Source: Massilia aquatica (GTDB taxonomy: Bacteria > Pseudomonadota > Gammaproteobacteria > Burkholderiales > Burkholderiaceae_D). From it: a DNA stretch of 64,000 nucleotides. The position numbers were made by a program, and so were the translations under genes. Under the pieces are notes generated by a model that did not search any database, was not told the DNA's origin, and was given only the letters and a program-made list of their open reading frames with translations. How positions within the stretch are numbered: the first letter of the stretch is position 1; every line of letters begins with the position of its first letter. Positions 1-64,000 of the stretch are shown one piece after another. The DNA is taken from the NCBI RefSeq assembly GCF_011682045.1, contig NZ_VVIW01000007.1, positions 186,001 to 250,000 on the forward strand, in the 5' to 3' direction.

Positions 1-9
1 TCGATCCCG

Positions 10-1002
10 ATGACCTGCTCGAGCCCGGCCCCTTTGCTTGTATTCCGCGTCTTGGCAGACCGTCGCGGCTTGCCGTCCGGCCTGCTGATCGACGTTGTCG
101 CACCTTCCGGCGAAGCGCGCCTGGCCAGTGCCGTCATCGACGATCTTGGCGCCCTGTGCCGGGATTTTCCCTGCCTGTACCGCCCTGATGCCGACCCGCA
201 GCTGGCCGCCGGGCTGGCCAGCCACGGCTGGACCGAGCTGGCCGAGCGCACCCTGTTCCGCGCCGGCGAGCGCTTTACCAGCATGCCGCTGCCGCCGGAT
301 GCGCGCTGGATCGACGGCGACTGGTGCCTGGGCGCGCCGGCCAAGGTGCTGGCCAGCCAGGCCGCCTCGCGCACGCTCGCGCTGCAACTGGTGCAACTGG
401 TCGCGGCCGACGCCGACACCCACGAAATCGAAGCGCTGCTGCGGCTCGACCCGACCATGTCCTACCAGCTGCTGCGCCTGGTCAACTCGCTCGGCATGGG
501 CGCGGTGCGCCGCATCACCAGCTTCGGCCAAGCGCTGCTGATCCTCGGACGCCAGCAACTGCGGCGCTGGCTCAACCTGATGCTGTTCGCCGCCCAGAAA
601 GGCGACATCCGCTCGCCCATGCTGCTGGCGCGCGTGGCGGTGCGTGCGCGCGCCCTCGAACTGCTGGCGCGCACGCGCGGCCTGGACAAGCTCACGCAAG
701 AGCAAGCCTTCATGACCGGCATGTTCTCGCTGCTCGGCATCCTGTTCGGACTGCCGCTGGCAAACTTGCTGGCGCCGCTGTCGATCAGCGAGTCGGTGCA
801 GGGCGCGCTGCTGCATCACGACGGTGAACTGGGCGCGCTGCTGGGCCTGGTCGAACTGGCCGAACGGGGCGACACCGATGCCCTGGCGGCGCGCCTGACG
901 GGGTTGCAGATCGCGCCGGCCGACTTCAATGGCGCCATCCTGGAAGCGCACCGCTGGATGCTCGGCGCGCTGCGCGACAGCGGGGCGGGTAGCCATGGCT
1001 GA
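10..1002 (+). CDS. HDOD domain signalling protein (start uncertain)
   Basis: The product is a 330-residue cytoplasmic protein. Residues ~105-300 look like an HDOD domain, a catalytically inactive relative of the HD phosphohydrolases: they hold the helical run from 'TRTLAL'-like sequence through 'LLRLDPTMSYQLLRLVNS' and the 'FGQALLILG' helix. The N-terminal ~100 residues resemble the remnant EAL-like part of YuxH-type proteins, but I cannot assign them firmly. The frame is open to the window edge, so translation may begin upstream of the ATG at 10. It overlaps the next gene by 8 nt, so the two are probably co-transcribed and translationally coupled. HDOD proteins are usually signalling adaptors. 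No effector is visible here beyond the neighbouring c-di-GMP protein. Confidence 0.75.
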   Translation: MTCSSPAPLLVFRVLADRRGLPSGLLIDVVAPSGEARLASAVIDDLGALCRDFPCLYRPDADPQLAAGLASHGWTELAERTLFRAGERFTSMPLPPDARWIDGDWCLGAPAKVLASQAASRTLALQLVQLVAADADTHEIEALLRLDPTMSYQLLRLVNSLGMGAVRRITSFGQALLILGRQQLRRWLNLMLFAAQKGDIRSPMLLARVAVRARALELLARTRGLDKLTQEQAFMTGMFSLLGILFGLPLANLLAPLSISESVQGALLHHDGELGALLGLVELAERGDTDALAARLTGLQIAPADFNGAILEAHRWMLGALRDSGAGSHG

Positions 1003-3181
1003 ATCGGCGCTCGACCGCAGCCTGGACCTGGTGCGCAACGCGCGCGCCATGCAGGGCAATGCGCTGGCCGAGATGCTGGTGCGGCTCGAAGCCGAACTGG
1101 TTCTGGCCAAACAGGCGCAACTGCCGCTGGCGCGGCGCCTGCTGCAGCACCACGCCGACACCTACGAGCAGTCCGACGATGCGGTGATCGTGCTCGATCT
1201 GTCGGGCTACCTCACCAGCTGGAACCGGGGCGCCGAAGCGGTGTTCGGCTACACCAGCGAGGAAGCGATCGGCCAGCACGTGCTGTTCCTGTATGCCGAC
1301 GATGCCGGCGCCGACGACCCGGGCGTGGCCGAACTGTTTCTCGAACATGGCAGCTGCCTGGTCGAAGTGCGGCGCCGCCGCAAGAGCGGCGATGTGATCT
1401 GGGTGCGGCTGGCGCTGTCGCTGATCAGCGACGACGACGGCGAAGCGATCGGCATGCTGGTGCACCTCTCGCCGCTGGCCGAACATCTGACCGAGGAAGA
1501 CAAGATCCGCCTGTACGCGCGCATCATCGAAGACAGCGACCAGGGCGTGCTCATTACCGACGCCGGCGAGCGGATTGTTTCGATCAACAGTTCATTTACC
1601 CGCATCACCGGCTACTCGGCCACCGAGTCGATCGGCCAGACGCCCGACCTGCTGCGCTCCGGCGTGCACGACGCCGATTTCCGCGCCAAGGTGCGCGCCG
1701 CCATGCAGGGCAACGGCCCGTTTCGCGGCGAGATTGTGGGCAAGCGCAAGAACGGCGAGCTGTTTCCGCAGTCGGTCACCATCAGCGTGGTGCGCAATGC
1801 CGAGGGCCGCATCACGCATACCTTTTCGCTGTTCTCCGACATCAGCGTGCACAAGGATGCCGAGGCGCGCATGCAGCGCATGGCCAATTACGACGGCCTG
1901 ACCGGGCTGCCCAACCGCTCCCTGTTCAATCACCTGGTCGGGCAGGTGCTCAACGAAGCGCGCCGTGGCAATGAGTATGGCGCGCTGATGGTCATCGAAG
2001 TCAATCGCGTCGGCGCCATCAGCGACACGCTCGGCCACGACGTGGCCAGCGAAGTCATTTGCACGGTCGGGCGCCAGTTCCGCGGCGTGCTGCGCGAGCC
2101 CGACATCCTGGCGCGCATCGACGGCAGCAAATTCGCGGTGGCGCTGCCGACCATCGGCCAGCGCGAGCACGCCGGCATCGTCGCGCAAAAACTGCTCGCC
2201 ACCCTGGCCGCGCCGCTGCTGGTGGCCGGCCATGGCTTGCAGGTGAGCGCCAATATCGGCATCGCGCTGTACCTCGACGACAGCATGGACACCGCCTCGC
2301 TGCTGCGCTTTGCCGAGGTGGCGCTGGCCAAGGCCGGCGAATTTGGCCTGGGCGGCTTCCTGTTTTACCGCGACGAGATGGACCAGCGCGCGCGCGAACG
2401 CCTGCGCCTGGAGACCGAACTGCGCACCGCCCTGGCCGAGAACCAGTTCGAGCTGCACTACCAGCCCAAGGTGAGCCTGCGCAGCGGGCGCATTGTGGGC
2501 GCCGAAGCGCTGATCCGCTGGCGCCATCCGGAGCGCGGCATGGTCTCGCCGGGCGTGTTCATCCCGCTGGCCGAGGAGACCGGTCTCATTTTCGATATCG
2601 GCAACTGGGTCATGAATGAAGCGTGCCGCCAGATCCGCGCGTGGGACGATGCCGGGCTGTCGATGCCGCCGGTCGCCGTCAACGTCTCGGCGCGCCAGTT
2701 CGACCGCAGCCTGCCGGGCCGCATGAGCGAAGTGCTCGACCTGCACGGCGTGGAACCGGCGCAGATCATGCTCGAGATTACCGAAAGCCTGCTGGTGCGC
2801 GGCACCGACAGCGTGATCGCGATCATGAACGAGCTGGTGGCCATGGGCCTGGCGCTGGCGCTGGACGACTTCGGCACAGGGTATTCGAGCCTGGCCTACC
2901 TGAAAAAATTTCCGATCAGTACACTCAAGATCGACCGTTCCTTCGTGATCGGCCTGCCGTACGAAGAAAACGATTGCGCCATCGCGCGCGCCATTGTCAC
3001 CATGGCCCAGCAGCTGCGCCAGGAAATCGTGGCCGAAGGCGTGGAAACGCCCGAGCAGATGGCATTCCTGCGCGATCTGGGCTGCGACCAGCTGCAAGGC
3101 TACCTGTTCAGCCCGGCAGTCAGCGGCGATGAGTTCGCCCGCATGCAGCGCGACAGCAAACGCCTGACAGTAAGCCGATAG
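995..3181 (+). CDS. PAS-PAS-GGDEF-EAL protein, probable c-di-GMP phosphodiesterase
   Basis: 728 residues with the start taken at the ATG at 995 (MAESALD). An ATG at 929 in the same frame would add 22 residues lying entirely inside the upstream gene. Domain order: PAS ~55-160, PAS ~172-285, GGDEF ~300-455, EAL ~468-715. The GGDEF signature is degenerate (DGSKF at 376-380 instead of GGDEF), so cyclase activity is unlikely. The EAL domain keeps the EAL triplet (504-506), EITESLL, DDFGTGYSS (from 624), the KIDRSF motif and EGVET, as expected for an active phosphodiesterase hydrolysing c-di-GMP to pGpG. No transmembrane segment is seen, so the PAS domains probably sense a cytoplasmic signal. It follows the HDOD gene with an 8-nt overlap. 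Domain calls are firm; the ligand is unknown. Confidence 0.93.
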   Translation: MAESALDRSLDLVRNARAMQGNALAEMLVRLEAELVLAKQAQLPLARRLLQHHADTYEQSDDAVIVLDLSGYLTSWNRGAEAVFGYTSEEAIGQHVLFLYADDAGADDPGVAELFLEHGSCLVEVRRRRKSGDVIWVRLALSLISDDDGEAIGMLVHLSPLAEHLTEEDKIRLYARIIEDSDQGVLITDAGERIVSINSSFTRITGYSATESIGQTPDLLRSGVHDADFRAKVRAAMQGNGPFRGEIVGKRKNGELFPQSVTISVVRNAEGRITHTFSLFSDISVHKDAEARMQRMANYDGLTGLPNRSLFNHLVGQVLNEARRGNEYGALMVIEVNRVGAISDTLGHDVASEVICTVGRQFRGVLREPDILARIDGSKFAVALPTIGQREHAGIVAQKLLATLAAPLLVAGHGLQVSANIGIALYLDDSMDTASLLRFAEVALAKAGEFGLGGFLFYRDEMDQRARERLRLETELRTALAENQFELHYQPKVSLRSGRIVGAEALIRWRHPERGMVSPGVFIPLAEETGLIFDIGNWVMNEACRQIRAWDDAGLSMPPVAVNVSARQFDRSLPGRMSEVLDLHGVEPAQIMLEITESLLVRGTDSVIAIMNELVAMGLALALDDFGTGYSSLAYLKKFPISTLKIDRSFVIGLPYEENDCAIARAIVTMAQQLRQEIVAEGVETPEQMAFLRDLGCDQLQGYLFSPAVSGDEFARMQRDSKRLTVSR

Positions 3182-3267
3182 CGCACACCTCTGTTCAGCA
3201 TCAAACAAGGCGCGCATTTTCCGCGCATGCTTTCTTCACAGGTCAACCATCCTATGAAGAGCTCGCT

Positions 3268-5145
3268 GTGACAACTACACCCCCAACCACTCCGCAGGTC
3301 AGCGTGCTGATGCCGACCTACGGCCAGTCCCATTTTCTCCCGCGCGCGCTCGACAGCCTGCTGGCCCAGTCGTTCACCGCCTGGGAGGCCATCGTCATCG
3401 ACGATGGCTCGCCCGGCAACGACACGGCGCGCGCGCTCGCCCCATTCCTGCCCGATGCGCGCGTGCGCTACCAGCGCCTGCCGCACAACACGGGCCTTGG
3501 CAACGCCCTGAACGTGGCGCTGGACCAGGCGCGCGCGCCGCTCATCGCCTGCCTGCCCAGCGACGATGTGTTTTACCGCGACCATCTGGCATCGCTGCGC
3601 GCGGCGCTGGACAACGATCCGGCGGCCGTGCTGGCATTTTCGGGCATGCGCCACCATTACAACCGCGAGACCGATGGCCAACTGGCCGGCGTCGCGCTGC
3701 AGCTGGTCCAGTGCATGCACCGCCGCAGCGCGTTGCGCTGGAGCGCGCGCGGCGAGCTCGAATCGGACGACCTCGAACGGCTGTTCTGGGGCCGACTGCG
3801 CGCGCGCGGAGCGTTCATCGCTACCGGTCAGGTGAGCTGCGAATGGACCAGCCACCCGGCCCAGCGCCACAAGTTGATGCAGGAACCGGTGGGCGGCATC
3901 AATCCATTCCGCCAGCACTACCGGGTGAGCGAGCCGCTGCGCTTTCACACCACGACGGGCAACGCGATCGACGAGGTGGCGCAATACCGCGCCATGCGCG
4001 AGCGCGCGCCCACGCCGGCAGCAAAGGACGGCCTGAACATCCTGCTGGCCGGCGAACTGGCCTACAACGCCGACCGCGTGCTGGCGCTGGAAGAGCGGGG
4101 CCACACCTTGCACGGGCTGTGGATGCGCGAGCCGTACTGGTACAACACGGTCGGGCCGCTGCCGTTCGGGCATGTGCGCGAGCTGCCGTTCGACGACTGG
4201 CGCAAGGCGGTGGGCGCGCTGCGGCCGGACGTCATCCACGCCCAGTTGAACTGGCAGGCGGTGCCGTTTTGCCATGCGCTGATGCTGGCCACCCCTGGCG
4301 TGCCGTTCGTGTGGCATTTCAAGGAAGGGCCGTTCATCTGCCTCGAAAAAGGCACGTGGCCGCAACTGGTGGAGCTGTTCGGGCAGGCCGACGGCTGCAT
4401 CTTCAGCAGCCCCGAAATGCGCGACTGGTTCGATACCGTCTTGCCGGGGTTGTCGACCTCCAAACCCTGCCACGTGCTCGATGGCGACCTGCCCAGGGCC
4501 GGCTGGTTCGGCGGCGAACGCACGCCGCGGCTGTCCACCGCAGGCGATGGCGAGATCCACACGGTGGTGCCGGGGCGCCCGATCGGCCTGCATCCACATA
4601 CCGTGGGCGAACTGGCCGCGCAGGGCATCCATCTGCATTTTTACGGCGACTTTACCCACGGCCAGTGGCGTCAATGGATCGAGGATGCGCGCCGCCTGGC
4701 GCCGCGCCACCTTCACCTGCACGCCAACGTCGAGCAATCGCGCTGGGTGGAGGAGTTTTCACGCTACGACGCCGGCTGGCTGCACGCCTTTGCCAGCACC
4801 AACGAGGGCGAACTGCGGCGCGCCAACTGGGATGATCTGAACTATCCGGCGCGCATGGCGACCCTGGCCGCCGCCGGCTTGCCGATGATCCAGCGCAGTA
4901 ACGAGGGGGCGATTGTCGCCACGCAGGCCTTGTCGCAACGGCTCGGCACGGGGGTGTTCTACGAGTCGATTGCGCACCTGGGCGCCTTGCTACGCGACCA
5001 GGCGGGCATGGATGCGCTGCGCGAACGGGTGTGGTCGCAGCGCGCGCACTTTACGTTCGATGCGCATGTGCCGGAACTGGTGGCGTTTTTCCGGCGCGTG
5101 ATCGGGCAGGCGGGCAAGCCGGGGCGGCCACGGCGGGCGTTGTAA
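3268..5145 (+). CDS. Two-domain glycosyltransferase (GT2 N-terminus plus second GT-like domain)
   Basis: 625 residues from a GTG start at 3268. Residues ~9-200 are a GT-A fold family 2 glycosyltransferase: the motif SVLMPTYGQ, then VIDDGSPGND, and a DDVF acidic motif (PSDDVFY) for nucleotide-sugar and metal binding. From ~255 a second region starts with GLNILLAGELAY and continues with PDVIHAQLNWQ and WHFKEGPF. It resembles the GT-B N-terminal half of group 1 transferases, and a less certain C-terminal half follows. No membrane segment is seen. The gene stands alone: there are no polysaccharide export or lipid-carrier genes nearby, so the acceptor (exopolysaccharide, LPS, flagellin or other) cannot be inferred. 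The fusion may transfer two sugars in succession; that is inference. Confidence 0.85.
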   Translation: MTTTPPTTPQVSVLMPTYGQSHFLPRALDSLLAQSFTAWEAIVIDDGSPGNDTARALAPFLPDARVRYQRLPHNTGLGNALNVALDQARAPLIACLPSDDVFYRDHLASLRAALDNDPAAVLAFSGMRHHYNRETDGQLAGVALQLVQCMHRRSALRWSARGELESDDLERLFWGRLRARGAFIATGQVSCEWTSHPAQRHKLMQEPVGGINPFRQHYRVSEPLRFHTTTGNAIDEVAQYRAMRERAPTPAAKDGLNILLAGELAYNADRVLALEERGHTLHGLWMREPYWYNTVGPLPFGHVRELPFDDWRKAVGALRPDVIHAQLNWQAVPFCHALMLATPGVPFVWHFKEGPFICLEKGTWPQLVELFGQADGCIFSSPEMRDWFDTVLPGLSTSKPCHVLDGDLPRAGWFGGERTPRLSTAGDGEIHTVVPGRPIGLHPHTVGELAAQGIHLHFYGDFTHGQWRQWIEDARRLAPRHLHLHANVEQSRWVEEFSRYDAGWLHAFASTNEGELRRANWDDLNYPARMATLAAAGLPMIQRSNEGAIVATQALSQRLGTGVFYESIAHLGALLRDQAGMDALRERVWSQRAHFTFDAHVPELVAFFRRVIGQAGKPGRPRRAL

Positions 5146-5154
5146 GGCGAGCGT

Positions 5155-5370
5155 TCAGCGCCGCCCGCGCAAAGGATCGAGCAGGCTGCGCAGGTCGTTG
5201 TGATCGAGCTCGTACATCAGGGCGAGCAATTCGCCGATTTCGCCGCGTGGAAATCCCTCGCGCGCGAACCAGCCAAGATAGTGGCCGGGCAGGTCGGCGA
5301 TGACGCGGCCTTTGTATTTGCCGTAAGGCATCTCACGGGTCAGCAACAGCTGGAGGTCTTCTGGTTTCAT
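5155..5370 (-). CDS. DUF3820 family small protein
   Basis: 71 residues on the minus strand. The motif MPYGKYKGRVIADLPGHYL followed by GELLALMYELDHN is typical of the DUF3820 family, short proteins often annotated as putative quorum-sensing-regulated virulence factors; that label comes from the family and has no support here. No signal peptide or membrane segment. It converges with the glycosyltransferase gene (9 nt between stops) and is divergent from the flavoprotein gene at 5518. No strong Shine-Dalgarno sequence is visible in front of the ATG at 5370. Confidence 0.85.
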   Translation of the reverse strand: MKPEDLQLLLTREMPYGKYKGRVIADLPGHYLGWFAREGFPRGEIGELLALMYELDHNDLRSLLDPLRGRR

Positions 5371-5433
5371 GATGCCGCTACTGTAGCAAAAACCATCTCC
5401 GAGGTCAGTTCCTCCGCGCTGTTTATACGCCGC

Positions 5434-5474
5434 TTGACATTACTTTTTAACGTAACTATCATTGTTACGTTAAA
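5434..5474 (+). promoter_or_regulatory. Promoter with a perfect inverted-repeat operator around the -10 box
   Basis: A perfect -35 hexamer TTGACA lies at 5434-5439, then 17 nt, then TATCAT at 5457-5462 as the -10. An 11-bp perfect inverted repeat (TTTAACGTAAC at 5446-5456 and its reverse complement at 5464-5474, 7-nt spacer) has the -10 box as its spacer. This geometry is that of an operator for a dimeric repressor, for example a TetR-, HxlR- or MarR-type protein, which would block RNA polymerase. It reads toward the flavoprotein gene at 5518. No regulator gene is adjacent. Confidence 0.8.
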
Positions 5475-5517
5475 GCTCGGCAGTGTGCCGGCTCAGCCAA
5501 ACAACAAGGAACACACA

Positions 5518-6423
5518 ATGGACAAGCACATGGATACCGACTTTATCGTCGTCGGCGGCAGCTTCGCCGGCATGGCCGCCGCCATTCAGCTGGCGCGCGC
5601 CAACCGCCCGGTGCGCGTGATCGACGCCGGCCAGCCGCGCAACCGCTTCGCCGCCGCCGCCCACGGCTTCGTCGGCCACGACGGCCGCGCACCGCACGCC
5701 ATCATGGCCGACGCCCGCCGCCAGCTACTGGCGTACCCCAGCGCCAGCGTGATCGATGCGACGGTCGAGAGCGCGGCGCCCATCGACGGCGGCTTCGAAG
5801 TCGTCCTCGCCGGCGGGGAGCGCATGCGCGCGCGGCGCCTGATCCTGGCCAGCGGCGTGGTCGACCAGTTCCCGCCCATCGACGGCGTGCGCGAGCGCTG
5901 GGGCGCCTCGATCCTGCACTGTCCTTACTGCCACGGCTACGAATTCCTGGGCCGCCGGCTCGCCGTGATCGGCATGATGCCGATGTCGGCCCACATGGCG
6001 CAGCTGATCGCGGAATGGTCGCCGTTGGTCACCTACTGCGCCAACGGCATTGCGCTCGACGCGCAGCAGGAGCGGGTATTGACCGCGCGCGGCATCCGCA
6101 TCGAACACAGTAAGGTGCTCTCGCTCGGCGGGGTGGCGCCGGCGCTGGACGGTATCGTCCTCGAAGACGGCACGCGCGTGCCGGCCGATGCCGCCTTCCT
6201 GGCCACGCAGGTGTCCACCAGCCCCCTCGCGCAGCAGCTCGGATGCGAATTCGACGAGGGTCCACTCGGGCTCTTTGTTCGCACCAACGAGTTCCAGGAA
6301 ACCACGGTGCCCGGCGTGTTCGCCGCCGGCGACGTGGCGCGCATGCCGCATAATGCCACCTGGGCCGCTGCCGATGGCGTGATGGCCGGCACGGCGGCGC
6401 ACCGCTCGGTGGTCTTTGCCTGA
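5518..6423 (+). CDS. NAD(P)/FAD-dependent oxidoreductase, thioredoxin-reductase-like
   Basis: 301 residues from the ATG at 5518, preceded by AAGGA at suitable spacing. The longer in-frame ORF reaching back to 5200 crosses the promoter and the DUF3820 gene and is rejected. The N-terminal dinucleotide fold reads FIVVGGSFAGMAAA, followed by NRFAAAAHGFVGHDG. The redox motif is CPYCHGYE (CxxC), as in thioredoxin reductase-type flavoproteins, and the C-terminal FAD motif is GVFAAGDVARMP. The length matches the short TrxR-like family lacking extra domains. Such proteins reduce thioredoxin-like partners or small disulfides with NADPH; no partner gene is adjacent. Expression is probably controlled by the operator at 5446-5474. 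Confidence 0.9.
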   Translation: MDKHMDTDFIVVGGSFAGMAAAIQLARANRPVRVIDAGQPRNRFAAAAHGFVGHDGRAPHAIMADARRQLLAYPSASVIDATVESAAPIDGGFEVVLAGGERMRARRLILASGVVDQFPPIDGVRERWGASILHCPYCHGYEFLGRRLAVIGMMPMSAHMAQLIAEWSPLVTYCANGIALDAQQERVLTARGIRIEHSKVLSLGGVAPALDGIVLEDGTRVPADAAFLATQVSTSPLAQQLGCEFDEGPLGLFVRTNEFQETTVPGVFAAGDVARMPHNATWAAADGVMAGTAAHRSVVFA

Positions 6424-6468
6424 CCCGGTCCGACATGCTATCGTCTGGCAGATCACAAGGAGCTGAGA

Positions 6469-8439
6469 TTGACCTGCCTGCGCCATCTGCCATGCCTTAT
6501 CGTACTCACCATGCTGGCCGCCTGCGCGGCACCCGGCGGCCCTGGCTCGCCGGCCGCGCAGGTCGAGCGCTTCGAAATCGTCAGCCGCGGTCCCGCTTTT
6601 GACGGCAAGGTCTTCGACGATGCTGGCGCCTACGAGAAGATCGTCGCCATCGCGCACCTGCGCATCGACCCGCACCATCCGGCCAACCGCGCCATCACGG
6701 ACTTGGACAATGCACCCACGAGCGGCGGCTGGGTCCGGTACGATACCGATGTCATCCTGCTGCGCCCGCGCGACGCCGCCAAAGCCTCGCGCGTGCTGGT
6801 GCTCGACATCCCCAACCGTGGCGGCAAGCTGGCGCTCGACGTGGTCAACGAAGGCAGCGCGCGCGACGCCGGCAACGGCTTCCTGATGCGGCGCGGGCAC
6901 ACGCTGGCGTGGATCGGGTGGCAGGGCAATATCGGCTTAGCAAGCAACGGCGACGTGGCCGGTACCACGTTTCCAACGGCGCGCCTGGGCGACCAGCCAA
7001 TCACCGGCCAGAGTGTCGAAGAGAAGGTGTTCGACGATATCAAACCCACTGGCGCCATCGACCTGGCCTATCCTGCCGCCTCGGCCAGCCAGGCGGGCGC
7101 GCTGCTGAACGTGCGCGCGCATGCCACCGCCACGCCGGTCGCGCTGCCGGCTGACGCGTGGCGTTATACCAGCCCCACGCGCATCGAGATCACGCGCCCG
7201 CGCGGGTTCGACGCCGGCGCGATCTACCAGTTCCAGTACGAGGCGCGCGATCCGGTCGTCATGGGCCTGGGCATGGCGGCGCTGCGCGACGTTACCAGCC
7301 ATCTCAAGTCGGGCATGGCCGATGGCGCCGGCCAGCCCAACCCGCTGGCCGATATCAAGCCCGACGTGGCGCTGGCGCTGGGCGTATCGCAGCCGGGGCG
7401 TTTTCTGCGCGACCTGATCTGGCAGGGCTTTAACGCCGATCCGCGCGGCGGCAAGGTGTTCGACGGCGCCATGCCGCTCATCGCCGGCAGCCGCAAGAGT
7501 TTTGTCAACCGCCGCTTCGGCCGGCCGGAACGCTACTCCACCGGGCACCTGAACCACTGGACCTATGGTGACCAGTTCCCGTTCAGCTACGCCGTGACGA
7601 AAGACCCGGTTAGTGGTGCAACCGACGGCATCTTCGCGCGTTGCCAGGCCAGCGACACCTGCCCGAAGCTGATGCACGTCGATAGCAGCCTCGAATTCTG
7701 GCAGGGCCGCGCCTCGCTGGTAGTGACCGACGGCGCCGGCAAGGACATTGCGCTGCCGGCCGGCGTGCGCGCCTATCTCATGTCGTCCACCCAGCACATG
7801 GCGGCCGACCGGGCCACGGTCGGCATCTGCAAGTGGGCGAACAATACGGCGCAGCAGGGGCCAACGGTGCGCGTGCTGCTTGATCATCTGGTGGCGTGGG
7901 CGCGCAGCGGCAAGGAGCCGCCGGCCAGCCGCTTTCCGCAGATCGCCAGCGCCATGCTGACGACGCCGCAGCGCGACGCGGTCGGCTTTCCCGACCTGGG
8001 CAAGATCGGCGTCGGCTACCCGGAAGGAGTGAACGAGTTGACGGTGGTCGATTACGCCAGCCTGCCGCCCAGGCCTGCGCCGGACAAGCGCTATCAGGTG
8101 CTGGTGCCGATGGCCGATGTGGACGGCCACGATATTGCGGGCATTCGCCTGCCCGATGTGGAGGTGCCGCTGGCCACCTACGCCGGCTGGAACCTGCGCC
8201 GGCGCGGCTTTGCCGAAGACCAGCTGTGCGGCCTGAATGGCTTGTCGGTGCCGTTGGCGGCGACGCCGCGCGAAGGCGACCCGCGCCGCGCGCTCTCGCA
8301 GCGCTACAAGACGCGGCTGGAATACGCCAAGGCGGTGGCGATCGCGGCCAGGGCCTTGCGCGACGATGGCCTGCTGCTCGACGAAGACGTTACCCGTTTC
8401 ATCGAACGCGCCAAAGTGGAGCAGCGGGTTGGGCCGTAG
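6469..8439 (+). CDS. Lipoprotein alpha/beta hydrolase (Abhydrolase_10-like)
   Basis: 656 residues from a TTG start at 6469, chosen because AAGGAG lies ~7 nt upstream and the N-terminus then makes a good lipoprotein signal: LIVLTMLAAC with a Cys at ~19 followed by AAPGG. The body matches the large alpha/beta-hydrolase-domain family with the nucleophile elbow GVSQPG (Ser307) and a C-terminal region GLNGLSVPLAATPREGDPR characteristic of that family. The substrate is unknown; family members are poorly characterised. It lies 45 nt after the flavoprotein gene and may share its transcript. The last ~45 nt of this gene recur 750 nt downstream as a fossil of the tandem duplication that follows. Confidence 0.85.
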   Translation: MTCLRHLPCLIVLTMLAACAAPGGPGSPAAQVERFEIVSRGPAFDGKVFDDAGAYEKIVAIAHLRIDPHHPANRAITDLDNAPTSGGWVRYDTDVILLRPRDAAKASRVLVLDIPNRGGKLALDVVNEGSARDAGNGFLMRRGHTLAWIGWQGNIGLASNGDVAGTTFPTARLGDQPITGQSVEEKVFDDIKPTGAIDLAYPAASASQAGALLNVRAHATATPVALPADAWRYTSPTRIEITRPRGFDAGAIYQFQYEARDPVVMGLGMAALRDVTSHLKSGMADGAGQPNPLADIKPDVALALGVSQPGRFLRDLIWQGFNADPRGGKVFDGAMPLIAGSRKSFVNRRFGRPERYSTGHLNHWTYGDQFPFSYAVTKDPVSGATDGIFARCQASDTCPKLMHVDSSLEFWQGRASLVVTDGAGKDIALPAGVRAYLMSSTQHMAADRATVGICKWANNTAQQGPTVRVLLDHLVAWARSGKEPPASRFPQIASAMLTTPQRDAVGFPDLGKIGVGYPEGVNELTVVDYASLPPRPAPDKRYQVLVPMADVDGHDIAGIRLPDVEVPLATYAGWNLRRRGFAEDQLCGLNGLSVPLAATPREGDPRRALSQRYKTRLEYAKAVAIAARALRDDGLLLDEDVTRFIERAKVEQRVGP

Positions 8440-9140
8440 CGTCATTCTTTACGACCATCGACAAGTTCAATTAGTTCCCCTTGTTTCTTGATGGTCTGAT
8501 TCACGACAAAGCACGCTGTGAAAGCGCGATGGCGGCAATCGTGCAGGCGTAAACTTGTTGGTGCGGTGATGTCCGCGCCAACGGGAGAAATTGATGAGCA
8601 TGAATGCGGTGAGCAGCGGTCCGCCGGACTCTGAAAACAAGCGTGCGTCTGTTGCAGGCGGTGGCGGACCGCCTTATGATGCGGATATGGACCGTCGCCT
8701 TACAGTGCTCGAAACGCGTTTCGACACAATCTTGCCGACCTTGGCCACCAAAGCCGATCTGGTGGAGTTGCGCCTGGATTTGGAAAGGATGTTTTTCAAT
8801 TTACAGGCCAAGCTGAACGACGACATTAACAAGCTGTCCAACGAAATGCACAAGCTGCGCGCGGAGGTTCACGCCTCCTTGATGAGCATGGCGAAATGGT
8901 GCATTGGCATTGCCATCACCGTCATCCTTGGTGTCGTCAGCCAAGGCATCTATTTAAACAAGCAGATTACCGATCAAAGCGCCCATTTAAGCAAGCAGAT
9001 TGCCGATCTCGCGGCACGGTTGCCACCGGCCGGCGCGCCGGCGGCAGCGGCGCCTCATCGGCCATCTGCTGCGGAGCTTGCATCTGCCTCTCCGCCGCAA
9101 GCGGGCGCCATCGCAGCGCCGCGCTGATCCGTTCCCGATC
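8392..9140 (+). repeat. Direct tandem duplication, copy 1
   Basis: Copy 1 of a ~750-bp direct repeat. It contains the last ~45 nt of the hydrolase gene, the 154-nt spacer, and the whole 8594-9127 gene. Copy 2 begins at an offset of exactly 750. The match starts at about 8392/9142 (sequence to the left is unrelated) and ends at GATCG near 9140/9836. Confidence 0.85.
8594..9127 (+). CDS. Small coiled-coil protein with one membrane segment, tandem copy A
   Basis: 177 residues, ATG at 8594. There is no recognised family. Residues ~25-100 contain RLTVLETRFDTILPTLATKADL followed by a heptad-rich stretch, probably a coiled coil. A single transmembrane helix follows at ~98-118 (WCIGIAITVILGVVSQGIYL), then a short helix with a doubled KQI motif (NKQIT, SKQIA) and a Pro/Ala-rich tail. 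The topology resembles small membrane-anchored coiled-coil proteins sometimes found beside phage genes, but no phage context is present. A paralogue from tandem duplication follows at 9344. Preceded by GGGAGAA. Confidence 0.75.
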   Translation: MSMNAVSSGPPDSENKRASVAGGGGPPYDADMDRRLTVLETRFDTILPTLATKADLVELRLDLERMFFNLQAKLNDDINKLSNEMHKLRAEVHASLMSMAKWCIGIAITVILGVVSQGIYLNKQITDQSAHLSKQIADLAARLPPAGAPAAAAPHRPSAAELASASPPQAGAIAAPR

Positions 9141-9141
9141 G

Positions 9142-9836
9142 ACCCGTTCCATTGAACCCGCCAAAGTGGAGTAGTGGATTGGGTCGTAACGTCATTCTTT
9201 ACGACCATCGACAAGTTCAATTAGTCCCCCCTGTTTGTTGACGGTCTGATTCACGACAAAGCGTGCTGTGAAAGCCCGATGGCGGCAATCGTGCAGGCGT
9301 AAACTTGTTGGTACGGTGATGTCCGCGTTAACGGGAGGAATTCATGAGCATGAATGTGGTAAACAGTGGTCCGCCGGATCCGGAAAACAAACGTGCGTCT
9401 GTTGCGGGCGGCGGCGGACCGCCTTACGATACCGATATGGACCGCCGCTTAACAGTGCTCGAAACGCGTTTCGACACAATCTTGCCGACCTTGGCCACCA
9501 AAGCCGATCTGGCCGAGTTGCGCCTGGATGTTGAGAGAATGCATGTCGATCTCCGAACCACGTTGACTGGTGACATGAGCAAGCTGCATGGCAGTGTCCA
9601 CACCGCATTGACGAGCACGATGAGATGGTGCGTCGCACTCGCCATGACCGTGATATTCAGCGTGGTCGGCCAGGGTATCTATTTGAACAAGCAGATCCTC
9701 GATCTCGCGGCTCGCCTGCCACCTGCCGGCACGCCTGCGGCAACGGTGCCTCACCAGCCATCTGCGGCGGAGTTCGCATCTGCCACCCCGCCGCAAGCGG
9801 GCGCCATTACAGCGCCGCGCTGATCCGCTCCTGATC
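9142..9836 (+). repeat. Direct tandem duplication, copy 2
   Basis: Copy 2 of the ~750-bp repeat, shortened to ~695 bp by internal deletions in the coding part. It starts with a decayed copy of the hydrolase C-terminal codons (9151-9180, where a TAG has arisen) followed by the same spacer at offset 750. The gene it carries (9344-9823) is intact and shorter than copy A. Confidence 0.85.
9344..9823 (+). CDS. Small coiled-coil protein with one membrane segment, tandem copy B
   Basis: 159 residues, ATG at 9344 with GGGAGGAATTC upstream, a better ribosome site than copy A. It is a paralogue of the 8594 gene: the first ~60 residues are nearly identical (RLTVLETRFDTILPTLATK), while the coiled-coil section has diverged and lost ~12 residues. 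The TM helix (CVALAMTVIFSVVGQGIYL) is conserved, and only one copy of the NKQI motif remains where copy A has two. The reading frame is kept despite deletions in multiples of three, which suggests both copies are under selection. Function unknown. It converges with rsgA, with 15 nt between the stops. Confidence 0.75.
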   Translation: MSMNVVNSGPPDPENKRASVAGGGGPPYDTDMDRRLTVLETRFDTILPTLATKADLAELRLDVERMHVDLRTTLTGDMSKLHGSVHTALTSTMRWCVALAMTVIFSVVGQGIYLNKQILDLAARLPPAGTPAATVPHQPSAAEFASATPPQAGAITAPR

Positions 9837-9838
9837 GT

Positions 9839-10900
9839 TCAGTCGCGCTGCCGTGTCCTGGCATTGTGCGCCTTGATAACCACCTTCCACTTGTTGCGCG
9901 CCGCGATCCGGTCCAGCGGTGTTTGCTGGCTGCGCCGTGCATCGCGCAGCAGCTTGCGGTAGTTCAGCAAGCGGTCCGCATCAACCGCCCCGCGCACCGC
10001 GCAACCGGGTTCCTCCTCATGCGCGCAATCGCGGAACTGGCAATGCCGCGCTAGCTCGCCGATATCATCAAAACTCGCCGCCAGCGCCTCTTCATCGGCA
10101 TCCGGCTGCCACGAGCGCAAGCCCGGCGTGTCGATGATGCAGGCGCCGCTCGGGCACAGGTGCAGCGAGCGCGCGGTGGTCGTATGGCGACCGCGATTGT
10201 CGCCGCCCCGCACGGCGCCGGTCTCCTGGCGGCTTGACGACAGCGCATTGGTCAGGGTCGACTTGCCCGCGCCCGAGGTTCCCAACAGGATCAAGGTCTG
10301 CCCCGGCGCCAGCCAGGGAGCCAGGATGCGCGCCGGCTCCTCGCCCAGCGCGTTGAGTGCGAACGCCTGCACCCGGCGCGGCAGCCGTTCCGTGAGCTGG
10401 CGCATGCGCTCCTCGACCTCATGCCCGATATCGGCCTTGGTCAGCACCACCACCGGCTCGACCCCGGTCGATTCGGCCAGCGCCAGGTAGCGTTCGAGCC
10501 GGCGCAGGTTGAAGTCGTGGTCCAGGCCCATGACCAGCAGCGCGGTATCGACGTTGCTGGCCAGGGACTGGCGGCGCCCGTCGCTGGTGCGGCGCGCAAT
10601 GTGCGTCACCGGCGCCAGGCGCTCCGACAGCCACTGTTCGCCGTGCGCGTGGGTGTCGGCCAGCACCCAGTCGCCCACGGCCAGGGCGGTGTCGTTCGCT
10701 TGCAGCGACTGCACCAGTTTATTCAGTGAGCGCGCGCGCGATTCGGCCACGCCGTCGTGGATGACGGCCCCGTCGCGGTGGACTTGCGTCACACGCGCCA
10801 GAAGCGTGCCTTCCGCAGCGTCGTTGATGGTGGCGAGTTGGCTGGCGACCGATTGCGTCAGCCCGATAGTGCGCAGTAATTCAAAATCAATGTGGATCAT
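9839..10900 (-). CDS. rsgA: Ribosome small-subunit-dependent GTPase RsgA
   Basis: 353 residues from the ATG at 10900 (MIHIDFELL); an upstream GTG/TTG-type extension to 10948 has no support. RsgA is a circularly permuted GTPase that acts in late 30S ribosome assembly. The motifs appear in the permuted order expected: G4 TKAD (~155), then the P-loop GTSGAGKS (~203-210), RHTTT (switch I), DTPGL (G3), and a C-terminal zinc knuckle CQFRDCAH with a following Cys (EPGC). An N-terminal OB-fold segment (~30-95) precedes the GTPase domain. The gene has a leader of at least 260 nt with a possible 12-codon leader ORF (11089-11127). Confidence 0.95.
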   Translation of the reverse strand: MIHIDFELLRTIGLTQSVASQLATINDAAEGTLLARVTQVHRDGAVIHDGVAESRARSLNKLVQSLQANDTALAVGDWVLADTHAHGEQWLSERLAPVTHIARRTSDGRRQSLASNVDTALLVMGLDHDFNLRRLERYLALAESTGVEPVVVLTKADIGHEVEERMRQLTERLPRRVQAFALNALGEEPARILAPWLAPGQTLILLGTSGAGKSTLTNALSSSRQETGAVRGGDNRGRHTTTARSLHLCPSGACIIDTPGLRSWQPDADEEALAASFDDIGELARHCQFRDCAHEEEPGCAVRGAVDADRLLNYRKLLRDARRSQQTPLDRIAARNKWKVVIKAHNARTRQRD

Positions 10901-11088
10901 GATGAGGGTGTGTTCCCGGATTCGTTTGCCCGCGACGCGCGCGGGCACAGGCCGCGCGCAACAGCACGCAGCAAAGGAAAACGGAGGTCGGCGCGCGATC
11001 AGGCGCGCATCAACACACGAAGCTCAGCCCGGACTCGGTCCGGAAACTTAGTCTGGAAACTACGTCAGGCAGGCGGGTTGTGGCGGGA

Positions 11089-11127
11089 TCAGGCGGCCGA
11101 CAGGAGGGCAATATCATTCGTATGCAT
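11089..11127 (-). CDS. Candidate 12-residue leader peptide upstream of rsgA
   Basis: The minus strand reads AGGAG, 8 nt, then ATG and a 12-codon ORF encoding MHTNDIALLSAA, then TGA. The ribosome site is stronger than those of most genes here. The ORF begins ~40 nt downstream of a promoter candidate and is followed by GC-rich inverted repeats and then rsgA. It could be a regulatory leader peptide, but no run of one amino acid points to a signal. Chance occurrence is possible. Confidence 0.3.
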   Translation of the reverse strand: MHTNDIALLSAA

Positions 11128-11162
11128 GGTGTAGTCTCCTGTGGAAGTCAATCGAAGCGGCC

Positions 11163-11191
11163 AGTGTGCCAGCCGCGCGCGGACACGTCAA
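11163..11191 (-). promoter_or_regulatory. Candidate promoter for the rsgA leader transcript
   Basis: On the minus strand TTGACG (11191-11186), 17-nt spacer, CACACT (11168-11163). The -35 matches at five of six positions and the -10 is weak. The predicted start falls ~30 nt before the leader ORF. Confidence 0.4.
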
Positions 11192-11242
11192 GCACAGCGG
11201 AGATGCTATATTCGCTGCACCGGCCACCCTGAAGATGAAGCG

Positions 11243-11851
11243 ATGAATAATCCGTCCCGCCTGCACGACTTCGTACTTGCCTTCACCAGCCTTGTCGATA
11301 CAGCCGCGCGCGACGAGGCGCGCATTCTCGAACAGGGCAAGCCGCTCCTGGCCTGCCTGATCGCGCATGACGACTGGCTGCCCGCCGCATGCGCCGCACC
11401 CGACCCGGATCGTTATCAGCAATACCTGCTCCATTGCGACCCGCAACAGCGCTTTTCGGTGGTCAGTTTCGTCTGGGGGCCGGGCCAGGCCACGCCGGTG
11501 CACGACCATACCGTGTGGGGCATGGTCGGCGTGCTGCGCGGCGCCGAACAGTGCGAGGAATTTGCGCCAGCGGCCGGCGGTGGAGCGCTCACCGCCCTTG
11601 GCGCGCACCATCTGCCCGCCGGCGCGATCGACGTGGTGTCGCCGCGCGTGGGCGACATTCACCGCGTGTCGAACGCCAGCCCCGGCGCGGTCTCGGTCAG
11701 CATCCACGTGTACGGCGCGGACATCGGCCGCATTGCGCGCCATGTGTACGACCCCGTCACCGGCGCGGCCAGCCGTTTTGTGTCCGGTTACACCAACATC
11801 GCCACTCCCGATACCGGGCAGCCATTGCCCGGATCGGGTTGTTGCGTATAA
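11243..11851 (+). CDS. Cysteine dioxygenase-like cupin protein
   Basis: 202 residues, ATG at 11243 (MNNPSRL); the longer frame from 11141 runs back across the rsgA leader promoter. The cupin metal site is visible: H87 and H89 in PVHDHTVWG, then a distal His141 in GDIHRVSNA. This matches cysteine dioxygenase type I and the related double-stranded beta-helix enzymes, which use non-haem Fe(II) and O2 to oxidise cysteine or a similar thiol to a sulfinate. The exact thiol (cysteine, 3-mercaptopropionate or other) cannot be told from sequence alone. A short gap separates it from the NYN gene. Confidence 0.85.
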   Translation: MNNPSRLHDFVLAFTSLVDTAARDEARILEQGKPLLACLIAHDDWLPAACAAPDPDRYQQYLLHCDPQQRFSVVSFVWGPGQATPVHDHTVWGMVGVLRGAEQCEEFAPAAGGGALTALGAHHLPAGAIDVVSPRVGDIHRVSNASPGAVSVSIHVYGADIGRIARHVYDPVTGAASRFVSGYTNIATPDTGQPLPGSGCCV

Positions 11852-11894
11852 TCCAAGATCAGCTTGGCAAAACCATCATTAGAGAACAGATCAT

Positions 11895-13400
11895 ATGGCT
11901 TCATCCTCAGACAACATCAGCATGGCGGTGTTTTGCGACTTCGAGAACGTCGCACTCGGCGTGCGTGACGCGAACTACGAAAAATTCGACATCAAGCCGG
12001 TCCTCGAAAGGCTTCTGCTCAAGGGCAGCATCGTGGTCAAGAAGGCGTACTGCGACTGGGAGCGCTACAAGGGCTTCAAGGCCACCATGCATGAAGCGAA
12101 CTTCGAGCTGATCGAGATTCCCCATGTGCGGCAGTCCGGCAAGAACTCGGCCGACATCCGCCTCGTGGTCGATGCGCTCGACCTGTGCTACACCAAATCG
12201 CACGTCAATACGTTTGTGATCATCAGCGGCGACTCCGACTTTTCGCCGCTGGTGTCGAAGCTGCGCGAAAATGCCAAGCAGGTGATCGGCGTGGGCGTCA
12301 AGCAGTCCACCTCGGACCTGCTGGTGGCGAACTGCGACGAATTCATTTTCTACGACGACCTGGTGCGCGAAGTGAAACGCGCGGCCGCCAAGCGCGACGA
12401 GCGCAAGGTGCAGCCGCAGGCAAAACGTTCGCCCGACGAAGGCAACCGCCGCAAGGAAGAACTCGAAGCGCGCAAGGCCCAGGCCATCGACCTGGTGGTC
12501 GAAATGTTCGATGCGCTGGTGTCCGAACGCGGCGACAGCGGCAAGATCTGGGCGTCGCTGCTCAAGGACACGCTCAAGCGCCGCCGTCCCGACTTCAACG
12601 AGACCTACTACGGCTTCCGCACCTTCGGCAACCTGCTCGAAGAAGCGCAGAACCGCGGCATGCTCGAATTCGGCCGTGACGAAAAATCCGGCGCCTATGT
12701 TTACCGCAGCAGCAATGCCGGCAACAACAACCATCAGGCGCACGCCGTGGAACTGCAGGCGCCAGCCATGCAGGACGCGCCGGCGCTGGCCGAGGTAGCC
12801 GAAGAAGCGGCAGCCAGGCCGGAAGCGCCGCGTCGCGGACGTGGCCGCGGTGGACGCAACCGCAACGACAACGTCGAAGCAATCGCACCGGAAAGCCTGG
12901 AGACCGAGGATGTGGCGGAGCAGATCGACGCCGTGCCGGTAGCCAGCGTGCCGGCCTGGTACGACCCGCAGCCGGAAACGGCGGACGCCGAGCCGGTTGT
13001 TCCCGAGTCGTCGCGCCGTCGCGGCCGTGGTGGACGCAACCGCAGCGACGCTGTCGAGGCGAGCGTGCCGCAAGCGGTGGAGCCGGTGGAAGCTGTCCCC
13101 GCATGGTACGACCCGGTTGCGCAGGTCGAAGAAGAAGTGGCGCTGGAGCCGGAAGTGGCGCCAGAGCCGCCGGTGCAGGAAAAGCGCCGTCCGGCGCGCA
13201 AACCTGCGGCGAAAAAGGCGGCCAAGCAGGCCGACGTGGCCTTGATTCCCGAGGCGCAGGCGCAGCCAGAGCCGGAACCGCTCGTGCTGGAACTGCCGGC
13301 CGACCAGGGCGATGAAGAAGCACCGGCCAAGCCAGCCAAAAAAGCGATCCCGCGCAGCCGCCGTCCGGCCAAGCCGAAGGCGCCAGCCAAGAGCAAATAG
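11895..13400 (+). CDS. NYN domain ribonuclease-like protein with LOTUS domain and Arg-rich tail
   Basis: 501 residues. Residues ~10-150 form a NYN (PIN-like, LabA/DUF88) domain with the acidic residues expected of the nuclease centre: CDFENV near the start, SADIRLVVDA in the middle, ISGDSDFSPLV later. Residues ~195-275 match the OST-HTH/LOTUS fold (VVEMFDALV, then SLLKDTLKRRRPDFNE, then GFRTFGNLLEEA), an RNA-binding winged helix. The tail (~285-501) is low complexity, with two copies of RGRGGRNR and two of VPAWYDP, then acidic and Lys/Ala-rich runs, reminiscent of RGG-type RNA-binding regions. An RNA-processing role is inferred. The ATG at 11895 follows an AGAGAACAG region. Confidence 0.88.
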   Translation: MASSSDNISMAVFCDFENVALGVRDANYEKFDIKPVLERLLLKGSIVVKKAYCDWERYKGFKATMHEANFELIEIPHVRQSGKNSADIRLVVDALDLCYTKSHVNTFVIISGDSDFSPLVSKLRENAKQVIGVGVKQSTSDLLVANCDEFIFYDDLVREVKRAAAKRDERKVQPQAKRSPDEGNRRKEELEARKAQAIDLVVEMFDALVSERGDSGKIWASLLKDTLKRRRPDFNETYYGFRTFGNLLEEAQNRGMLEFGRDEKSGAYVYRSSNAGNNNHQAHAVELQAPAMQDAPALAEVAEEAAARPEAPRRGRGRGGRNRNDNVEAIAPESLETEDVAEQIDAVPVASVPAWYDPQPETADAEPVVPESSRRRGRGGRNRSDAVEASVPQAVEPVEAVPAWYDPVAQVEEEVALEPEVAPEPPVQEKRRPARKPAAKKAAKQADVALIPEAQAQPEPEPLVLELPADQGDEEAPAKPAKKAIPRSRRPAKPKAPAKSK

Positions 13401-13441
13401 CAGGCACCACCACGCGCAGGGGCGCCATGCCCTTGCGCGCT

Positions 13442-13478
13442 GTCGACAGCGGATTTACGCCGTCAATCCGCTGTCGAC
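13442..13478. terminator. Perfect 14-bp hairpin downstream of the NYN gene
   Basis: Arms 13442-13455 and 13465-13478 are exact reverse complements (GTCGACAGCGGATT), loop 9 nt. There is no T-run after it, so it may be a Rho-dependent stop, an mRNA 3' stabiliser or a REP-like unit rather than a classical intrinsic terminator. Confidence 0.45.
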
Positions 13479-13636
13479 CACCACCGCGTTCCCTTCATAC
13501 CGACGTTCCGTTCGCGCCAGGCGAGTGAGCGCCCTGGTCCCATCGTTCGCGCGCACGCAAGCCGGGCCCTGCACGCATTCGCAAAATGGTGCAAACTTCA
13601 CTTTGTTGCCACGACCTCCCGACTAGGAAGACTGCC

Positions 13637-14062
13637 ATGCGTATGCTCACCGCCGTTGCGCTGTCCCTGGCCGTCCTCGCCCCCGCTGCGCAGGCGACGG
13701 CGCCGGCGGCCAGCCATCCCATCCTGGGCATCTGGAAGCTGACCCTGCCCGATGGGAGCTGCTCCGAAACCTACCGCTTCCGCGGCGATGGCACCACCTT
13801 GGTGACCAGCGCCGATGAAGTGTCCGAGAGCCGCTTCGATATTCCGGCCAAGCCGAGCGCCAAAGGCTTCTACAAGCTGGTCGACCGCTACGTCAAGGGC
13901 AACGGCAAGGAGGACTGCGCCGGCGCCGTCATGAAGCCCGACGCCACGGTCACGCACTTCGTTCACTTTCACCCGTCCGGCACCTTGTTCGTGATGTGCG
14001 CCGCCGAATCGTTCGACGCCTGCATCGGGCCGTTCCGGCGCGTGGCGGGGCAGGGCATCTGA
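13637..14062 (+). CDS. Small secreted protein of unknown function
   Basis: 141 residues from the ATG at 13637 with TAGGAAG upstream. The N-terminus is a clear Sec signal (MRMLTAVALSLAVLAPAAQA, cleavage after ~20). The mature part reads HPILGIWKLTLPDGSCSETYRFRGDGT, a beta-rich pattern resembling small lipocalin-like domains; four Cys residues remain (SCSE, EDCAG, VMCAAE, DACIG) and could form two disulfides. No family name is offered. Its stop overlaps the start of the phosphoesterase gene by one base, so the pair is probably an operon. Confidence 0.75.
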   Translation: MRMLTAVALSLAVLAPAAQATAPAASHPILGIWKLTLPDGSCSETYRFRGDGTTLVTSADEVSESRFDIPAKPSAKGFYKLVDRYVKGNGKEDCAGAVMKPDATVTHFVHFHPSGTLFVMCAAESFDACIGPFRRVAGQGI

Positions 14063-14529
14063 TGCTGCGCATCGGCGTCATCTCCGACACGCACGGCTTG
14101 CTGCGCCCCGAGGCGCTCGACTTCCTCGCCGGGAGCGACTTCCTCGTGCACGGGGGCGATATCGGCAATGCCGACATCCTGGCCCGGCTGGCCGCGATTG
14201 CGCCCCTGACGGTGGTGCGCGGGAATAACGACAAGGGCGACTGGGCCGCCGCTGTTCCGGCCAGCGCGGTGCTGGAGGCGGGCGGCGTGCGCCTGTACGC
14301 GCTGCACGACATCGCCGATCTCGATGCGGCCGCGCTCCCCGCCGATACCAGGGTGGTCGTGTATGGACACTCGCACAAGCCGCTGACCGAGCAGCGCGGG
14401 CCGGTGCTGTACCTAAACCCCGGCAGCGCGGGCCCGCGCCGATTCAGTTTGCCGGTTACAGCAGCCGAAGTGCTGGTCGAGGCAGGACAGGCGAGGGCCT
14501 GCATCGTCGAGCTGATTCCGAGGGGGTGA
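14062..14529 (+). CDS. YfcE-type metallophosphoesterase
   Basis: 155 residues from the ATG at 14062, overlapping the previous stop by one base. It has all the calcineurin-like phosphoesterase motifs: ISDTHG (residues 7-12), HGGDIGN, RGNND, and GHSHKP at the C-terminal side, followed by NPGS. These bind two metal ions that hydrolyse a phosphodiester bond. The size and the motif LYALHD place it in the YfcE/MJ0936 subgroup, which acts on small artificial substrates in vitro and has no agreed natural substrate. Cytoplasmic. Confidence 0.92.
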   Translation: MLRIGVISDTHGLLRPEALDFLAGSDFLVHGGDIGNADILARLAAIAPLTVVRGNNDKGDWAAAVPASAVLEAGGVRLYALHDIADLDAAALPADTRVVVYGHSHKPLTEQRGPVLYLNPGSAGPRRFSLPVTAAEVLVEAGQARACIVELIPRG

Positions 14530-14590
14530 CGGCAGCACAGGCCCGGTACAGTGTATATTGCTGCCCGTTCGCCCATCCAACGAAAATGCC

Positions 14591-16084
14591 ATGTCACCCG
14601 CTTTACTCCTGTTCATCCTCATCGCCTACTTCGCCCTGCTGCTTGGGGTGGCCTGGGCCACCTCGCGCAACGCCACCAACGACAGCTTCTACATCGGTAA
14701 CAAAAGCAGCAACTGGAAACTGGTCGCCTTCGGCATGGTCGGCACCACGCTCTCGGGCGTGACCTTCATCAGCGTGCCCGGCGCGGTCGGGCGCGATGGC
14801 TTCGGCTACATGCAGCTCCTGATCGGCTACGTGATCGGCTACATCGCGGTCGCGTACATTCTGCTGCCGCTCTACTACCGCCTGAAACTGACCTCGATCT
14901 ACGACTACCTGAACCAGCGCCTGGGCCGGCGCGCCTACCAGAGCGGCGCATCATTCTTCATCCTGTCACGCCTGCTGGGCGCCACCGCGCGCCTGTACCT
15001 GGTCGTGAACATTTTGCAGGCCATCATCCTCGACAGCCTCGGCGTGCCGTTCTGGCTCACCACCCTGGTCATCCTCGGCATGATCCTGATGTACACCTAC
15101 CAGGGCGGCGTCAAGACCATCGTCTGGACCGATACCTTGCAAACGAGTTGCATGCTCTTCGGCCTGCTCGCCTGCATCGCCATCCTGCTCGGCCAGATGG
15201 ACCTGTCGGTCGGCCAGAGCCTGGCACGGATGCAGGAGCAGGGCTTGGCGCGCGTCTTTACCACCGCCGTCGACAGCCCCAACTTCTACCTCAAGCAGAT
15301 CGTCGCCGGCGTGTTCATCGTGCTCGCCATGACCGGCATGGACCAGGAGATGATGCAAAAGACAATCTCCGTCAAGACACTGGCCGACTCCCAGAAAAAC
15401 CTGCTGGCCCTGACCGCGATCCTGGTCGCGGTGCTGTCGCTGTTCATGTTCCTCGGCGGCCTGCTGACCCTGTACGCGCCCACCGCCGGCGTGGCCGCCA
15501 CCGGCGACAAGCTGTTCGCCGCCGTCGTCATGGGCCACCTGCCGGTGGCGCTGCAGATTATTTTCCTGATCGCCCTGATCTCGGCCCTGTTCCCCAGCGC
15601 CGACGGCGCCATCACCGCGCTCACCTCCACCTTCTGCATCGACCTGCTCGGCCTCACGCGCCGCCAGGACCTGTCGGAGCAGGACAAGGTGCGCTGGCGC
15701 CAGCGCGTGCACCTCGGCTTCGCGGCCCTGTTCCTGCTGCTGGTGATGGCCTTCAAACTGGTCGACAGCCCGAGCATGATCGGCGTGATCCTCAAAGTGG
15801 CCAGCTACACCTATGGCCCGCTGCTTGGCCTGTTCGCCTTCGGCATGCTGACCGAACGCACCCTCAGGGACCGCTGGGTGCCGCTGGTGACCGTCGGCGG
15901 CCCGTTTATCTGCGCCTTCTTTGAATATAATCAAACATTGCTGTTGGGAAGTTATCGCCTTGGGCTTGAGCTGCTCATGATTAATGGCATATTGGTGTTT
16001 GCCGGCTTGTGGGCTATTTCCCGGCCGGCGCCTTCCCGCATTTCCGAACGGGTTGCGGCGATTTCGCTTACAGTAGACCCTTAG
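14591..16084 (+). CDS. Sodium:solute symporter family transporter
   Basis: 497 residues from the ATG at 14591. About 13-14 transmembrane helices with the SSS-family features: N-terminal ALLLFILIAYFALLLGVAW, the short FYIGNKSSNWKLVAFGMVG loop, TYQGGVKTIVWTDTLQ in the middle helices, and ALFPSADGAITALTS near the sodium-site helices. The fold transports sugars, proline, pantothenate, nucleosides and others with Na+. The substrate cannot be assigned: motifs of the PutP or PanF groups are not clear, and the sequence looks nearer the uncharacterised environmental branch. It is followed 33 nt later by sppA. Confidence 0.88.
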   Translation: MSPALLLFILIAYFALLLGVAWATSRNATNDSFYIGNKSSNWKLVAFGMVGTTLSGVTFISVPGAVGRDGFGYMQLLIGYVIGYIAVAYILLPLYYRLKLTSIYDYLNQRLGRRAYQSGASFFILSRLLGATARLYLVVNILQAIILDSLGVPFWLTTLVILGMILMYTYQGGVKTIVWTDTLQTSCMLFGLLACIAILLGQMDLSVGQSLARMQEQGLARVFTTAVDSPNFYLKQIVAGVFIVLAMTGMDQEMMQKTISVKTLADSQKNLLALTAILVAVLSLFMFLGGLLTLYAPTAGVAATGDKLFAAVVMGHLPVALQIIFLIALISALFPSADGAITALTSTFCIDLLGLTRRQDLSEQDKVRWRQRVHLGFAALFLLLVMAFKLVDSPSMIGVILKVASYTYGPLLGLFAFGMLTERTLRDRWVPLVTVGGPFICAFFEYNQTLLLGSYRLGLELLMINGILVFAGLWAISRPAPSRISERVAAISLTVDP

Positions 16085-16117
16085 CCTTTTACCCACCCCA
16101 TTTTCGCCGGAGTACCG

Positions 16118-17977
16118 ATGTCATTTAAACCTTTGTCCACCCTACGCCGGGGTTTCGGCATGTTCTGGAACGTCATCGACAGCACGCGCCGGGGCGTGCT
16201 CAACGTGCTGTTCCTGATCATCGTGGTTCTCCTGCTGATGGCGATCTTCGGCGGCGGCGTCAAGCCGATCGCGGCCAAGACCGCATTGGTCCTCGAAATC
16301 AAGGGCGACCTGGTCGAGCAGCACAGCGGCAACGTGCGCGACGCGCTCATGGCCAATGTGGGCGGCGGCGACGTGCGCAAATCGGTCCAGCTGCGCGACG
16401 TGCTCACCGTGCTCGATAGCGCCGCCAAAGACCCGCAGATCAGCAGCGTGCTGCTTTTGCTCGACCAGATGGATGGCGCCGGCCTGGCCATGCTCAACGA
16501 AGTCGGTCTGGCGGTCGAACGGGTCAAGGCGGCCGGCAAACCGGTCATCGCCTGGGGCAGCAGTTTCGACCAGCGCCAGTACCGCATCGCCTCGCACGCC
16601 ACCCAGGTGTATGTGCATCCGATGGGCTCCGTCCACATCGAAGGTTTCGGCCGCTATCGCAACTACTACCGCGATGCGCTCGACAAGGTCGGCGTGACGG
16701 TCAACCTGATCAAGGTCGGTACCTACAAGAGCTTCGCCGAGCCGTACATCGGCAACGGTCCGTCGCCGGCCGCCGCCGAAGCGGACGCCTTCCTGTACAA
16801 CGCCCTGTGGGCCGGCTACACCGCCGACGTCGAGAAAAACCGCAAGCTGCCGGCCGGCTGGATCGCCCAGAAAATCGAAGCGCTGCCGGCCCTGATGGAA
16901 GAAGCCGGCGGCGACACCGGCAAGCTGGCCCTGGCCACCAAAATGGTGGACGGCCTGAAAACGCGCGACGAAGTGCGCGCCATGATGATCACGCGCGGTG
17001 CCCCGGATGACGACGGCAAGAGCTTCCGCCAGGTGGGTTTCGACGAGTACCTGGCGCGCCTGCGTCCGCAGATGTTCGGCGACGGCATTGGCGTGATCGT
17101 GGCCGCCGGCGAAATCACCGACGGCAATGCGCCGGCCGGTTCGATCGGCGGCCTGTCCACCGCGAACCTGATCCGCAAGGCGCGCGAAGACAAGCAAATC
17201 AAGGCGGTCGTGCTGCGCGTCGATTCGCCAGGCGGCAGCGCCTTCGGTTCGGAACTGATCCGGCGCGAGCTGGAACTGACGCGCGCCGCCGGCAAGCCGG
17301 TGGTGGTGTCGATGGGCAGCGTGGCGGCCTCCGGCGGCTACTGGATTTCGATGGCCTCCGACGAAGTCTTTGCCGACCGCGCCACCATCACCGGTTCGAT
17401 CGGCGTGTTCGCGATCCTGCCGACGGCTGAAAAAGTGGTCGACAAGCTGGGCATCCACACCGCCGGCACCACCACCACCTGGCTGGCCGATGCCTATAAC
17501 CCAATGCGTCCGCTCGACCCGCGCTTCACCCAGGTGATCCAGAGCAGCATCAACCATATTTACAATGACTTCACCACCAAGGCCGCGGCGGCGCGCAAGA
17601 CCACCCAGCCGAAGATCGACGAAGTGGGGCAGGGCCGCGTATGGACCGGCGTGCAAGCCAGGGAACGCGGCCTGGTCGACACCATCGGCAGCTACACCGA
17701 CGCGCTCAAGTCGGCCGCCAGGCGCGCCAAGCTGGCCGAGGGCTACCGCGTGGCCTACATCGAGCGCGATGTGTCGCCGTTCGAGCGCTTCGTGACCATG
17801 TTCGGCGTCAGCGCCGCGCAAGCGGTCAACATCGAGGTCAAACTGGGCCTGATGCCAAGCGGCGTGCCATCGAGCGCCGTGGCCGAAGTGAGCAAGGAAC
17901 TGGGCTGGCTGTCCGAGATGACCAACGGCCGCAAGCCGTTCGCGGCGGTCACCCATTGCATGTGCACCGCGCCCTGA
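16118..17977 (+). CDS. sppA: Signal peptide peptidase SppA, 67 kDa type
   Basis: 619 residues, the full tandem-domain length of the E. coli-type enzyme. A membrane anchor lies at ~27-47 (LNVLFLIIVVLLLMAIFGG). Lys204 in VGTYKSFAEPY and Ser405 in MGSVAASGGYW correspond to the Lys/Ser catalytic dyad split between the two halves. DSPGGSAFGSELIRRE is the conserved strand ahead of the Ser. The enzyme degrades cleaved signal peptides in the cytoplasmic membrane, facing the periplasm. A hairpin follows at 17995. It may be co-transcribed with the symporter. Confidence 0.96.
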   Translation: MSFKPLSTLRRGFGMFWNVIDSTRRGVLNVLFLIIVVLLLMAIFGGGVKPIAAKTALVLEIKGDLVEQHSGNVRDALMANVGGGDVRKSVQLRDVLTVLDSAAKDPQISSVLLLLDQMDGAGLAMLNEVGLAVERVKAAGKPVIAWGSSFDQRQYRIASHATQVYVHPMGSVHIEGFGRYRNYYRDALDKVGVTVNLIKVGTYKSFAEPYIGNGPSPAAAEADAFLYNALWAGYTADVEKNRKLPAGWIAQKIEALPALMEEAGGDTGKLALATKMVDGLKTRDEVRAMMITRGAPDDDGKSFRQVGFDEYLARLRPQMFGDGIGVIVAAGEITDGNAPAGSIGGLSTANLIRKAREDKQIKAVVLRVDSPGGSAFGSELIRRELELTRAAGKPVVVSMGSVAASGGYWISMASDEVFADRATITGSIGVFAILPTAEKVVDKLGIHTAGTTTTWLADAYNPMRPLDPRFTQVIQSSINHIYNDFTTKAAAARKTTQPKIDEVGQGRVWTGVQARERGLVDTIGSYTDALKSAARRAKLAEGYRVAYIERDVSPFERFVTMFGVSAAQAVNIEVKLGLMPSGVPSSAVAEVSKELGWLSEMTNGRKPFAAVTHCMCTAP

Positions 17978-17994
17978 GGTTTTTCTGCACGACG

Positions 17995-18019
17995 CGGATG
18001 GGCAAACCCTGCCCATCCG
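17995..18019 (+). terminator. Hairpin downstream of sppA
   Basis: Perfect 10-bp arms CGGATGGGCA and TGCCCATCCG around a 5-nt loop, 17 nt after the sppA stop. No T-run follows, so the terminator call is tentative. Confidence 0.5.
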
Positions 18020-18111
18020 CCCGCAAGGCCATCAATTTGTAGCGACTTTGTAACGCCATGTAGCCTGTTACAAACTCGCCCGCAACCCATCGTCTCCCTA
18101 TGAAAACGCAG

Positions 18112-18141
18112 CCGCCGCCGGACCATTGGTTCCGGCGGCGG
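18112..18141. repeat. GC-rich 11-bp inverted repeat before the efflux operon
   Basis: Arms CCGCCGCCGGA (18112-18122) and TCCGGCGGCGG (18131-18141), 8-nt loop. It sits between the sppA hairpin and the efflux operon and could be a second termination or REP-like element; no T-run. Confidence 0.45.
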
Positions 18142-18271
18142 TGCGCGCGCGTCCTTACAGTGCACAAATCGCCCGATTCCGGCGCCCGTTGGCCCTGCCG
18201 CGAAACATGCTTTTTGCCTTCTCCATGCTAGAGTTGCTTCAATAATCGTTGCAATCAAGACAAGGAAAAGC

Positions 18272-19561
18272 ATGAACCCATCACCTTCCCAGCCACGGCG
18301 CAGCCGCCGTGCCAAGATCATCGGTAGCGTGATTGCCGTACTCGCCATGGCCGGACTCGGCACACTGGCGTGGTACCTGACCCACCAGCCGGCGGCTGGC
18401 CCCGGCGGCGCCCCTGGCGCTCCCGGAGCGGCCGGCCCTGGCGGCGCTCCCGCTGCTGGTGGGGGCGGGCGTGGTGGACGCGGCGGCGGCATGGCCACCA
18501 CGGTCGGCGTGGCCACCGCCGAACGCACCGACATCCCGGTCATCCTCGACGCCCTCGGCACCGTCACCGCCGCCGCCACGGCCACGGTGCGCCCGCAAGT
18601 GTCGGGCATCCTGCAAAAGGTCCACTTCAGCGAAGGGCAGCTGGTCAAGGCCGGACAGGTGATGGCCAGCATCGACCCGCGTCCGTTCGAGATGGCGCTG
18701 ATGCAGGCCGCCGGCACGCGCCAGCGCAACGAAGCGCAACTGGAAAGCGCCAAAGTCACGCTGGAGCGCTACCGCACGCTGCTCACCCAGGACTCGATCG
18801 CGCGCCAGGAAGTCGACACGCAGGCCGCGCTGGTCAAGCAGCTGCAAGGCACCGCCATGACCGACCGCGCCGCCGAAGGGGTGGCGCGCCTGAACCTGGG
18901 CTACACCCAGGTCAAGGCGCCGATCACGGGCCGGGTTGGCCTGCGCGTGATCGACATGGGTAACCTGGTCGGCAGCGGCGACGCCAACGGCATCGCCGTG
19001 ATCACCCAGCTCTCGCCGATCGACGTTGAATTCGCCGTGCCGCAAGACCGCGTGCCCGACCTGCAGGGACGCATCCGCGACAGCGCCGGCCTGCCCGCCA
19101 CCGCCTTCGACCGCACCCGTACCACGTCGCTCGCCAAAGGCGAATTCAAGGCGCTCGACAACCAGGTCGATGTGCAGACCGGTACCGTGCGCGCCAAGGC
19201 GCGCTTCGCCAACGACGACCAGGCGCTGTTCCCCAGCCAGTTCGTCAACCTGCGCCTTGAACTGCGCACCATCAAGGATGCGGTGGTGGTGCCGGTGACC
19301 GCGCTGCGCCACGGCAGCACGGGCGACTTTGTGTACGTGCTCAATGCCGCCGAACGCACGGTCGCCGTGCGGCCCGTCACGCGCGGCCAGGCCACGGTCG
19401 ACAAGGTCGAAGTGAAAACCGGTCTCAAAGCCGGCGAGCAGGTCATTACCGAAGGCGCCGACCGCCTCAAGGACGGCGCCAGGGTGACCCTGCCGACCGA
19501 CAAGCCGGCAGCCGGCGCCGCTGGCGGGCGCCGCCGCCAGCGTGAAGGAGCGCCGCAATGA
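18272..19561 (+). CDS. mdtA: RND efflux periplasmic adaptor subunit (MdtA-like)
   Basis: 429 residues, ATG at 18272 with AAGGAAAAGC upstream. An N-terminal membrane anchor or uncleaved signal (~12-32) is followed by a Gly/Ala/Pro-rich linker (~36-72) of unusual length, then the lipoyl/barrel-sandwich halves ([32 protein letters not shown]), a coiled-coil hairpin ([17 protein letters not shown]) and the beta-barrel and membrane-proximal domains. It bridges the inner-membrane pump to the outer-membrane channel. It is the first gene of a four-gene operon. The closest named system by order (adaptor, two pumps, outer-membrane factor) is MdtABC, which in enterobacteria exports novobiocin, bile salts and metals; substrates here are unknown. 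Confidence 0.93.
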
Positions 19562-19601
19562 TGGTGGCGCGCGATGCCACGCGCGGTGCAGGGGGTGCGC
19601 G

Positions 19602-22600
19602 ATGAATCCGTCGGCCCCGTTCATCGCCCGCCCGGTCGCCACCTCGCTGCTGATGCTGGCGATCGTGCTGGCCGGTTTTGTCGGCTTCAAGTTCCTGCCG
19701 CTGTCGGCGCTGCCGCAGGTCGACTTCCCGACCATCCAGGTGCAGACCCTGTACCCGGGCGCCAGCCCCGAAGTCATGGCGCGCACCGTCACGGCGCCAC
19801 TGGAACGCCGCTTCGGCCAGATGTCCGGCCTGCAGCGCATGAGTTCCACCAGCGCCTCGGGCGTGTCCATCGTCACGCTGCAGTTCGGACTCGGGCAAAC
19901 GCTCGACGTGGCCGAGCAGGAGGTGCAGGCGGCCATTAACGCCGGCGGCTCGCTGCTGCCGGCAGACCTGCCGGCGCCGCCGGTGTACGCCAAGGTCAAT
20001 CCGGCCGACGCGCCGGTGCTCACGCTCGCCATCACGTCCGACACGGTGCCGCTGACCGAGGTGCAGAATCTTGTCAACACGCGCCTGGCGCTGAAAATCA
20101 GCCAGGTGTCGGGCGTGGGCCTGGTCACCCTGAGCGGCGGACAGCGCCCGGCGGTGCGCATCCAGGCCGATACCGGCGCGCTGGCAACCTACGGCCTCGG
20201 GCTCGATACCTTGCGCAGCGCGATCTCGGGCGCCAACGCCAATAGTGCCAAGGGCAACTTCGACGGTCCCACGCGCTCTTACGCGATCAACGCCAACGAC
20301 CAGCTGCTGACCGTGCTTGACTATGAAAAACTGATCGTCGCCTACCGCAATGGCGCCCCGGTGCGCCTGTCGGACGTGGCCAAGGTGGTCGACAGCGCCG
20401 AAAACGTGAAATTGGGCGCCTGGGCCAACATGAAGCCGGCCATTATCCTGAACGTGCAGCGCCAGCCCGGCGCCAACGTCATCGCCACCGTGGACGCCAT
20501 CAAGGAACGCCTGCCCGAAATGCAAGCGAGCCTGCCCGGCGCGCTGCGGCTCGACGTTCTGTCCGACCGCACCACTGGCATCCGCGCCTCGGTCACCCAC
20601 GTCGAACTGGAACTGCTGCTGGCCGTGGCGCTGGTGGTGCTGGTCATTTTCGCTTTCTTGCACAGCGTGCGCGCCACGGTCATTGCCAGCCTGGCCGTGC
20701 CGATCTCGCTGATCGGCACCTGCGGCGCCATGTACCTGCTCGGCTACAGCCTGAATAACCTGTCGCTGATGGCGCTGACGATTGCCACCGGTTTCGTGGT
20801 CGATGACGCCATCGTCATGATCGAAAACATTGCGCGCTACATCGAAGAAGGCGAAACGCCGATGGCGGCCGCCATCAAGGGCGCCGCGCAGATCGGCTTT
20901 ACCATCATTTCGCTGACGGTGTCGCTGATCGCCGTGTTGATTCCCTTGCTGTTCATGGGCGACGTGGTGGGGCGCCTGTTCCGCGAGTTCGCCATCACCC
21001 TGGCCATTACCATCCTGATATCGGGCGTGGTGTCCTTGACCCTGGTGCCGATGATGGCGGCGCGCTGGCTGAAAAGCCATGAGGACGAAAAGCCGGGCCG
21101 CATGGCGCAACGCACCCAGGCGTTTTTTGACCGCGTGATCGTGCGCTACGGCCATGCCCTGAACTGGGTGCTGGCGCGCCAGGGATTGACCTTGCTGGTC
21201 GCCCTGGCCACCCTGGTGCTCACCGCCGTGCTGTACATCCTGATCCCGAAGGGCCTGTTTCCGACCCAGGATACCGGCCAGCTCCAGGCGCGCGTGGAAA
21301 TGCGCCAGTCGATCTCGTACGACCGCATGGCCGAACTGCAGCAGGCGGCGGGCAAGGCGATCCTGGCCGACCCCGATGTGGAGTCGCTCAGCTCCAACGT
21401 CGGCGTCGACGCGGCCAACAACACCATGCTGCACACCGGCCGCATGCTGATCAACCTGAAGCACGACAAGGCGTCCAGCCAGGCCGAGATCATGGAACGC
21501 CTGCGCCGCCGCGTGGCCGACGTGGCCGGCATTACCCTGTACCTGCAACCGACCCAGGATCTGACCATCGACGCCGAAAGCGGCCCGACCCTGTACCGGG
21601 TCTCGCTCGAAGGGGCCGACAGCGCCACCGTCAGCCAGTGGGCCAGCGCGCTGGTCAAGCACCTCCAGCAAAACAAGCAGGTGACCAACGTGGTGACCGA
21701 CGCCGGCGCCACCGGCACCTCGGCGTTCGTGAGCATCGACCGCGACACGGCCTCGCGCCTGTCGGTCACCGCCGCCTCGATCGACGACGCCCTGTACAGC
21801 GCCTACGGCCAGCGCATCGTCTCGACCATCTTCACCGAGACCAACCAGTACCGCGTGATCCTGGAAGCGCAGCGCGACGCGCAGATGTCGATCGCCACGC
21901 TCGGCCAGTTGCCGATCAAGACCGCCTCCGGCAAGACCACACCGCTGTCGGCGGTCGCCACCATCACCGAACAGCCGGCGCCGCTGCAAATCACCCACGT
22001 CGCGCAATACCCGGCCACTACCATCGGTTTCGATACCGCGCCCGGCGTCTCGCTCGGCCAGTCGGTCGAAGCGATCCGCGCCGCCGCGCTGGAGATCAAG
22101 CTGCCGGCATCGGTCACCATGACCTTCCTGGGTGCGGCCGGCGCCTACCAGGCGTCACTGTCGAACCAGCTGTGGCTGATCCTGGCGGCGGTGGTGTGCG
22201 TGTACATCGTGCTGGGCGTGCTGTACGAAAGCTATGTGCATCCGCTGACGATCCTCTCCACCCTGCCGTCGGCCGGCGTGGGCGCGCTGCTGGCGCTGAT
22301 GATCAGCGGGCAGGACCTGGGCGTGATCGGCATCATCGGCATCATCCTCCTGATCGGCATCGTCAAGAAGAACGCCATCATGATGATCGACTTCGCCATC
22401 GAGGCCGAGCGCGAGAAGGGCATGGCCCCGCGCGAAGCGATCCAGCAGGCCGCGCTGCTGCGCTTCCGGCCGATTTTGATGACGACCCTGGCCGCGCTGT
22501 TCGCGGCGGTGCCGCTCATGCTGGGCTGGGGCGAGGGCGCCGAATTGCGCCGCCCATTGGGACTGGCCATTTTCGGTGGCCTGATCGTCAGCCAGCTGCT

Positions 22601-22706
22601 CACGCTGTTTACGACGCCGGTGATTTACCTCGGCTTCGACAGCCTGGCGCGGCGCTGGTCGCGTAAAGATGCCGCTCCCGTTTCTGCGGGCGAGGTTGCC
22701 AAGTGA
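19602..22706 (+). CDS. mdtB: RND multidrug efflux pump, MdtB-like
   Basis: 1034 residues from the ATG at 19602, standard RND length. An upstream frame start at 19542 lies in the adaptor gene's tail. The signatures are [19 protein letters not shown] at the N-terminus, twelve expected TM helices, and the TM4 proton-relay acids in [18 protein letters not shown] domain repeats are visible as matching '[11 protein letters not shown]' and 'FLFPTLAV'-type stretches in each half. The second pump gene overlaps its stop. Two different pump subunits made together usually form a heterotrimer in MdtBC. Confidence 0.94.
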
Positions 22707-25700
22707 ACCTGTCCGAACCCTTTGTCCGGCGCCCGATCGCCACCGTCCTGCTCACGCTGGGCATTGCGCTGGCCGGCATCGGCGCGTTCTTCGTGCTGCC
22801 GGTCTCGCCGCTGCCGCAGGTGGATTTTCCGACCATCTCGGTGAGCGCATCGCTGCCGGGCGCCAGCCCCGACACCATGTCCACCAGCGTGGCCACCCCG
22901 CTGGAACGGCGCCTCGGCGTCATCTCCGGCGTGAACGAAATGACCTCGTCGAGCGGCAGCGGCTCGACCCGCGTGAGCCTGCAGTTCGACTTGAACCGCA
23001 AGATCGATTCGGCCGCGCGCGAAGTGCAGGCGGCGATTAGCGCCGCCCGCGCCGACCTGCCGTCCACGCTCAAGAGCAACCCGACCTACCGCAAGGCCAA
23101 TCCGTCCGACGCGCCGATTATCATCCTGGCGCTCACTTCCAAAACCAAGTCGCCCGGCCAGATCTTCGAGTCGGTATCGAACCTGGTGCAGCAAAAGCTG
23201 GCGCAGGTGCAGGGCGTGGGCGACGTGGAAATCGGCGGCGGCTCGCTGCCGGCGGTGCGCGTCGAGCTGCTGCCGTATGCGCTGAACCGCTACGGCGTCT
23301 CGACCGAAGACGTGCGCGCCGCGATCCAGTCGACCAATGCCAATCGCCCCAAGGGCGCCATCGAAGGCAACGGCCTGCGCCTGCAGATCTACTCGCAGGC
23401 CAGCACCGCCACCGGCGGGCGCAGCGCGGCCGACTACCGCAGCCTGGTGGTCGCCTGGCGCAACGGCGCCGCCGTGCGCCTGGACGACGTGGCAGAAGTA
23501 ATCGACGGCGTCGAAAACGTCAATACACTGGGTCTGTTCAACGGCCAGCCGGCCGTGATCGTGCTGATCACGCGCCAGCCCGGCGCCAACGTCATCGAAA
23601 CGGTGGACGGCGTGCGCGCCCTGATTCCATCATTGCAGGCGCAATTGCCGCAGGACGTGAAGCTGGAAGTGGCCTCCGACAGCACCAACTCCATCCGCTC
23701 GTCGCTGGCCGAAATCGAGCTGACCCTGATCATCTCGATCTTGCTGGTGGTGCTGGTCGTCAGCCTGTTCCTGCGCAGCGTGCGCGCCACCATCATCCCG
23801 GCGGTGGCCACCGTGGTGTCGCTGCTCGGCACCTTCGGCGTGATGTACATGCTCGGTTTTTCCCTGAACAACCTGTCGCTGATGGCGCTGACCGTGGCCA
23901 CCGGCTTCGTGGTCGACGACGCCATCGTCGTGCTGGAAAACACCGCGCGCCATATCGAAAACGGCATGGACCGCATGCAGGCGGCGCTGCTCGGCGCGCG
24001 CGAAGTGGGCTTTACGGTGCTCTCGATCAGCCTGTCGCTGGTGGCGGTGTTCATTCCGCTGCTGTTCATGGGCGGGCAGGTGGGCCGCCTGTTCCGCGAA
24101 TTCGCCGTCACCCTGTCGGCGGCGGTAATGATTTCGCTGGTCATTTCGCTCACAACTACCCCGATGATGTGCGCCTGGCTGCTTAAACCGACCGATATCG
24201 AACGCCAGCCCGGCCGCCTTGCGCGCTGGGCCGAACGCGGTTTCGACCGCATCCACAAGGCGTACGAGCATTCGCTCGACTGGGCGCTGGACAGCATCGC
24301 GCTGGTGATGCTGATCTTCGTGTTCGTCATCGGCCTGAATGTGTACCTGTTTTCCGCCGCGCCGAAAGGCTTCTTTCCGCAGCAGGACACGGGCCAGATC
24401 AGCGGCGGCATCCGCGCCGACCAGAGCATTTCGTTCCAGGCCATGCAGGCCAAGTTGAAGCAACTGGTCGACATCATCCGGCGCGATCCGGCGGTGGCCA
24501 CGGTGGTCGGCTTTACCGGCGGCGGGCGGGCAGGGGGCGGTTTCATGTTCATCAACCTTAAACCGGTATCCGAACGTACCGATGGCGGCCAGGCCGTGAT
24601 TGCGCGCCTGCGTCCGCAACTGGCCAGGGTGACCGGCGTGTCGATGTTCCTCAACCCGGTGCAGGACCTGCGCATGGGCGGGCGCCAGTCCAACTCGACC
24701 TACCAGTACACCTTAAAGAGCGACAACCGCGCCGACCTCAAACTATGGGCCGGCAAGCTGGCCGATTCCATGAAGCGGCAAAGCGCGCTGGTCGATGTGG
24801 ACACCGACCAGGCCGAAAACGGGGTCGAGATGTTCGTCCAGATCGACAAGGACAGCGCCGCGCGCCTCGGCATCAACCCGCGCGACGTCGACAATGCGCT
24901 CTACAACGCCTTCGGCCAGCGCCAGGTGACGACCATCTACGATGAACTCAATCAGTACAGCGTGATCATGGGCGTGGCAAAGCAGTACCAGCAGTCGCCC
25001 GAAGCGCTGAACGATGTGTACGTGCCCTCGCGCGGCACATCCAGTTCCGGTGGCGCCGCCACGCCGGCCAACACCACCGCCTCGCGCGATCCATCCAGCG
25101 GGCAGGCTTTGAGCAGTGAAGCGACCACGATGGTGCCGCTGTCGGCAATCGCCAGCTTTGCCGAAAGCTCGACGCCCACTTCCGTTAACCACCAGGACGG
25201 GGAACTGGCGACGACGGTGTCGTTCAATCTGGCGCCGGGCAGCAACCTGGCCGCCGGCCAGGCCGCCGTCAAGCAGGCCGAGGCCGATATCGGCATGCCG
25301 AACAATGTGCGCGGCAGCTTCCAGGGCACGGCGCGCGCGGCCGACGAATCGAACAAGGAACAACCGATGCTGATTGCGGCGGCCATCGTCGTTATCTATA
25401 TCGTGCTCGGCATCCTGTACGAAAGCCTGGTGCACCCGATCACGGTGCTCTCGACCTTGCCGTCGGCCGGCGTGGGCGCGGTGCTGGCCCTGCTGCTGTT
25501 CAAGATGGAGTTTTCCATCATCGCCCTGATCGGCGTGTTTTTGCTGATCGGGATCGTGAAGAAGAATGCGATCCTGATCATCGACTTCGCGCTCGAGGCC
25601 GAGCGCACGCGCGGCCTGTCGCCTTTGGCGGCGGTGCGCGAAGCGTGCCTGCTGCGCTTTCGCCCGATTTTGATGACTACCCTGGCCGCCGCGCTGGGCG

Positions 25701-25912
25701 CCTTGCCGCTGGCGATCGGATTCGGCGAAGGCTCCGAGCTGCGCCGCCCGCTCGGCATCGCCATCATCGGGGGGCTGATTGCCAGCCAGGTTTTGACCCT
25801 GCTCACCACCCCCGTCGTCTACGTCGTCATGGACAAGCTGCGCCGGCGCAGCCCCGCCGAGCGCCAGCCCGGTCATCACGCCGACAACGCTGCCTCACCT
25901 AATCCACAATGA
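22703..25912 (+). CDS. mdtC: RND multidrug efflux pump, MdtC-like
   Basis: 1069 residues from a GTG start at 22703 that overlaps the mdtB stop by 4 nt, suggesting translational coupling. It shares with MdtB the [17 protein letters not shown]4 motif and the C-terminal [19 protein letters not shown]. An extra Ser/Thr/Ala-rich stretch of ~35 residues (near residues 777-805: [19 protein letters not shown]) lies in the periplasmic part and explains the greater length; MdtB lacks it. It is the second pump of the presumed MdtBC complex. Confidence 0.94.
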
Positions 25913-27306
25913 GTAATCCTATGTGCGCAAACAAGCTCCTTCATCTTCTGCCGCTGGCCGCTTTTTTGCTGAGCGGCTGCGCCGTCGGCCCGGCTTACGT
26001 CAAGCCCACCACGCCTGAACCGGCTGCCTTCAAGGAAGCGCAGGGCTGGTCACCCGCCGCCCCGGCCGATGCACTCGACCGGGGCTCCTGGTGGACCCTG
26101 TTCAACGATCCGATTCTCAATGGGCTGGCGGCGCAGATCGACGTATCGAACCAGAACGTGGCCGCCGCCGTGGCCTCGTATGCGCAAGCGCGCTCGCAGG
26201 TAGCGCAGCAGCGTGCCTCGCTGTTTCCGAGCGTGTCGCTCAGTACCAGCGGCGAGCGTTCGGGCACGCGCAATGCCGGAGCGGATAACAACTACCGCCT
26301 CAACATCGGCACCAGCTGGGAGCCCGACCTGTGGGGCCGCCTGCGCGCCGGCGTGAGCGCGGCCAGCGCCAATGCCCAGGCCAGCGCCGCCGACCTGACG
26401 TCCGCGCGCCTGTCGGCCCAGGGCGAACTGGCGGCCAATTATTTCGTGGTGCGCCAGACCGACGCCCAGGCGGCGCTGCTGGCGACCACCATCGAAGGCT
26501 ACCAGCGGGTGCTGCAGATCACGCAGAACCGCTTCGACGCCGGCATTGCCACCAAGTCCGACGTCTTGCAGGCGCAGACCCAATTGTCCAACGCCCAAAT
26601 CGACGCCTTGTCGCTGGCGCGCCAGCGCGCCCAGTTCGAACACGCCATCGCTATCTTGCTGGGCAAGGCGCCGGCCGACTTTACCCTGGCCAGCGCGCCA
26701 TGGCAGGCGTTCGTGCCGGAGATTCCGGCCGGCGTGCCGTCGGCGCTGCTGCAGCGCCGGCCCGACATCGCCGCCGCCGAACGGCGCGTGGCGTCGGCCA
26801 ATGAGCAGATCGGCATCGCCCGCTCGGCCTACTATCCGAACATCGGCCTGACCGCGTCCGTGGGCAACGGTGGCAGCCGCGTGTCGGACCTGTTCAGCGC
26901 CTCGAACGCGCTGTGGTCCTTTGGCCTGAGCGCGGCGCATAGCCTGTTCAACGCGGGCGCCACGCGCGCCAGCGTGGCGGGCGCCGAGGCCAGTCAGCAG
27001 GCAGCGGTGGCGCGCTACCGCCAGACGGTGCTCGACGCCTTTGGCGACGTGGAAAACCAGCTCTCCGCCACGCGCGTGCTGGCGCAGCAGCTGGTGCTGC
27101 GCCGCCAGGCATCCGAATCGGCCGACCAGGTCGAGGCGCAGATCCTCAACCGCTACAAGGCGGGGCAGGTGAGCTACAGCGAAGTGGTGCAGGCCCAGGC
27201 CAGCGCGCTGTCGGCGCGGCGCGCGCTGGTGCAGGCGCAGGGCGACCGCCAGAGCACCGCGATTTCGTTAATCCAGGCATTGGGCGGCGGCTGGCAAGCG
27301 CAGTAA
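25909..27306 (+). CDS. Outer-membrane efflux lipoprotein (NodT/OprM type)
   Basis: 465 residues, ATG at 25909 overlapping the mdtC stop as ATGA. A second in-frame ATG at 25921 gives a tighter lipoprotein signal; both reach the lipobox LLSGC (Cys ~24). The body shows the two outer-membrane-factor repeats with the coiled-coil channel helices (ARLSAQGELAANYFVVRQTD, then the matched C-terminal RYRQTVLDAFGDVENQL) and the typical RRPDIAAAERRVASANEQIG. It should trimerise into the channel partnering the RND pump. The operon is thus complete. No BaeSR-like regulator is next to it. Confidence 0.94.
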   Translation: MSNPMCANKLLHLLPLAAFLLSGCAVGPAYVKPTTPEPAAFKEAQGWSPAAPADALDRGSWWTLFNDPILNGLAAQIDVSNQNVAAAVASYAQARSQVAQQRASLFPSVSLSTSGERSGTRNAGADNNYRLNIGTSWEPDLWGRLRAGVSAASANAQASAADLTSARLSAQGELAANYFVVRQTDAQAALLATTIEGYQRVLQITQNRFDAGIATKSDVLQAQTQLSNAQIDALSLARQRAQFEHAIAILLGKAPADFTLASAPWQAFVPEIPAGVPSALLQRRPDIAAAERRVASANEQIGIARSAYYPNIGLTASVGNGGSRVSDLFSASNALWSFGLSAAHSLFNAGATRASVAGAEASQQAAVARYRQTVLDAFGDVENQLSATRVLAQQLVLRRQASESADQVEAQILNRYKAGQVSYSEVVQAQASALSARRALVQAQGDRQSTAISLIQALGGGWQAQ

Positions 27307-27315
27307 AATAGATGG

Positions 27316-27816
27316 ATGAACAGCACAACCTCCCCATCCAGTAACACCGAGCCCGCCTGCTACGAAGTACGGCGCTCCACCATCCACGGCAACGGCGTCT
27401 TTGCCACGCGCGACATCGAGCCGGGCGAGCAGATCGCCGAATACACGGGCGAGCGCATCACGTCCGACGAATCGGCGCTGCGCGCCGAAGCCGGCGGCGG
27501 GCCGGTCAACCACACGTTTTTCTTTTCGCTGGCCGACGGCATGGTCATCGACGGTGGCCGTGGCGGCAACGATTCGCGCTTCATCAACCACGCTTGCGAA
27601 CCGAATTGCGAAGCCCAGGAAGACGAGGGCAGGGTGTTCATCTACGCCCTGCACCCGATCATGCGCGACGAAGAACTCAAATACAACTACGCGCTGATCT
27701 ACGAAGAGCGGCACACGCCGGCTGTCAAAAAAGCGTTCGAGTGCCGCTGCGGCGCGCCGACCTGCACCGGCACCATGCTGGCGCCCAAAAAGCGCAAGCG
27801 CGCCAAGGCTGGCTGA
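27316..27816 (+). CDS. SET domain protein lysine methyltransferase
   Basis: 166 residues. SET motifs are in order: GNGVFATRDIEPGEQIAEYTGE near the N-terminus (residues ~25-46), the SAM/active-site motif RFINHACEPNC (88-98), then YALHPIMRDEELKYNY with the conserved Tyr. A post-SET zinc cluster follows: ECRCGAP with C143, C145 and C150 (CTGTM). A basic tail KKRKRAKAG ends the protein. This is a eukaryote-like SET protein. The substrate (ribosomal protein, nucleoid protein or host histone) is unknown; bacterial histone-like substrates are inference. It converges with the WG-repeat array, 31 nt apart. Confidence 0.92.
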   Translation: MNSTTSPSSNTEPACYEVRRSTIHGNGVFATRDIEPGEQIAEYTGERITSDESALRAEAGGGPVNHTFFFSLADGMVIDGGRGGNDSRFINHACEPNCEAQEDEGRVFIYALHPIMRDEELKYNYALIYEERHTPAVKKAFECRCGAPTCTGTMLAPKKRKRAKAG

Positions 27817-27820
27817 CCGC

Positions 27821-27844
27821 CATTGCCCAGGCATGTCGGCAATG
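27821..27844. terminator. Short inverted repeat between convergent SET and WG genes
   Basis: CATTGCC (27821-27827) and GGCAATG (27838-27844) with a 10-nt loop lie between the two stops. It could act on both strands; there is no T-run and the stem is only 7 bp. Confidence 0.3.
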
Positions 27845-27847
27845 ACG

Positions 27848-29773
27848 TCAACTGGCGGCCGTAGCCGCTGGTGCGTCGTCGTCATCTTCGTCATCTTCGT
27901 CATCGTCGTCATAGTCGTCATCGTCATAAGACGGATACGTCGGGACGCGCCCGCCATGGGCTGCCGCCAGCGTCTCTATCGAGGGCGAGCAGACCAGCCA
28001 GATGTTGTGCCACACGTCGCCGTCGCCATAGCCAGCTTGCGTGAAGAGCACGAGCCGCATCTGGTTTGACCCCGGCCGGGCCGCGTCAAGCCCGGCCAGC
28101 GGCGGGGTGATGGGGACGCCCCACGCCGTGATGTCGGGCGGAGCGGATTTGCCGGGATTGCGCGTTGACGGTCCGAGATGCTCCGTCAGGCGCGCCACGC
28201 AGCGTGCGTATGTGGCATCCATCACGGCGCCCCGCGTGGAAGCAAAAAATTCGTAAGCCGCGTGCTTGTGTTCGTCAAGGTACGAACGAAAGATGCGGCG
28301 CCGCGTGCGCAAGGACTTCGCCAACTGGTCGGCCGCACTGACGTTGGCCCCGTACTCGTTGCGGTCGCCGGGAAGCGTGCAGTGATCCTCCTCGTCCTCA
28401 TCTCCGCTTGCCGGTGCTTGCAGCGCCGCGTCGATATTGCACAGTTTGTTAGCGCTTGCGAGCACCATCGAGTCGGCCAGTCCGGCCAGGTCGCCGAGGT
28501 CGTGCAGGTCGATCAGCAGGGACTCGGGCGGGGCCGAAAAATACAGCGCCGGCGGCGCAATCGTGGAGTGGGATTGTCCGTGCCACAGCAACCGGCCCGC
28601 AGCGTCATACAGCGCCGGGCCGGCGCCGCCAGGGGCTGGTTCGGCACGCAGGCGCCAGGCCACACACGCATCGCGGTCGAGAAATGCGATGCTTGCGTCG
28701 CGCGCGAGGAAGGCAACCAGCGGGGTGTTCGCTTCCTGGGTTGCGATATCGTGGTAACGGCCCTGGGTCAGCGGTTCGAGCACGTCGGCCGGTGGCCGCG
28801 CAAAGCTGCCGTCGGCTCGGGCAATGCCCCACACCGGCGCCGCATCACTGTCCGTTTGGGCGGCCCTGGCGCAGGCGATTGCGAAACCATGCTCGTTGAA
28901 GTCGCCGCACCATAACAGGGGCGCGTCGAAGGCCAATTTCCCCTGCGCCGTCATGCAGGTGTGGGCCGATTCGATGGCGATCCCGCAGTGCATCGACTCC
29001 GACAGGCGGTTGAACGCCACGATCACCGGTGCGCCTGTGGTGTCGAGATAGCCAGCATCATTCCATCCGTGCTTGAAAAAGGCCAGGCCGTCGGCGTTGA
29101 AGTCGTCGATCCTGTCATAGCGCGGTTCCAGTACCCATGCGCCTTTGCGGTCGATGATGCCGAACCGCTTGCCGTCCTCGCTGGCCGGCGCCACGCCGTC
29201 GCGCGAAAACGGCTGTGCCGATGCAAAGCGCGGCGCAATCGCCCATGCGCCGGATCTGTCGATGTAGCCGACCGGGCCGGATGCGATGCGGGCCGCCGCC
29301 AGTCCGCCGGCGGTGAATGAACCGGCATTGGCGAAACTGTCGTCGAAGGCGAACTTGCCGCTGGTGTCGATATAGCGCCATCCGTCTGCGGCCGTCTGCA
29401 CCGCCGCCAGGCCATGCTGGAATGGCTCACCCTGCGCGTACTGCGGTTCTATCACGACCTTGCCGCGCACGTCCAGGTAGCCCCATTTCCCCTGGTCGCA
29501 AAAACACGCCAGGCCATCGGCGCTGAAGGTGCGCGCGTCGTCGAGCGTCGGCGCGACGACCCAGGCGCCTTGTGTGTCGATGTAGCCGCACATGCCGCCG
29601 CCTGCCATTGCTGCGGCGATCGCGCCACCCTGGCCGTCGCCGACGAATTCGCCAAAGACGTCGCCCAGGGCGGGAACGGGCACATGAACCTGACCGCCGT
29701 GGAGCAGCAGCAGTTCGGGCTCCAGGCCTTGTGGCGCAAAGTAGTTGCGGATCAGGGTGGGTTGGATTGTCAT
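27848..29773 (-). CDS. WG-repeat protein 5, short form with acidic C-terminus
   Basis: 641 residues, last gene of the five-gene minus-strand array, 12 nt after the previous stop. The N-terminus MTIQPTLIRNYFAP carries the paralogue-wide RNY motif with no signal peptide, so it is cytoplasmic. Residues ~55-330 hold about six WG repeats of ~45 residues (GYIDxxGxW...GLA pattern), which usually fold as a beta-propeller-like structure. A middle region (~330-480) shows LLIDLHDLGDLAGL. A shared alpha/beta module follows: RTRRRIFRSYLDEHKHAAYEF, then DPYAG-like spacing and DVWHNIWLVCSPSIETL. It ends in an Asp-run tail coded by GTC/ATC repeats. It lacks the helical-repeat C-terminus of the long paralogues. 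Function unknown. Confidence 0.85.
   Translation of the reverse strand: MTIQPTLIRNYFAPQGLEPELLLLHGGQVHVPVPALGDVFGEFVGDGQGGAIAAAMAGGGMCGYIDTQGAWVVAPTLDDARTFSADGLACFCDQGKWGYLDVRGKVVIEPQYAQGEPFQHGLAAVQTAADGWRYIDTSGKFAFDDSFANAGSFTAGGLAAARIASGPVGYIDRSGAWAIAPRFASAQPFSRDGVAPASEDGKRFGIIDRKGAWVLEPRYDRIDDFNADGLAFFKHGWNDAGYLDTTGAPVIVAFNRLSESMHCGIAIESAHTCMTAQGKLAFDAPLLWCGDFNEHGFAIACARAAQTDSDAAPVWGIARADGSFARPPADVLEPLTQGRYHDIATQEANTPLVAFLARDASIAFLDRDACVAWRLRAEPAPGGAGPALYDAAGRLLWHGQSHSTIAPPALYFSAPPESLLIDLHDLGDLAGLADSMVLASANKLCNIDAALQAPASGDEDEEDHCTLPGDRNEYGANVSAADQLAKSLRTRRRIFRSYLDEHKHAAYEFFASTRGAVMDATYARCVARLTEHLGPSTRNPGKSAPPDITAWGVPITPPLAGLDAARPGSNQMRLVLFTQAGYGDGDVWHNIWLVCSPSIETLAAAHGGRVPTYPSYDDDDYDDDDEDDEDDDDAPAATAAS
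27873..27928. repeat. GTC/ATC triplet microsatellite coding the acidic tail of WG-repeat protein 5
   Basis: Near-perfect GTC/ATC/TTC triplets on the + strand encode Asp and Glu runs on the minus strand. Slippage in threes would change linker length without breaking the frame. Confidence 0.7.
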
Positions 29774-29785
29774 CAGTATGTGTAG

Positions 29786-32700
29786 TCAGGTTGTTGTCAG
29801 GACGGCGCGCACGGCGCTTTGCAGCGCCACCGGAACATGGTCGATCGCCCAGTAGTGTTTGCTTACCGATGCGATGCACAGGGGGAGCGTGCGCAGCTCC
29901 TGCGGAACAAATTTGAGTTCGTAGTCGTGTCTCTGCACCGCTGCAAGGCAGAACGCTTCGCTCATCATGGCCACCGGTAGCTGCTCGAAACGCTTGTGTC
30001 CGTGGCTGAGAGCCAATTCGTAGAGCGCCGTCGTCATCAGGCGGCGTGGTACGAAGCGCACGGCGTCTGCATCGAGTTCGACGGCCAGGTCGACCATCGC
30101 CCGCGTGATGCGCCGTCCAGGAATTTTTGCCAGCATCTGCGGTTGCGTGGCCAGTTCGCGCAGCAGGGTCGCGTCGTCGGCCTGGCTGGCCGCTCCCTGC
30201 GCCAGCACGTGCAGCCAGGCGATGCTGGCGTTCGCCCCGAACTGCGGCGTGTAGTCGCTGCGCAGCGACAGCACCTTGGCCGCTTCCAGCGCGGCGCGCT
30301 GCACGTCACCCTTGAGGCGCCAGGCGCTGGCAAGCACGTAGTGCATGTGCACCGGCCGACTGGTGTTGCCGATCGCGAGCTGCGCAGCGGTGATCGCGCC
30401 GTCCGCATCGCCTGCGGAAAGGCGGTTCCAGGCGCGTAGGGCATGCCAGCGGCTGCCGCCGTCGGAGGCCCGGTCTGCGTCGCCGTCGATCAGACGATCG
30501 GCAACCGCCTCTTTTAGTTCATCGGGCACCCCGGAGAAGGCGTTGTCGTCTTTCAGCAACGCCTGCGCACACAGTTCTTCGGTCATCAATGTCGGCGGGA
30601 TGCGTGCCAGGAGCGTGGCGTCGCCCCGGCCGGCCATGAATCGGGCCACGCGCGGCGTGATCGCGGATGGATCGACGAAACGGATATTGTCAGCGTCCTT
30701 GGAAAGCGCGATTTCGACGATGTCTTCGTTGTGCAGCCGCCATGGCACATTGCGAATGTCGGCATCGTTGCAGACCGCGGTCAGACAGGTCTGCTGGTCG
30801 AGCAGGCAGCCCCACACGTGCTCTAGGCAGTCGCGGTGCAATCTGGTCGGAATGGTGGAGTTGCGCTTGTCGGCACGTAGCCAGCGGGCGTCGTCGGCAT
30901 ACAGCGAGCGTGCCAGGGCCAGCCCACCGGTGCTCATGACCACCGGTGGAATGCGTGATGCGGCCTTGGCGTTGCGCCGGATCTGCGCTTCCAGCCGGGC
31001 AGGGGTTTGCAGGCGTGGCGGCAGGAACCGGTAGGCGCGGATCTCGGATTCGATGAGGGCATCGGCGATGGCATCGTCGATCAGTTCCCCCGGAATGCCG
31101 ATGATGGCATCGGGCGAGGCGCTCACGCGCGCCACCCAGTCGATGCCGTCATCCGGCGCAGGATGGTCGTCGCCGCCGGGCGCCTCTACAGCGCGGCCGG
31201 TGAGGGCGGCGTCGAGCGTCTCTTTCGATGGTGCGCATACCAGCCAGATGTGGTTCCAGGCGTCGCCGTCGCCAGTATCGACGACCGAAGAGAGCCCCAG
31301 CCAGAGCTGGTTCGACTCCGGGCGCGCCGATTCGGGCTCCGCCAGCGCTTGCGCGAGCGTGATGCACCAGGCGGTGGCGTCTTCCGTAGCCGCTTCGCCA
31401 GCATAGTCCGGGTCGCGCTCCGGTGGGCCGTAATGCGCAGTCAGGATGGCGACAAAGCGGGCGCGCACCGCTTGCGCCATGACGATGCGTTCTTCGAATA
31501 GAAATGAATAGCGGCCATGTTCGTCTTCGTCCAGATAGGATCGGAAGATGCGGCGCCGCGAGCGCACCGCTTGCGCCACCTTGTCGTTCAGGCTGAGGCC
31601 ATCGTCTTCCTCCTCATGGTCGTCGTGGTCGTTGTTGTAGATGGCCTCGGGTGCGTATGTGCCGTTGTCGAAGGCGTCGAGCAGCGCACCGGCGTTGTGA
31701 AGTTTTTCCTCTGTCGCCTGCACGAGCGTGACGGCCAGCGCGGTCAGCGCATCGAAGCCTGGCAGTTCAGCGAGCAGGCTGTCCGGCGGCGCGGTAAAGA
31801 AACGCCGGGGCGATCGCAGGGCCGGGAAAGGTGTGCCTTGCCAGAGCTGGCTACCGGCGGCGTCGTACAGTGCCGCGTATGTGCCTTGCGGCCCGCTTTC
31901 GGTACGCAGGCGGTACACCACGCGCGCATCGCGGTCGAGCAGCACGACGCTGCGGTCGTGTTCCAGGAACGCGGCCAGCGCAGTGCCAGCTTCGCACGGA
32001 GCGATGTGCCGGCCGCGCACCGTGATTGGCTCGACCGCGCCCGCCGGCGGCGCCGCAAACGTGCCGTCCGCGCGCGCGATACCCCACACCGGGGCCGAGT
32101 GGCCGTCGGCGCTGCGCGCGACGGCGAAAGCGTGTTCGTTGAAGTCGTCGCACCAGTCGAGGGGAAGGTCAAATTCCAGCTTGCCTCGTGCGGTCATGCA
32201 GATGTAGTTCGAGTCAACCGCGATCCCGCATTGCATGTGCGCCGACGGACTGCGCATGTCGCGGATGACCATTACCCCGTTTGTGTCGAGATAACCGGCA
32301 TAGTCGTAGCTCTCGCTGTAAAAGGCCAGCGTGTCGTCGTTGAACTCCCTGATACTTTCGTAACACGGTTCGAGCACCCATTTGCCTTGCCGGTCGATCA
32401 GTCCATACTGTCTCTTTTTTTCGGCGGCCGGGGCCACGCCCGCGTCGGAAAAAGCGAGCGACATCAGGAAGCGCGGCGCTATCGCCCATGCGCCCGTGCG
32501 GTCGATGTAGCCGTATTTGCTGGACGAGCCGCGCGCGGGCGCCAGACCGACGGCGCTGAATGAACCGGCCATAGTGAAGCTGGCGTCGAACGCAAAGCCG
32601 CCGCTGCGGTCGATGTAGCGCCATTTGCCGCCCTCGACCTCGACAACCGCGAGCCCATGCCGGAACGGCTCGACCCGCGTGAACCGGGCCGGCACGACCA

Positions 32701-33013
32701 CCTTGCCATCGCGCCCACGGTAACCCCACAAGCCGCCTTCGCAAAAATGCGAAAGGCCTTCGCTGAACGGAAAGGCGTATTCCAGGGCCGGCTCGAGCAC
32801 CCAGCCGCCGCTGGCGTTCACATAGCCGTACTTGCCGTTGACAGCCATCGCCGCCGCAATCGCGCCGCCGGCGACGTCGTCGATAAATCGGCCGAACACC
32901 TGCGCCAGGCCGGGAGAGGAGGTATACACCTTTGCCTTGTGGAGAATGAGTAGTTCGTTCCAGGCCGCTGGCGGGGACATGTAGTTTCTGATGAGGACAG
33001 GCTGGATAAACAT
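29786..33013 (-). CDS. WG-repeat protein 4, long form with C-terminal helical repeats
   Basis: 1075 residues from the ATG at 33013 (MFIQPVLIRNYM); the extra 47 residues of the longer frame lie in the neighbour's coding region and read as Arg-rich noise. Order: N-terminal RNYMSP motif, about six WG repeats (~60-335), the IFRSYLDEDEHGRYSF module (~525-640) with GDAWNHIWLVCAPSKETLD, a linker, then from ~690 about ten 30-residue helical repeats of the type RFVPRRLMTTALYELALS, like DUF4116. A TPR-like segment (MHYVLASAWRLKGD) lies inside that array. It starts 7 nt after the previous stop. No enzyme motif is recognised; a scaffold or binding role is inference. Confidence 0.85.
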   Translation of the reverse strand: MFIQPVLIRNYMSPPAAWNELLILHKAKVYTSSPGLAQVFGRFIDDVAGGAIAAAMAVNGKYGYVNASGGWVLEPALEYAFPFSEGLSHFCEGGLWGYRGRDGKVVVPARFTRVEPFRHGLAVVEVEGGKWRYIDRSGGFAFDASFTMAGSFSAVGLAPARGSSSKYGYIDRTGAWAIAPRFLMSLAFSDAGVAPAAEKKRQYGLIDRQGKWVLEPCYESIREFNDDTLAFYSESYDYAGYLDTNGVMVIRDMRSPSAHMQCGIAVDSNYICMTARGKLEFDLPLDWCDDFNEHAFAVARSADGHSAPVWGIARADGTFAAPPAGAVEPITVRGRHIAPCEAGTALAAFLEHDRSVVLLDRDARVVYRLRTESGPQGTYAALYDAAGSQLWQGTPFPALRSPRRFFTAPPDSLLAELPGFDALTALAVTLVQATEEKLHNAGALLDAFDNGTYAPEAIYNNDHDDHEEEDDGLSLNDKVAQAVRSRRRIFRSYLDEDEHGRYSFLFEERIVMAQAVRARFVAILTAHYGPPERDPDYAGEAATEDATAWCITLAQALAEPESARPESNQLWLGLSSVVDTGDGDAWNHIWLVCAPSKETLDAALTGRAVEAPGGDDHPAPDDGIDWVARVSASPDAIIGIPGELIDDAIADALIESEIRAYRFLPPRLQTPARLEAQIRRNAKAASRIPPVVMSTGGLALARSLYADDARWLRADKRNSTIPTRLHRDCLEHVWGCLLDQQTCLTAVCNDADIRNVPWRLHNEDIVEIALSKDADNIRFVDPSAITPRVARFMAGRGDATLLARIPPTLMTEELCAQALLKDDNAFSGVPDELKEAVADRLIDGDADRASDGGSRWHALRAWNRLSAGDADGAITAAQLAIGNTSRPVHMHYVLASAWRLKGDVQRAALEAAKVLSLRSDYTPQFGANASIAWLHVLAQGAASQADDATLLRELATQPQMLAKIPGRRITRAMVDLAVELDADAVRFVPRRLMTTALYELALSHGHKRFEQLPVAMMSEAFCLAAVQRHDYELKFVPQELRTLPLCIASVSKHYWAIDHVPVALQSAVRAVLTTT

Positions 33014-33020
33014 GGTGTGC

Positions 33021-34835
33021 TCAGGTGAGATCGAAAGGGGATGGCTGCTGTCCGGCCAGCGCCGCATTGAACGCCGTCTGGCTGGGAACGCACACCAGCC
33101 AGATATGCTGCCACGCGTCGCCGTCGCCGTTCTGGTGGACGCCCGCGATGCCAAGCCACAGCGCGCCGACGCGCCATGCCAGGGTGTCGCGGTCGGGCTC
33201 GGCCCCGGCGTAGTCGGGATCGGACACGGGCGCGCCGAAATGCGCGCTCAGTCGTGCCACGCAGCGCTCGAGCATCCGCAACACCATCGGATAACGGTCG
33301 TCGCCGAGGAACTCATAACGCATCAGTTCAGCCTCGCCGAGGTACATGCGGAAAATGCGGCGCCGGGTGCGTACCAGCCTTGCCAGCCGGCCTTCGTCGT
33401 CGGTGTCGCTGTACCCGTTGAAGCAGTCATCGGGGCCCGACTTGTACGCGTACGCGTCGTCGGTTTCCTTCTCGCCGTCGTGCGCCGCCTGTTTCAGGGC
33501 GTCGATGTTGAGCAGCTTGGCCCGGGTTGCCGCCAGCATCGTCTCGGCGTAGGCAGGTAGTTCGTCGACGTGGCCCACTTCAGCCAGGAATGCCTCGGGC
33601 GGCGCGGAAAAGTAGGGCTGCGGTGTGTGCAGTCCCGCGCACGGTGCATCCTGCCATAGCTGGCGCCCGGTCTCGTCGTACAGCGCCACGCGCTCAACGC
33701 CATCCTCCGATTCGGCGCGCAGCCGGAAGGCCAGGCGTGCATCGCGGTCGAGCAGGGCAATGCTGCCATCGCGCGCGAGAAAGGCGATCAGCGGGGTGCC
33801 CGGTTCGGGGTAGCCGATATCGATATCCCAGTCCGGCAGCGGTTCGAGCACGTCGGCGGGCACGACGGCGAAGGTGCCGTCGAGGCGTGCAATGCCCCAC
33901 ACCGGCCCGCGCTCCTGATCGACGGCGCGGGCGAGCGCAAAGCCGTGGGTGTTGAAGTCGCCGGCCCAGTCGAACGCCTCGCCGAATTCGCGCACATCAT
34001 CCGCGCTCCGGTACCACATCTGCGCCGCGCGCTCTACGGCGACGCCGTGGCGCATGGTGCGCGACAGGTCGTAGCAGTCGGGAATGACGGGAATGCCGGC
34101 GGCATCGAGATAGTCCTCCTGGTTGTCATCAGCCTTGAACCATGCAAGGCCGTCGTCGTTGAAGGCGTCTATCTCGTCGTAGCAAGGCGCAAGCACCCAT
34201 TCGCCCTGCTGGTTGATGATGCCGAAACGCCTGCCGTTCTCGCTGGCGGGCGCCACGCCGTGCCTTGAAAATGGCGCCGGAAGCTCGAAGCGTGGGGCGA
34301 TGGCCCATGCGCCGCTGCGGTCGATGTAGCCGCATTTGTAGGTTCCACCTCGCGCCACGGCCAGGCCGATTGCGGTAAATGGTCCGGCATGGCGCAAAAA
34401 GCCGTCGAACGTGAACTGTCCGCTGGTGTCGATATAGCGCCATTTGCGCTCGCCGATCATGACTGCCGCCAGGCCGAAACTGAATGCCTCGGCTTTTTCG
34501 TATTGAGCGGCGACGGCCACGTCGCCCTTGAGGTTGCGGTAACCCCACCGGTCCTGGTCGCGGAACAGCGAGAGGCCGTCCGGGCCGAAAGGCTGGGCGT
34601 CTTGCAGGGTCGGTGCGACGACCCATTCGCCACGCGCGTTCAGGTAGCCACGGCCGCCGTCGGCAGCCATTGCGGCCGCAATGGCGCCGCCGGCGCGATC
34701 GTCGACAAATGGCCCGTTGACGTAATACAGGGCAGGGCGGCTTTGGTAAGCCCTGCCATCGTGAACCAGCAGCAGCTCGGACGGTTTGCCGTCTGGCTGC
34801 ATCGGGTTTCGGATCAGGACAGGATGCGCGCTCAT
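33021..34835 (-). CDS. WG-repeat protein 3, short form
   Basis: 604 residues, ATG at 34835, preceded by AGGAGG inside the end of the upstream gene and 1 nt after its stop region: tight coupling. N-terminus MSAHPVLIRNPMQPDG (RNP replaces RNY). WG repeats ~60-330 are conserved, e.g. GYLNARGEWVVAPTLQDAQPF. The shared module RRRIFRMYLGEAELMRYEF...DAWQHIWLVCVPSQ follows, but ~15 residues usually present between LAW and the NxxWLGL strand are missing. The helical-repeat C-terminus is absent, so the protein ends ~20 residues after the module. Without a signal peptide it should be cytoplasmic. Confidence 0.85.
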   Translation of the reverse strand: MSAHPVLIRNPMQPDGKPSELLLVHDGRAYQSRPALYYVNGPFVDDRAGGAIAAAMAADGGRGYLNARGEWVVAPTLQDAQPFGPDGLSLFRDQDRWGYRNLKGDVAVAAQYEKAEAFSFGLAAVMIGERKWRYIDTSGQFTFDGFLRHAGPFTAIGLAVARGGTYKCGYIDRSGAWAIAPRFELPAPFSRHGVAPASENGRRFGIINQQGEWVLAPCYDEIDAFNDDGLAWFKADDNQEDYLDAAGIPVIPDCYDLSRTMRHGVAVERAAQMWYRSADDVREFGEAFDWAGDFNTHGFALARAVDQERGPVWGIARLDGTFAVVPADVLEPLPDWDIDIGYPEPGTPLIAFLARDGSIALLDRDARLAFRLRAESEDGVERVALYDETGRQLWQDAPCAGLHTPQPYFSAPPEAFLAEVGHVDELPAYAETMLAATRAKLLNIDALKQAAHDGEKETDDAYAYKSGPDDCFNGYSDTDDEGRLARLVRTRRRIFRMYLGEAELMRYEFLGDDRYPMVLRMLERCVARLSAHFGAPVSDPDYAGAEPDRDTLAWRVGALWLGIAGVHQNGDGDAWQHIWLVCVPSQTAFNAALAGQQPSPFDLT

Positions 34836-34836
34836 C

Positions 34837-37800
34837 TCAGGACCTCCTCACGCCGGTGGCGCGCGCGACTTCGTCGACCAGCGCTGCCGGAACATAGTCA
34901 AGCGCCGTTCTGCTGTCGCGCACGGCGGCGATGCATAGCGCGAGCGTGCGCCGGGCTTCTGGAACGTAGTAGAGTCCGAAGCTCGAATGCCGCACCGCTG
35001 CCAGGCAAAAGGCTTCGTCCTTGAACGCGGCGGGGATCTGCTTGAACTGCTTGACTTTACGCGCCAGCGCGAGGGCGTAGAGCGGTTGCGTCATCAGCCG
35101 CTTGGGGACGAACGCCACGGTTGCCGGATCCGCGCCAACCGCAAGGTCGACCATCTCGCGGGTGACGCGCCAGCGCGGCATGCCAGCCAGCGCGCCAGGA
35201 TTGGCCGCCACCTGGGCCAGCAGGGTGGCGTCATCGAGATGGTTAACCGCCCGCTTGGCGAGGGCGCGCAGCCAGTATGTGCTGGCGTTACGGTCGAACT
35301 CCTCGCTGTAGTCGTTATCGAGCGACAGTACGAGAAACGCTTCGCGCGCCGCCGCGTCATGCTCGCCGGTCTGCCGGAAAGCGTCTGCCAGTATGTAGTG
35401 GACGTCCGCCGAGTCGGGAATCGCTTGCAACGCCAGGGTAGCGTCGGCAATGGCGCCCTGGTAGTCCTTCTGCCACGACTTTATCCAGGCACGCAGTTTG
35501 TGCCATTTGCTGAAATTGCGATATTCGCTTAGCGCGCTGGATGAACCCAAGTCCTCGTCGATCAGGCGCGTGGCGGCAGCCTCGCGCACTGCTTCCGGTA
35601 CATCGGCCACGATGTACGGGTCTGTTGCCAGGGCGGCGGCACATATCTCGGCCGTGCGCAGGGCAGGCGCCATGCTGCGCAGCGCTCTCGCTTCGGTGCG
35701 CACCGCGAGCAAACACATCTCCGTCGTCAGCAGCGCGGCAGGGATGTATCGCACGGCATCGGTCTCGGGATCGGACAGTGCCCGCCGCACCAGGCCGGGT
35801 GTGATATCGCTCTTGTTGAGCCAACGGATATCGCCGATATCGTTATCCAGCGCGATCGCCTCCAGTTCAGGGGTGCGCAGCCAGCGCGGCATCGACGCCA
35901 GGCTGGCGTGCTCCCTGACCGCCCGGAGGCACTGCTCGTAATCGAGCAGGCAGCCCCACACCTCGCGAATGCTGTAGTCGTTCAGGTATTCCGGCACTTT
36001 GGACGCCGCGGCATCGGCCTCTTGCCAGTCTGTGTCGGTGGCGTACAGCGAGCGCGCCAGCGCCAATCCGGCGGCAGTCATGCAGGCGGGCGGAATCCGC
36101 ACCGCAGTGTAGACATCCTTGCGGATCAACGATTCCAGGCGCTCCGGTGTATGCCATCGTGCGGGCAGGTATAGCAGTGCGCCGCTGCCATGCGCCAGCG
36201 CGGTATCGCAGAGGATGTCGTCCATCAGTTCGGCGGGGACTTCTTCGATGGCATAGTCGCGTCGTTTTACAGCAGCGGTCCATTGCTGGTAAGGGGTGCC
36301 TGCGGGGACCTCATCTTCCTGTTCGTTGTCATCGTCGTCATCGTCGTCGTCGTGATCGCTATCGTCATCGTCATCGTCCGTGTCTTCCTGCTGCGCGATC
36401 CCGACCGCGGACGCCGTTTCCAATGTTTCGAGGCTCGGACCGCAATCCATCCAGATGTCGAACCATGCATCGGCATCGTCACTGCCATTATCGACATAGA
36501 TGGCGATCCACAAGCGGTTGGCGTCGTCCGTCGAACTGTGCGGCGTCGCCAGGGCGTGCCGCAGCTGCACCGGCCACCCGATCGAATCCGTGCGCTCGCC
36601 GGCCCCGGCCAGGTCGGGATCGGTGTCGCCGGGGCCGAAGCGTTCTTCCAGAGCGGCGATGATGCGCGCGTGCGCCACGCCACTGGCACGTGCGCGCACC
36701 GGGCCAAGAAAATCGTATTCCGTGTTGTGCGGTTCGCTGAGGTAGACACGCACCAGCCGGCACGACCTGCGCGTGCGCGCCGCCATCCAGTGTGCGTCGC
36801 CCGGACGTTCCACGAACGAATGCAGCTCGCGTTCTACCTCGTCGAGGAGGGATGCCGCATACCCTGGAATCTGTTCGAAGGCGTCCACCGGGACCAGGAA
36901 TGATTCCGGCGGCAGCACAAAAAAGGGTGGATAACCAGCCAGGGCGTCACACGGCGCACCGCGCCAGAGCACCCGGCCGGCGTGGTCGGACAAGACTGCG
37001 CAGGCGCCGCCAGCGCAGTCTTCGCGTTGCCAGGCCAAGGCCGTGCGGGCTTCGCTGTCGAGCAAGTAGATTCGCCCGTCGCGCATGAGAAAAGGCGTCA
37101 ACGGCGTGCCGCATTCGGAATCGGGGATGAAGCCATCGAGGGTGAGTGGTTCGAGCGCGTCCTCCGGCGCCGGCACGAAGCGCCCGTCGCGATGCGCGAA
37201 GCCCCACACCGCTGCGACAGGCTGGGCGTTTGCCCCGGGCGCAAAGTCGGACGTGCGTGCCAGTGCGTAGCCGCTGGCGTCGAATTTGCGCACCCAGCGC
37301 AATTCGACCGGAAACGTCATGGGCCCGTCGGCATTGACGAAGCCACGATCGCCGCTTTTCGCGACGCCGGCGCGCATTTTGTGCGACACCCATTGCCCGC
37401 TGATGACCTTGACCCCGCGCGCATCGAGGTAACCTTGGGCTTCCTCGCCGCTACCGGAGCCGGAGAAAAATGCGTAGCCGTCGTCATTGAACGGCCGGAT
37501 GAATCCGCGCGATGCGGGCATGATCCAGTGGCCGCCGGTATCGATCAGCCCCCATTTTTCCTGAATGGCGCCGGCAGGGGCAGTGCCGCCGGCCGAGAAG
37601 GCCCATGCGCGGTAAAACTGCGGTGCGATCGCCCACTGGCCCTGCCGGTCGATGTAGCCCCATGGCTGGTCTTCCCCCGGCGCGGCCGCCGCCAGGCCGC
37701 AGGCGCTGAACTTGCCCACATGGGCGAAGACGCCATCGAACGCGAACCGCCCCTGGCAGTCGATGTAGCGCCAATGACCTTCGGATACCTTGACCGCCGC

Positions 37801-38166
37801 CAGGCCGTGCGAGAACCCTTGCGCCTCGGCGTACTGCGCCGCGATGACGCGCTCGCCCGCCAGGTTGACGAAGCCCCACAGACCAGCGTCGCAGAAGCGC
37901 GCCAGCTCGTTGTCGAGGAAGCTGCGGGCGTTGTCCAGGGTCGGCGCGACGATCCACTCGGCCCGTGTATTGATGTAGCCCCACATGCCGTTAACAGCCC
38001 GGGCTGCGGCGATGCCGCCACCCTGGCCGTCATCGGTGAATTCGCCGATCACATCGCCGATGCCGGGGGCGGGCACGTATATTCGACCCGCGTCGAGCAC
38101 CAGCAGGTCCGGCTCCTGGTTCGCCGGTACAAAGTAGTTTCGGATGAACGCTGCGGTGATCGTCAT
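34837..38166 (-). CDS. WG-repeat protein 2, long form with Asp-rich linker and helical repeats
   Basis: 1109 residues, ATG at 38166 overlapping the previous stop as ATGA. MTITAAFIRNYFVPANQEPD at the N-terminus matches the shared leader motif. About six WG repeats (~60-330), module with RVYLSEPHNTEYDFLG and DAWFDIWMDCGPSLETLE, then an almost pure Asp linker (~620-645) encoded by GTC/ATC triplet repeats at 36326-36380. The rest (~655-1109) is an array of helical repeats (LRYVP/RYIPAALLTTEMCLLAVRTEA type) with a TPR-like piece near ADVHYILADAFRQTGE, ending YYVPEARRTLALCIAAVRD. It is the closest paralogue of the frameshifted first gene and supplies the template for its repair. Confidence 0.87.
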   Translation of the reverse strand: MTITAAFIRNYFVPANQEPDLLVLDAGRIYVPAPGIGDVIGEFTDDGQGGGIAAARAVNGMWGYINTRAEWIVAPTLDNARSFLDNELARFCDAGLWGFVNLAGERVIAAQYAEAQGFSHGLAAVKVSEGHWRYIDCQGRFAFDGVFAHVGKFSACGLAAAAPGEDQPWGYIDRQGQWAIAPQFYRAWAFSAGGTAPAGAIQEKWGLIDTGGHWIMPASRGFIRPFNDDGYAFFSGSGSGEEAQGYLDARGVKVISGQWVSHKMRAGVAKSGDRGFVNADGPMTFPVELRWVRKFDASGYALARTSDFAPGANAQPVAAVWGFAHRDGRFVPAPEDALEPLTLDGFIPDSECGTPLTPFLMRDGRIYLLDSEARTALAWQREDCAGGACAVLSDHAGRVLWRGAPCDALAGYPPFFVLPPESFLVPVDAFEQIPGYAASLLDEVERELHSFVERPGDAHWMAARTRRSCRLVRVYLSEPHNTEYDFLGPVRARASGVAHARIIAALEERFGPGDTDPDLAGAGERTDSIGWPVQLRHALATPHSSTDDANRLWIAIYVDNGSDDADAWFDIWMDCGPSLETLETASAVGIAQQEDTDDDDDDSDHDDDDDDDDNEQEDEVPAGTPYQQWTAAVKRRDYAIEEVPAELMDDILCDTALAHGSGALLYLPARWHTPERLESLIRKDVYTAVRIPPACMTAAGLALARSLYATDTDWQEADAAASKVPEYLNDYSIREVWGCLLDYEQCLRAVREHASLASMPRWLRTPELEAIALDNDIGDIRWLNKSDITPGLVRRALSDPETDAVRYIPAALLTTEMCLLAVRTEARALRSMAPALRTAEICAAALATDPYIVADVPEAVREAAATRLIDEDLGSSSALSEYRNFSKWHKLRAWIKSWQKDYQGAIADATLALQAIPDSADVHYILADAFRQTGEHDAAAREAFLVLSLDNDYSEEFDRNASTYWLRALAKRAVNHLDDATLLAQVAANPGALAGMPRWRVTREMVDLAVGADPATVAFVPKRLMTQPLYALALARKVKQFKQIPAAFKDEAFCLAAVRHSSFGLYYVPEARRTLALCIAAVRDSRTALDYVPAALVDEVARATGVRRS
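36326..36380. repeat. GTC/ATC triplet microsatellite coding the Asp linker of WG-repeat protein 2
   Basis: Runs of GTC and ATC encode an almost unbroken Asp stretch between the alpha/beta module and the helical repeats. The gene stays in frame. Confidence 0.7.
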
Positions 38167-40184
38167 GCTTTTCGGCTCTCATGTGGTGGCAAGGCGGCGC
38201 GGACTTCGTCGAGCAGGGCTGCCGGAACATGATCGAGCGCCGTGCTGCTGTGGCGTACTGCGGCGACGCATAGCGCGAGTGTGCGCAGGGATTGAGGGAC
38301 CAGGAAGAGACCGAAGCTCAAGCTTTTTACCGCGCACAGACAGAGACTTTCGGTCATGAACGCCGTGGGCACCTGCACGAAGCGCTTGATGTCCTGGGTG
38401 AGCGCCAGTTCGTAGAGCGCGGACGTCATCAGGCGCTTGGGGACGAAGGCGACGCTCGCCGCATCGGCGCCGACCGCAAGGTCGACCATCTCGCGCGTTA
38501 CGCGCCAGCGTGGTATGTTGGCCAGGCCGCCCGGATTGGCTGCCAGCTGCATTAGCAAGGTGGCGTCGTCGGTCTCGTCGATCGCCCTTTTTGCCAGCGC
38601 GCGCAGCCAGCCGATGGAGGCGTCTTCATTGAACTGCATGCGGTACTGGCTGTCGAGTGACAGCACCAGAACGGCTTCGCGCATGGCGGCGTCATGCTCG
38701 CCGATCTCGTCGAGCGCGTGAGCGAGGATGTAGTGGGGGTGCGCCGATTCCGGCATTGCCTGCACCGCCAGCGTGGCGTCGGCGATGGCGCCATGGTAAT
38801 CGTTGTTCCATAGCCTGGCCCAGGCGCGCAGATGATGCCACCTGCTGGCGGTGCGTCCGTCGCGCCGCGTCTCGAGCGACTCCAGATCGGTGTCGATCAG
38901 GAGCGTCACTGTCGCTTCGCGAATGGCGGTGGGTACGTCGGGAAGGTAGTTCTCGTTCTGCTCCAGGGCGATGGCGCAGACCTCGGGTGTACGCAGGGCG
39001 GGCGCCATGATGCGCAGCGTTGAAGGATCGGTACGCACCGCCAACTGCCAGAGTTCCGCCGTCATCACGGCTGCGGGAATGTAGCTCACCACGTTGGCGT
39101 AGCGACGGGACACCGCGTGCCGTGCCATATCGGCAGTGATGCCGCTCTTTTCAATCCAGCGGATATTGCCGATATCTTTACCCAATGCGAGCGCGATGAG
39201 TTCGGGGCTGTGCAGCCAGCGCGGAATATACGCCAGGCTCACGCGCGCTTTGACCGCGCGCAGGCAAATGGCGGGATCGAGCAGGCATCCCCACACCTTG
39301 CGCATGGTGTAGTCGTTCATCACGTCCGGGACCGTCGATAACGCGGCGTCGGCGCGTTGCCATGCGGCGTTGGTGGAGTACAGCGAGCGCGCCAGGGCCA
39401 GTCCGGCGGCGGTCATGCACCAGGGCGGCACGGCCATTGCGCTATCGACGCTGTTGCCGATGACGCCAGCGAGGCGGTCGGCCGTCTGCCAGTGCGCGGG
39501 CAGATGGGTCAGCGCATCACAATTCTGTTCCAGGGCGGCGTCGCACAAGGCGTCATCCATGAGTTCAGCCGGAACGTCTTCGATCCTGTGGTAGCTGCGG
39601 CTTACTTCGGCCATCCACTCGTCGTAGGGAGACAGGGCGGCAGCCTGCTGTTCGTCCTCTCCCTCTTGCTCTTCATCTTCCTCTTCATCTTCCTCTTCAT
39701 CTTCTTCGCCCGGACCGGCTTCCTGCGCGGCGATGCCGACCGCCGACGCCACTTCGAGTGTTTCGATGCTCGCGCCGCAGTCCATCCAGACGTCGAACCA
39801 GGCATCGCCATCGTCGTCGCCTTCGCTGCAGTAAACAGCAATCCACATCCTGTTCGAGTCTTGCCTCGCCCCCTGCGGCGCCGCCAGCGGTTGGCGCAGT
39901 TGCACCGGCCATGCCAGCGACACTCTGCGATAAGCGATGCGCGCCATGTCGGGATCCGGATCCGCGGTGCCGAAGCGTTGCTCCAGTGCGGTGACGATGC
40001 CGCTGTGCGCCAGGCTGCTATCGCCCGCGCGGTACGAGAGGAGGAAGTCGTAGTGCGTGTTGTGCGGCTCGCTGACGTAGACGCGCGCCACGCGGCGAGA
40101 GATGCGCGTCTGTTTTTGCGCTGCCGGTACATCGTCCTCGCCGCCCGCCAGCGCATGCAGCTTGCGCTCTACCTCCTCGAGCAT
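38163..40184 (-). CDS. WG-repeat protein 1, C-terminal fragment after a frameshift
   Basis: 673 residues from an internal ATG at 40184 (MLEEVERKLHALAGG), continuing the gene interrupted near 40200. It contains the shared module (RRVARVYVSEPHNTHYDFL, then DAWFDVWMDCGASIETLE), a Glu-rich linker (EEDEEEDEEEDEEQ) encoded by CTT/CCT/CAT repeats at 39669-39708, and the helical-repeat array ending FGLFLVPQSLRTLALCVAAVRH. It has no WG repeats of its own and no ribosome site of note, so independent expression is doubtful. Together with the N-terminal fragment and one base removed it would make a 1111-residue protein, matching the 1109-residue neighbour. It overlaps the next gene by 4 nt. Confidence 0.8.
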   Translation of the reverse strand: MLEEVERKLHALAGGEDDVPAAQKQTRISRRVARVYVSEPHNTHYDFLLSYRAGDSSLAHSGIVTALEQRFGTADPDPDMARIAYRRVSLAWPVQLRQPLAAPQGARQDSNRMWIAVYCSEGDDDGDAWFDVWMDCGASIETLEVASAVGIAAQEAGPGEEDEEEDEEEDEEQEGEDEQQAAALSPYDEWMAEVSRSYHRIEDVPAELMDDALCDAALEQNCDALTHLPAHWQTADRLAGVIGNSVDSAMAVPPWCMTAAGLALARSLYSTNAAWQRADAALSTVPDVMNDYTMRKVWGCLLDPAICLRAVKARVSLAYIPRWLHSPELIALALGKDIGNIRWIEKSGITADMARHAVSRRYANVVSYIPAAVMTAELWQLAVRTDPSTLRIMAPALRTPEVCAIALEQNENYLPDVPTAIREATVTLLIDTDLESLETRRDGRTASRWHHLRAWARLWNNDYHGAIADATLAVQAMPESAHPHYILAHALDEIGEHDAAMREAVLVLSLDSQYRMQFNEDASIGWLRALAKRAIDETDDATLLMQLAANPGGLANIPRWRVTREMVDLAVGADAASVAFVPKRLMTSALYELALTQDIKRFVQVPTAFMTESLCLCAVKSLSFGLFLVPQSLRTLALCVAAVRHSSTALDHVPAALLDEVRAALPPHESRKA
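39669..39708. repeat. CTTCAT/CTTCCT microsatellite coding the Glu linker of WG-repeat protein 1
   Basis: Tandem CTTCAT and CTTCCT units encode the Glu/Asp linker at the same position as in WG-repeat protein 2, but the codon composition differs, so the tracts expanded independently. Confidence 0.7.
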
Positions 40185-41499
40185 GGAGATGGCCAGGTCG
40201 GGTTACCTGTTCGAAGGCGTCGCAGCCTTCCAGGAAGGATTCCGGCGGCGCATTGAAGAAGGGTGCCGGGATTACCAGTGCGTCGGCAGGCGCCGCGTGC
40301 CAGAGCGGCCGTCCGGCATGGTCGTGCAGGATCGCTCGCATGCCGCCGGCGCACTGCTCGCGCCGCCAGATGAAGGTCGTGCGCGCTTCGCCGTCGAACA
40401 GGTGGATTTCTCCATCGCACATGAGGAACGGTGTCAGCGGCGTGCCCGATTCGTTTTCGGGAATCCAGCCGTCGCTCGTAAGCGGTTCCAACGCATTCGG
40501 CGGCACCGGGACGAAGCGGCCGTCGCGGTGCGCGAAGCCCCACACTGGCTCGGCGGGCACCGCACCGGGACCCGGCGCAAAATCGGAGCTGCGCACGAGA
40601 GCGTAGCCGCTGTCGTCGAAGGGGCGTACCCAGCTCAGATTGACCGGGAACGTCAATGACCCGTCGGCGGTGATGAAGTTCCGGTCGCCGTTGAGCGCGA
40701 CGCCGGCGTGCATCTCTTCCGATACGAACCTGCCGGTGATGACCTTGAACCCGTGCGCGTCGAGGTAGCCCTCGGCTTCGTCGTCCGAATCGCGGTCGCG
40801 GAAATAGGCGTAGCCGTTGTCGTTGAACGGGTAGATAAAGTTGAAGGACGCGGGCACGATCCACTCGCCGCTGGTATCGATCAGCCCCCATTCATCCTCG
40901 TCGGCGCTGGCCGGAGCGACGCCGCTGGCTGTAAATGGCCAGGCGCGGTAAAACTGCGCGTCGATCGCCCACCGCCCTTGCCGGTCGATGTAACCCCACG
41001 GCTGGTCTTCGTCCTGCTTTACCGCCGCCAGGCCAAGCGCATCGAACTCGCAAGCACCACAAAAACTGCCGTCGAAGGCAAACTGGCCGTGTTGGTCGAT
41101 GTAGCGCCACTCGTCGTCCGTCACCTTGACCGCCGCCAGGCCGTTGGAAAACCCTTCCGCCTCCGCGTACTGCGCCGCGATGACGCGCTCGCCAATCAGA
41201 TTGACGTAGCCCCACCGGCCGCCTTCGCAGAAACGCGCCAGGCCGTCGGCGCTGAAAGCGCGCGCGTGCTCCATGCCGGGACCGGCCAGCCACGCGCCGC
41301 CGGCGTCGATGTAGCCGGCCTGACCATCGAGCGTGTACGCCGCAGCGATCATGCCGCCCCGGCCATCGTTCGTAAAATGGCCGACCTGCAGTAACGGCGT
41401 GACCGGCGCGATGACGTGGCCATCGGCCACCAGCAGCAGTTCCGCATCGGCGCCATCATGATGGAAGTAGTTTCGGACGAGGAGGGGCGTTGTCGGCAT
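40018..41499 (-). CDS. WG-repeat protein 1, N-terminal fragment (frameshifted)
   Basis: First gene of the array. The annotated frame gives 493 residues, but only the first ~435 are real: the RNYF leader motif, about six WG repeats (GYIDAGGAW, WGYVNLIGERVIAAQYAEAEGF, and so on) and the middle region to CDAFEQVT. After that the frame reads Arg/Ala noise and stops at 40018, because one extra base shifts it near 40200. The continuing frame is the fragment at 38163-40184. The ATG at 41499 has a weak ribosome site and follows a promoter candidate at 41532-41561 by only ~30 nt. If the shift is real, the product lacks the module and helical array. A sequencing error in a G-run is equally possible. 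Confidence 0.8.
   Translation of the reverse strand: MPTTPLLVRNYFHHDGADAELLLVADGHVIAPVTPLLQVGHFTNDGRGGMIAAAYTLDGQAGYIDAGGAWLAGPGMEHARAFSADGLARFCEGGRWGYVNLIGERVIAAQYAEAEGFSNGLAAVKVTDDEWRYIDQHGQFAFDGSFCGACEFDALGLAAVKQDEDQPWGYIDRQGRWAIDAQFYRAWPFTASGVAPASADEDEWGLIDTSGEWIVPASFNFIYPFNDNGYAYFRDRDSDDEAEGYLDAHGFKVITGRFVSEEMHAGVALNGDRNFITADGSLTFPVNLSWVRPFDDSGYALVRSSDFAPGPGAVPAEPVWGFAHRDGRFVPVPPNALEPLTSDGWIPENESGTPLTPFLMCDGEIHLFDGEARTTFIWRREQCAGGMRAILHDHAGRPLWHAAPADALVIPAPFFNAPPESFLEGCDAFEQVTRPGHLHARGGRAQAACAGGRRGRCTGSAKTDAHLSPRGARLRQRAAQHALRLPPLVPRGR
40195..40210 (-). other. Single-base frameshift site in WG-repeat gene 1
   Basis: The + strand shows GGTCGGGTTACC, a three-G run at 40200-40202. Deleting one G joins CDAFEQVT to DLAISMLEEVERKL, which aligns residue for residue with AFEQIPGYAASLLDEVEREL of WG-repeat protein 2. 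The exact base is uncertain within a few positions. Confidence 0.8.
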
Positions 41500-41531
41500 C
41501 GGACAGGATTGTGATTATTTGTTAACAGTTG

Positions 41532-41561
41532 ATTGTAACGCACGTCTTTTGCCGGTGTCAC
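41532..41561 (-). promoter_or_regulatory. Candidate promoter for the WG-repeat gene array
   Basis: On the minus strand: GTGACA (41561-41556), 18-nt spacer, TACAAT (41537-41532), each five of six consensus bases. The leader to the ATG at 41499 would be ~25 nt. It is the only clear promoter seen for the five-gene array. Confidence 0.6.
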
Positions 41562-41607
41562 AGGCCGATGCCCGTCACGCGCCGTCAATACGGCGCCGAC
41601 AAAATCA

Positions 41608-41636
41608 TTTCCAGCGCTTTGCATCAGCGATATACT
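41608..41636 (+). promoter_or_regulatory. Candidate promoter for the S46 peptidase gene
   Basis: TTTCCA (41608-41613), 17-nt spacer, TATACT (41631-41636), ~30 nt ahead of the TTG start. It is divergent from the WG-array promoter, 50 nt apart, so the two could share a regulator. Confidence 0.5.
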
Positions 41637-41667
41637 CCCCGCTTGCTTTTATCTTCTGGGGTATATC

Positions 41668-43815
41668 TTGTTGAAATCCATCGCCTTACCCGTCGCCCTG
41701 CTTGGCGTATTTGCTACCGCAAATGCCGATGAAGGCCAGTGGCAGCCATACCAGCTTCCGCAACTGTCGTCGGAACTCAAACGCATCGGCATCACCATCC
41801 CCGCCGAGAAGCTGGCCGACCTGTCCAAGCACCCCATGAGCGCCATCGTGTCGCTGGGCGGCTGCTCGGCTTCGTTCGTGTCCGGCGATGGACTGGTGGT
41901 CACCAATCACCACTGCGCGTACGGCGCCATCCAGCGTAATTCGACTCCGGAAAAGAACTACATCGTCAATGGCTTCCTGGCCAAGACGCGCGACGCCGAA
42001 CTGCCGGGCGGCCCGAATACGCTGGTGTATGTGACCGAAAAAGTCGAAAACGTCACCGACCGCGTGCTCAAGGGCCTGTCGCCGACCATGTCCGGGCGCG
42101 AGCGCAATGAAGAAGTCCAGAACCGCATCAAGGCGCTGACCGCCGAATGCGAAACCGACAAGGCATACCGCTGTTCGGTGCCGAGCTTTCACCGCGGCCT
42201 TGAGTACTACCGCATTCGCCAGTTGATGATCCGCGATGTGCGCCTGGTGTACGCGCCGTCCGACATGATCGGCAATTTTGGCGGCGACGTCGATAACTTC
42301 GAATGGCCGCGCCAGACCGGCGACTACTCCTTCCTGCGCGCCTACGTCGGCAAGGATGGCCGTCCGGCCGATCCGTCGCCAGATAATGTGCCGTACAAGT
42401 CGAAAGACTTCCTGGTGGTGTCGGCCGAAGGCCTGAAGAACGGCGATCCGATCCTGCTGGCCGGCTACCCGGGCCGCACCAGCCGCTACAAGCTGCCCTC
42501 GGAAATCCGCTTCGCGCGCGACGCCAACTTCCCGGTGCGCGTGGCCGAAATGCAGGCCGACCTGGCCGTCATCGCCGCCGCCACCAAGGGCAGCCCTGCC
42601 AACGACGTGCGCTACGCCAGCGTGGTCAAGGGCATCAACAACGTGCTCAAGAAAACCCAGGGCCTGCTCGACGGCTTTGCGCGCAAGGACATCGCCGCCA
42701 TCAAGGACGTGCAGGACGCCGAGTTCCGCGCCTGGTTCAACAAGCCCGGTAACCAGAAAGAGGTGTCGCCGACCTTGCTGGCCGACCTGGACGCCGCCAT
42801 CGCCGCCGATATGGCGCTGTCGGAACAGGAATTCGCCTGGTCGGTCGCCGGCAACAGCGATATGCTGAAAACGGCGCGCACGCTGTACCGCCTGGCGCTG
42901 GAAGGCGCCAAGCCCGATGCCAGGCGCGAAACCGGTTACCAGGAACGCGACCTGTCGTTCATCAAGGCGCGCCTGACCCGCCTTGAGCAGTCGTATGTCG
43001 GCAGCGTGGACGAGGCGCGCTTTGCCGCCGGCCTGCAGCGCTACCAGAAGCTGGCTGCGAAGATGCATCCGCAAGGCCTGGACGCCTTGCTGCCGGCGCC
43101 GGGTGCCATCGGCGCGCTGTACAAACAGTCGGAACTGGGCGAAACTGCCAAGCGCCTTGGCTGGATCGGCAAGGATGCGGCGGCGTTTGCCAAGTCGGAC
43201 GACGCCTTCATCAAGCTGGCCGTCAAGCTGCATGACGTGACCATGGCGCTGGAAAACCGCCGCAAGGAAATCGACGGCAACCTCGAACGCATCATCCCGC
43301 AGTACATGTCGGCCGTGATCGCGTGGAAGAAGTCGCAAGGCAAACCGGTCTACGCCGATGCCAATTCGACCCTGCGCGTGACCTTCGGCACGGTGGCGCC
43401 TTACTCGCCGCGCGATGGCATCGTCAAGGGCCCGTTTACCACGGTCGAAGGCATCGTCGAGAAGCACACCGCGGCCGAGCCGTTCAACGCACCGAAGCCG
43501 CTGCTCGACGCGGTCAAGGCAAAGCGCTATGGCGTGTTCAAGGACCCTGTGCTGAACACGGTGCCGGTCAACTTCCTGTCCAGCGCCGATACCACGGGCG
43601 GCAATTCCGGTTCGGCGGTGATGAACAAGCGCGGCGAACTGGTTGGTCTGAACTTCGATTCGACCTATGAATCGGTGACCAAGGACTGGTACTTCGACAG
43701 CGACATCACGCGCGCCATTCACGTGGACATCCGCTACATGCTGTGGGTGATGAAGGAAGTCGACCATGCCGACAACCTGCTCAAGGAAATGACCATCAAG
43801 TACCCGCGCAAGTAA
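41668..43815 (+). CDS. S46 family dipeptidyl peptidase, DPP11-type
   Basis: 715 residues from a TTG at 41668; a second TTG follows immediately, and GGGG precedes at 41658. A Sec signal covers ~1-20 (ALPVALLGVFATANA). Catalytic residues: His in TNHHCAYG (79-83), Asp209 in DVDNFEWPR, Ser647 in TTGGNSGSAV, as in S46 peptidases, which are periplasmic and remove dipeptides from the N-terminus. The residue 18 after the catalytic Ser is Ser665 (NFDSTYES). In this family Gly at that place marks DPP7 and Arg or Ser marks the Asp/Glu-specific DPP11, so DPP11-like specificity is inferred. It probably has its own transcript, ended by the hairpin at 43831. Confidence 0.92.
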   Translation: MLKSIALPVALLGVFATANADEGQWQPYQLPQLSSELKRIGITIPAEKLADLSKHPMSAIVSLGGCSASFVSGDGLVVTNHHCAYGAIQRNSTPEKNYIVNGFLAKTRDAELPGGPNTLVYVTEKVENVTDRVLKGLSPTMSGRERNEEVQNRIKALTAECETDKAYRCSVPSFHRGLEYYRIRQLMIRDVRLVYAPSDMIGNFGGDVDNFEWPRQTGDYSFLRAYVGKDGRPADPSPDNVPYKSKDFLVVSAEGLKNGDPILLAGYPGRTSRYKLPSEIRFARDANFPVRVAEMQADLAVIAAATKGSPANDVRYASVVKGINNVLKKTQGLLDGFARKDIAAIKDVQDAEFRAWFNKPGNQKEVSPTLLADLDAAIAADMALSEQEFAWSVAGNSDMLKTARTLYRLALEGAKPDARRETGYQERDLSFIKARLTRLEQSYVGSVDEARFAAGLQRYQKLAAKMHPQGLDALLPAPGAIGALYKQSELGETAKRLGWIGKDAAAFAKSDDAFIKLAVKLHDVTMALENRRKEIDGNLERIIPQYMSAVIAWKKSQGKPVYADANSTLRVTFGTVAPYSPRDGIVKGPFTTVEGIVEKHTAAEPFNAPKPLLDAVKAKRYGVFKDPVLNTVPVNFLSSADTTGGNSGSAVMNKRGELVGLNFDSTYESVTKDWYFDSDITRAIHVDIRYMLWVMKEVDHADNLLKEMTIKYPRK

Positions 43816-43830
43816 GCCAGGTAAATCCGG

Positions 43831-43855
43831 GGCAGGGACGCCGTCCCCGCCTTTT
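43831..43855 (+). terminator. Intrinsic terminator after the S46 peptidase gene
   Basis: GGCAGGGAC / GTCCCCGCC arms with one A-C mismatch, a 3-nt loop, then TTTT. It lies 16 nt past the stop codon. Confidence 0.6.
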
Positions 43856-43906
43856 GGAAAGCGGCGCATACGCTACAATTGCGCCACTTTCCGCCACTCC
43901 CTCCGT

Positions 43907-44503
43907 ATGAACGATTCCTTTGTCCTGCTTGGCCTGGCCACCACACCGCTCGAACTGACGGCGCTGGTCCTGTCGGTCATCACCGTTGTACTCAATATTC
44001 GCCAGACTCACTGGGCGTGGCTGTTCGCGATCGCCTCGTCGGCGGTCTACGGCATCGTCTTCCTTAACGCGCGCCTGTATGGCGACATGGGTTTGCAGGG
44101 CGTGTTCATCGCCGTGTCGGTATGGGGCTGGTATCAGTGGCTGTATGGTGGCGAGCAGCATGCGCCGCTCACGGCCACGTGCTCTAGCCGTGCCGGCTGG
44201 ATCGGCGGCATCGTCGGCTGGCTGCTGCTGTTCGCGGCGATCGGCTATGCGCTGCGCAGATTCACCGACACCGATGTACCGCATATCGACGGCTTTTTGA
44301 CGGCGGGCAGCCTGCTTGGCCAGTTGCTCTTGTCGCGCAAGAAGGTCGAAAACTGGATCGTGTGGATCGTGGTCGATGTGCTGTATGTGGGCCTGTACAT
44401 CCATAAGGACCTGCATGCCACAGCGGCGCTGTATGCGGCCTTCGTGGTGATGGCGGTGTTCGGATGGCGCGCCTGGGCACGCGTCGCGGGCGGCAAGCCA
44501 TGA
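43907..44503 (+). CDS. pnuC: PnuC family vitamin transporter (nicotinamide riboside or thiamine)
   Basis: 198 residues with about seven TM helices. PnuC-family motifs: TLELTALVLSVITVVLNIRQTHWAW, then WGWYQWLYG in TM4, and the C-terminal NWIVWIVVDVLYVGLYIHKDL. Members import uncharged vitamins that are trapped by phosphorylation: nicotinamide riboside (PnuC), thiamine (PnuT) or riboflavin (PnuX). It overlaps by 4 nt (ATGA) a NadR-like kinase gene and converges with a TPP-riboswitch-controlled receptor gene. That context favours thiamine or a precursor; the sequence alone does not separate PnuC from PnuT. TACAAT at 43874-43879 may be a -10 box, with no good -35. Confidence 0.85.
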   Translation: MNDSFVLLGLATTPLELTALVLSVITVVLNIRQTHWAWLFAIASSAVYGIVFLNARLYGDMGLQGVFIAVSVWGWYQWLYGGEQHAPLTATCSSRAGWIGGIVGWLLLFAAIGYALRRFTDTDVPHIDGFLTAGSLLGQLLLSRKKVENWIVWIVVDVLYVGLYIHKDLHATAALYAAFVVMAVFGWRAWARVAGGKP

Positions 44504-45063
44504 TGCCGGTTTTGCGGGTCGCCATCCTGGGGGCGGAATCGTCGGGGAAGTCGACCCTGGCGGCGGCGCTGGCAGCGCATTTCGGCACTGTGTGGGTGCC
44601 GGAGTATCTGCGCGAGTTTGTCGATACCACGGGCCGCGTGCCACGCGAGGAAGACCAATGCGAGATCGCACTGACGCAGATGGCGCGCGAAGACGCGGCG
44701 GCGCGCGAGGCTACACGGTTCCTGTTTTGCGACACCACGCCGCTGATGACGGCCATTTACAGCCGCTGGTACTGGAACAGGGTCGATGCGCAGTTGTCGG
44801 TGCTGGAGCAGCGCCATGACTATGCGCTGACATTCGTGACGGCGCCTGACGGGCCGTGGGAGGCGGATGGGTTGCAGCGCGAATCGGAGGCGGTGCGCCA
44901 GACGATTCATGAGCAGGTGGTGCAGATGCTCGATGAGCGCGGGATCGGGTATGCGCTGGTAACAGGCACTCTGGAGGATCGAATGACGCAGGCAGTACGC
45001 TTGCTTGCTAACCGGCGGGCCGTCGTCCTTGCCAGGAACGACGGCCTGTGGGGCGGTGCTTAG
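44500..45063 (+). CDS. NadR-like P-loop ATPase/kinase
   Basis: 187 residues, ATG at 44500 overlapping the PnuC stop as ATGA (a second ATG follows at 44503). P-loop GAESSGKST (residues 11-19), then PEYLREFVD, the acidic EEDQCEIALTQM and FCDTTPLMTAIYSRWYW. These match the ribosylnicotinamide kinase half of NadR, which phosphorylates nicotinamide riboside to NMN. No N-terminal HTH or NMN adenylyltransferase domain is present, so it is a stand-alone kinase. Next to a PnuC-family transporter it should trap the imported vitamin. With thiamine as cargo it would have to be a thiamine kinase, which is possible but unproven. It converges with the receptor gene, sharing 4 nt. Confidence 0.85.
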   Translation: MMPVLRVAILGAESSGKSTLAAALAAHFGTVWVPEYLREFVDTTGRVPREEDQCEIALTQMAREDAAAREATRFLFCDTTPLMTAIYSRWYWNRVDAQLSVLEQRHDYALTFVTAPDGPWEADGLQRESEAVRQTIHEQVVQMLDERGIGYALVTGTLEDRMTQAVRLLANRRAVVLARNDGLWGGA

Positions 45064-47168
45064 AAGTCGAACTGCGCCGACACCCGTATCGTGCGCGGAG
45101 CACCCGGCAGCAGATAGCCACCCAGCTCCTGCGTCACATCGCGCCAGTAGAACTTGTCGGCCACGTTGTCCACCGTCGCGCGCACTGTCGTTGATACACC
45201 CGCGATGCGGGTTGCGTACGCGCCGCCCAGATTGAACACGCTGTACCCCGGCACCAGCGTCTTGTTCTCGATATCGAACGCTTTCTTGCCGGTGTATTGC
45301 CACATCCCGTTCACCTTCAGGCCGGGCAGCGCCGGCACCGCGTATTCCAGCACGGCCGCCGTCTTGAACTTCGGTACATTGGTCACACGCTTGCCGTCCA
45401 GCGAGGCGGTGCCGGTGCCTTCCTGCTGCGTATCGAGCGCCATCAGCGAGAGGCTGTATTTCAGGTCCTTGCCAGCCTTGCCCTGCGCAGCCAGTTCCAG
45501 TCCATTGTGCTTTTGTTCGCCGCTGCGAACAAACGTATTGGCCGCGTTGGTATATTCCAGCCCCTTGACGATGCTGAACACCGACGCCGACATGCTGAGC
45601 GCATCATTGACCATGGCCTTGACGCCAAACTCCACCTGCTTTGAGCGGCTTGGCGCGAGCGAGGCGAATTCGTTGGCGGTGCGCTTGGGCGCCACGCCGC
45701 CGTGCTCCATGCCATGCGCCAGCGAGCCGTACACCGTCCAGTCGGGCGTCGGGTTGTACACCAGGGCGACGTTCGGCAGCAGGAAGGTGGTGTCGGTGGT
45801 CGCATTGCGCTTGATGCCGACGTAGCGCAAGCCGGTGTGCAGCTTGAACTGCGCGCCCAGCGACAGGATGTCCTGCACCACGAAGCCGCGTTCATGGTCG
45901 TTGCGGCGCTCGGTCAGCGGGCCGGTGACGCGGCTGGCGTCGACCGGTGGCACCACCAGGTTGTTGTAGATATTACTGAAGCCGACGTAGTCGTACACAT
46001 ACTCGCCCGCCTTGTCGCTGCGTTCGAGGTAGGTCGCGCCCAAGGTCAGCTCGTGGCCGATGGCGCCGGTGGCGAACTTACCCTGCAACAGGGCCTGCGC
46101 GCCGAGCGGCGACTTGCGCTCGCCCACGCTCTGGTAATCGTAGACGTCGTAGTCGCCGTTCGAGCAGTAGCCCGGGTAGAAACCATCGCCCTCGTTGCCG
46201 CAGCCGTAAGGGAAAGCGGTAAAGTCGTCGCGCTTGAATTCGTGCTTGTTGGCGCTGACCGTGGTGCGCCAGGCGTCGTTGATCTGGTATTCGAAGCGCA
46301 GGCCGATATTGCTGCTGCGCGTGTCGACCGGCTTGGTCCACGGCTGGTTGTTGAGCAGCGTCTTGGCCGAGATGTTGGTCGGCAGCGCGACACCGCGAAT
46401 GAGCTGATAGCCCGGCGCCGTGATCTGCGATTTCTTCTGGTAGTCCATGTCGAGCTGCAGCAGCGCCTGCGGCGAGATCTGCCAGTCGAACGCGCCCGAG
46501 ACGAACGAGCGCTCGCCATCGGCGCCCTTGACGTAGGAACGCAGGCGTTCACCGGCGGCGTTGACGCGGTAGCCGAAGCGCTTGTCCTCGAAGCGGCCGC
46601 CCAGGTCGACCGCGCCGTACACGGTGCCGCGCTCGCGCGCTTCCACGGTGACCGAGCGCAGTGGCGCGGCGGTCGGGCGCTTGAGCGCGTAGTTGACGAT
46701 GCCGCCGGGAGCGGTCACGCCGGCCTGCAGGCCCGACAAACCCTTGAGGATTTCGATGCGCTCCTTGTTTTCGAGCGGGATCTGGGTGTCGCCCGAGATG
46801 GCGATGCCGTCCTTGCGGTAGCTGGCGCCGTTATCGAGCATGAAGCCGCGGATCGAGAATTGTTCGGCGTAGCCGATGGCGTTGTACGAGTCGCTGACGC
46901 TGGCGTCGAACTTCATGGCGTCGGTGCTGTTGCGGATGCTGTAGTCCTGCATCTGCTCGCGCCCGATGGACACCACCGTGGCCGGCGTGTACAGCAGGGG
47001 CGTGTCGGAAAAGCCGGCCACGCCGGCGCGGTCGGCGGCGACCTGTTTGGCGCCGGTGACGACGACTTCAGGCATCGATTGCGACGTGCTTTGCGCGTGG
47101 GCGGAAAAGGCGAACGCCTGGACGATGGCCAGGGCGATGACGGACTGCTTGAATTTTGGCGATGACAT
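45060..47168 (-). CDS. TonB-dependent outer-membrane receptor under a TPP riboswitch
   Basis: 702 residues. Signal ~1-25 (ALAIVQAFAFSAHA), a TonB-box-like stretch MPEVVVTGAK, the plug (IRGFMLDNGAS, then ERIEILKGLSGLQAGVTAPGGIVNYALKRP) and a 22-strand barrel ending in FRVSAQFDF-type sequence with a C-terminal Phe. By architecture it is in the siderophore-receptor family. The TPP aptamer ahead of it points to thiamine or a thiamine-related ligand instead of iron chelates. Energy would come from TonB-ExbBD elsewhere. The leader from the aptamer to the ATG is ~100 nt. Confidence 0.92.
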   Translation of the reverse strand: MSSPKFKQSVIALAIVQAFAFSAHAQSTSQSMPEVVVTGAKQVAADRAGVAGFSDTPLLYTPATVVSIGREQMQDYSIRNSTDAMKFDASVSDSYNAIGYAEQFSIRGFMLDNGASYRKDGIAISGDTQIPLENKERIEILKGLSGLQAGVTAPGGIVNYALKRPTAAPLRSVTVEARERGTVYGAVDLGGRFEDKRFGYRVNAAGERLRSYVKGADGERSFVSGAFDWQISPQALLQLDMDYQKKSQITAPGYQLIRGVALPTNISAKTLLNNQPWTKPVDTRSSNIGLRFEYQINDAWRTTVSANKHEFKRDDFTAFPYGCGNEGDGFYPGYCSNGDYDVYDYQSVGERKSPLGAQALLQGKFATGAIGHELTLGATYLERSDKAGEYVYDYVGFSNIYNNLVVPPVDASRVTGPLTERRNDHERGFVVQDILSLGAQFKLHTGLRYVGIKRNATTDTTFLLPNVALVYNPTPDWTVYGSLAHGMEHGGVAPKRTANEFASLAPSRSKQVEFGVKAMVNDALSMSASVFSIVKGLEYTNAANTFVRSGEQKHNGLELAAQGKAGKDLKYSLSLMALDTQQEGTGTASLDGKRVTNVPKFKTAAVLEYAVPALPGLKVNGMWQYTGKKAFDIENKTLVPGYSVFNLGGAYATRIAGVSTTVRATVDNVADKFYWRDVTQELGGYLLPGAPRTIRVSAQFDF

Positions 47169-47266
47169 AGTGTGCTCGTATTACGCGCCGGCGTGCGGGG
47201 CGTTGCTTGAAAAAGCCGGAGCCAACGGGGGGAGCAAACAAAGGAGGGAACTACTTTGCGCTTTCC

Positions 47267-47342
47267 TTCGCTGGCATTATCCAGATCAGGTACGGAGGGT
47301 ATCTCTCACCCGGAAAATAAATTCCAGGACCCCTAGCGAAAG
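47267..47342 (-). promoter_or_regulatory. TPP riboswitch (Thi box) controlling the TonB receptor
   Basis: On the minus strand, P1 is CTTCGCT (47342-47336) with AGCGAAG (47273-47267), a perfect 7-bp helix. Inside are the conserved GGGGTCC, the GGGTGAGAGATACCC hairpin (47312-47298) and CCTGATCTGG with ATAATGCCAG (47291-47272), all hallmarks of the thiamine pyrophosphate aptamer. Binding of TPP should reduce receptor expression. The expression platform downstream (47170-47266) lacks an obvious T-run terminator, so control of ribosome access is likely. Confidence 0.93.
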
Positions 47343-47345
47343 TCG

Positions 47346-47354
47346 ATTTTATCA
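47346..47354 (-). promoter_or_regulatory. Extended -10 promoter before the TPP riboswitch
   Basis: TGATAAAAT on the minus strand (TG-N-TAAAAT) with no recognisable -35 box 17 nt upstream. Transcription would begin at about the first base of the aptamer P1 helix. The palindromic element begins only ~10 bp farther upstream. Confidence 0.5.
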
Positions 47355-47364
47355 CAGCTGGCTG

Positions 47365-47521
47365 AGAGCCTATCTCAGTAGATCGGAGTCGCTGCTGGCG
47401 CGCCTGCAAGCGGGGCCTGCGTTGTTCGTCGTTGCATGGCTAGCCATGCGGCCTCCTCGCGCCTTGCCCGCGCTTGTCAGGCATCGCCACCAGCTTCCCC
47501 CGATCCACTGAGATAGGCTCT
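47365..47521. repeat. 157-bp imperfect palindromic (MITE- or REP-like) element
   Basis: Outer arms of 22 bp (47365-47386 and 47500-47521) match as an inverted repeat with one mismatch. A second matching zone follows inside (GCTGCTGGCG near 47391 with CGCCACCAGC near 47486, one mismatch), and the centre is a perfect 16-bp palindrome GCATGGCTAGCCATGC (47434-47449). Almost the whole element can fold back on itself. It lies between the YqhD-like gene and the riboswitch promoter. No transposase and no clear target-site duplication are seen. Confidence 0.7.
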
Positions 47522-47570
47522 GGGCACAAAAGGCCCGCGCCAGCCGTATCGGGTGCAACTACAGTGCGGC

Positions 47571-48728
47571 TTACAGGCTCATTTCAAGTACTTTGCGGCT
47601 GACCTCGAGTGTGACGTCGCGCTGCTCGCCGAGTTTGCCCATGCGGTGCGCCTCTAGCGCCGCCAGCACGCCGTCGACGTCCCTGGCGCCCAGACCGTAG
47701 TCGCCCAGGCGGGTCTTGACGCCCATCTGCTCGAAGAATTCTTCGGTGCGGGTGATGGCCGCCTCGATGCGGGTGTCCTCATCGCCGCCGGACAGGTTCC
47801 ATACGCGTTCGGCGAATTGCAGCAGCTTGGCGCGCTTGGCATCCTTGCGCACGCGCAGCATGCTTGGCAGGACGATGGCCAGCGTTTGCGCGTGATCGAG
47901 ATTATGCAGCGCGGTCAGCTCATGGCCAATCATGTGCGTGGCCCAGTCCTGCGGCACGCCGGCGCCGATCAGGCCATTCAAGGCCAGGGTGGCAGTCCAC
48001 ATGATGTTGGCGCGTACGTCGTAATCGTCCGGGTTGGCCAGCGCCTGCGGGCCTTCTTCGATCAGCGTGAGCAGCAGGCCTTCGGCGAAGCGGTCCTGCA
48101 CCTTGGCGCCCACCGGGTAGGTCATGTACTGTTCCATCACGTGCGCAAAGGCGTCCACCACGCCGTTGCCGACCTGGCGCGTGGGCAGCGAATAGGTTTT
48201 GCTAGGATCGAGCACGGCGAAGGCGGGGAAGCATTTGCGGCTCATGAACGAGTACTTCTCGTGCGTCGATTTGCGGGTGACGACGCCGCCGCTGTTCATC
48301 TCGGAGCCGGTGGCGGGCAGGGTCAGCACCGCACCGAACGGCAGGGCGGCGCTAATGTTCGATCCGCGCTTTTCCAGGATGGTCCACGGGTCGGTGTCGA
48401 GCAGGGCGCCGGCGGCGATGAACTTGGTGCCGTCGATGACCGAGCCGCCGCCCACGGCGAGCAGGAAGTCGATCTTCTCGGCCTTGACCTGGGCAATGGC
48501 GCGCATCAGCGTTTCGTAGCTGGGATTCGGTTCGATGCCGGCGAATTCGGTGACGGTAAAGCCGGCCAGTGCGGCCATGACCTCGTCGTAGACGCCGTTT
48601 TGTTTGATGCTGCCGCCGCCGTAGACCAGCAGCACGCGCGCGGACGCGGGAATGTGTTTGGAAATCGCGGCGATCTGGCCCTGGCCGAACAGGATCTGGG
48701 TCGGATTGTAGAAGTCGAAGTTAAGCAA
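47571..48728 (-). CDS. yqhD: Iron-containing alcohol dehydrogenase, YqhD-like aldehyde reductase
   Basis: 385 residues with the TTG at 48728 as start: GAGGA lies ~7 nt ahead and the protein then begins LNFDFYNPTQILFG, matching YqhD end to end. Another TTG at 48773 would add 15 residues. Conserved features: YGGGSIKQNGVYD, AVGGGSVIDGTKF (NADPH site), GNGVVDAFAHVMEQY and GHELTALHNLDHAQ, supplying the Asp and three His metal ligands. E. coli YqhD reduces short aldehydes such as those from lipid peroxidation with NADPH. Monocistronic here as far as seen. Confidence 0.93.
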   Translation of the reverse strand: MLNFDFYNPTQILFGQGQIAAISKHIPASARVLLVYGGGSIKQNGVYDEVMAALAGFTVTEFAGIEPNPSYETLMRAIAQVKAEKIDFLLAVGGGSVIDGTKFIAAGALLDTDPWTILEKRGSNISAALPFGAVLTLPATGSEMNSGGVVTRKSTHEKYSFMSRKCFPAFAVLDPSKTYSLPTRQVGNGVVDAFAHVMEQYMTYPVGAKVQDRFAEGLLLTLIEEGPQALANPDDYDVRANIMWTATLALNGLIGAGVPQDWATHMIGHELTALHNLDHAQTLAIVLPSMLRVRKDAKRAKLLQFAERVWNLSGGDEDTRIEAAITRTEEFFEQMGVKTRLGDYGLGARDVDGVLAALEAHRMGKLGEQRDVTLEVSRKVLEMSL

Positions 48729-48823
48729 AATGGATCCTCGTGTTGGCTCGATTGATGTACGATTATCGCTCAAGCGCGCGATTCTTGCGGCGGGCGGCTT
48801 AAAACGCGGCGTATCCGGACGCG

Positions 48824-49351
48824 CTACTTTTCCGCCTCGGCTTTCAGGTTGGCCAGCCCCTTCTCGAAATCCCTGCCGATGATGCGGTCCATGCTCATGA
48901 AGACGCTCATGACTTTCGAGACGAAGGGCATCGGGCCGGACATGGTCCAGGTCACCTGCGTTTGCCCGTCCTTGGGCGCGAGCGTGAATTCGGTCATGTT
49001 GGACGCCTCGAACGGCTTGATGAAATCGAGCTTGATCACGACTTTGGACGGCGGCGTGAATTCGGTGATTTCCATTTTGCCGGCGCCGACGTCGTCATTG
49101 CCGGTCCAGGCGTACAGCGCGCCTTTGCCGCTCGGCGCGCCGCTGTGGACGCGCTGCATGCCTGGGTCGAGCCGTTCCCACGGCGACCAGCTCTGCCATT
49201 GGTGGAAATCGCCGAGCAGGCCCAGGATTTTCTCCGGCGGCGCCTTGATGGCCACCGAACGGGTCACGGAAAACGTGTCCGGCTGCATCGCCGCCATGCC
49301 CAGAATGCCAATGAACAAGAACACGAGCACCAGTGCGATCCGTCTGATCAT
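48824..49351 (-). CDS. SRPBCC family protein with N-terminal membrane anchor
   Basis: 175 residues, ATG at 49351 with GGGGAA upstream. A hydrophobic N-terminus (residues ~4-22, LVLVFLFIGILGMAAM) could be an anchor or signal. The rest is a START-like fold of the polyketide cyclase/dehydrase group: FSVTRSVAIKAPPEKIL, then GDFHQWQSWSPWERLDPGM, and the C-terminal helix DRIIGRDFEKGLANLK. Such proteins bind hydrophobic ligands. No ligand can be suggested. It is divergent from the GST gene with a 136-nt spacer. Confidence 0.85.
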   Translation of the reverse strand: MIRRIALVLVFLFIGILGMAAMQPDTFSVTRSVAIKAPPEKILGLLGDFHQWQSWSPWERLDPGMQRVHSGAPSGKGALYAWTGNDDVGAGKMEITEFTPPSKVVIKLDFIKPFEASNMTEFTLAPKDGQTQVTWTMSGPMPFVSKVMSVFMSMDRIIGRDFEKGLANLKAEAEK

Positions 49352-49486
49352 GTGCGTTCCCCTTATATATATGTCGGAGCAGCCGCTGTCGGATTGGCAG
49401 CATTGGCAGATTAGCACGGCGTGCGCGGCCCGTTCAAGCGGATCGGCGATAATCGCCGGACAACCGGTCCATGCCTGGGAGGCGCG

Positions 49487-50197
49487 ATGACGTACGAACT
49501 TTACTATTGGCCAACGATCCAGGGACGCGGCGAATTCGTTCGCCTGGCGCTGGAGGAAGCGGGCGCGGCGTATGTGGACATCGGCCGCCAGAAGAACGGC
49601 GCCGGCAAGGTCGCGGCCGAGCTGGCCACGCAGGCGACCCCGGCGTTCGCGCCGCCGTTTCTCAAGGCCGGCGCGCTGACCATCGGGCAGACGGCGAATA
49701 TCTTGCTGTATCTGGGTGCGCGCCACGGCCTGGCGCCACGCGCGGAGGCGGGGCGCTTGTGGACCCACCAGTTGCAGCTGACCATTGCCGACCTCGTCAA
49801 CGAAGCGCACGACACGCACCATCCGGTGGGGGTGTCGCTGTACTACGAAGACCAGAAAAAGGAAGCCAAACGGCGCGCCGCCGACTTTTTGGGGAACCGG
49901 GTGCCGAAGTTCTTGTCTTACTTTGAGGGCGTGCTGCAGCAGCCCAAGCGCCGCGGTGGCTTTTTGGCAGGTACGCGCCTGTCGTATGCGGATTTGTCGA
50001 TGTTCCAGGTGATGGAGGGTTTGCGCTATGCGTTTCCCAAGGCGATGAAGCGGCTGGAAGGCGACTATCCGGCGCTGGTGGCCTTGCACGATCAGGTGGC
50101 GCAGCGGCCGAATATTGCCGCCTACCTGGCGTCGAAGCGCAGGATTGCGTTTAACGAAGACGGGATTTTCCGGCATTATCCGGAGCTGGACCGCTGA
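49487..50197 (+). CDS. Glutathione S-transferase family protein
   Basis: 236 residues, ATG at 49487 with GGGAGG ahead; the longer frame to 49421 has no site. The N-terminal thioredoxin-fold domain has TYELYYWPTIQGRGEFVRLALEEAG with a Tyr at the usual catalytic place, then TIGQTANILLYLG, where the cis-Pro and glutathione-binding loop are expected. The helical C-domain contains RLSYADLSMFQVMEGLRYAFP. The unusual length between the two domains and the Tyr class fit a mu/sigma-like member. The substrate is unknown. Monocistronic. Confidence 0.88.
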   Translation: MTYELYYWPTIQGRGEFVRLALEEAGAAYVDIGRQKNGAGKVAAELATQATPAFAPPFLKAGALTIGQTANILLYLGARHGLAPRAEAGRLWTHQLQLTIADLVNEAHDTHHPVGVSLYYEDQKKEAKRRAADFLGNRVPKFLSYFEGVLQQPKRRGGFLAGTRLSYADLSMFQVMEGLRYAFPKAMKRLEGDYPALVALHDQVAQRPNIAAYLASKRRIAFNEDGIFRHYPELDR

Positions 50198-50321
50198 CCG
50201 CTTGCCACTGACTGCGGCCGGCTGGCTGGGTGGCTATGGCTGCGACTGCGCTCGGTCATCCAGGCATGCTGTGAACACGTGCTGCCCGCTTGAACAGACG
50301 CGCAGCACGGTGGTGTTGCGC

Positions 50322-51527
50322 TTAGTGCGCCCCGACGGCCCGGCTTGTGCCCGCCACATGCACCAGTCCGTCACGACGGTCGAGCCAGCCTGCCAGCGTG
50401 GTCAGTCCCAGCGCGCCGACCACGACAATGGCCCCGATCCATGGCGTGGCCATCAGGCCCATGTGCGCCACGATCAGGCCGCCGCCCCAGGCGCCGAGTG
50501 CGATGCCGACGTTGAATGCGGCAATATTCAGGCCCGATGCCACGTCGACCGCCTGCGGCGCGTCGCGTTCGGCGCGCTGCACTACGTAGACCTGCAATCC
50601 CGGCACATTTCCGAACGCCACCGCACCCCACAGCAGCACCGTGCCCAGCGCCAGCCACATGTTCGATGCGGTGAAGGTCAGCAGCAACAAGACGGCCGCC
50701 AGCAGCGCAAAGACAATCTGCAAGGCCTTGATCGGACCTTTCTTGTCAGCCAGTTTGCCGCCCCAGATATTGCCGAAAGCAACCGACACGCCATACACCA
50801 GCATCACCAGGCTCACGCTCGACGCCGAAAAGCCGGATACTTCCTGCAAAATCGGCGCCAGATAGGTGAACGCGATAAACGTGCCGCCGTAGCCCAGGGT
50901 GGTCATGGCGTACACCAGCAGCAGGCGCGGTTTCCTGAGCACGGCCAGTTGCGTCAGCAGGCTCGCCGGTTTACTCATGGCGATGGTCGACGGCACCAGA
51001 ATATAGCTGCCGATAAATGCAATCACCCCCAGCAGCGACACCGCCAGAAAGGTCGATTGCCAGCCGAAGCTCTGGCCGATCCAAGTTCCCAGCGGCACGC
51101 CGGTAACCAGGGCGACGGTCAGGCCGGTAAACATCAGGGCAATGGCGCTGGCGGCCTTTTCTTTGCTGACCAGGCTGGTGGCGATGGTGGAGCCGATTGA
51201 AAAGAAGACGCCGTGCGCAAGACCAGTGAGCACGCGCGCGGCCATCAGGGCATAGTAACCGGGTGCCATCCAGGCCACCAGGTTGCCGATGGTGAATAGT
51301 GCCATCAATCCCAGCAGCAATTGCTTGCGCGGCACGCGGCCGGTGAGGGCGGTCAGGACCGGCGCGCCGATGGCCACGCCGAGCGCGTACAGGCTCACCA
51401 GCAGGCCGGCCGAGGGAACAGACACGCCGAGGCTGGCGGCAATGGTGGGAATGAGGCCGACGATGACGAATTCGGTCGTCCCGATGGCGAAAGCGCTGAG
51501 TGTCAGCGCCCAGAGTGCGAGTGGCAT
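50322..51527 (-). CDS. MFS transporter, DHA1 type exporter
   Basis: 401 residues from the ATG at 51527 (MPLALWALTLSAF), with GGAGA upstream; the longer frame to 51575 runs into the LysR promoter. Twelve TM helices are predicted, with the DHA1 features GTTEFVIVGLIPTIAAS in TM1, the A motif GAPVLTALTGRVPRK in the TM2-3 loop and TGVPLGTWIGQSFGWQSTF (motif C) in TM5. This group exports drugs, purine nucleosides or arabinose. It is divergent from a LysR regulator gene, a common arrangement for control. Confidence 0.92.
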   Translation of the reverse strand: MPLALWALTLSAFAIGTTEFVIVGLIPTIAASLGVSVPSAGLLVSLYALGVAIGAPVLTALTGRVPRKQLLLGLMALFTIGNLVAWMAPGYYALMAARVLTGLAHGVFFSIGSTIATSLVSKEKAASAIALMFTGLTVALVTGVPLGTWIGQSFGWQSTFLAVSLLGVIAFIGSYILVPSTIAMSKPASLLTQLAVLRKPRLLLVYAMTTLGYGGTFIAFTYLAPILQEVSGFSASSVSLVMLVYGVSVAFGNIWGGKLADKKGPIKALQIVFALLAAVLLLLTFTASNMWLALGTVLLWGAVAFGNVPGLQVYVVQRAERDAPQAVDVASGLNIAAFNVGIALGAWGGGLIVAHMGLMATPWIGAIVVVGALGLTTLAGWLDRRDGLVHVAGTSRAVGAH

Positions 51528-51687
51528 GGATTCTCCAGTTGAGGCGGTGTGCGATGCCATGCAGTCTGCGCGCAATGACCGGGAAGAAAAATGCCCCGCA
51601 GCACACTATACTTTTGACTCGGAGTCACTAATCAGGATGGCGAGCGCGGCTTCCCGGTACAATCGCCTTTTGACTGGGGAGAAAGAC

Positions 51688-52599
51688 ATGATCGACGTCG
51701 ACGCGCTCAGGGCGTTTGCCGCAGTCATCGATACCGGGTCATTTTCGGCCGCTGCCGAGCGGCTCGGGCAAACGCCGTCCGGCATCAGCCGCGCCATTGC
51801 CCGGCTCGAATCCCAGCTGGGCATCACCCTGATGCACCGCACCACGCGGCGCCAGGACCTGACCGAAGAGGGCGACTGGCTGCTCGGCCGCGCGCGCAAG
51901 ATCCTGGCGGAGCTGGAAGACACCGAAGCACAAGTAGCGGCGCGCCGCTCGCAGCCGTCCGGCCTGGTGCGCGTCAACGCCGCCACGCCCGCGCTCGATC
52001 ATCTGGTGGCGCCGCTGGTGCCGGCCTTTCTCGACGCTTACCCGCTGATCCGGCTCGAACTGGCCAGCGGCGAAACCCTGGTCGACCTGATCGAAGAGCG
52101 CGCCGATGTGGCGATTCGCATCGGCCAGCTGGCCGATTCCAGCCTCAATGCGCGCCGCCTCGGGAGCAGTGCGCTGCGGCTGTTGGCGGCCCCATCCTAC
52201 CAGGCGCGCCACGGCACACCGGCCACGGTGCGGGAACTGGCGGCGCACCGCCTGCTCGGCTTCAGCGCGCCGGTCTCGCTCAATACGTGGCCGCTGGCGG
52301 ACGAGGCCGTTGGCCCGGATAGCGAAGGGGTGGCGGTGACGCCGGCGGTGCTGGCCTCCAGCGGCGAAACCCTGCGCCACCTGGTGCTGGCGGGGGCGGG
52401 CATTGCCTGCCTGGCGGATTTTTTGACGCGCACCGATGTCGAGGCGGGCAGGCTGGTGCCGGTGCTCGATTCGCTGACCCTGCCATGGTCGCAGCCGGTG
52501 TGGGCCGTGTTCTACAAGCAGGGCGCGCTGGCGCCGCGCGTGGCGGCGCTGGTCGATTTCCTGGCGGAGCGGCTCGGCGCGACGGTGCTCACGCGCTGA
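51688..52599 (+). CDS. LysR family transcriptional regulator
   Basis: 303 residues, ATG at 51688 after GGGGAGAAAG. The HTH is at ~1-60 (DALRAFAAVIDTGSFSAAAERLGQTPSGISRAIARLE) and the LysR substrate-binding domain ~90-300 (PSGLVRVNAATPALDHL, GEHLVDLIEERADVAIRIG-type sequence, VLAGAGIACLADFL). The subgroup resembles regulators of small-drug exporters. It is 160 nt from and divergent to the MFS gene, so control of that gene is likely; the inducer is unknown. Confidence 0.93.
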   Translation: MIDVDALRAFAAVIDTGSFSAAAERLGQTPSGISRAIARLESQLGITLMHRTTRRQDLTEEGDWLLGRARKILAELEDTEAQVAARRSQPSGLVRVNAATPALDHLVAPLVPAFLDAYPLIRLELASGETLVDLIEERADVAIRIGQLADSSLNARRLGSSALRLLAAPSYQARHGTPATVRELAAHRLLGFSAPVSLNTWPLADEAVGPDSEGVAVTPAVLASSGETLRHLVLAGAGIACLADFLTRTDVEAGRLVPVLDSLTLPWSQPVWAVFYKQGALAPRVAALVDFLAERLGATVLTR

Positions 52600-52638
52600 G
52601 CCTGCCCGCGCGGGCGTGATGCGGCGCTCGGGCGTGTG

Positions 52639-53427
52639 TTACAGGCTGATGGTGATCTTGCGCGGAGCCTGATACATTTCCTGGGTCATCAGATCGACGC
52701 CGCAGGGAAGCGCTTCAATCCAGTCGAGGAAGCGGCCGATCATCTCGCGGCCCTTGAACGGCGCGCCGTGCTGCGGCACCATCCATTCCGGATCGAGTTT
52801 ACGCACCATCTCGACCCAGTAGCGACAGACTTTGTTCGACACCATGTAGCGCGCGTGAAAGCCGCGCATGTAGGGCAGGTGCTTGTCGAAATCCTGCACC
52901 GGGTCCATTGCCAGCCCGTCCGGCAGCATCGACGCCCCCATGTCCCCCGAGAATAAAATGCGGCTGACCGGATCGTAGAACTGGAAGTTGCCTTCCGCAT
53001 GCAGAAAGTGGGCCGGAAGAATCTGGAATTCGGTCTCGCCCAAGGGCAAAAGGCTGCCTTCGTCCGGAATCGCGATGATGCGTCCCTCGGTTTTGCCCTG
53101 CGCGCAAAAGTGCGGCACGAAGCGCGACCAGATCGACGAGATCAGCAGCTTGGTCTCGGATCCTGCCAGCCAGCGCGGCAGCGAAGCGATGATATCGGGG
53201 TCGGCGTGGGACGCGAAGACATAGCGAAGCTGTTTTGGTGGAAAGTACTTACTCATTTCCATGTACAGATCGTTGTAGGTCAGCACCCCGCCCGGGTCGA
53301 GCAGGATGCCGGTGCCATCCTGGACAATCAAAAACTGGTTTGACTGGACCGAGGCCTCGCCTTCGTCGACCAGATCGGAGAACATCAGGCAGATGTGCTT
53401 GCCATTATTGAACAGTTCGATCGCCAT
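52639..53427 (-). CDS. MBL-fold protein with a diiron (ODP-like) metal site
   Basis: 262 residues. The metallo-beta-lactamase fold has a changed first motif: SHADPDI (H74, D76, D78) in place of HxHxDH, with H140 and H143 in AHFLHAEGN, D162 in FSGDMGA and a His in VPQHGAPFKG. This pattern is that of flavodiiron and oxygen-binding diiron proteins (ODP) and suggests two irons that bind or reduce O2 or NO. There is no flavodoxin domain, so it would need an electron donor. It is divergent from the thioredoxin-like gene with a 138-nt spacer, and a redox partnership is possible. Confidence 0.85.
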   Translation of the reverse strand: MAIELFNNGKHICLMFSDLVDEGEASVQSNQFLIVQDGTGILLDPGGVLTYNDLYMEMSKYFPPKQLRYVFASHADPDIIASLPRWLAGSETKLLISSIWSRFVPHFCAQGKTEGRIIAIPDEGSLLPLGETEFQILPAHFLHAEGNFQFYDPVSRILFSGDMGASMLPDGLAMDPVQDFDKHLPYMRGFHARYMVSNKVCRYWVEMVRKLDPEWMVPQHGAPFKGREMIGRFLDWIEALPCGVDLMTQEMYQAPRKITISL

Positions 53428-53565
53428 GATAACCCTACCTAGGAAAGGGTTTATTGTAGACCTCTAATTGGTCCTTGGCAATGTTTCCAATTCAAACTTA
53501 CGAGTCGTGCAGCCCGCGATGCGGTTTTGCGGTAGGCTTATGCGAATGACATCAGGAGCAGCCGC

Positions 53566-53877
53566 ATGAGCACAACTTATTCCCCGGCACAGCCGGAACG
53601 CAGCGAGATCGATGCCACGCCGGGCGTGCTGGTGCTGGACTTCGGCACCGACTGGTGCGGCCACTGCCGTGCGGCGGCGCCGCTGATCGAACAGGCGCTC
53701 GCCGCCGCGCCAGATGCGCGCCATATCAAGGTCGAGGATGGCAGCGGACGCAAGCTCGGCCGCTCGTTCAAGGTCAAGCTGTGGCCAACGGTCATCGTGA
53801 TCAAGGATGGCAAGGAAGTCGCGCGCGTGGTCCGCCCGGATGAGGTGGCCGAGGTGCGCAAGGCGCTCGACGCCTAG
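53566..53877 (+). CDS. Thioredoxin-like protein
   Basis: 103 residues. A single thioredoxin fold with the active site WCGHC (W30-C34, His at the fourth place instead of Pro as in WCGPC) and a cis-Pro in KLWPTVIV. No signal peptide. The His in the motif raises the redox potential in related proteins, so it may act as an oxidant or isomerase-like partner, though this is inference. Upstream is the diiron MBL gene; downstream an unknown small gene. Confidence 0.88.
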   Translation: MSTTYSPAQPERSEIDATPGVLVLDFGTDWCGHCRAAAPLIEQALAAAPDARHIKVEDGSGRKLGRSFKVKLWPTVIVIKDGKEVARVVRPDEVAEVRKALDA

Positions 53878-54014
53878 CGCTGGCAACCAGTCCGTGCGCT
53901 GGCGCGAGGCCGCTTCGTTTGCGGGTCAGGCAGTCGCGCAATGTTGTTTTATGTGTTACGGTGGAGGGAAGGGGGCTGCTAAAAAATGCGGCATCCCGCT
54001 CCCACGAGGACATC

Positions 54015-54362
54015 ATGATCTTTGCCGCCGATACCGAAGAATGTTCGCTGCTTGTCTTCCCAGACGCGCTGACGGCGTCAGTCTATTGCGACGCGGTCGA
54101 TGTCGCGTCCAGCCTATGGCGTTTCTGGGATGATGAGGGCGCGCCGCTGATGCCGGCCTTCCTCGTGCCCAACGAGCGGCATTTGTTCACCACCACCACG
54201 GGCGTGTACAGCCTGGTTCCGGTGAACGAGGGACATTACGAATTTTTGTGGGATGCGCTACGGCATATTCGCCAGGTGATCGGTGAACTGCCGTTTACCG
54301 ATGTGCGCGCCGTGCGCGACTATCTGGTCATGCAATGCGGCGGACAGGCTTCTCCGGCCTGA
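54015..54362 (+). CDS. Hypothetical protein
   Basis: 115 residues from the ATG at 54015 after ACGAGGA; a longer frame back to 53919 reads Arg-rich noise. There is no signal peptide and no known motif. The sequence is acidic in its first half (FAADTEECSLLVFPDA), with an aromatic-rich patch (SLWRFWDDEG) and C-terminal helices (WDALRHIRQVIGELPF). I cannot name a family or a role. Confidence 0.7.
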   Translation: MIFAADTEECSLLVFPDALTASVYCDAVDVASSLWRFWDDEGAPLMPAFLVPNERHLFTTTTGVYSLVPVNEGHYEFLWDALRHIRQVIGELPFTDVRAVRDYLVMQCGGQASPA

Positions 54363-54423
54363 AGCAGGCCTCGCAAGCTGCCGCCGCCGCGCAGGGGGCG
54401 TCGCCTCCCGCGCGCAACATTCA

Positions 54424-54795
54424 TTACTGGCGATTCGGATTATTCGGGCGCTCATCGCGACGATTCGGTACGCCATCGCCGTCATTGTCGCGCTGGCCAC
54501 GTGCCCAGTTACCGCGCTGCATTTCCCAGCGTCCATCACGTTCCTGCCAGGCCGGCGCGGTGTAATGGTAGCCCTTGCGGTCGCGAATCCACGCGCCACG
54601 CACCCACACGTGGTGGTTGTTGCGCCAGTCCCAATGTCCCGGTGCCCAGACGTAACCGCGGCGTGGCGGCGGTGTGCGTTCGGCACGCGGTTCCGGCGGT
54701 GCTTCGCGCACGATGATCACCGCCGAGATGGCGGGAGCGGCGACGCTGCCGAGCGAGCCGGCGATCAGGGCGGCAATTAACAGTTTCTTCATCAT
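54424..54795 (-). CDS. Secreted YXWGXW-type repeat protein
   Basis: 123 residues from MMKK at 54795 with CAGGAGAAG upstream. Sec signal ~1-24 (LIAALIAGSLGSVAAPAISA). The mature protein has YVWAPGHWDWRNNHHVW, then VRGAWIRDRKGYHYTAPAW and MQRGNWARGQRD, i.e. repeated aromatic x-P-G-H-W and G-x-W units, the pattern of YXWGXW/BcpO-like proteins. The tail DNDGDGVPNRRDERPNNPN is an Asp/Asn-rich stretch that resembles a short calcium-binding type repeat. The role of the family is unknown. Confidence 0.85.
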   Translation of the reverse strand: MMKKLLIAALIAGSLGSVAAPAISAVIIVREAPPEPRAERTPPPRRGYVWAPGHWDWRNNHHVWVRGAWIRDRKGYHYTAPAWQERDGRWEMQRGNWARGQRDNDGDGVPNRRDERPNNPNRQ

Positions 54796-54953
54796 CTTCT
54801 TCTCCTGGTATCGAATAGTGTCTGACCTTTATACAGCTTGCATAAGTGCATGTATGTGCGAATTCGCTCATAGCGTTGCTATTGCAAAACGTTGACATTT
54901 GCGTGGCCCGCGCCTATCGTCATCGCCACCGACACCACACGAGAGCGAGCTCC

Positions 54954-55505
54954 ATGATCCTGCGCACCACTGCCATCGTCCTGGCCGGCCTGCTGGCGCT
55001 GCCCGGCCACGCCGCTCCCGCCAGCGACGCGCGCGACGCTTTTTTCGCCAACCTCGGCAAACTGTGCGGCGCCGTCTACGAAGGTGCTTCCGTGGCGCCC
55101 GACGACGGCGGTGAAGCTTTCGCCGGCAAGAAGCTGGTGGCCACCGTCAGCGCCTGCAGCGCCAGCGAGATCCGGATTCCCTTCGTCGTCGGCGAGGATG
55201 CCTCGCGCACCTGGATCGTCACCCGCACGCCGGCCGGCCTGACCCTGCAGCACGACCACCGCCACGCCGACGGCTCGCCCGACGAGCAAACCATGTACGG
55301 CGGCGCCGCCGGCAGCGACGGCAGCGCCATCGCCCAGCGCTTTCGCGCCGACGCCTACACCGCCCGTCTGATTCCCGCCGCCGCCGCCAACGTCTGGACG
55401 CTCTCGGTCTCGCCGGACGGACGCAAACTCAGTTACGTGCTCGAGCGCGACGGCAAGCCGCGCTTTCGGGCCGAACTGCTGCAAACGCGCGTGCCCAACC
55501 GATGA
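54954..55505 (+). CDS. Secreted protein of unknown function
   Basis: 183 residues, ATG at 54954 after GAGAGCGAGC. Signal ~1-22 (LRTTAIVLAGLLALPGHA). The mature part has two Cys (KLCGAVY, SACSAS), a pattern of beta strands around RIPFVVGEDASRTWIVTRT, and a conspicuous HDHRHADGSPDEQTMYGG motif. No family is recognised, although the motif layout recalls other secreted Oxalobacteraceae proteins. It overlaps the next gene by 4 nt (ATGA), so it may be in one operon with the two flavoprotein genes. Confidence 0.78.
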   Translation: MILRTTAIVLAGLLALPGHAAPASDARDAFFANLGKLCGAVYEGASVAPDDGGEAFAGKKLVATVSACSASEIRIPFVVGEDASRTWIVTRTPAGLTLQHDHRHADGSPDEQTMYGGAAGSDGSAIAQRFRADAYTARLIPAAAANVWTLSVSPDGRKLSYVLERDGKPRFRAELLQTRVPNR

Positions 55506-56950
55506 CCGCGCCGCAGTTCGAGGTGGTCGTCATCGGCAGCGGCTTCGGTGGCCTGTGCGCCGCCGTCAAGCTGAAACAGGCCGGCATCGACAATTTTGTG
55601 ATCCTCGAAAAAGACGCGCAGTTCGGCGGCACCTGGCAAGTCAATACCTATCCCGGCTGCGCGGTCGACATTCCCAGCCACGTGTATTCGTTTTCGTTCG
55701 CGCCCAACCCGGACTGGACGCGCCGCCTGGCTAGCCAGTCCGAACTGCTCGACTACACGCGCGCCATCGTGCGCGACTTCGGCCTTGAACCGCACCTGCG
55801 CCTTGGCGTCGCCTATGAAGGCGCGCAGTTCGAGGAGGAGGGCGGCTACTGGCAGGTTCGCACCAGCGCCGGGCCATTGAGCGCCAAGTGCGTGGTCTCG
55901 GCCCTGGGCGCGATGAACCGCGCGGCCATTCCGGCCTTGCCCGGCATCGACGCATTTACCGGCACGGCGTTTCATTCGAGCCGCTGGAAGCACGATGTGG
56001 ACCTGCGCGGCAAGCGCGTGGCGGTGATCGGCAACGGCGCCAGCGCGATCCAGTTCATCCCGCGCATTGCCCCCACCGTCGCGCAGCTCGATGTGTACCA
56101 GCGCACCGCGCAGTGGATCGTGCCGCGCCACGACCGCGCCATCGGCCCGCGCGAACGCTCGCTGCTGGCGAGGATCGCGCCGATGCGTCTCTTGTACCGC
56201 GCCTTCAACTACACCCTGTATGAAATCAACGCGCCGCTGTACGTTTTTTTTCCGCGCCTGTTCCGCCTGGCGCAGGCGGTCGGCCTGCGCCACCTGCACC
56301 GCCAGGTGGCCGATCCGCAGCTGCGGCGCCAGCTCACGCCCGACTACACCATGGGCTGCAAGCGGGTGCTGGTCATGAGCGACTACTATCCGGCGCTCAC
56401 GCGCCCGAATGTCAGCCTGGTCACCAGCGCGGTGGCGCAGGTGCGCGCCAACAGCATCGTTTGCGCCGACGGCAGTGAGCGGGCGGCCGATGTGCTGATC
56501 TACGCGACCGGCTTTCATGTGGGGCACGCACTGGCGTCCATCGAGGTGCGCGGGCGCGGCGCCAGGCGTCTGTTCGAGCATGACCAGGACTGCTACAAGG
56601 GCTGCGCCGTGGCCGGCTTTCCGAACTACTTTACCGTCACCGGGCCGAATAGCGGGCTTGGGCACAATTCGATGATCTACATGATCGAGTCGAGCGTCAA
56701 TTACGTGGTCGAAGCGATCAAGGCGATCCGCGCGCAGGGCCTGCACTCGGTCGAGGTCAAGGCCGAGGTACAGCGCGACTTCGTGGCAAAGGTGCAGCGC
56801 AAGCTGCGCGGCACCATCTGGAACAGCGGCTGCAAAAGCTGGTACCTCGATGGGCGCGGGCGCAATTACGCGGCCTGGCCGGGCTTTACCTTTACCTATC
56901 GCTGGGCCACGCGCCGTTTCGACATCGGCAACTACCTGGTGCGCACCTGA
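55502..56950 (+). CDS. Flavoprotein monooxygenase, Baeyer-Villiger type, copy 1
   Basis: 482 residues. FAD-binding GSGFGG (12-17) and LEKDAQFGGTW follow the usual order, then the Baeyer-Villiger fingerprint FTGTAFHSSRW (F152, G154, H158, W162) and the NADPH site VIGNGASAIQFI (175-186). Such enzymes insert oxygen next to a carbonyl, or oxidise N or S, in the cytoplasm. The substrate is unknown. The start at 55502 overlaps the previous stop and the stop overlaps the next start, indicating an operon of three genes. It is very similar to copy 2 throughout. Confidence 0.92.
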   Translation: MTAPQFEVVVIGSGFGGLCAAVKLKQAGIDNFVILEKDAQFGGTWQVNTYPGCAVDIPSHVYSFSFAPNPDWTRRLASQSELLDYTRAIVRDFGLEPHLRLGVAYEGAQFEEEGGYWQVRTSAGPLSAKCVVSALGAMNRAAIPALPGIDAFTGTAFHSSRWKHDVDLRGKRVAVIGNGASAIQFIPRIAPTVAQLDVYQRTAQWIVPRHDRAIGPRERSLLARIAPMRLLYRAFNYTLYEINAPLYVFFPRLFRLAQAVGLRHLHRQVADPQLRRQLTPDYTMGCKRVLVMSDYYPALTRPNVSLVTSAVAQVRANSIVCADGSERAADVLIYATGFHVGHALASIEVRGRGARRLFEHDQDCYKGCAVAGFPNYFTVTGPNSGLGHNSMIYMIESSVNYVVEAIKAIRAQGLHSVEVKAEVQRDFVAKVQRKLRGTIWNSGCKSWYLDGRGRNYAAWPGFTFTYRWATRRFDIGNYLVRT

Positions 56951-58398
56951 TGGCCGCGCCCGAGTTCGAAGTCATCGTCATCGGCAGCGGCTTCGGCGGC
57001 CTGTGCGCCGGCGTGCGGCTCAAGCAGGCCGGCATCGACAACTTTGTCATTCTCGAAAAGGACAAGGACTTTGGCGGCACCTGGTGGGTCAACACCTATC
57101 CCGGCTGCGCGGTCGACATTCCCAGCCATCTGTATTCGTTCTCGTTCGCGCCCAATGCGCGCTGGACGCGCCGCTTCGCGGGGCAGGACGAACTGCTGGC
57201 CTATACCCGCTCGGTGGTGCGCGACTTCGGCCTGGCGCCGCACCTGCGCCTGGGCACCGCCTTCGAAGGCGCGCAGTTCGACGAGGAGGGCGGCTACTGG
57301 CTGGTGCGCACCAGCGCCGGCGAGATGAGCACCCGGTCGGTCATCAGCGCGCCCGGCGCCCTGAGCCGCGCATCCATTCCGGCCTTGCCGGGACTGGCCG
57401 ACTTTGCCGGCCCGGCCTTTCACTCGAGCCGCTGGGACCACGCGGTCGACCTGCGCGGCAAGCGCGTGGCCGTCATTGGCAACGGCGCCAGCGCGATCCA
57501 GTTCATTGCGCACATCGCGCCGCAGGTGGCGCAGCTCGATGTCTATCAGCGCACGCCGCAATGGATCATGCCGCGACCGGAGCGCATGATCGGCCCGCGC
57601 GAGCGTTCGCTGCTGGCGCGCGCGGCGCCGCTGCGGCTCGCTTACCGCGCATTGAACTACCTCCTGTACGAATCGCGCGCGCCGCTGTTCCTGTACACCC
57701 CGCGCCTGCTGGCGCTGCCCCAGTGGGTGGCGCGGCGGCACCTGGCGCGCCAGGTTGCCGACCCGCTGCTGCGGCGCCAGCTCACGCCCGACTACAAGAT
57801 GGGTTGCAAGCGGGTGCTGATGGCGAACGATTTTTATCCGGCCCTGATGCGCCCCAATGTCAGGCTGATTACGGACAGCATCAGCCAGGTAAGTGCCAAC
57901 GGCATCGCCACCACCGGCGGCGCCGAACGGGCGGCCGACGTGATCATTTTCGCTACCGGTTTCGAGGTCGAAAGGGTGCTCAACGCCGTCGATGTGCGCG
58001 GCCGCGCCGGCAAGCGCATGTTCGCCGACAGCCTGGAAGCCTACAAGGGCTGCACGGTGGCCGGCTTCCCGAATTACTTCACGATCGTCGGGCCGAATAC
58101 GGGCCTGGGCCACAGTTCGATGATCTACATGATCGAGGCCGGCGTGAACTACGCGGTCGACGCCATCCAGATAATCCGCGCGCGCAAGCTGCTCTCGGTC
58201 GAGGTGAAGGAAGAGGTGCAGCGCGCCTGGAACGAGCGCATGCAGCGCAAGCTGCGCGGCGGGGTGTGGAGCAGCGGCTGCAAGAACTGGTACCTCGATG
58301 GCAAGGGCCGCAATTACGCCATCTGGCCGGGTTTCACCTTTGCCTACCGCTGGGCCACGCGCCGCTTTGACATCGGCAACTACGTCTTGCGCACCTGA
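56950..58398 (+). CDS. Flavoprotein monooxygenase, Baeyer-Villiger type, copy 2
   Basis: 482 residues, same length and colinear with copy 1, clearly a tandem duplication. The fingerprint is FAGPAFHSSRWDHA, with the FAD motif GSGFGG and the NADPH motif VIGNGASAIQFI conserved. Differences cluster at ~240-260 and in residues after the fingerprint (KHD to DHA), which may change substrate or partner. The one-base overlap of the TGA and ATG suggests coupling. Both copies seem intact. Confidence 0.92.
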   Translation: MAAPEFEVIVIGSGFGGLCAGVRLKQAGIDNFVILEKDKDFGGTWWVNTYPGCAVDIPSHLYSFSFAPNARWTRRFAGQDELLAYTRSVVRDFGLAPHLRLGTAFEGAQFDEEGGYWLVRTSAGEMSTRSVISAPGALSRASIPALPGLADFAGPAFHSSRWDHAVDLRGKRVAVIGNGASAIQFIAHIAPQVAQLDVYQRTPQWIMPRPERMIGPRERSLLARAAPLRLAYRALNYLLYESRAPLFLYTPRLLALPQWVARRHLARQVADPLLRRQLTPDYKMGCKRVLMANDFYPALMRPNVRLITDSISQVSANGIATTGGAERAADVIIFATGFEVERVLNAVDVRGRAGKRMFADSLEAYKGCTVAGFPNYFTIVGPNTGLGHSSMIYMIEAGVNYAVDAIQIIRARKLLSVEVKEEVQRAWNERMQRKLRGGVWSSGCKNWYLDGKGRNYAIWPGFTFAYRWATRRFDIGNYVLRT

Positions 58399-58612
58399 GT
58401 TTGCTGGTGTTTGTAGTGCTCAACCGCCTTCATTCGACTAAATGTCGCGCTATAGCTACATCGAAACACAAAGAATCGGTCACGGCAGAAATTAATTAAA
58501 TAACAATTTTATCCCCGGTAGAATCAGCGCAAGCCGGGCTCGTCCAGTAAAGACAGCGCAGCGAATAGACGTGTCATTCATGTTCATGCAGCTATCTCAA
58601 CTGGAGTAAAAC

Positions 58613-59689
58613 ATGCTTAATAACACTTTTAGATTCCCTGCGCCGAGTGCGATCACATGGTCGAAGCTGATCGCATTGATGGGGGCCGTGCTGCTGCTGT
58701 TCTCCATGGCGCCTGTCTTCGCGGCCGAGGTCGATAAAGGATCAACCGTTGTTGGTGGAAGTTCCATCAAGATGGGGGAATATCTCAGTTCACCTAAAGG
58801 AGATTTTTACCTGCTCACGCAGGCCGACGGAAATTTCTGCGTTTACCATGAAGTTGACGGTAGCTATATCTGGTGCACGCGTTCGTCAGCGGCGCCCGCC
58901 GGAACCTATGCCACCAATGTGCAGACCGACGGCAATCTGTGTACCTACAGGACCGACGGTTATGTTGCGTGGTGCCTGTCGAACCATGCGCGCGGCGACG
59001 GGCCATTTTTCCTCGCCTTGCAAGATGACGCCAATGTCTGCATGTACAAAGGCGTTCCTGGCCAGATTACCGGCACGGTGTGGTGCTCAATGGTCACTGC
59101 GCAGGCGCGTGCCCATGGTCCCGTCGTCCGTTACGGCCAGCTTTATCATGTGCAGAACGGCTACGGGAACTGGGGTGGAGGCTATCTGGATGTGCGCGAC
59201 AGCGGTTGCAATGGGAATACTTTATGTGTTTCCACGTCGGCCTCGGATCATCGCGACGGATCGACCGGTACCTGGATGATTGTCTCGGCGCAGTCCAAGA
59301 TGGCCGGTGAGCAAGTCAGGCCGGGAGATAAAGTCTATTTGAAAAGCCAATATCCGCTGGCAAATGACGACATGCCGCCTTATCGCCTTTTCGGCGGTTA
59401 TCTTGACGTGCGCGGCATTGGCTGCCAGGGGAATATGTTCTGCGTATCGGCCTCGCTGACCAAAAATACCGGCATCGATTCCAGTATCTGGACAGTGGAA
59501 GCGCCGCGCCACCGTGTTTATTCGGGCCAGGGGATTCATTTGCTGAATAACTTTGCACCGTACGGCTATTTTTCGTATCTGGATACCCGGGACGCGGGGT
59601 GCCAGCGAAATCTGTTCTGCGTGTCGGCAAGCACTACCCGCGACCGCGACGGCAAGAGCGGCACCTGGCGCTTTTTGGAAAGCAATTAG
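58613..59689 (+). CDS. Secreted protein with bulb-lectin and trefoil-like repeats
   Basis: 358 residues, ATG at 58613 after CTGGAG. Sec signal ~1-38 (LIALMGAVLLLFSMAPVFAA). Residues ~45-150 hold three mannose-lectin (B-lectin) motifs of the form QxDxNxxxY: QADGNFCVY (70-78), QTDGNLCTY (104-112) and QDDANVCMY (137-145). Residues ~180-358 have three copies of a YLDVR-x-x-GC-x-x-N-x-x-CVS unit (from ~188, ~263, ~322), each with a Cys pair, like a disulfide-bonded trefoil. All Cys occur in these pairs. It probably binds sugars outside the cell. The upstream region is AT-rich and lacks a clear promoter. Confidence 0.85.
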   Translation: MLNNTFRFPAPSAITWSKLIALMGAVLLLFSMAPVFAAEVDKGSTVVGGSSIKMGEYLSSPKGDFYLLTQADGNFCVYHEVDGSYIWCTRSSAAPAGTYATNVQTDGNLCTYRTDGYVAWCLSNHARGDGPFFLALQDDANVCMYKGVPGQITGTVWCSMVTAQARAHGPVVRYGQLYHVQNGYGNWGGGYLDVRDSGCNGNTLCVSTSASDHRDGSTGTWMIVSAQSKMAGEQVRPGDKVYLKSQYPLANDDMPPYRLFGGYLDVRGIGCQGNMFCVSASLTKNTGIDSSIWTVEAPRHRVYSGQGIHLLNNFAPYGYFSYLDTRDAGCQRNLFCVSASTTRDRDGKSGTWRFLESN

Positions 59690-61059
59690 CTCGCCAGCGG
59701 CATCACCAGCGCGATGCGCAGGCCGCCGCCTTCGCGGTTGCTGACCTGGAGTTCGGCGTTGTGGCGCAAGACCACCCGTTCCACGATCGCCAGCCCCAGG
59801 CCGGCGCCGTTGGCCTGGCCGCGCGCGCTGTCCATGCGCGTAAAGGGCTTGAGCAGCAGTTCGATATGATCGTCCGGCACGCCCTGGCCGTGGTCCTGCA
59901 CTTCGATCACCGCGCGCTTGCCCAGGCCATGCGGCTTGATGCGGCACGAGATATCGAGTTCGGTAAAGTCGCTGCCGGGCGTCTTGCCGTAGCGGCGCGC
60001 GTTCTCCACCAGGTTGTTGAAGACGCGCCGCAGGTCGGTGGCGTTGCCCAGCACGTGCACGCCTTCTTCGATGTGGGTGGTCACGTGGATGTCGAGCATG
60101 CGCTCCGCCTCGCGCGCGGCGTCTTTCAGCAGTTCGCCGATGTCGACCGGTACGAACGTGGCTGCCTCGGTCGGCTTGGCGTAGTCGAGGAACTGGCCGA
60201 TGATGGCGTCCATCTGGCCGATATCGGACTGCAAGCCTTCGCGCGCTTCGTTACTGAGCTTGGCCATTTCGAGTTCGAGCTGCATGCGCGTGAGCGGGGT
60301 GCGCAGGTCGTGCGAAATGCCGGCCAAAATCACGGCGCGGTCCGATTCGACCTGCTGCAAGTCTTCCACCATCTGGTTGAAGCTGCGATTGGCTTCGATG
60401 ATCTCTTTCGAGCCTTTTTCGGGCAGGCGGTCCGGCTTCTTGCCCTGGGCGATGGCGCGCGCGGCGGCCGTCAGGCGCGCCAGCGGCAGGTTGACCAGGC
60501 TCGAAATGAGTGCCGCGCCCACCACCGACAAGGCGCCCACCACCGTGGCCCAGCCGAGCCACTGCACGCCGGTCAGGCCTTCGAGGCGTTCGCGTTCGAG
60601 CATCAGCCAGTAGCTGTCGTCGTCGATCTTGAAACTGATCCAGAAGCCGGCGGTGCCGTTCACGCGGCTCGAAAAACGCGTGTCGGCGCCCAGCTTGGAT
60701 TTGATGATGGCTTCGATTTCCGGCATCAGGGCGCTGTCCGGCGGCGGGTCGACCGCATCGGAACTTTCGAGCGTGAAGATCCGGATGCCCTCGTTGCTGA
60801 CCAGTTCGAACAGCAGTTCGCGCCGCAGTTCGGGCGCGGAGTGGGTCAGGGCGGCTTTGGTGATGGTCACGACCGAGATGACCAGGTCGGCCGTCTGTTC
60901 GACCTGCGGGCCGCGCTGCACGGCGCTGATCATCCCGATCCACGAGGCCATGGAGACCGTGGTCAGGATGCTGAGCAGGAGGAAGGTGCGCCAGAACAGG
61001 CCGCTCCTGAGCCAGCTCATGCGCGTGCTGTGCGGCGTGGTCGAATCGCGTGCAAACAC
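59686..61059 (-). CDS. envZ: Sensor histidine kinase EnvZ-like
   Basis: 457 residues with a GTG at 61059 that overlaps the ompR stop by one base; an ATG at 61020 would drop 13 residues. Two TM helices (~24-46 and ~168-190) bracket a ~120-residue periplasmic domain, then HAMP, the H-box GISHDLRTPLTRM with His250, N-box NLVENARRYG and G-boxes HGQGVP and GAGLGLAIV. The H- and N-box wording matches EnvZ. It should phosphorylate OmpR in response to osmolarity or pH, or dephosphorylate it. Confidence 0.94.
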   Translation of the reverse strand: MFARDSTTPHSTRMSWLRSGLFWRTFLLLSILTTVSMASWIGMISAVQRGPQVEQTADLVISVVTITKAALTHSAPELRRELLFELVSNEGIRIFTLESSDAVDPPPDSALMPEIEAIIKSKLGADTRFSSRVNGTAGFWISFKIDDDSYWLMLERERLEGLTGVQWLGWATVVGALSVVGAALISSLVNLPLARLTAAARAIAQGKKPDRLPEKGSKEIIEANRSFNQMVEDLQQVESDRAVILAGISHDLRTPLTRMQLELEMAKLSNEAREGLQSDIGQMDAIIGQFLDYAKPTEAATFVPVDIGELLKDAAREAERMLDIHVTTHIEEGVHVLGNATDLRRVFNNLVENARRYGKTPGSDFTELDISCRIKPHGLGKRAVIEVQDHGQGVPDDHIELLLKPFTRMDSARGQANGAGLGLAIVERVVLRHNAELQVSNREGGGLRIALVMPLAS

Positions 61060-61835
61060 TACCTTGGCTGGCCTTCAGGAATGAACACATAGCCCAGGCC
61101 CCACACGGTCTGGATGTACAGCGGGGACGAGGGATCGGGTTCGATCAGCTTGCGCAGGCGCGAAATCTGCACGTCCAGGCTGCGGTCGAACACTTCGTAT
61201 TCGCGCCCGCGCGCCAGTTCCATGAGTTTCTCGCGCGAGAGCGGCTGGCGCGCATGGCGCGCAAACACCTTGAGCACCGAGAATTCGCCGGTCGTCAGCG
61301 GCACCGTTTCGCCGTTTTTTTTCAGGGTGCGCGTGCCCAGGTCCAGCACGAACTGGCCGAACTCGAAGGATTGCGGGGTTTCGGACGGCGCGCCCGGAAT
61401 TTCGTCCGGCCCCTTGCGGCGCAGGACGGCGCTGATGCGCGCCACCAGTTCGCGCGGATTGAACGGCTTGGGCAGGTAGTCGTCGGCGCCCATTTCGAGG
61501 CCGACGATGCGGTCCACGTCTTCGCCTTTGGCGGTGAGCATGATGATCGGCGTCTGGTCGCCCGCACCGCGCAGGCGGCGGCAGATCGACAGGCCGTCTT
61601 CGCCAGGCAGCATCAGGTCGAGCACCAGCAGGTCGTAGCGCTCGCGCAGCCAGAGCTTGTTCATGGCCGGCGCGCTTTCGGCGGTGACCACCGAGAACCC
61701 TTGTTCGGTCAGATAGCGGCGCAGCAGGTCGCGCAGGCGCACATCGTCGTCGACTACCATAATCTTGGCGGCGTGACCATTGGCGTTCGCCTGCGTTGTA
61801 TTGTTGCTTGAGATAGGCGTGGCTGGTGTGTTCAT
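61059..61835 (-). CDS. ompR: Response regulator OmpR
   Basis: 258 residues. Receiver domain with acidic pocket VVDDD, phospho-acceptor D73 in VLDLMLPGEDG, and K123 in PKPF. The C-terminal winged helix has GEFSVLKVFARHARQPLSREKLMELARGREY and the conserved C-terminal WGLGYVF. OmpR controls porins and envelope genes. It is cotranscribed with envZ, ATG at 61835. An N-terminal extension of ~20 residues before the receiver domain is longer than in enterobacterial OmpR. Confidence 0.96.
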   Translation of the reverse strand: MNTPATPISSNNTTQANANGHAAKIMVVDDDVRLRDLLRRYLTEQGFSVVTAESAPAMNKLWLRERYDLLVLDLMLPGEDGLSICRRLRGAGDQTPIIMLTAKGEDVDRIVGLEMGADDYLPKPFNPRELVARISAVLRRKGPDEIPGAPSETPQSFEFGQFVLDLGTRTLKKNGETVPLTTGEFSVLKVFARHARQPLSREKLMELARGREYEVFDRSLDVQISRLRKLIEPDPSSPLYIQTVWGLGYVFIPEGQPR

Positions 61836-62031
61836 TTGGCTGTCAGATTTGTCAGATTCATATCGCTATGGTAACGTCTTATCGCCCGATAGAACATGAT
61901 GCGCGAAGGTCATTACATACTGTTACAAACTTTACCCAATTCGGCTTATGCCCACATGCAAATGGTCATACACTGAGTCCAGTAGCAGGTCAAGCTTATA
62001 TGTTTATCAGGCACTGCGGAAGAGGATCACC

Positions 62032-62418
62032 ATGAATAACGCACACACCGACACCAAGACAGCCACCCTCGCAGATCGTTGCAGGCAGGCGTTCGTGCGT
62101 CGCGTGGCTGTGTGCTGCCTGTTCGCTTGCGCCGGCTTGTCAGTGGCCCAGGCCAACCCGGGCGACAAGGAGCGCGATGCGCAGCGCGTCGCCGACGCCC
62201 AGCGCGCCCAGCAGCAGCAGCGCCAGTTTGAAATGCGCGCCGATGACAATCGCCGCCGCCTGGAATCCCAGGAGGCCCAGCAAGAGCAAAACGCCCAGAG
62301 CGCCGAGGCGGCGCGCCGCGGCAGCGGCTCCCGCATGACGCCCGACGAGCGGCGCGACCTGCGGCGCCAGATCAACGAAGCCGGTTCCGACATCTACCGC
62401 AACGCACCGCGCCGCTGA
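62032..62418 (+). CDS. Secreted Gln/Glu-rich helical protein
   Basis: 128 residues, ATG at 62032 after AAGAGGATCACC. A likely Sec signal lies further in than usual (~24-42, VAVCCLFACAGLSVAQA) after a basic N-terminus. The rest is one long helix-forming stretch rich in Gln, Glu, Arg and Ala (RDAQRVADAQRAQQQQRQ). It has no Cys in the mature region, and TPDERRDLRRQINEAG at the C-terminus resembles small periplasmic chaperone-like proteins. I cannot assign a family. It is divergent from ompR. Confidence 0.7.
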   Translation: MNNAHTDTKTATLADRCRQAFVRRVAVCCLFACAGLSVAQANPGDKERDAQRVADAQRAQQQQRQFEMRADDNRRRLESQEAQQEQNAQSAEAARRGSGSRMTPDERRDLRRQINEAGSDIYRNAPRR

Positions 62419-62427
62419 CCGTCTTCC

Positions 62428-62447
62428 CGGGCGCGCCACGGCGCCCG
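62428..62447 (+). terminator. GC-rich hairpin after the 62032 gene
   Basis: CGGGCGC and GCGCCCG with a 6-nt loop lie 9 nt after the stop; a T-run (GGTTTTT) occurs ~16 nt further on, not directly after the stem. A weak terminator candidate. Confidence 0.35.
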
Positions 62448-62627
62448 CTCCCGCCCCGCGCGGTTTTTCCCTCGCTCCATCCCCTTTCCCCGAACTGTTA
62501 CTTTTGTTGAGTTTCGCGCATCCAATTGTTTATTTGGGTGGGACAACCTGTTACGCTAGAAAAAACTTACCAATAGCGAAATATACTTGCCAGGTGTATA
62601 AGCTTGCCTCAGCAATGGAGTGCCGTC

Positions 62628-64000
62628 TTGTCGAATGAATTTTCTGGCGCAAGTTCGCCCCGTCCGCCTGCCGGCGCGGGTGCCGCAATGCCCGAGCTGG
62701 ACCACTGCATCATCGAGCGTCCCGACGGCGTCTACGGCGACCCGAGCGTGCTCGGCACGACGTTCGGCGCCGCCATCGACCGCATCTTCGCCACCAGTTA
62801 CCTGGCCGACCTCGACTATCCGCTGCTGATCAAGGCCATTTACGGCGCCGGCCCGCCATTGCCGAAGTCCCCCGACGGCCACGTGATCATCCGCCTGGCC
62901 TCCGCCATCGTCCCTTTCAGCCCGCAGCGCCGCCCGCTCTACAAGTCGGTCAAGATCAACCGCGGCAAGGCCGAGTATTATTTCGAGCCGGTGTACCTGG
63001 CCGACCCCGCCGACCCGGACGGACCGGACAAGCTTGAGCACCTGGATGTGGATGAATTCATCGCCGACATGTGGGTCAAGGGGATCCGCTTCGGGATCGA
63101 CGTCGAGGCGGTGCGCCAGGCCATCGACGCCGCCAAGCCGGAACGGGTGGCAGTGGCCAGGATGCTCGAAGCGCGCCCCGGGCGTGACGCTCACGTGATC
63201 GAAGTGACCAGCGACCTGCATCGCAGCGACGCGCCGCTGCAACTGGCCAACGGCAAGCTCGATCTGATGGCGTTCCAGAACCGCTTTCCGCAGGTGGAGA
63301 AGGGCGTGCGCCTGCTGAAGAAAGTGCCTCGCGTGGCGGGCACGCCGGGGTTCGAGCTGTCCGGCTTGCGCATCGAGCCGCCCGTGCCCAAGGATACGGA
63401 AGTGACGCCCATGGCCGGACCGGGCACGGTGGTCGAAGTGTCGGGCGACGGCGAATTCCTGATCGCGCAGCACGCCGGTTTTTTGAACGTGGACAGCAAG
63501 AGCGGCCAGATTTCGGTGGGCGACAAGATCGTCAGCCGCGATGGCGTGAGCGCGCGCACCACCGGCAACCTGAAACTGACCGGCGACTTCGAGGAATTCG
63601 GCGAAGTGCAGGAAAAGCGCGTGGTAGAAGGCGAGGGCATCACGATCCACGCCGATGTCTTCGGGAGCATCATCTCGCGCGGCGGCATGGTGCTGTTGAA
63701 CCGCAACCTGGTGGGCGGCACGGCGCATAACGCGCGCGGCGACATCCGCGTCAAGGGCGTGGCATCGGGCTCGGTGATCCAGGCCAGCGCCGGCCAGGTG
63801 ACGCTGAACCGCGCCGAAAGCTGCGTCATTTCCGGCACCCGCGTGAGCATCCTGCATGCGGTGAACTGCGAGATCATGGGCGAGGAAGTGACGATCAGCC
63901 AGGCCGAGGGCTGCGCCATCGCGGCGCGCACGGTGACGGTCAACAGCGCCGGGCCGCGCCGGCAGAGCGAGATGAACATCTTCGCCCTGCAGCCCGACAG
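62628..64000 (+). CDS. DUF342 (FapA) family protein, 3' end outside window
   Basis: 457 codons are present with no stop, so the gene is partial at its 3' end. A TTG start at 62628 is chosen because GGAG lies ~8 nt upstream; an in-frame ATG at 62688 (MPELDHCI) is the alternative. After an N-terminal domain (~20-170, PELDHCIIERPDGVYGD) come signature strands of the DUF342 beta-helix: GTVVEVSGDGEFL, GFLNVDSKSGQISVG, LTGDFEEFGEVQE, ISRGGMVLLNRNLVGG and CEIMGEEVTI. Family members are cytoplasmic and poorly understood (FapA-like); no pathway can be given here. Confidence 0.88.
   Translation, partial: MSNEFSGASSPRPPAGAGAAMPELDHCIIERPDGVYGDPSVLGTTFGAAIDRIFATSYLADLDYPLLIKAIYGAGPPLPKSPDGHVIIRLASAIVPFSPQRRPLYKSVKINRGKAEYYFEPVYLADPADPDGPDKLEHLDVDEFIADMWVKGIRFGIDVEAVRQAIDAAKPERVAVARMLEARPGRDAHVIEVTSDLHRSDAPLQLANGKLDLMAFQNRFPQVEKGVRLLKKVPRVAGTPGFELSGLRIEPPVPKDTEVTPMAGPGTVVEVSGDGEFLIAQHAGFLNVDSKSGQISVGDKIVSRDGVSARTTGNLKLTGDFEEFGEVQEKRVVEGEGITIHADVFGSIISRGGMVLLNRNLVGGTAHNARGDIRVKGVASGSVIQASAGQVTLNRAESCVISGTRVSILHAVNCEIMGEEVTISQAEGCAIAARTVTVNSAGPRRQSEMNIFALQPD

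Follow-up and report, generated by a model that had tools for sequence, protein, structure and literature searches.

A tandem array of WG-repeat paralogues in Massilia aquatica, possibly a birth-and-death set of stand-alone binding proteins

Our analysis of a 64,000-nucleotide stretch of the Massilia aquatica genome (the window, hereafter) leads us to propose, with a probability of about one half, that the row of WG-repeat paralogues which it contains is a tandem set evolving by birth and death, whose members are stand-alone binding proteins. In each of them a WG beta-propeller head would be followed by an alpha/beta module, and some would also have an acidic linker and an arm formed by an alpha-solenoid. 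Propeller and solenoid would bind other cytoplasmic proteins, each paralogue would have its own partner, and the set would be kept and exchanged because selection would act on partner recognition, not on a fixed stoichiometric assembly. The computed basis for this reading is the domain order (from one model and alignments), a fixed insertion site, a variable copy number, one loss that left a scar, two broken copies, purifying selection, and window alleles that are older than their flanks. The proteins are large, repeat-built and apparently non-enzymatic. Because close species differ in the length of the row and some lack it, these proteins look like interchangeable binders and not like the fixed parts of a machine. 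Furthermore, the family offers a confident fold together with an unnamed domain, for which Burkholderiales samples were the only source in this analysis.

Layout and domains of the array proteins

An earlier sequence-only reading had described five homologous genes lying head to tail on the minus strand with gaps of -4 to +12 nt. This was confirmed (the intergenic gaps across 27848-41499 are 12, 7, 1 and -4 nt), except that the 5'-most gene, A5, appears to be broken by a frameshift. A1 (27848-29773, 641 amino acids) carries WG repeats, the alpha/beta module and an acidic tail, and A3 (33021-34835, 604 amino acids) carries WG repeats and the module; both are without a solenoid. In A2 (29786-33013, 1075 amino acids) the WG repeats and the module are accompanied by a helical region, and A4 (34837-38166, 1109 amino acids), the sole protein modelled whole, has a WG propeller, the module, an acidic linker and an alpha-solenoid. 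A5 is split into a 5' open reading frame (40018-41499, 493 amino acids), in which the WG repeats are followed by about 60 out-of-frame residues, and a 3' one (38163-40184, 673 amino acids) with most of the module and the solenoid. Since these two pieces, which lie in different frames, align consecutively to A4 at 60% and 57% identity, we read them as one gene with a frameshift near position 40200; the array is therefore, in all likelihood, four intact genes and a broken one. The solenoid is present in three of the five genes, in A4 as modelled and in A2 and A5 by alignment.

The motifs claimed for all five genes largely held. Every one starts with R-N-Y/P and contains GGxIAAA, but the W(L/M)xC-x-PSxETL end of the module is found in A1, A2 and A4, with the variants PSQTAF in A3 and ASIETL in A5. 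Separately, we observed a GDGD motif in 10 of 15 aligned alpha/beta modules (at 33111-33131 of the window in A3, and at equivalent positions); it is predicted to lie between the module's final two long strands, close to the tip, a position at which A4, the source of the model, has a variant.

WG-repeat proteins are annotated in many bacteria. Here, Pfam confirmed the repeats in five of the six open reading frames, where PF14903 (WG_beta_rep) matched in 3-5 significant stretches per frame and scored 99.6-139.6 bits (E 8.9e-29 to 2.9e-41; curated cut-off 25.6); the only frame without it is the 3' piece of A5. The array thus shares with other WG-repeat proteins repeats far above the curated cut-off in five genes, but it differs from them in that the repeats are modelled as a propeller joined to an unnamed alpha/beta module, in some members with a solenoid, and in that the paralogues stand in tandem. 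Similarly, PA14_16330 of P. aeruginosa has WG repeats but is described, in the accessible part of the source, with a lipoprotein signal peptide (PMC8855297), whereas hydrophobic segments are absent from the N-termini of the window proteins, whose internal peaks of hydrophobicity are only marginal (A2 and the 3' piece of A5, 1.62 each). The helical region of A2 matches DUF4116 (PF13475) barely above the curated cut-off (25.5 bits against 24.9), with TPR below threshold, and the Undibacterium homologue scores 23.4 bits against the same DUF4116 cut-off. In the list of viral folds, too, ranks 1, 2 and 4 are taken by giant-virus DUF4116 proteins (TM-scores around 0.12). However, A4 and the 3' piece of A5 differ from these alpha-solenoid proteins, as Pfam gave them no DUF4116 match at E<=1 and a sub-threshold TPR instead. 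The array had been called apparently undescribed, which is too strong for its domains, PF14903 and DUF4116 being known Pfam families, but in the open-access literature (searched for WG-repeat, PF14903 and DUF4116) no work on the function of a bacterial WG-repeat protein came to light. The statement that the proteins lack an enzymatic motif, a signal peptide or a partner stands as far as Pfam, NCBIfam (nothing above cut-off for the array frames), PADLOC, hydrophobicity and the typing of flanking genes can tell.

The AlphaFold2 model of A4 (mean pLDDT 85) comprises a WG beta-propeller (residues ~1-405), the alpha/beta module (~420-596), the acidic linker (596-622) and the alpha-solenoid (625-1109); the module is without a clear family, sequence or PDB fold match. 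Foldseek returned 14 matches for A4 at E<=0.001, of which 12 are IFT-A, IFT-B, COPI or nuclear-pore chains (best E 6e-7), the other two being a tRNA methyltransferase partner and a spliceosome chain. These 12 matches, and the C-terminal hydrophobic segments of several relatives, would suit a membrane-coat-like lattice, in which propeller-solenoid proteins self-assemble on the inner membrane. We consider such a lattice highly improbable: TM-scores for the 14 matches are 0.09-0.13 by query length, two of the 14 are not coat chains, the module and acidic linker separate propeller from solenoid, A1 and A3 have no solenoid, and a sequence search with A4 found TPR proteins and no membrane-coat protein. 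It would be just as much of a long shot that this betaproteobacterial clade has convergent coat-like proteins, forming a cytoplasmic or membrane-apposed lattice with the paralogues as interchangeable tiles, the relatives tethering the head by their C-terminal segments.

In typical coats, by our own reading, no other domain stands between propeller and solenoid, and A4 departs from this. The accessible part of a 2010 screen reports the propeller-then-solenoid order from eukaryotes and PVC bacteria only (PMC2799638). According to its model, A4 would share the order screened for in that MC architecture, an N-terminal beta-propeller before a C-terminal alpha-solenoid, but the array proteins differ from it in the inserted module and acidic linker, in their short forms without a solenoid and in their betaproteobacterial host, and coats are absent from the sequence matches of A4. 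The resemblance is one of architecture only. Because of the extra module and the low TM-scores, A4 is no clean counter-example to a eukaryote- and PVC-only order, although a coat-like reading, if true, would extend that order beyond both groups.

Contig C22 of the same genome also has four further large genes (L022:6551-16638, L023:3487-6753), of which three stand in tandem; they have an N-terminus that is strand-rich by eye and a helical region, with TPR repeats in three of the four. The protein at L023:3487-6753 matches the A4 solenoid (BLASTP E 5e-11, 23% identity, a kind of match that repeats can inflate), so this type of solenoid may be common to other heads.

A fixed site with a changing number of genes

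The array lies between two conserved flanking genes that do not belong to it, a SET-domain gene (PF00856; 27316-27816, plus strand), convergent with the array, and a peptidase S46 gene (PF10459; 41668-43815, plus strand), divergent from it. The six flanking genes typed by Pfam encode an AcrB-type RND pump, an outer-membrane efflux protein (OEP), the SET protein, peptidase S46, an NMN transporter and an AAA_28 protein. SET-domain proteins are mostly of eukaryotic type; the site carries this small one (E 3e-23) in 11 of the 13 genomes of the genus that we read.

Those 13 are drawn from 17 genus genomes (G004, G011, G013 and G014 were left out). Across seven close genomes, window included, the gap between SET and S46 holds 5, 3, 3, 1, 1, 0 and 0 copies, a series at a single site that makes the function of the family testable by deletion and by comparison of sister species. 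There are five copies in the window (one broken), three in Massilia frigida (one broken), three in G016 and one each in G002 and M. rubra. By tblastn, no array gene was found at this site in the eight other genus genomes read, and in six of these eight SET lies within ~400 nt of S46, as judged from alignment ends, SET being distant or not found in the other two. The gap is empty in M. mucilaginosa and M. atriviolacea. At the M. mucilaginosa site, the start codon, roughly twelve decayed codons and the block conserved upstream are still present, and thus an array was lost there; at the M. atriviolacea site, no trace of an array is left.

These counts bear directly on the earlier guess of a multi-subunit or allelic set. 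An obligate scaffold assembled from five paralogues would fit the operon-like array with its single minus-strand promoter-like site, the presence of long and short paralogues together, and the A3-A2 order that M. frigida and G016 share with the window. It is contradicted by 0-5 copies at one site in close relatives, with one or none in four of seven genomes, by solitary genes elsewhere and by the broken A5; the variable copy number and the lack of a recurring neighbour make an obligate five-part complex unlikely, and we give it little credence. The claim of one visible promoter survives only in part. There is a single minus-strand promoter-like site upstream of the first array gene (41532-41561, 10 of 12 matches), but it is weak, since a scan of the whole 14 kb on both strands gave 2 sites against 2.7 expected in shuffles. 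Furthermore, only its second hexamer falls in a block conserved between species; the first lies outside this block and meets a gap in three of the five array-bearing genomes.

The allelic half of the guess fared better, as M. frigida and G016 have counterparts of A3 and A2 in unchanged order, and G002 has one of A3 alone. In a 27-row propeller tree, the A2 proteins of different species group together, as do their A3 proteins, and A4, A5 and the A4 of M. rubra join one another, but the A1 of the window is not sister to the third gene of the relatives. That third gene has an in-frame stop in M. frigida (L067:16570-16660) and is open in G016.

Substitution rates were estimated by simple pairwise NG86, and A1 was left out of the comparison of array with flanks because the tree does not support its orthology with the relatives' third gene. 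Between the window and its relatives, dS is 0.51-0.91 in the array (all six pairs) and 0.20-0.39 in the flanks (all 16 pairs, the RND gene of M. frigida being compared over 256 residues only), with omega at 0.29-0.34 and 0.04-0.18, respectively. Among M. frigida, G016 and G002, array dS (0.13-0.26, 4 pairs) is within the range of the flanks (0.16-0.37, 12 pairs) and is therefore not raised. The window array is an old haplotype, which would have arisen through exchange or through sorting of ancient duplicates. Omega was 0.20-0.53 in all 19 comparisons of family genes, which are under purifying selection that is looser than in the flanks but still constraining. This, together with the long open frames, argues against functionless, decaying repeat genes that have multiplied neutrally, an improbable alternative for which the broken copies, the remnant in a second cluster (below) and the patchy distribution of the family would speak.

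Tandem paralogues, turnover, old alleles and decaying copies are typical of immunity, antitoxin or phage-sensing loci. All of these are seen at this fixed site, and the array could accordingly be an immunity, antitoxin or phage-sensing set in which each paralogue recognizes and neutralizes a particular hostile protein. We regard this as rather unlikely: none of the six Pfam-typed flanking genes is a toxin or defence gene, no toxin was noticed when the flanks of the relatives were inspected by eye, and PADLOC defence models matched none of the six frames at E<=1. In addition, 600-1100 amino acids is large for an immunity protein.

Relatives of the array beyond the site

The sequence-only reading had access to the window alone and so missed a second cluster in the same genome, on contig C24, of three genes and a remnant; the remnant, of a fourth family gene, lies at the end of the cluster (L021:10991-11347). 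All nine matches of the alpha/beta profile in this genome fall in the array genes, the C24 genes or the remnant. Within the genus, the family is present in 7 of 17 genomes, window included (E<=1e-10), and the S46 peptidases of these seven are 96-100% identical to that of the window, the next best being 88%. A second family site, with LysR-type or metallo-beta-lactamase-like neighbours by eye, holds one gene in four genomes and the C24 cluster in that of the window; a third, with a hydantoinase-like neighbour by eye, is occupied in two genomes. Thus, the family does occur as single copies in relatives, but at the same or at two other fixed sites and not as scattered, unlinked genes.

Few candidates were scored per genome (two in the family search, 7-8 in the profile searches of order, phylum and class), so that the following counts are lower bounds. 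In the family-level search, at least 14 of 392 genomes match, window included (E<=1e-15); in four of these the match is confined to a short WG stretch. The alpha/beta profile matched at least 3 of 399 order, 2 of 398 phylum and 1 of 369 class genomes, the genome of the window being included each time; the other phylum match is not independent, as the profile used for phylum and class contained the two other order matches. Named relatives are Massilia frigida, M. atriviolacea, M. mucilaginosa, M. rubra, Undibacterium umbellatum, Paracidovorax wautersii and two Acidovorax MAGs. Nine relative loci were collected, one of which (L075) was left out of the alignments, its gene not being recovered as an open reading frame.

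Outside this Massilia clade, the genes that we read stand alone, and some have C-terminal membrane segments. Labelling of neighbours by eye found no recurring gene beyond the shared Massilia sites, L050-L052, L106 and L107 being short stretches. Clear C-terminal hydrophobic segments (peaks 2.0-2.5) were found in the Undibacterium, G240 and Paracidovorax homologues, with a marginal one in Acidovorax (1.65), which suggests that the non-Massilia homologues with such a block may be tail-anchored versions. By eye, a similar C-terminal pattern recurs among non-Massilia homologues at L071:9983-13975, L073:9983-12448, L051:37-3945 and L106:160-2877. A distant homologue in G662 (L107:82-2016) has seven WG stretches and an N-terminus that resembles a signal peptide by eye. 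Given these C-terminal segments and this signal-peptide-like start, the head may work in different compartments in different species.
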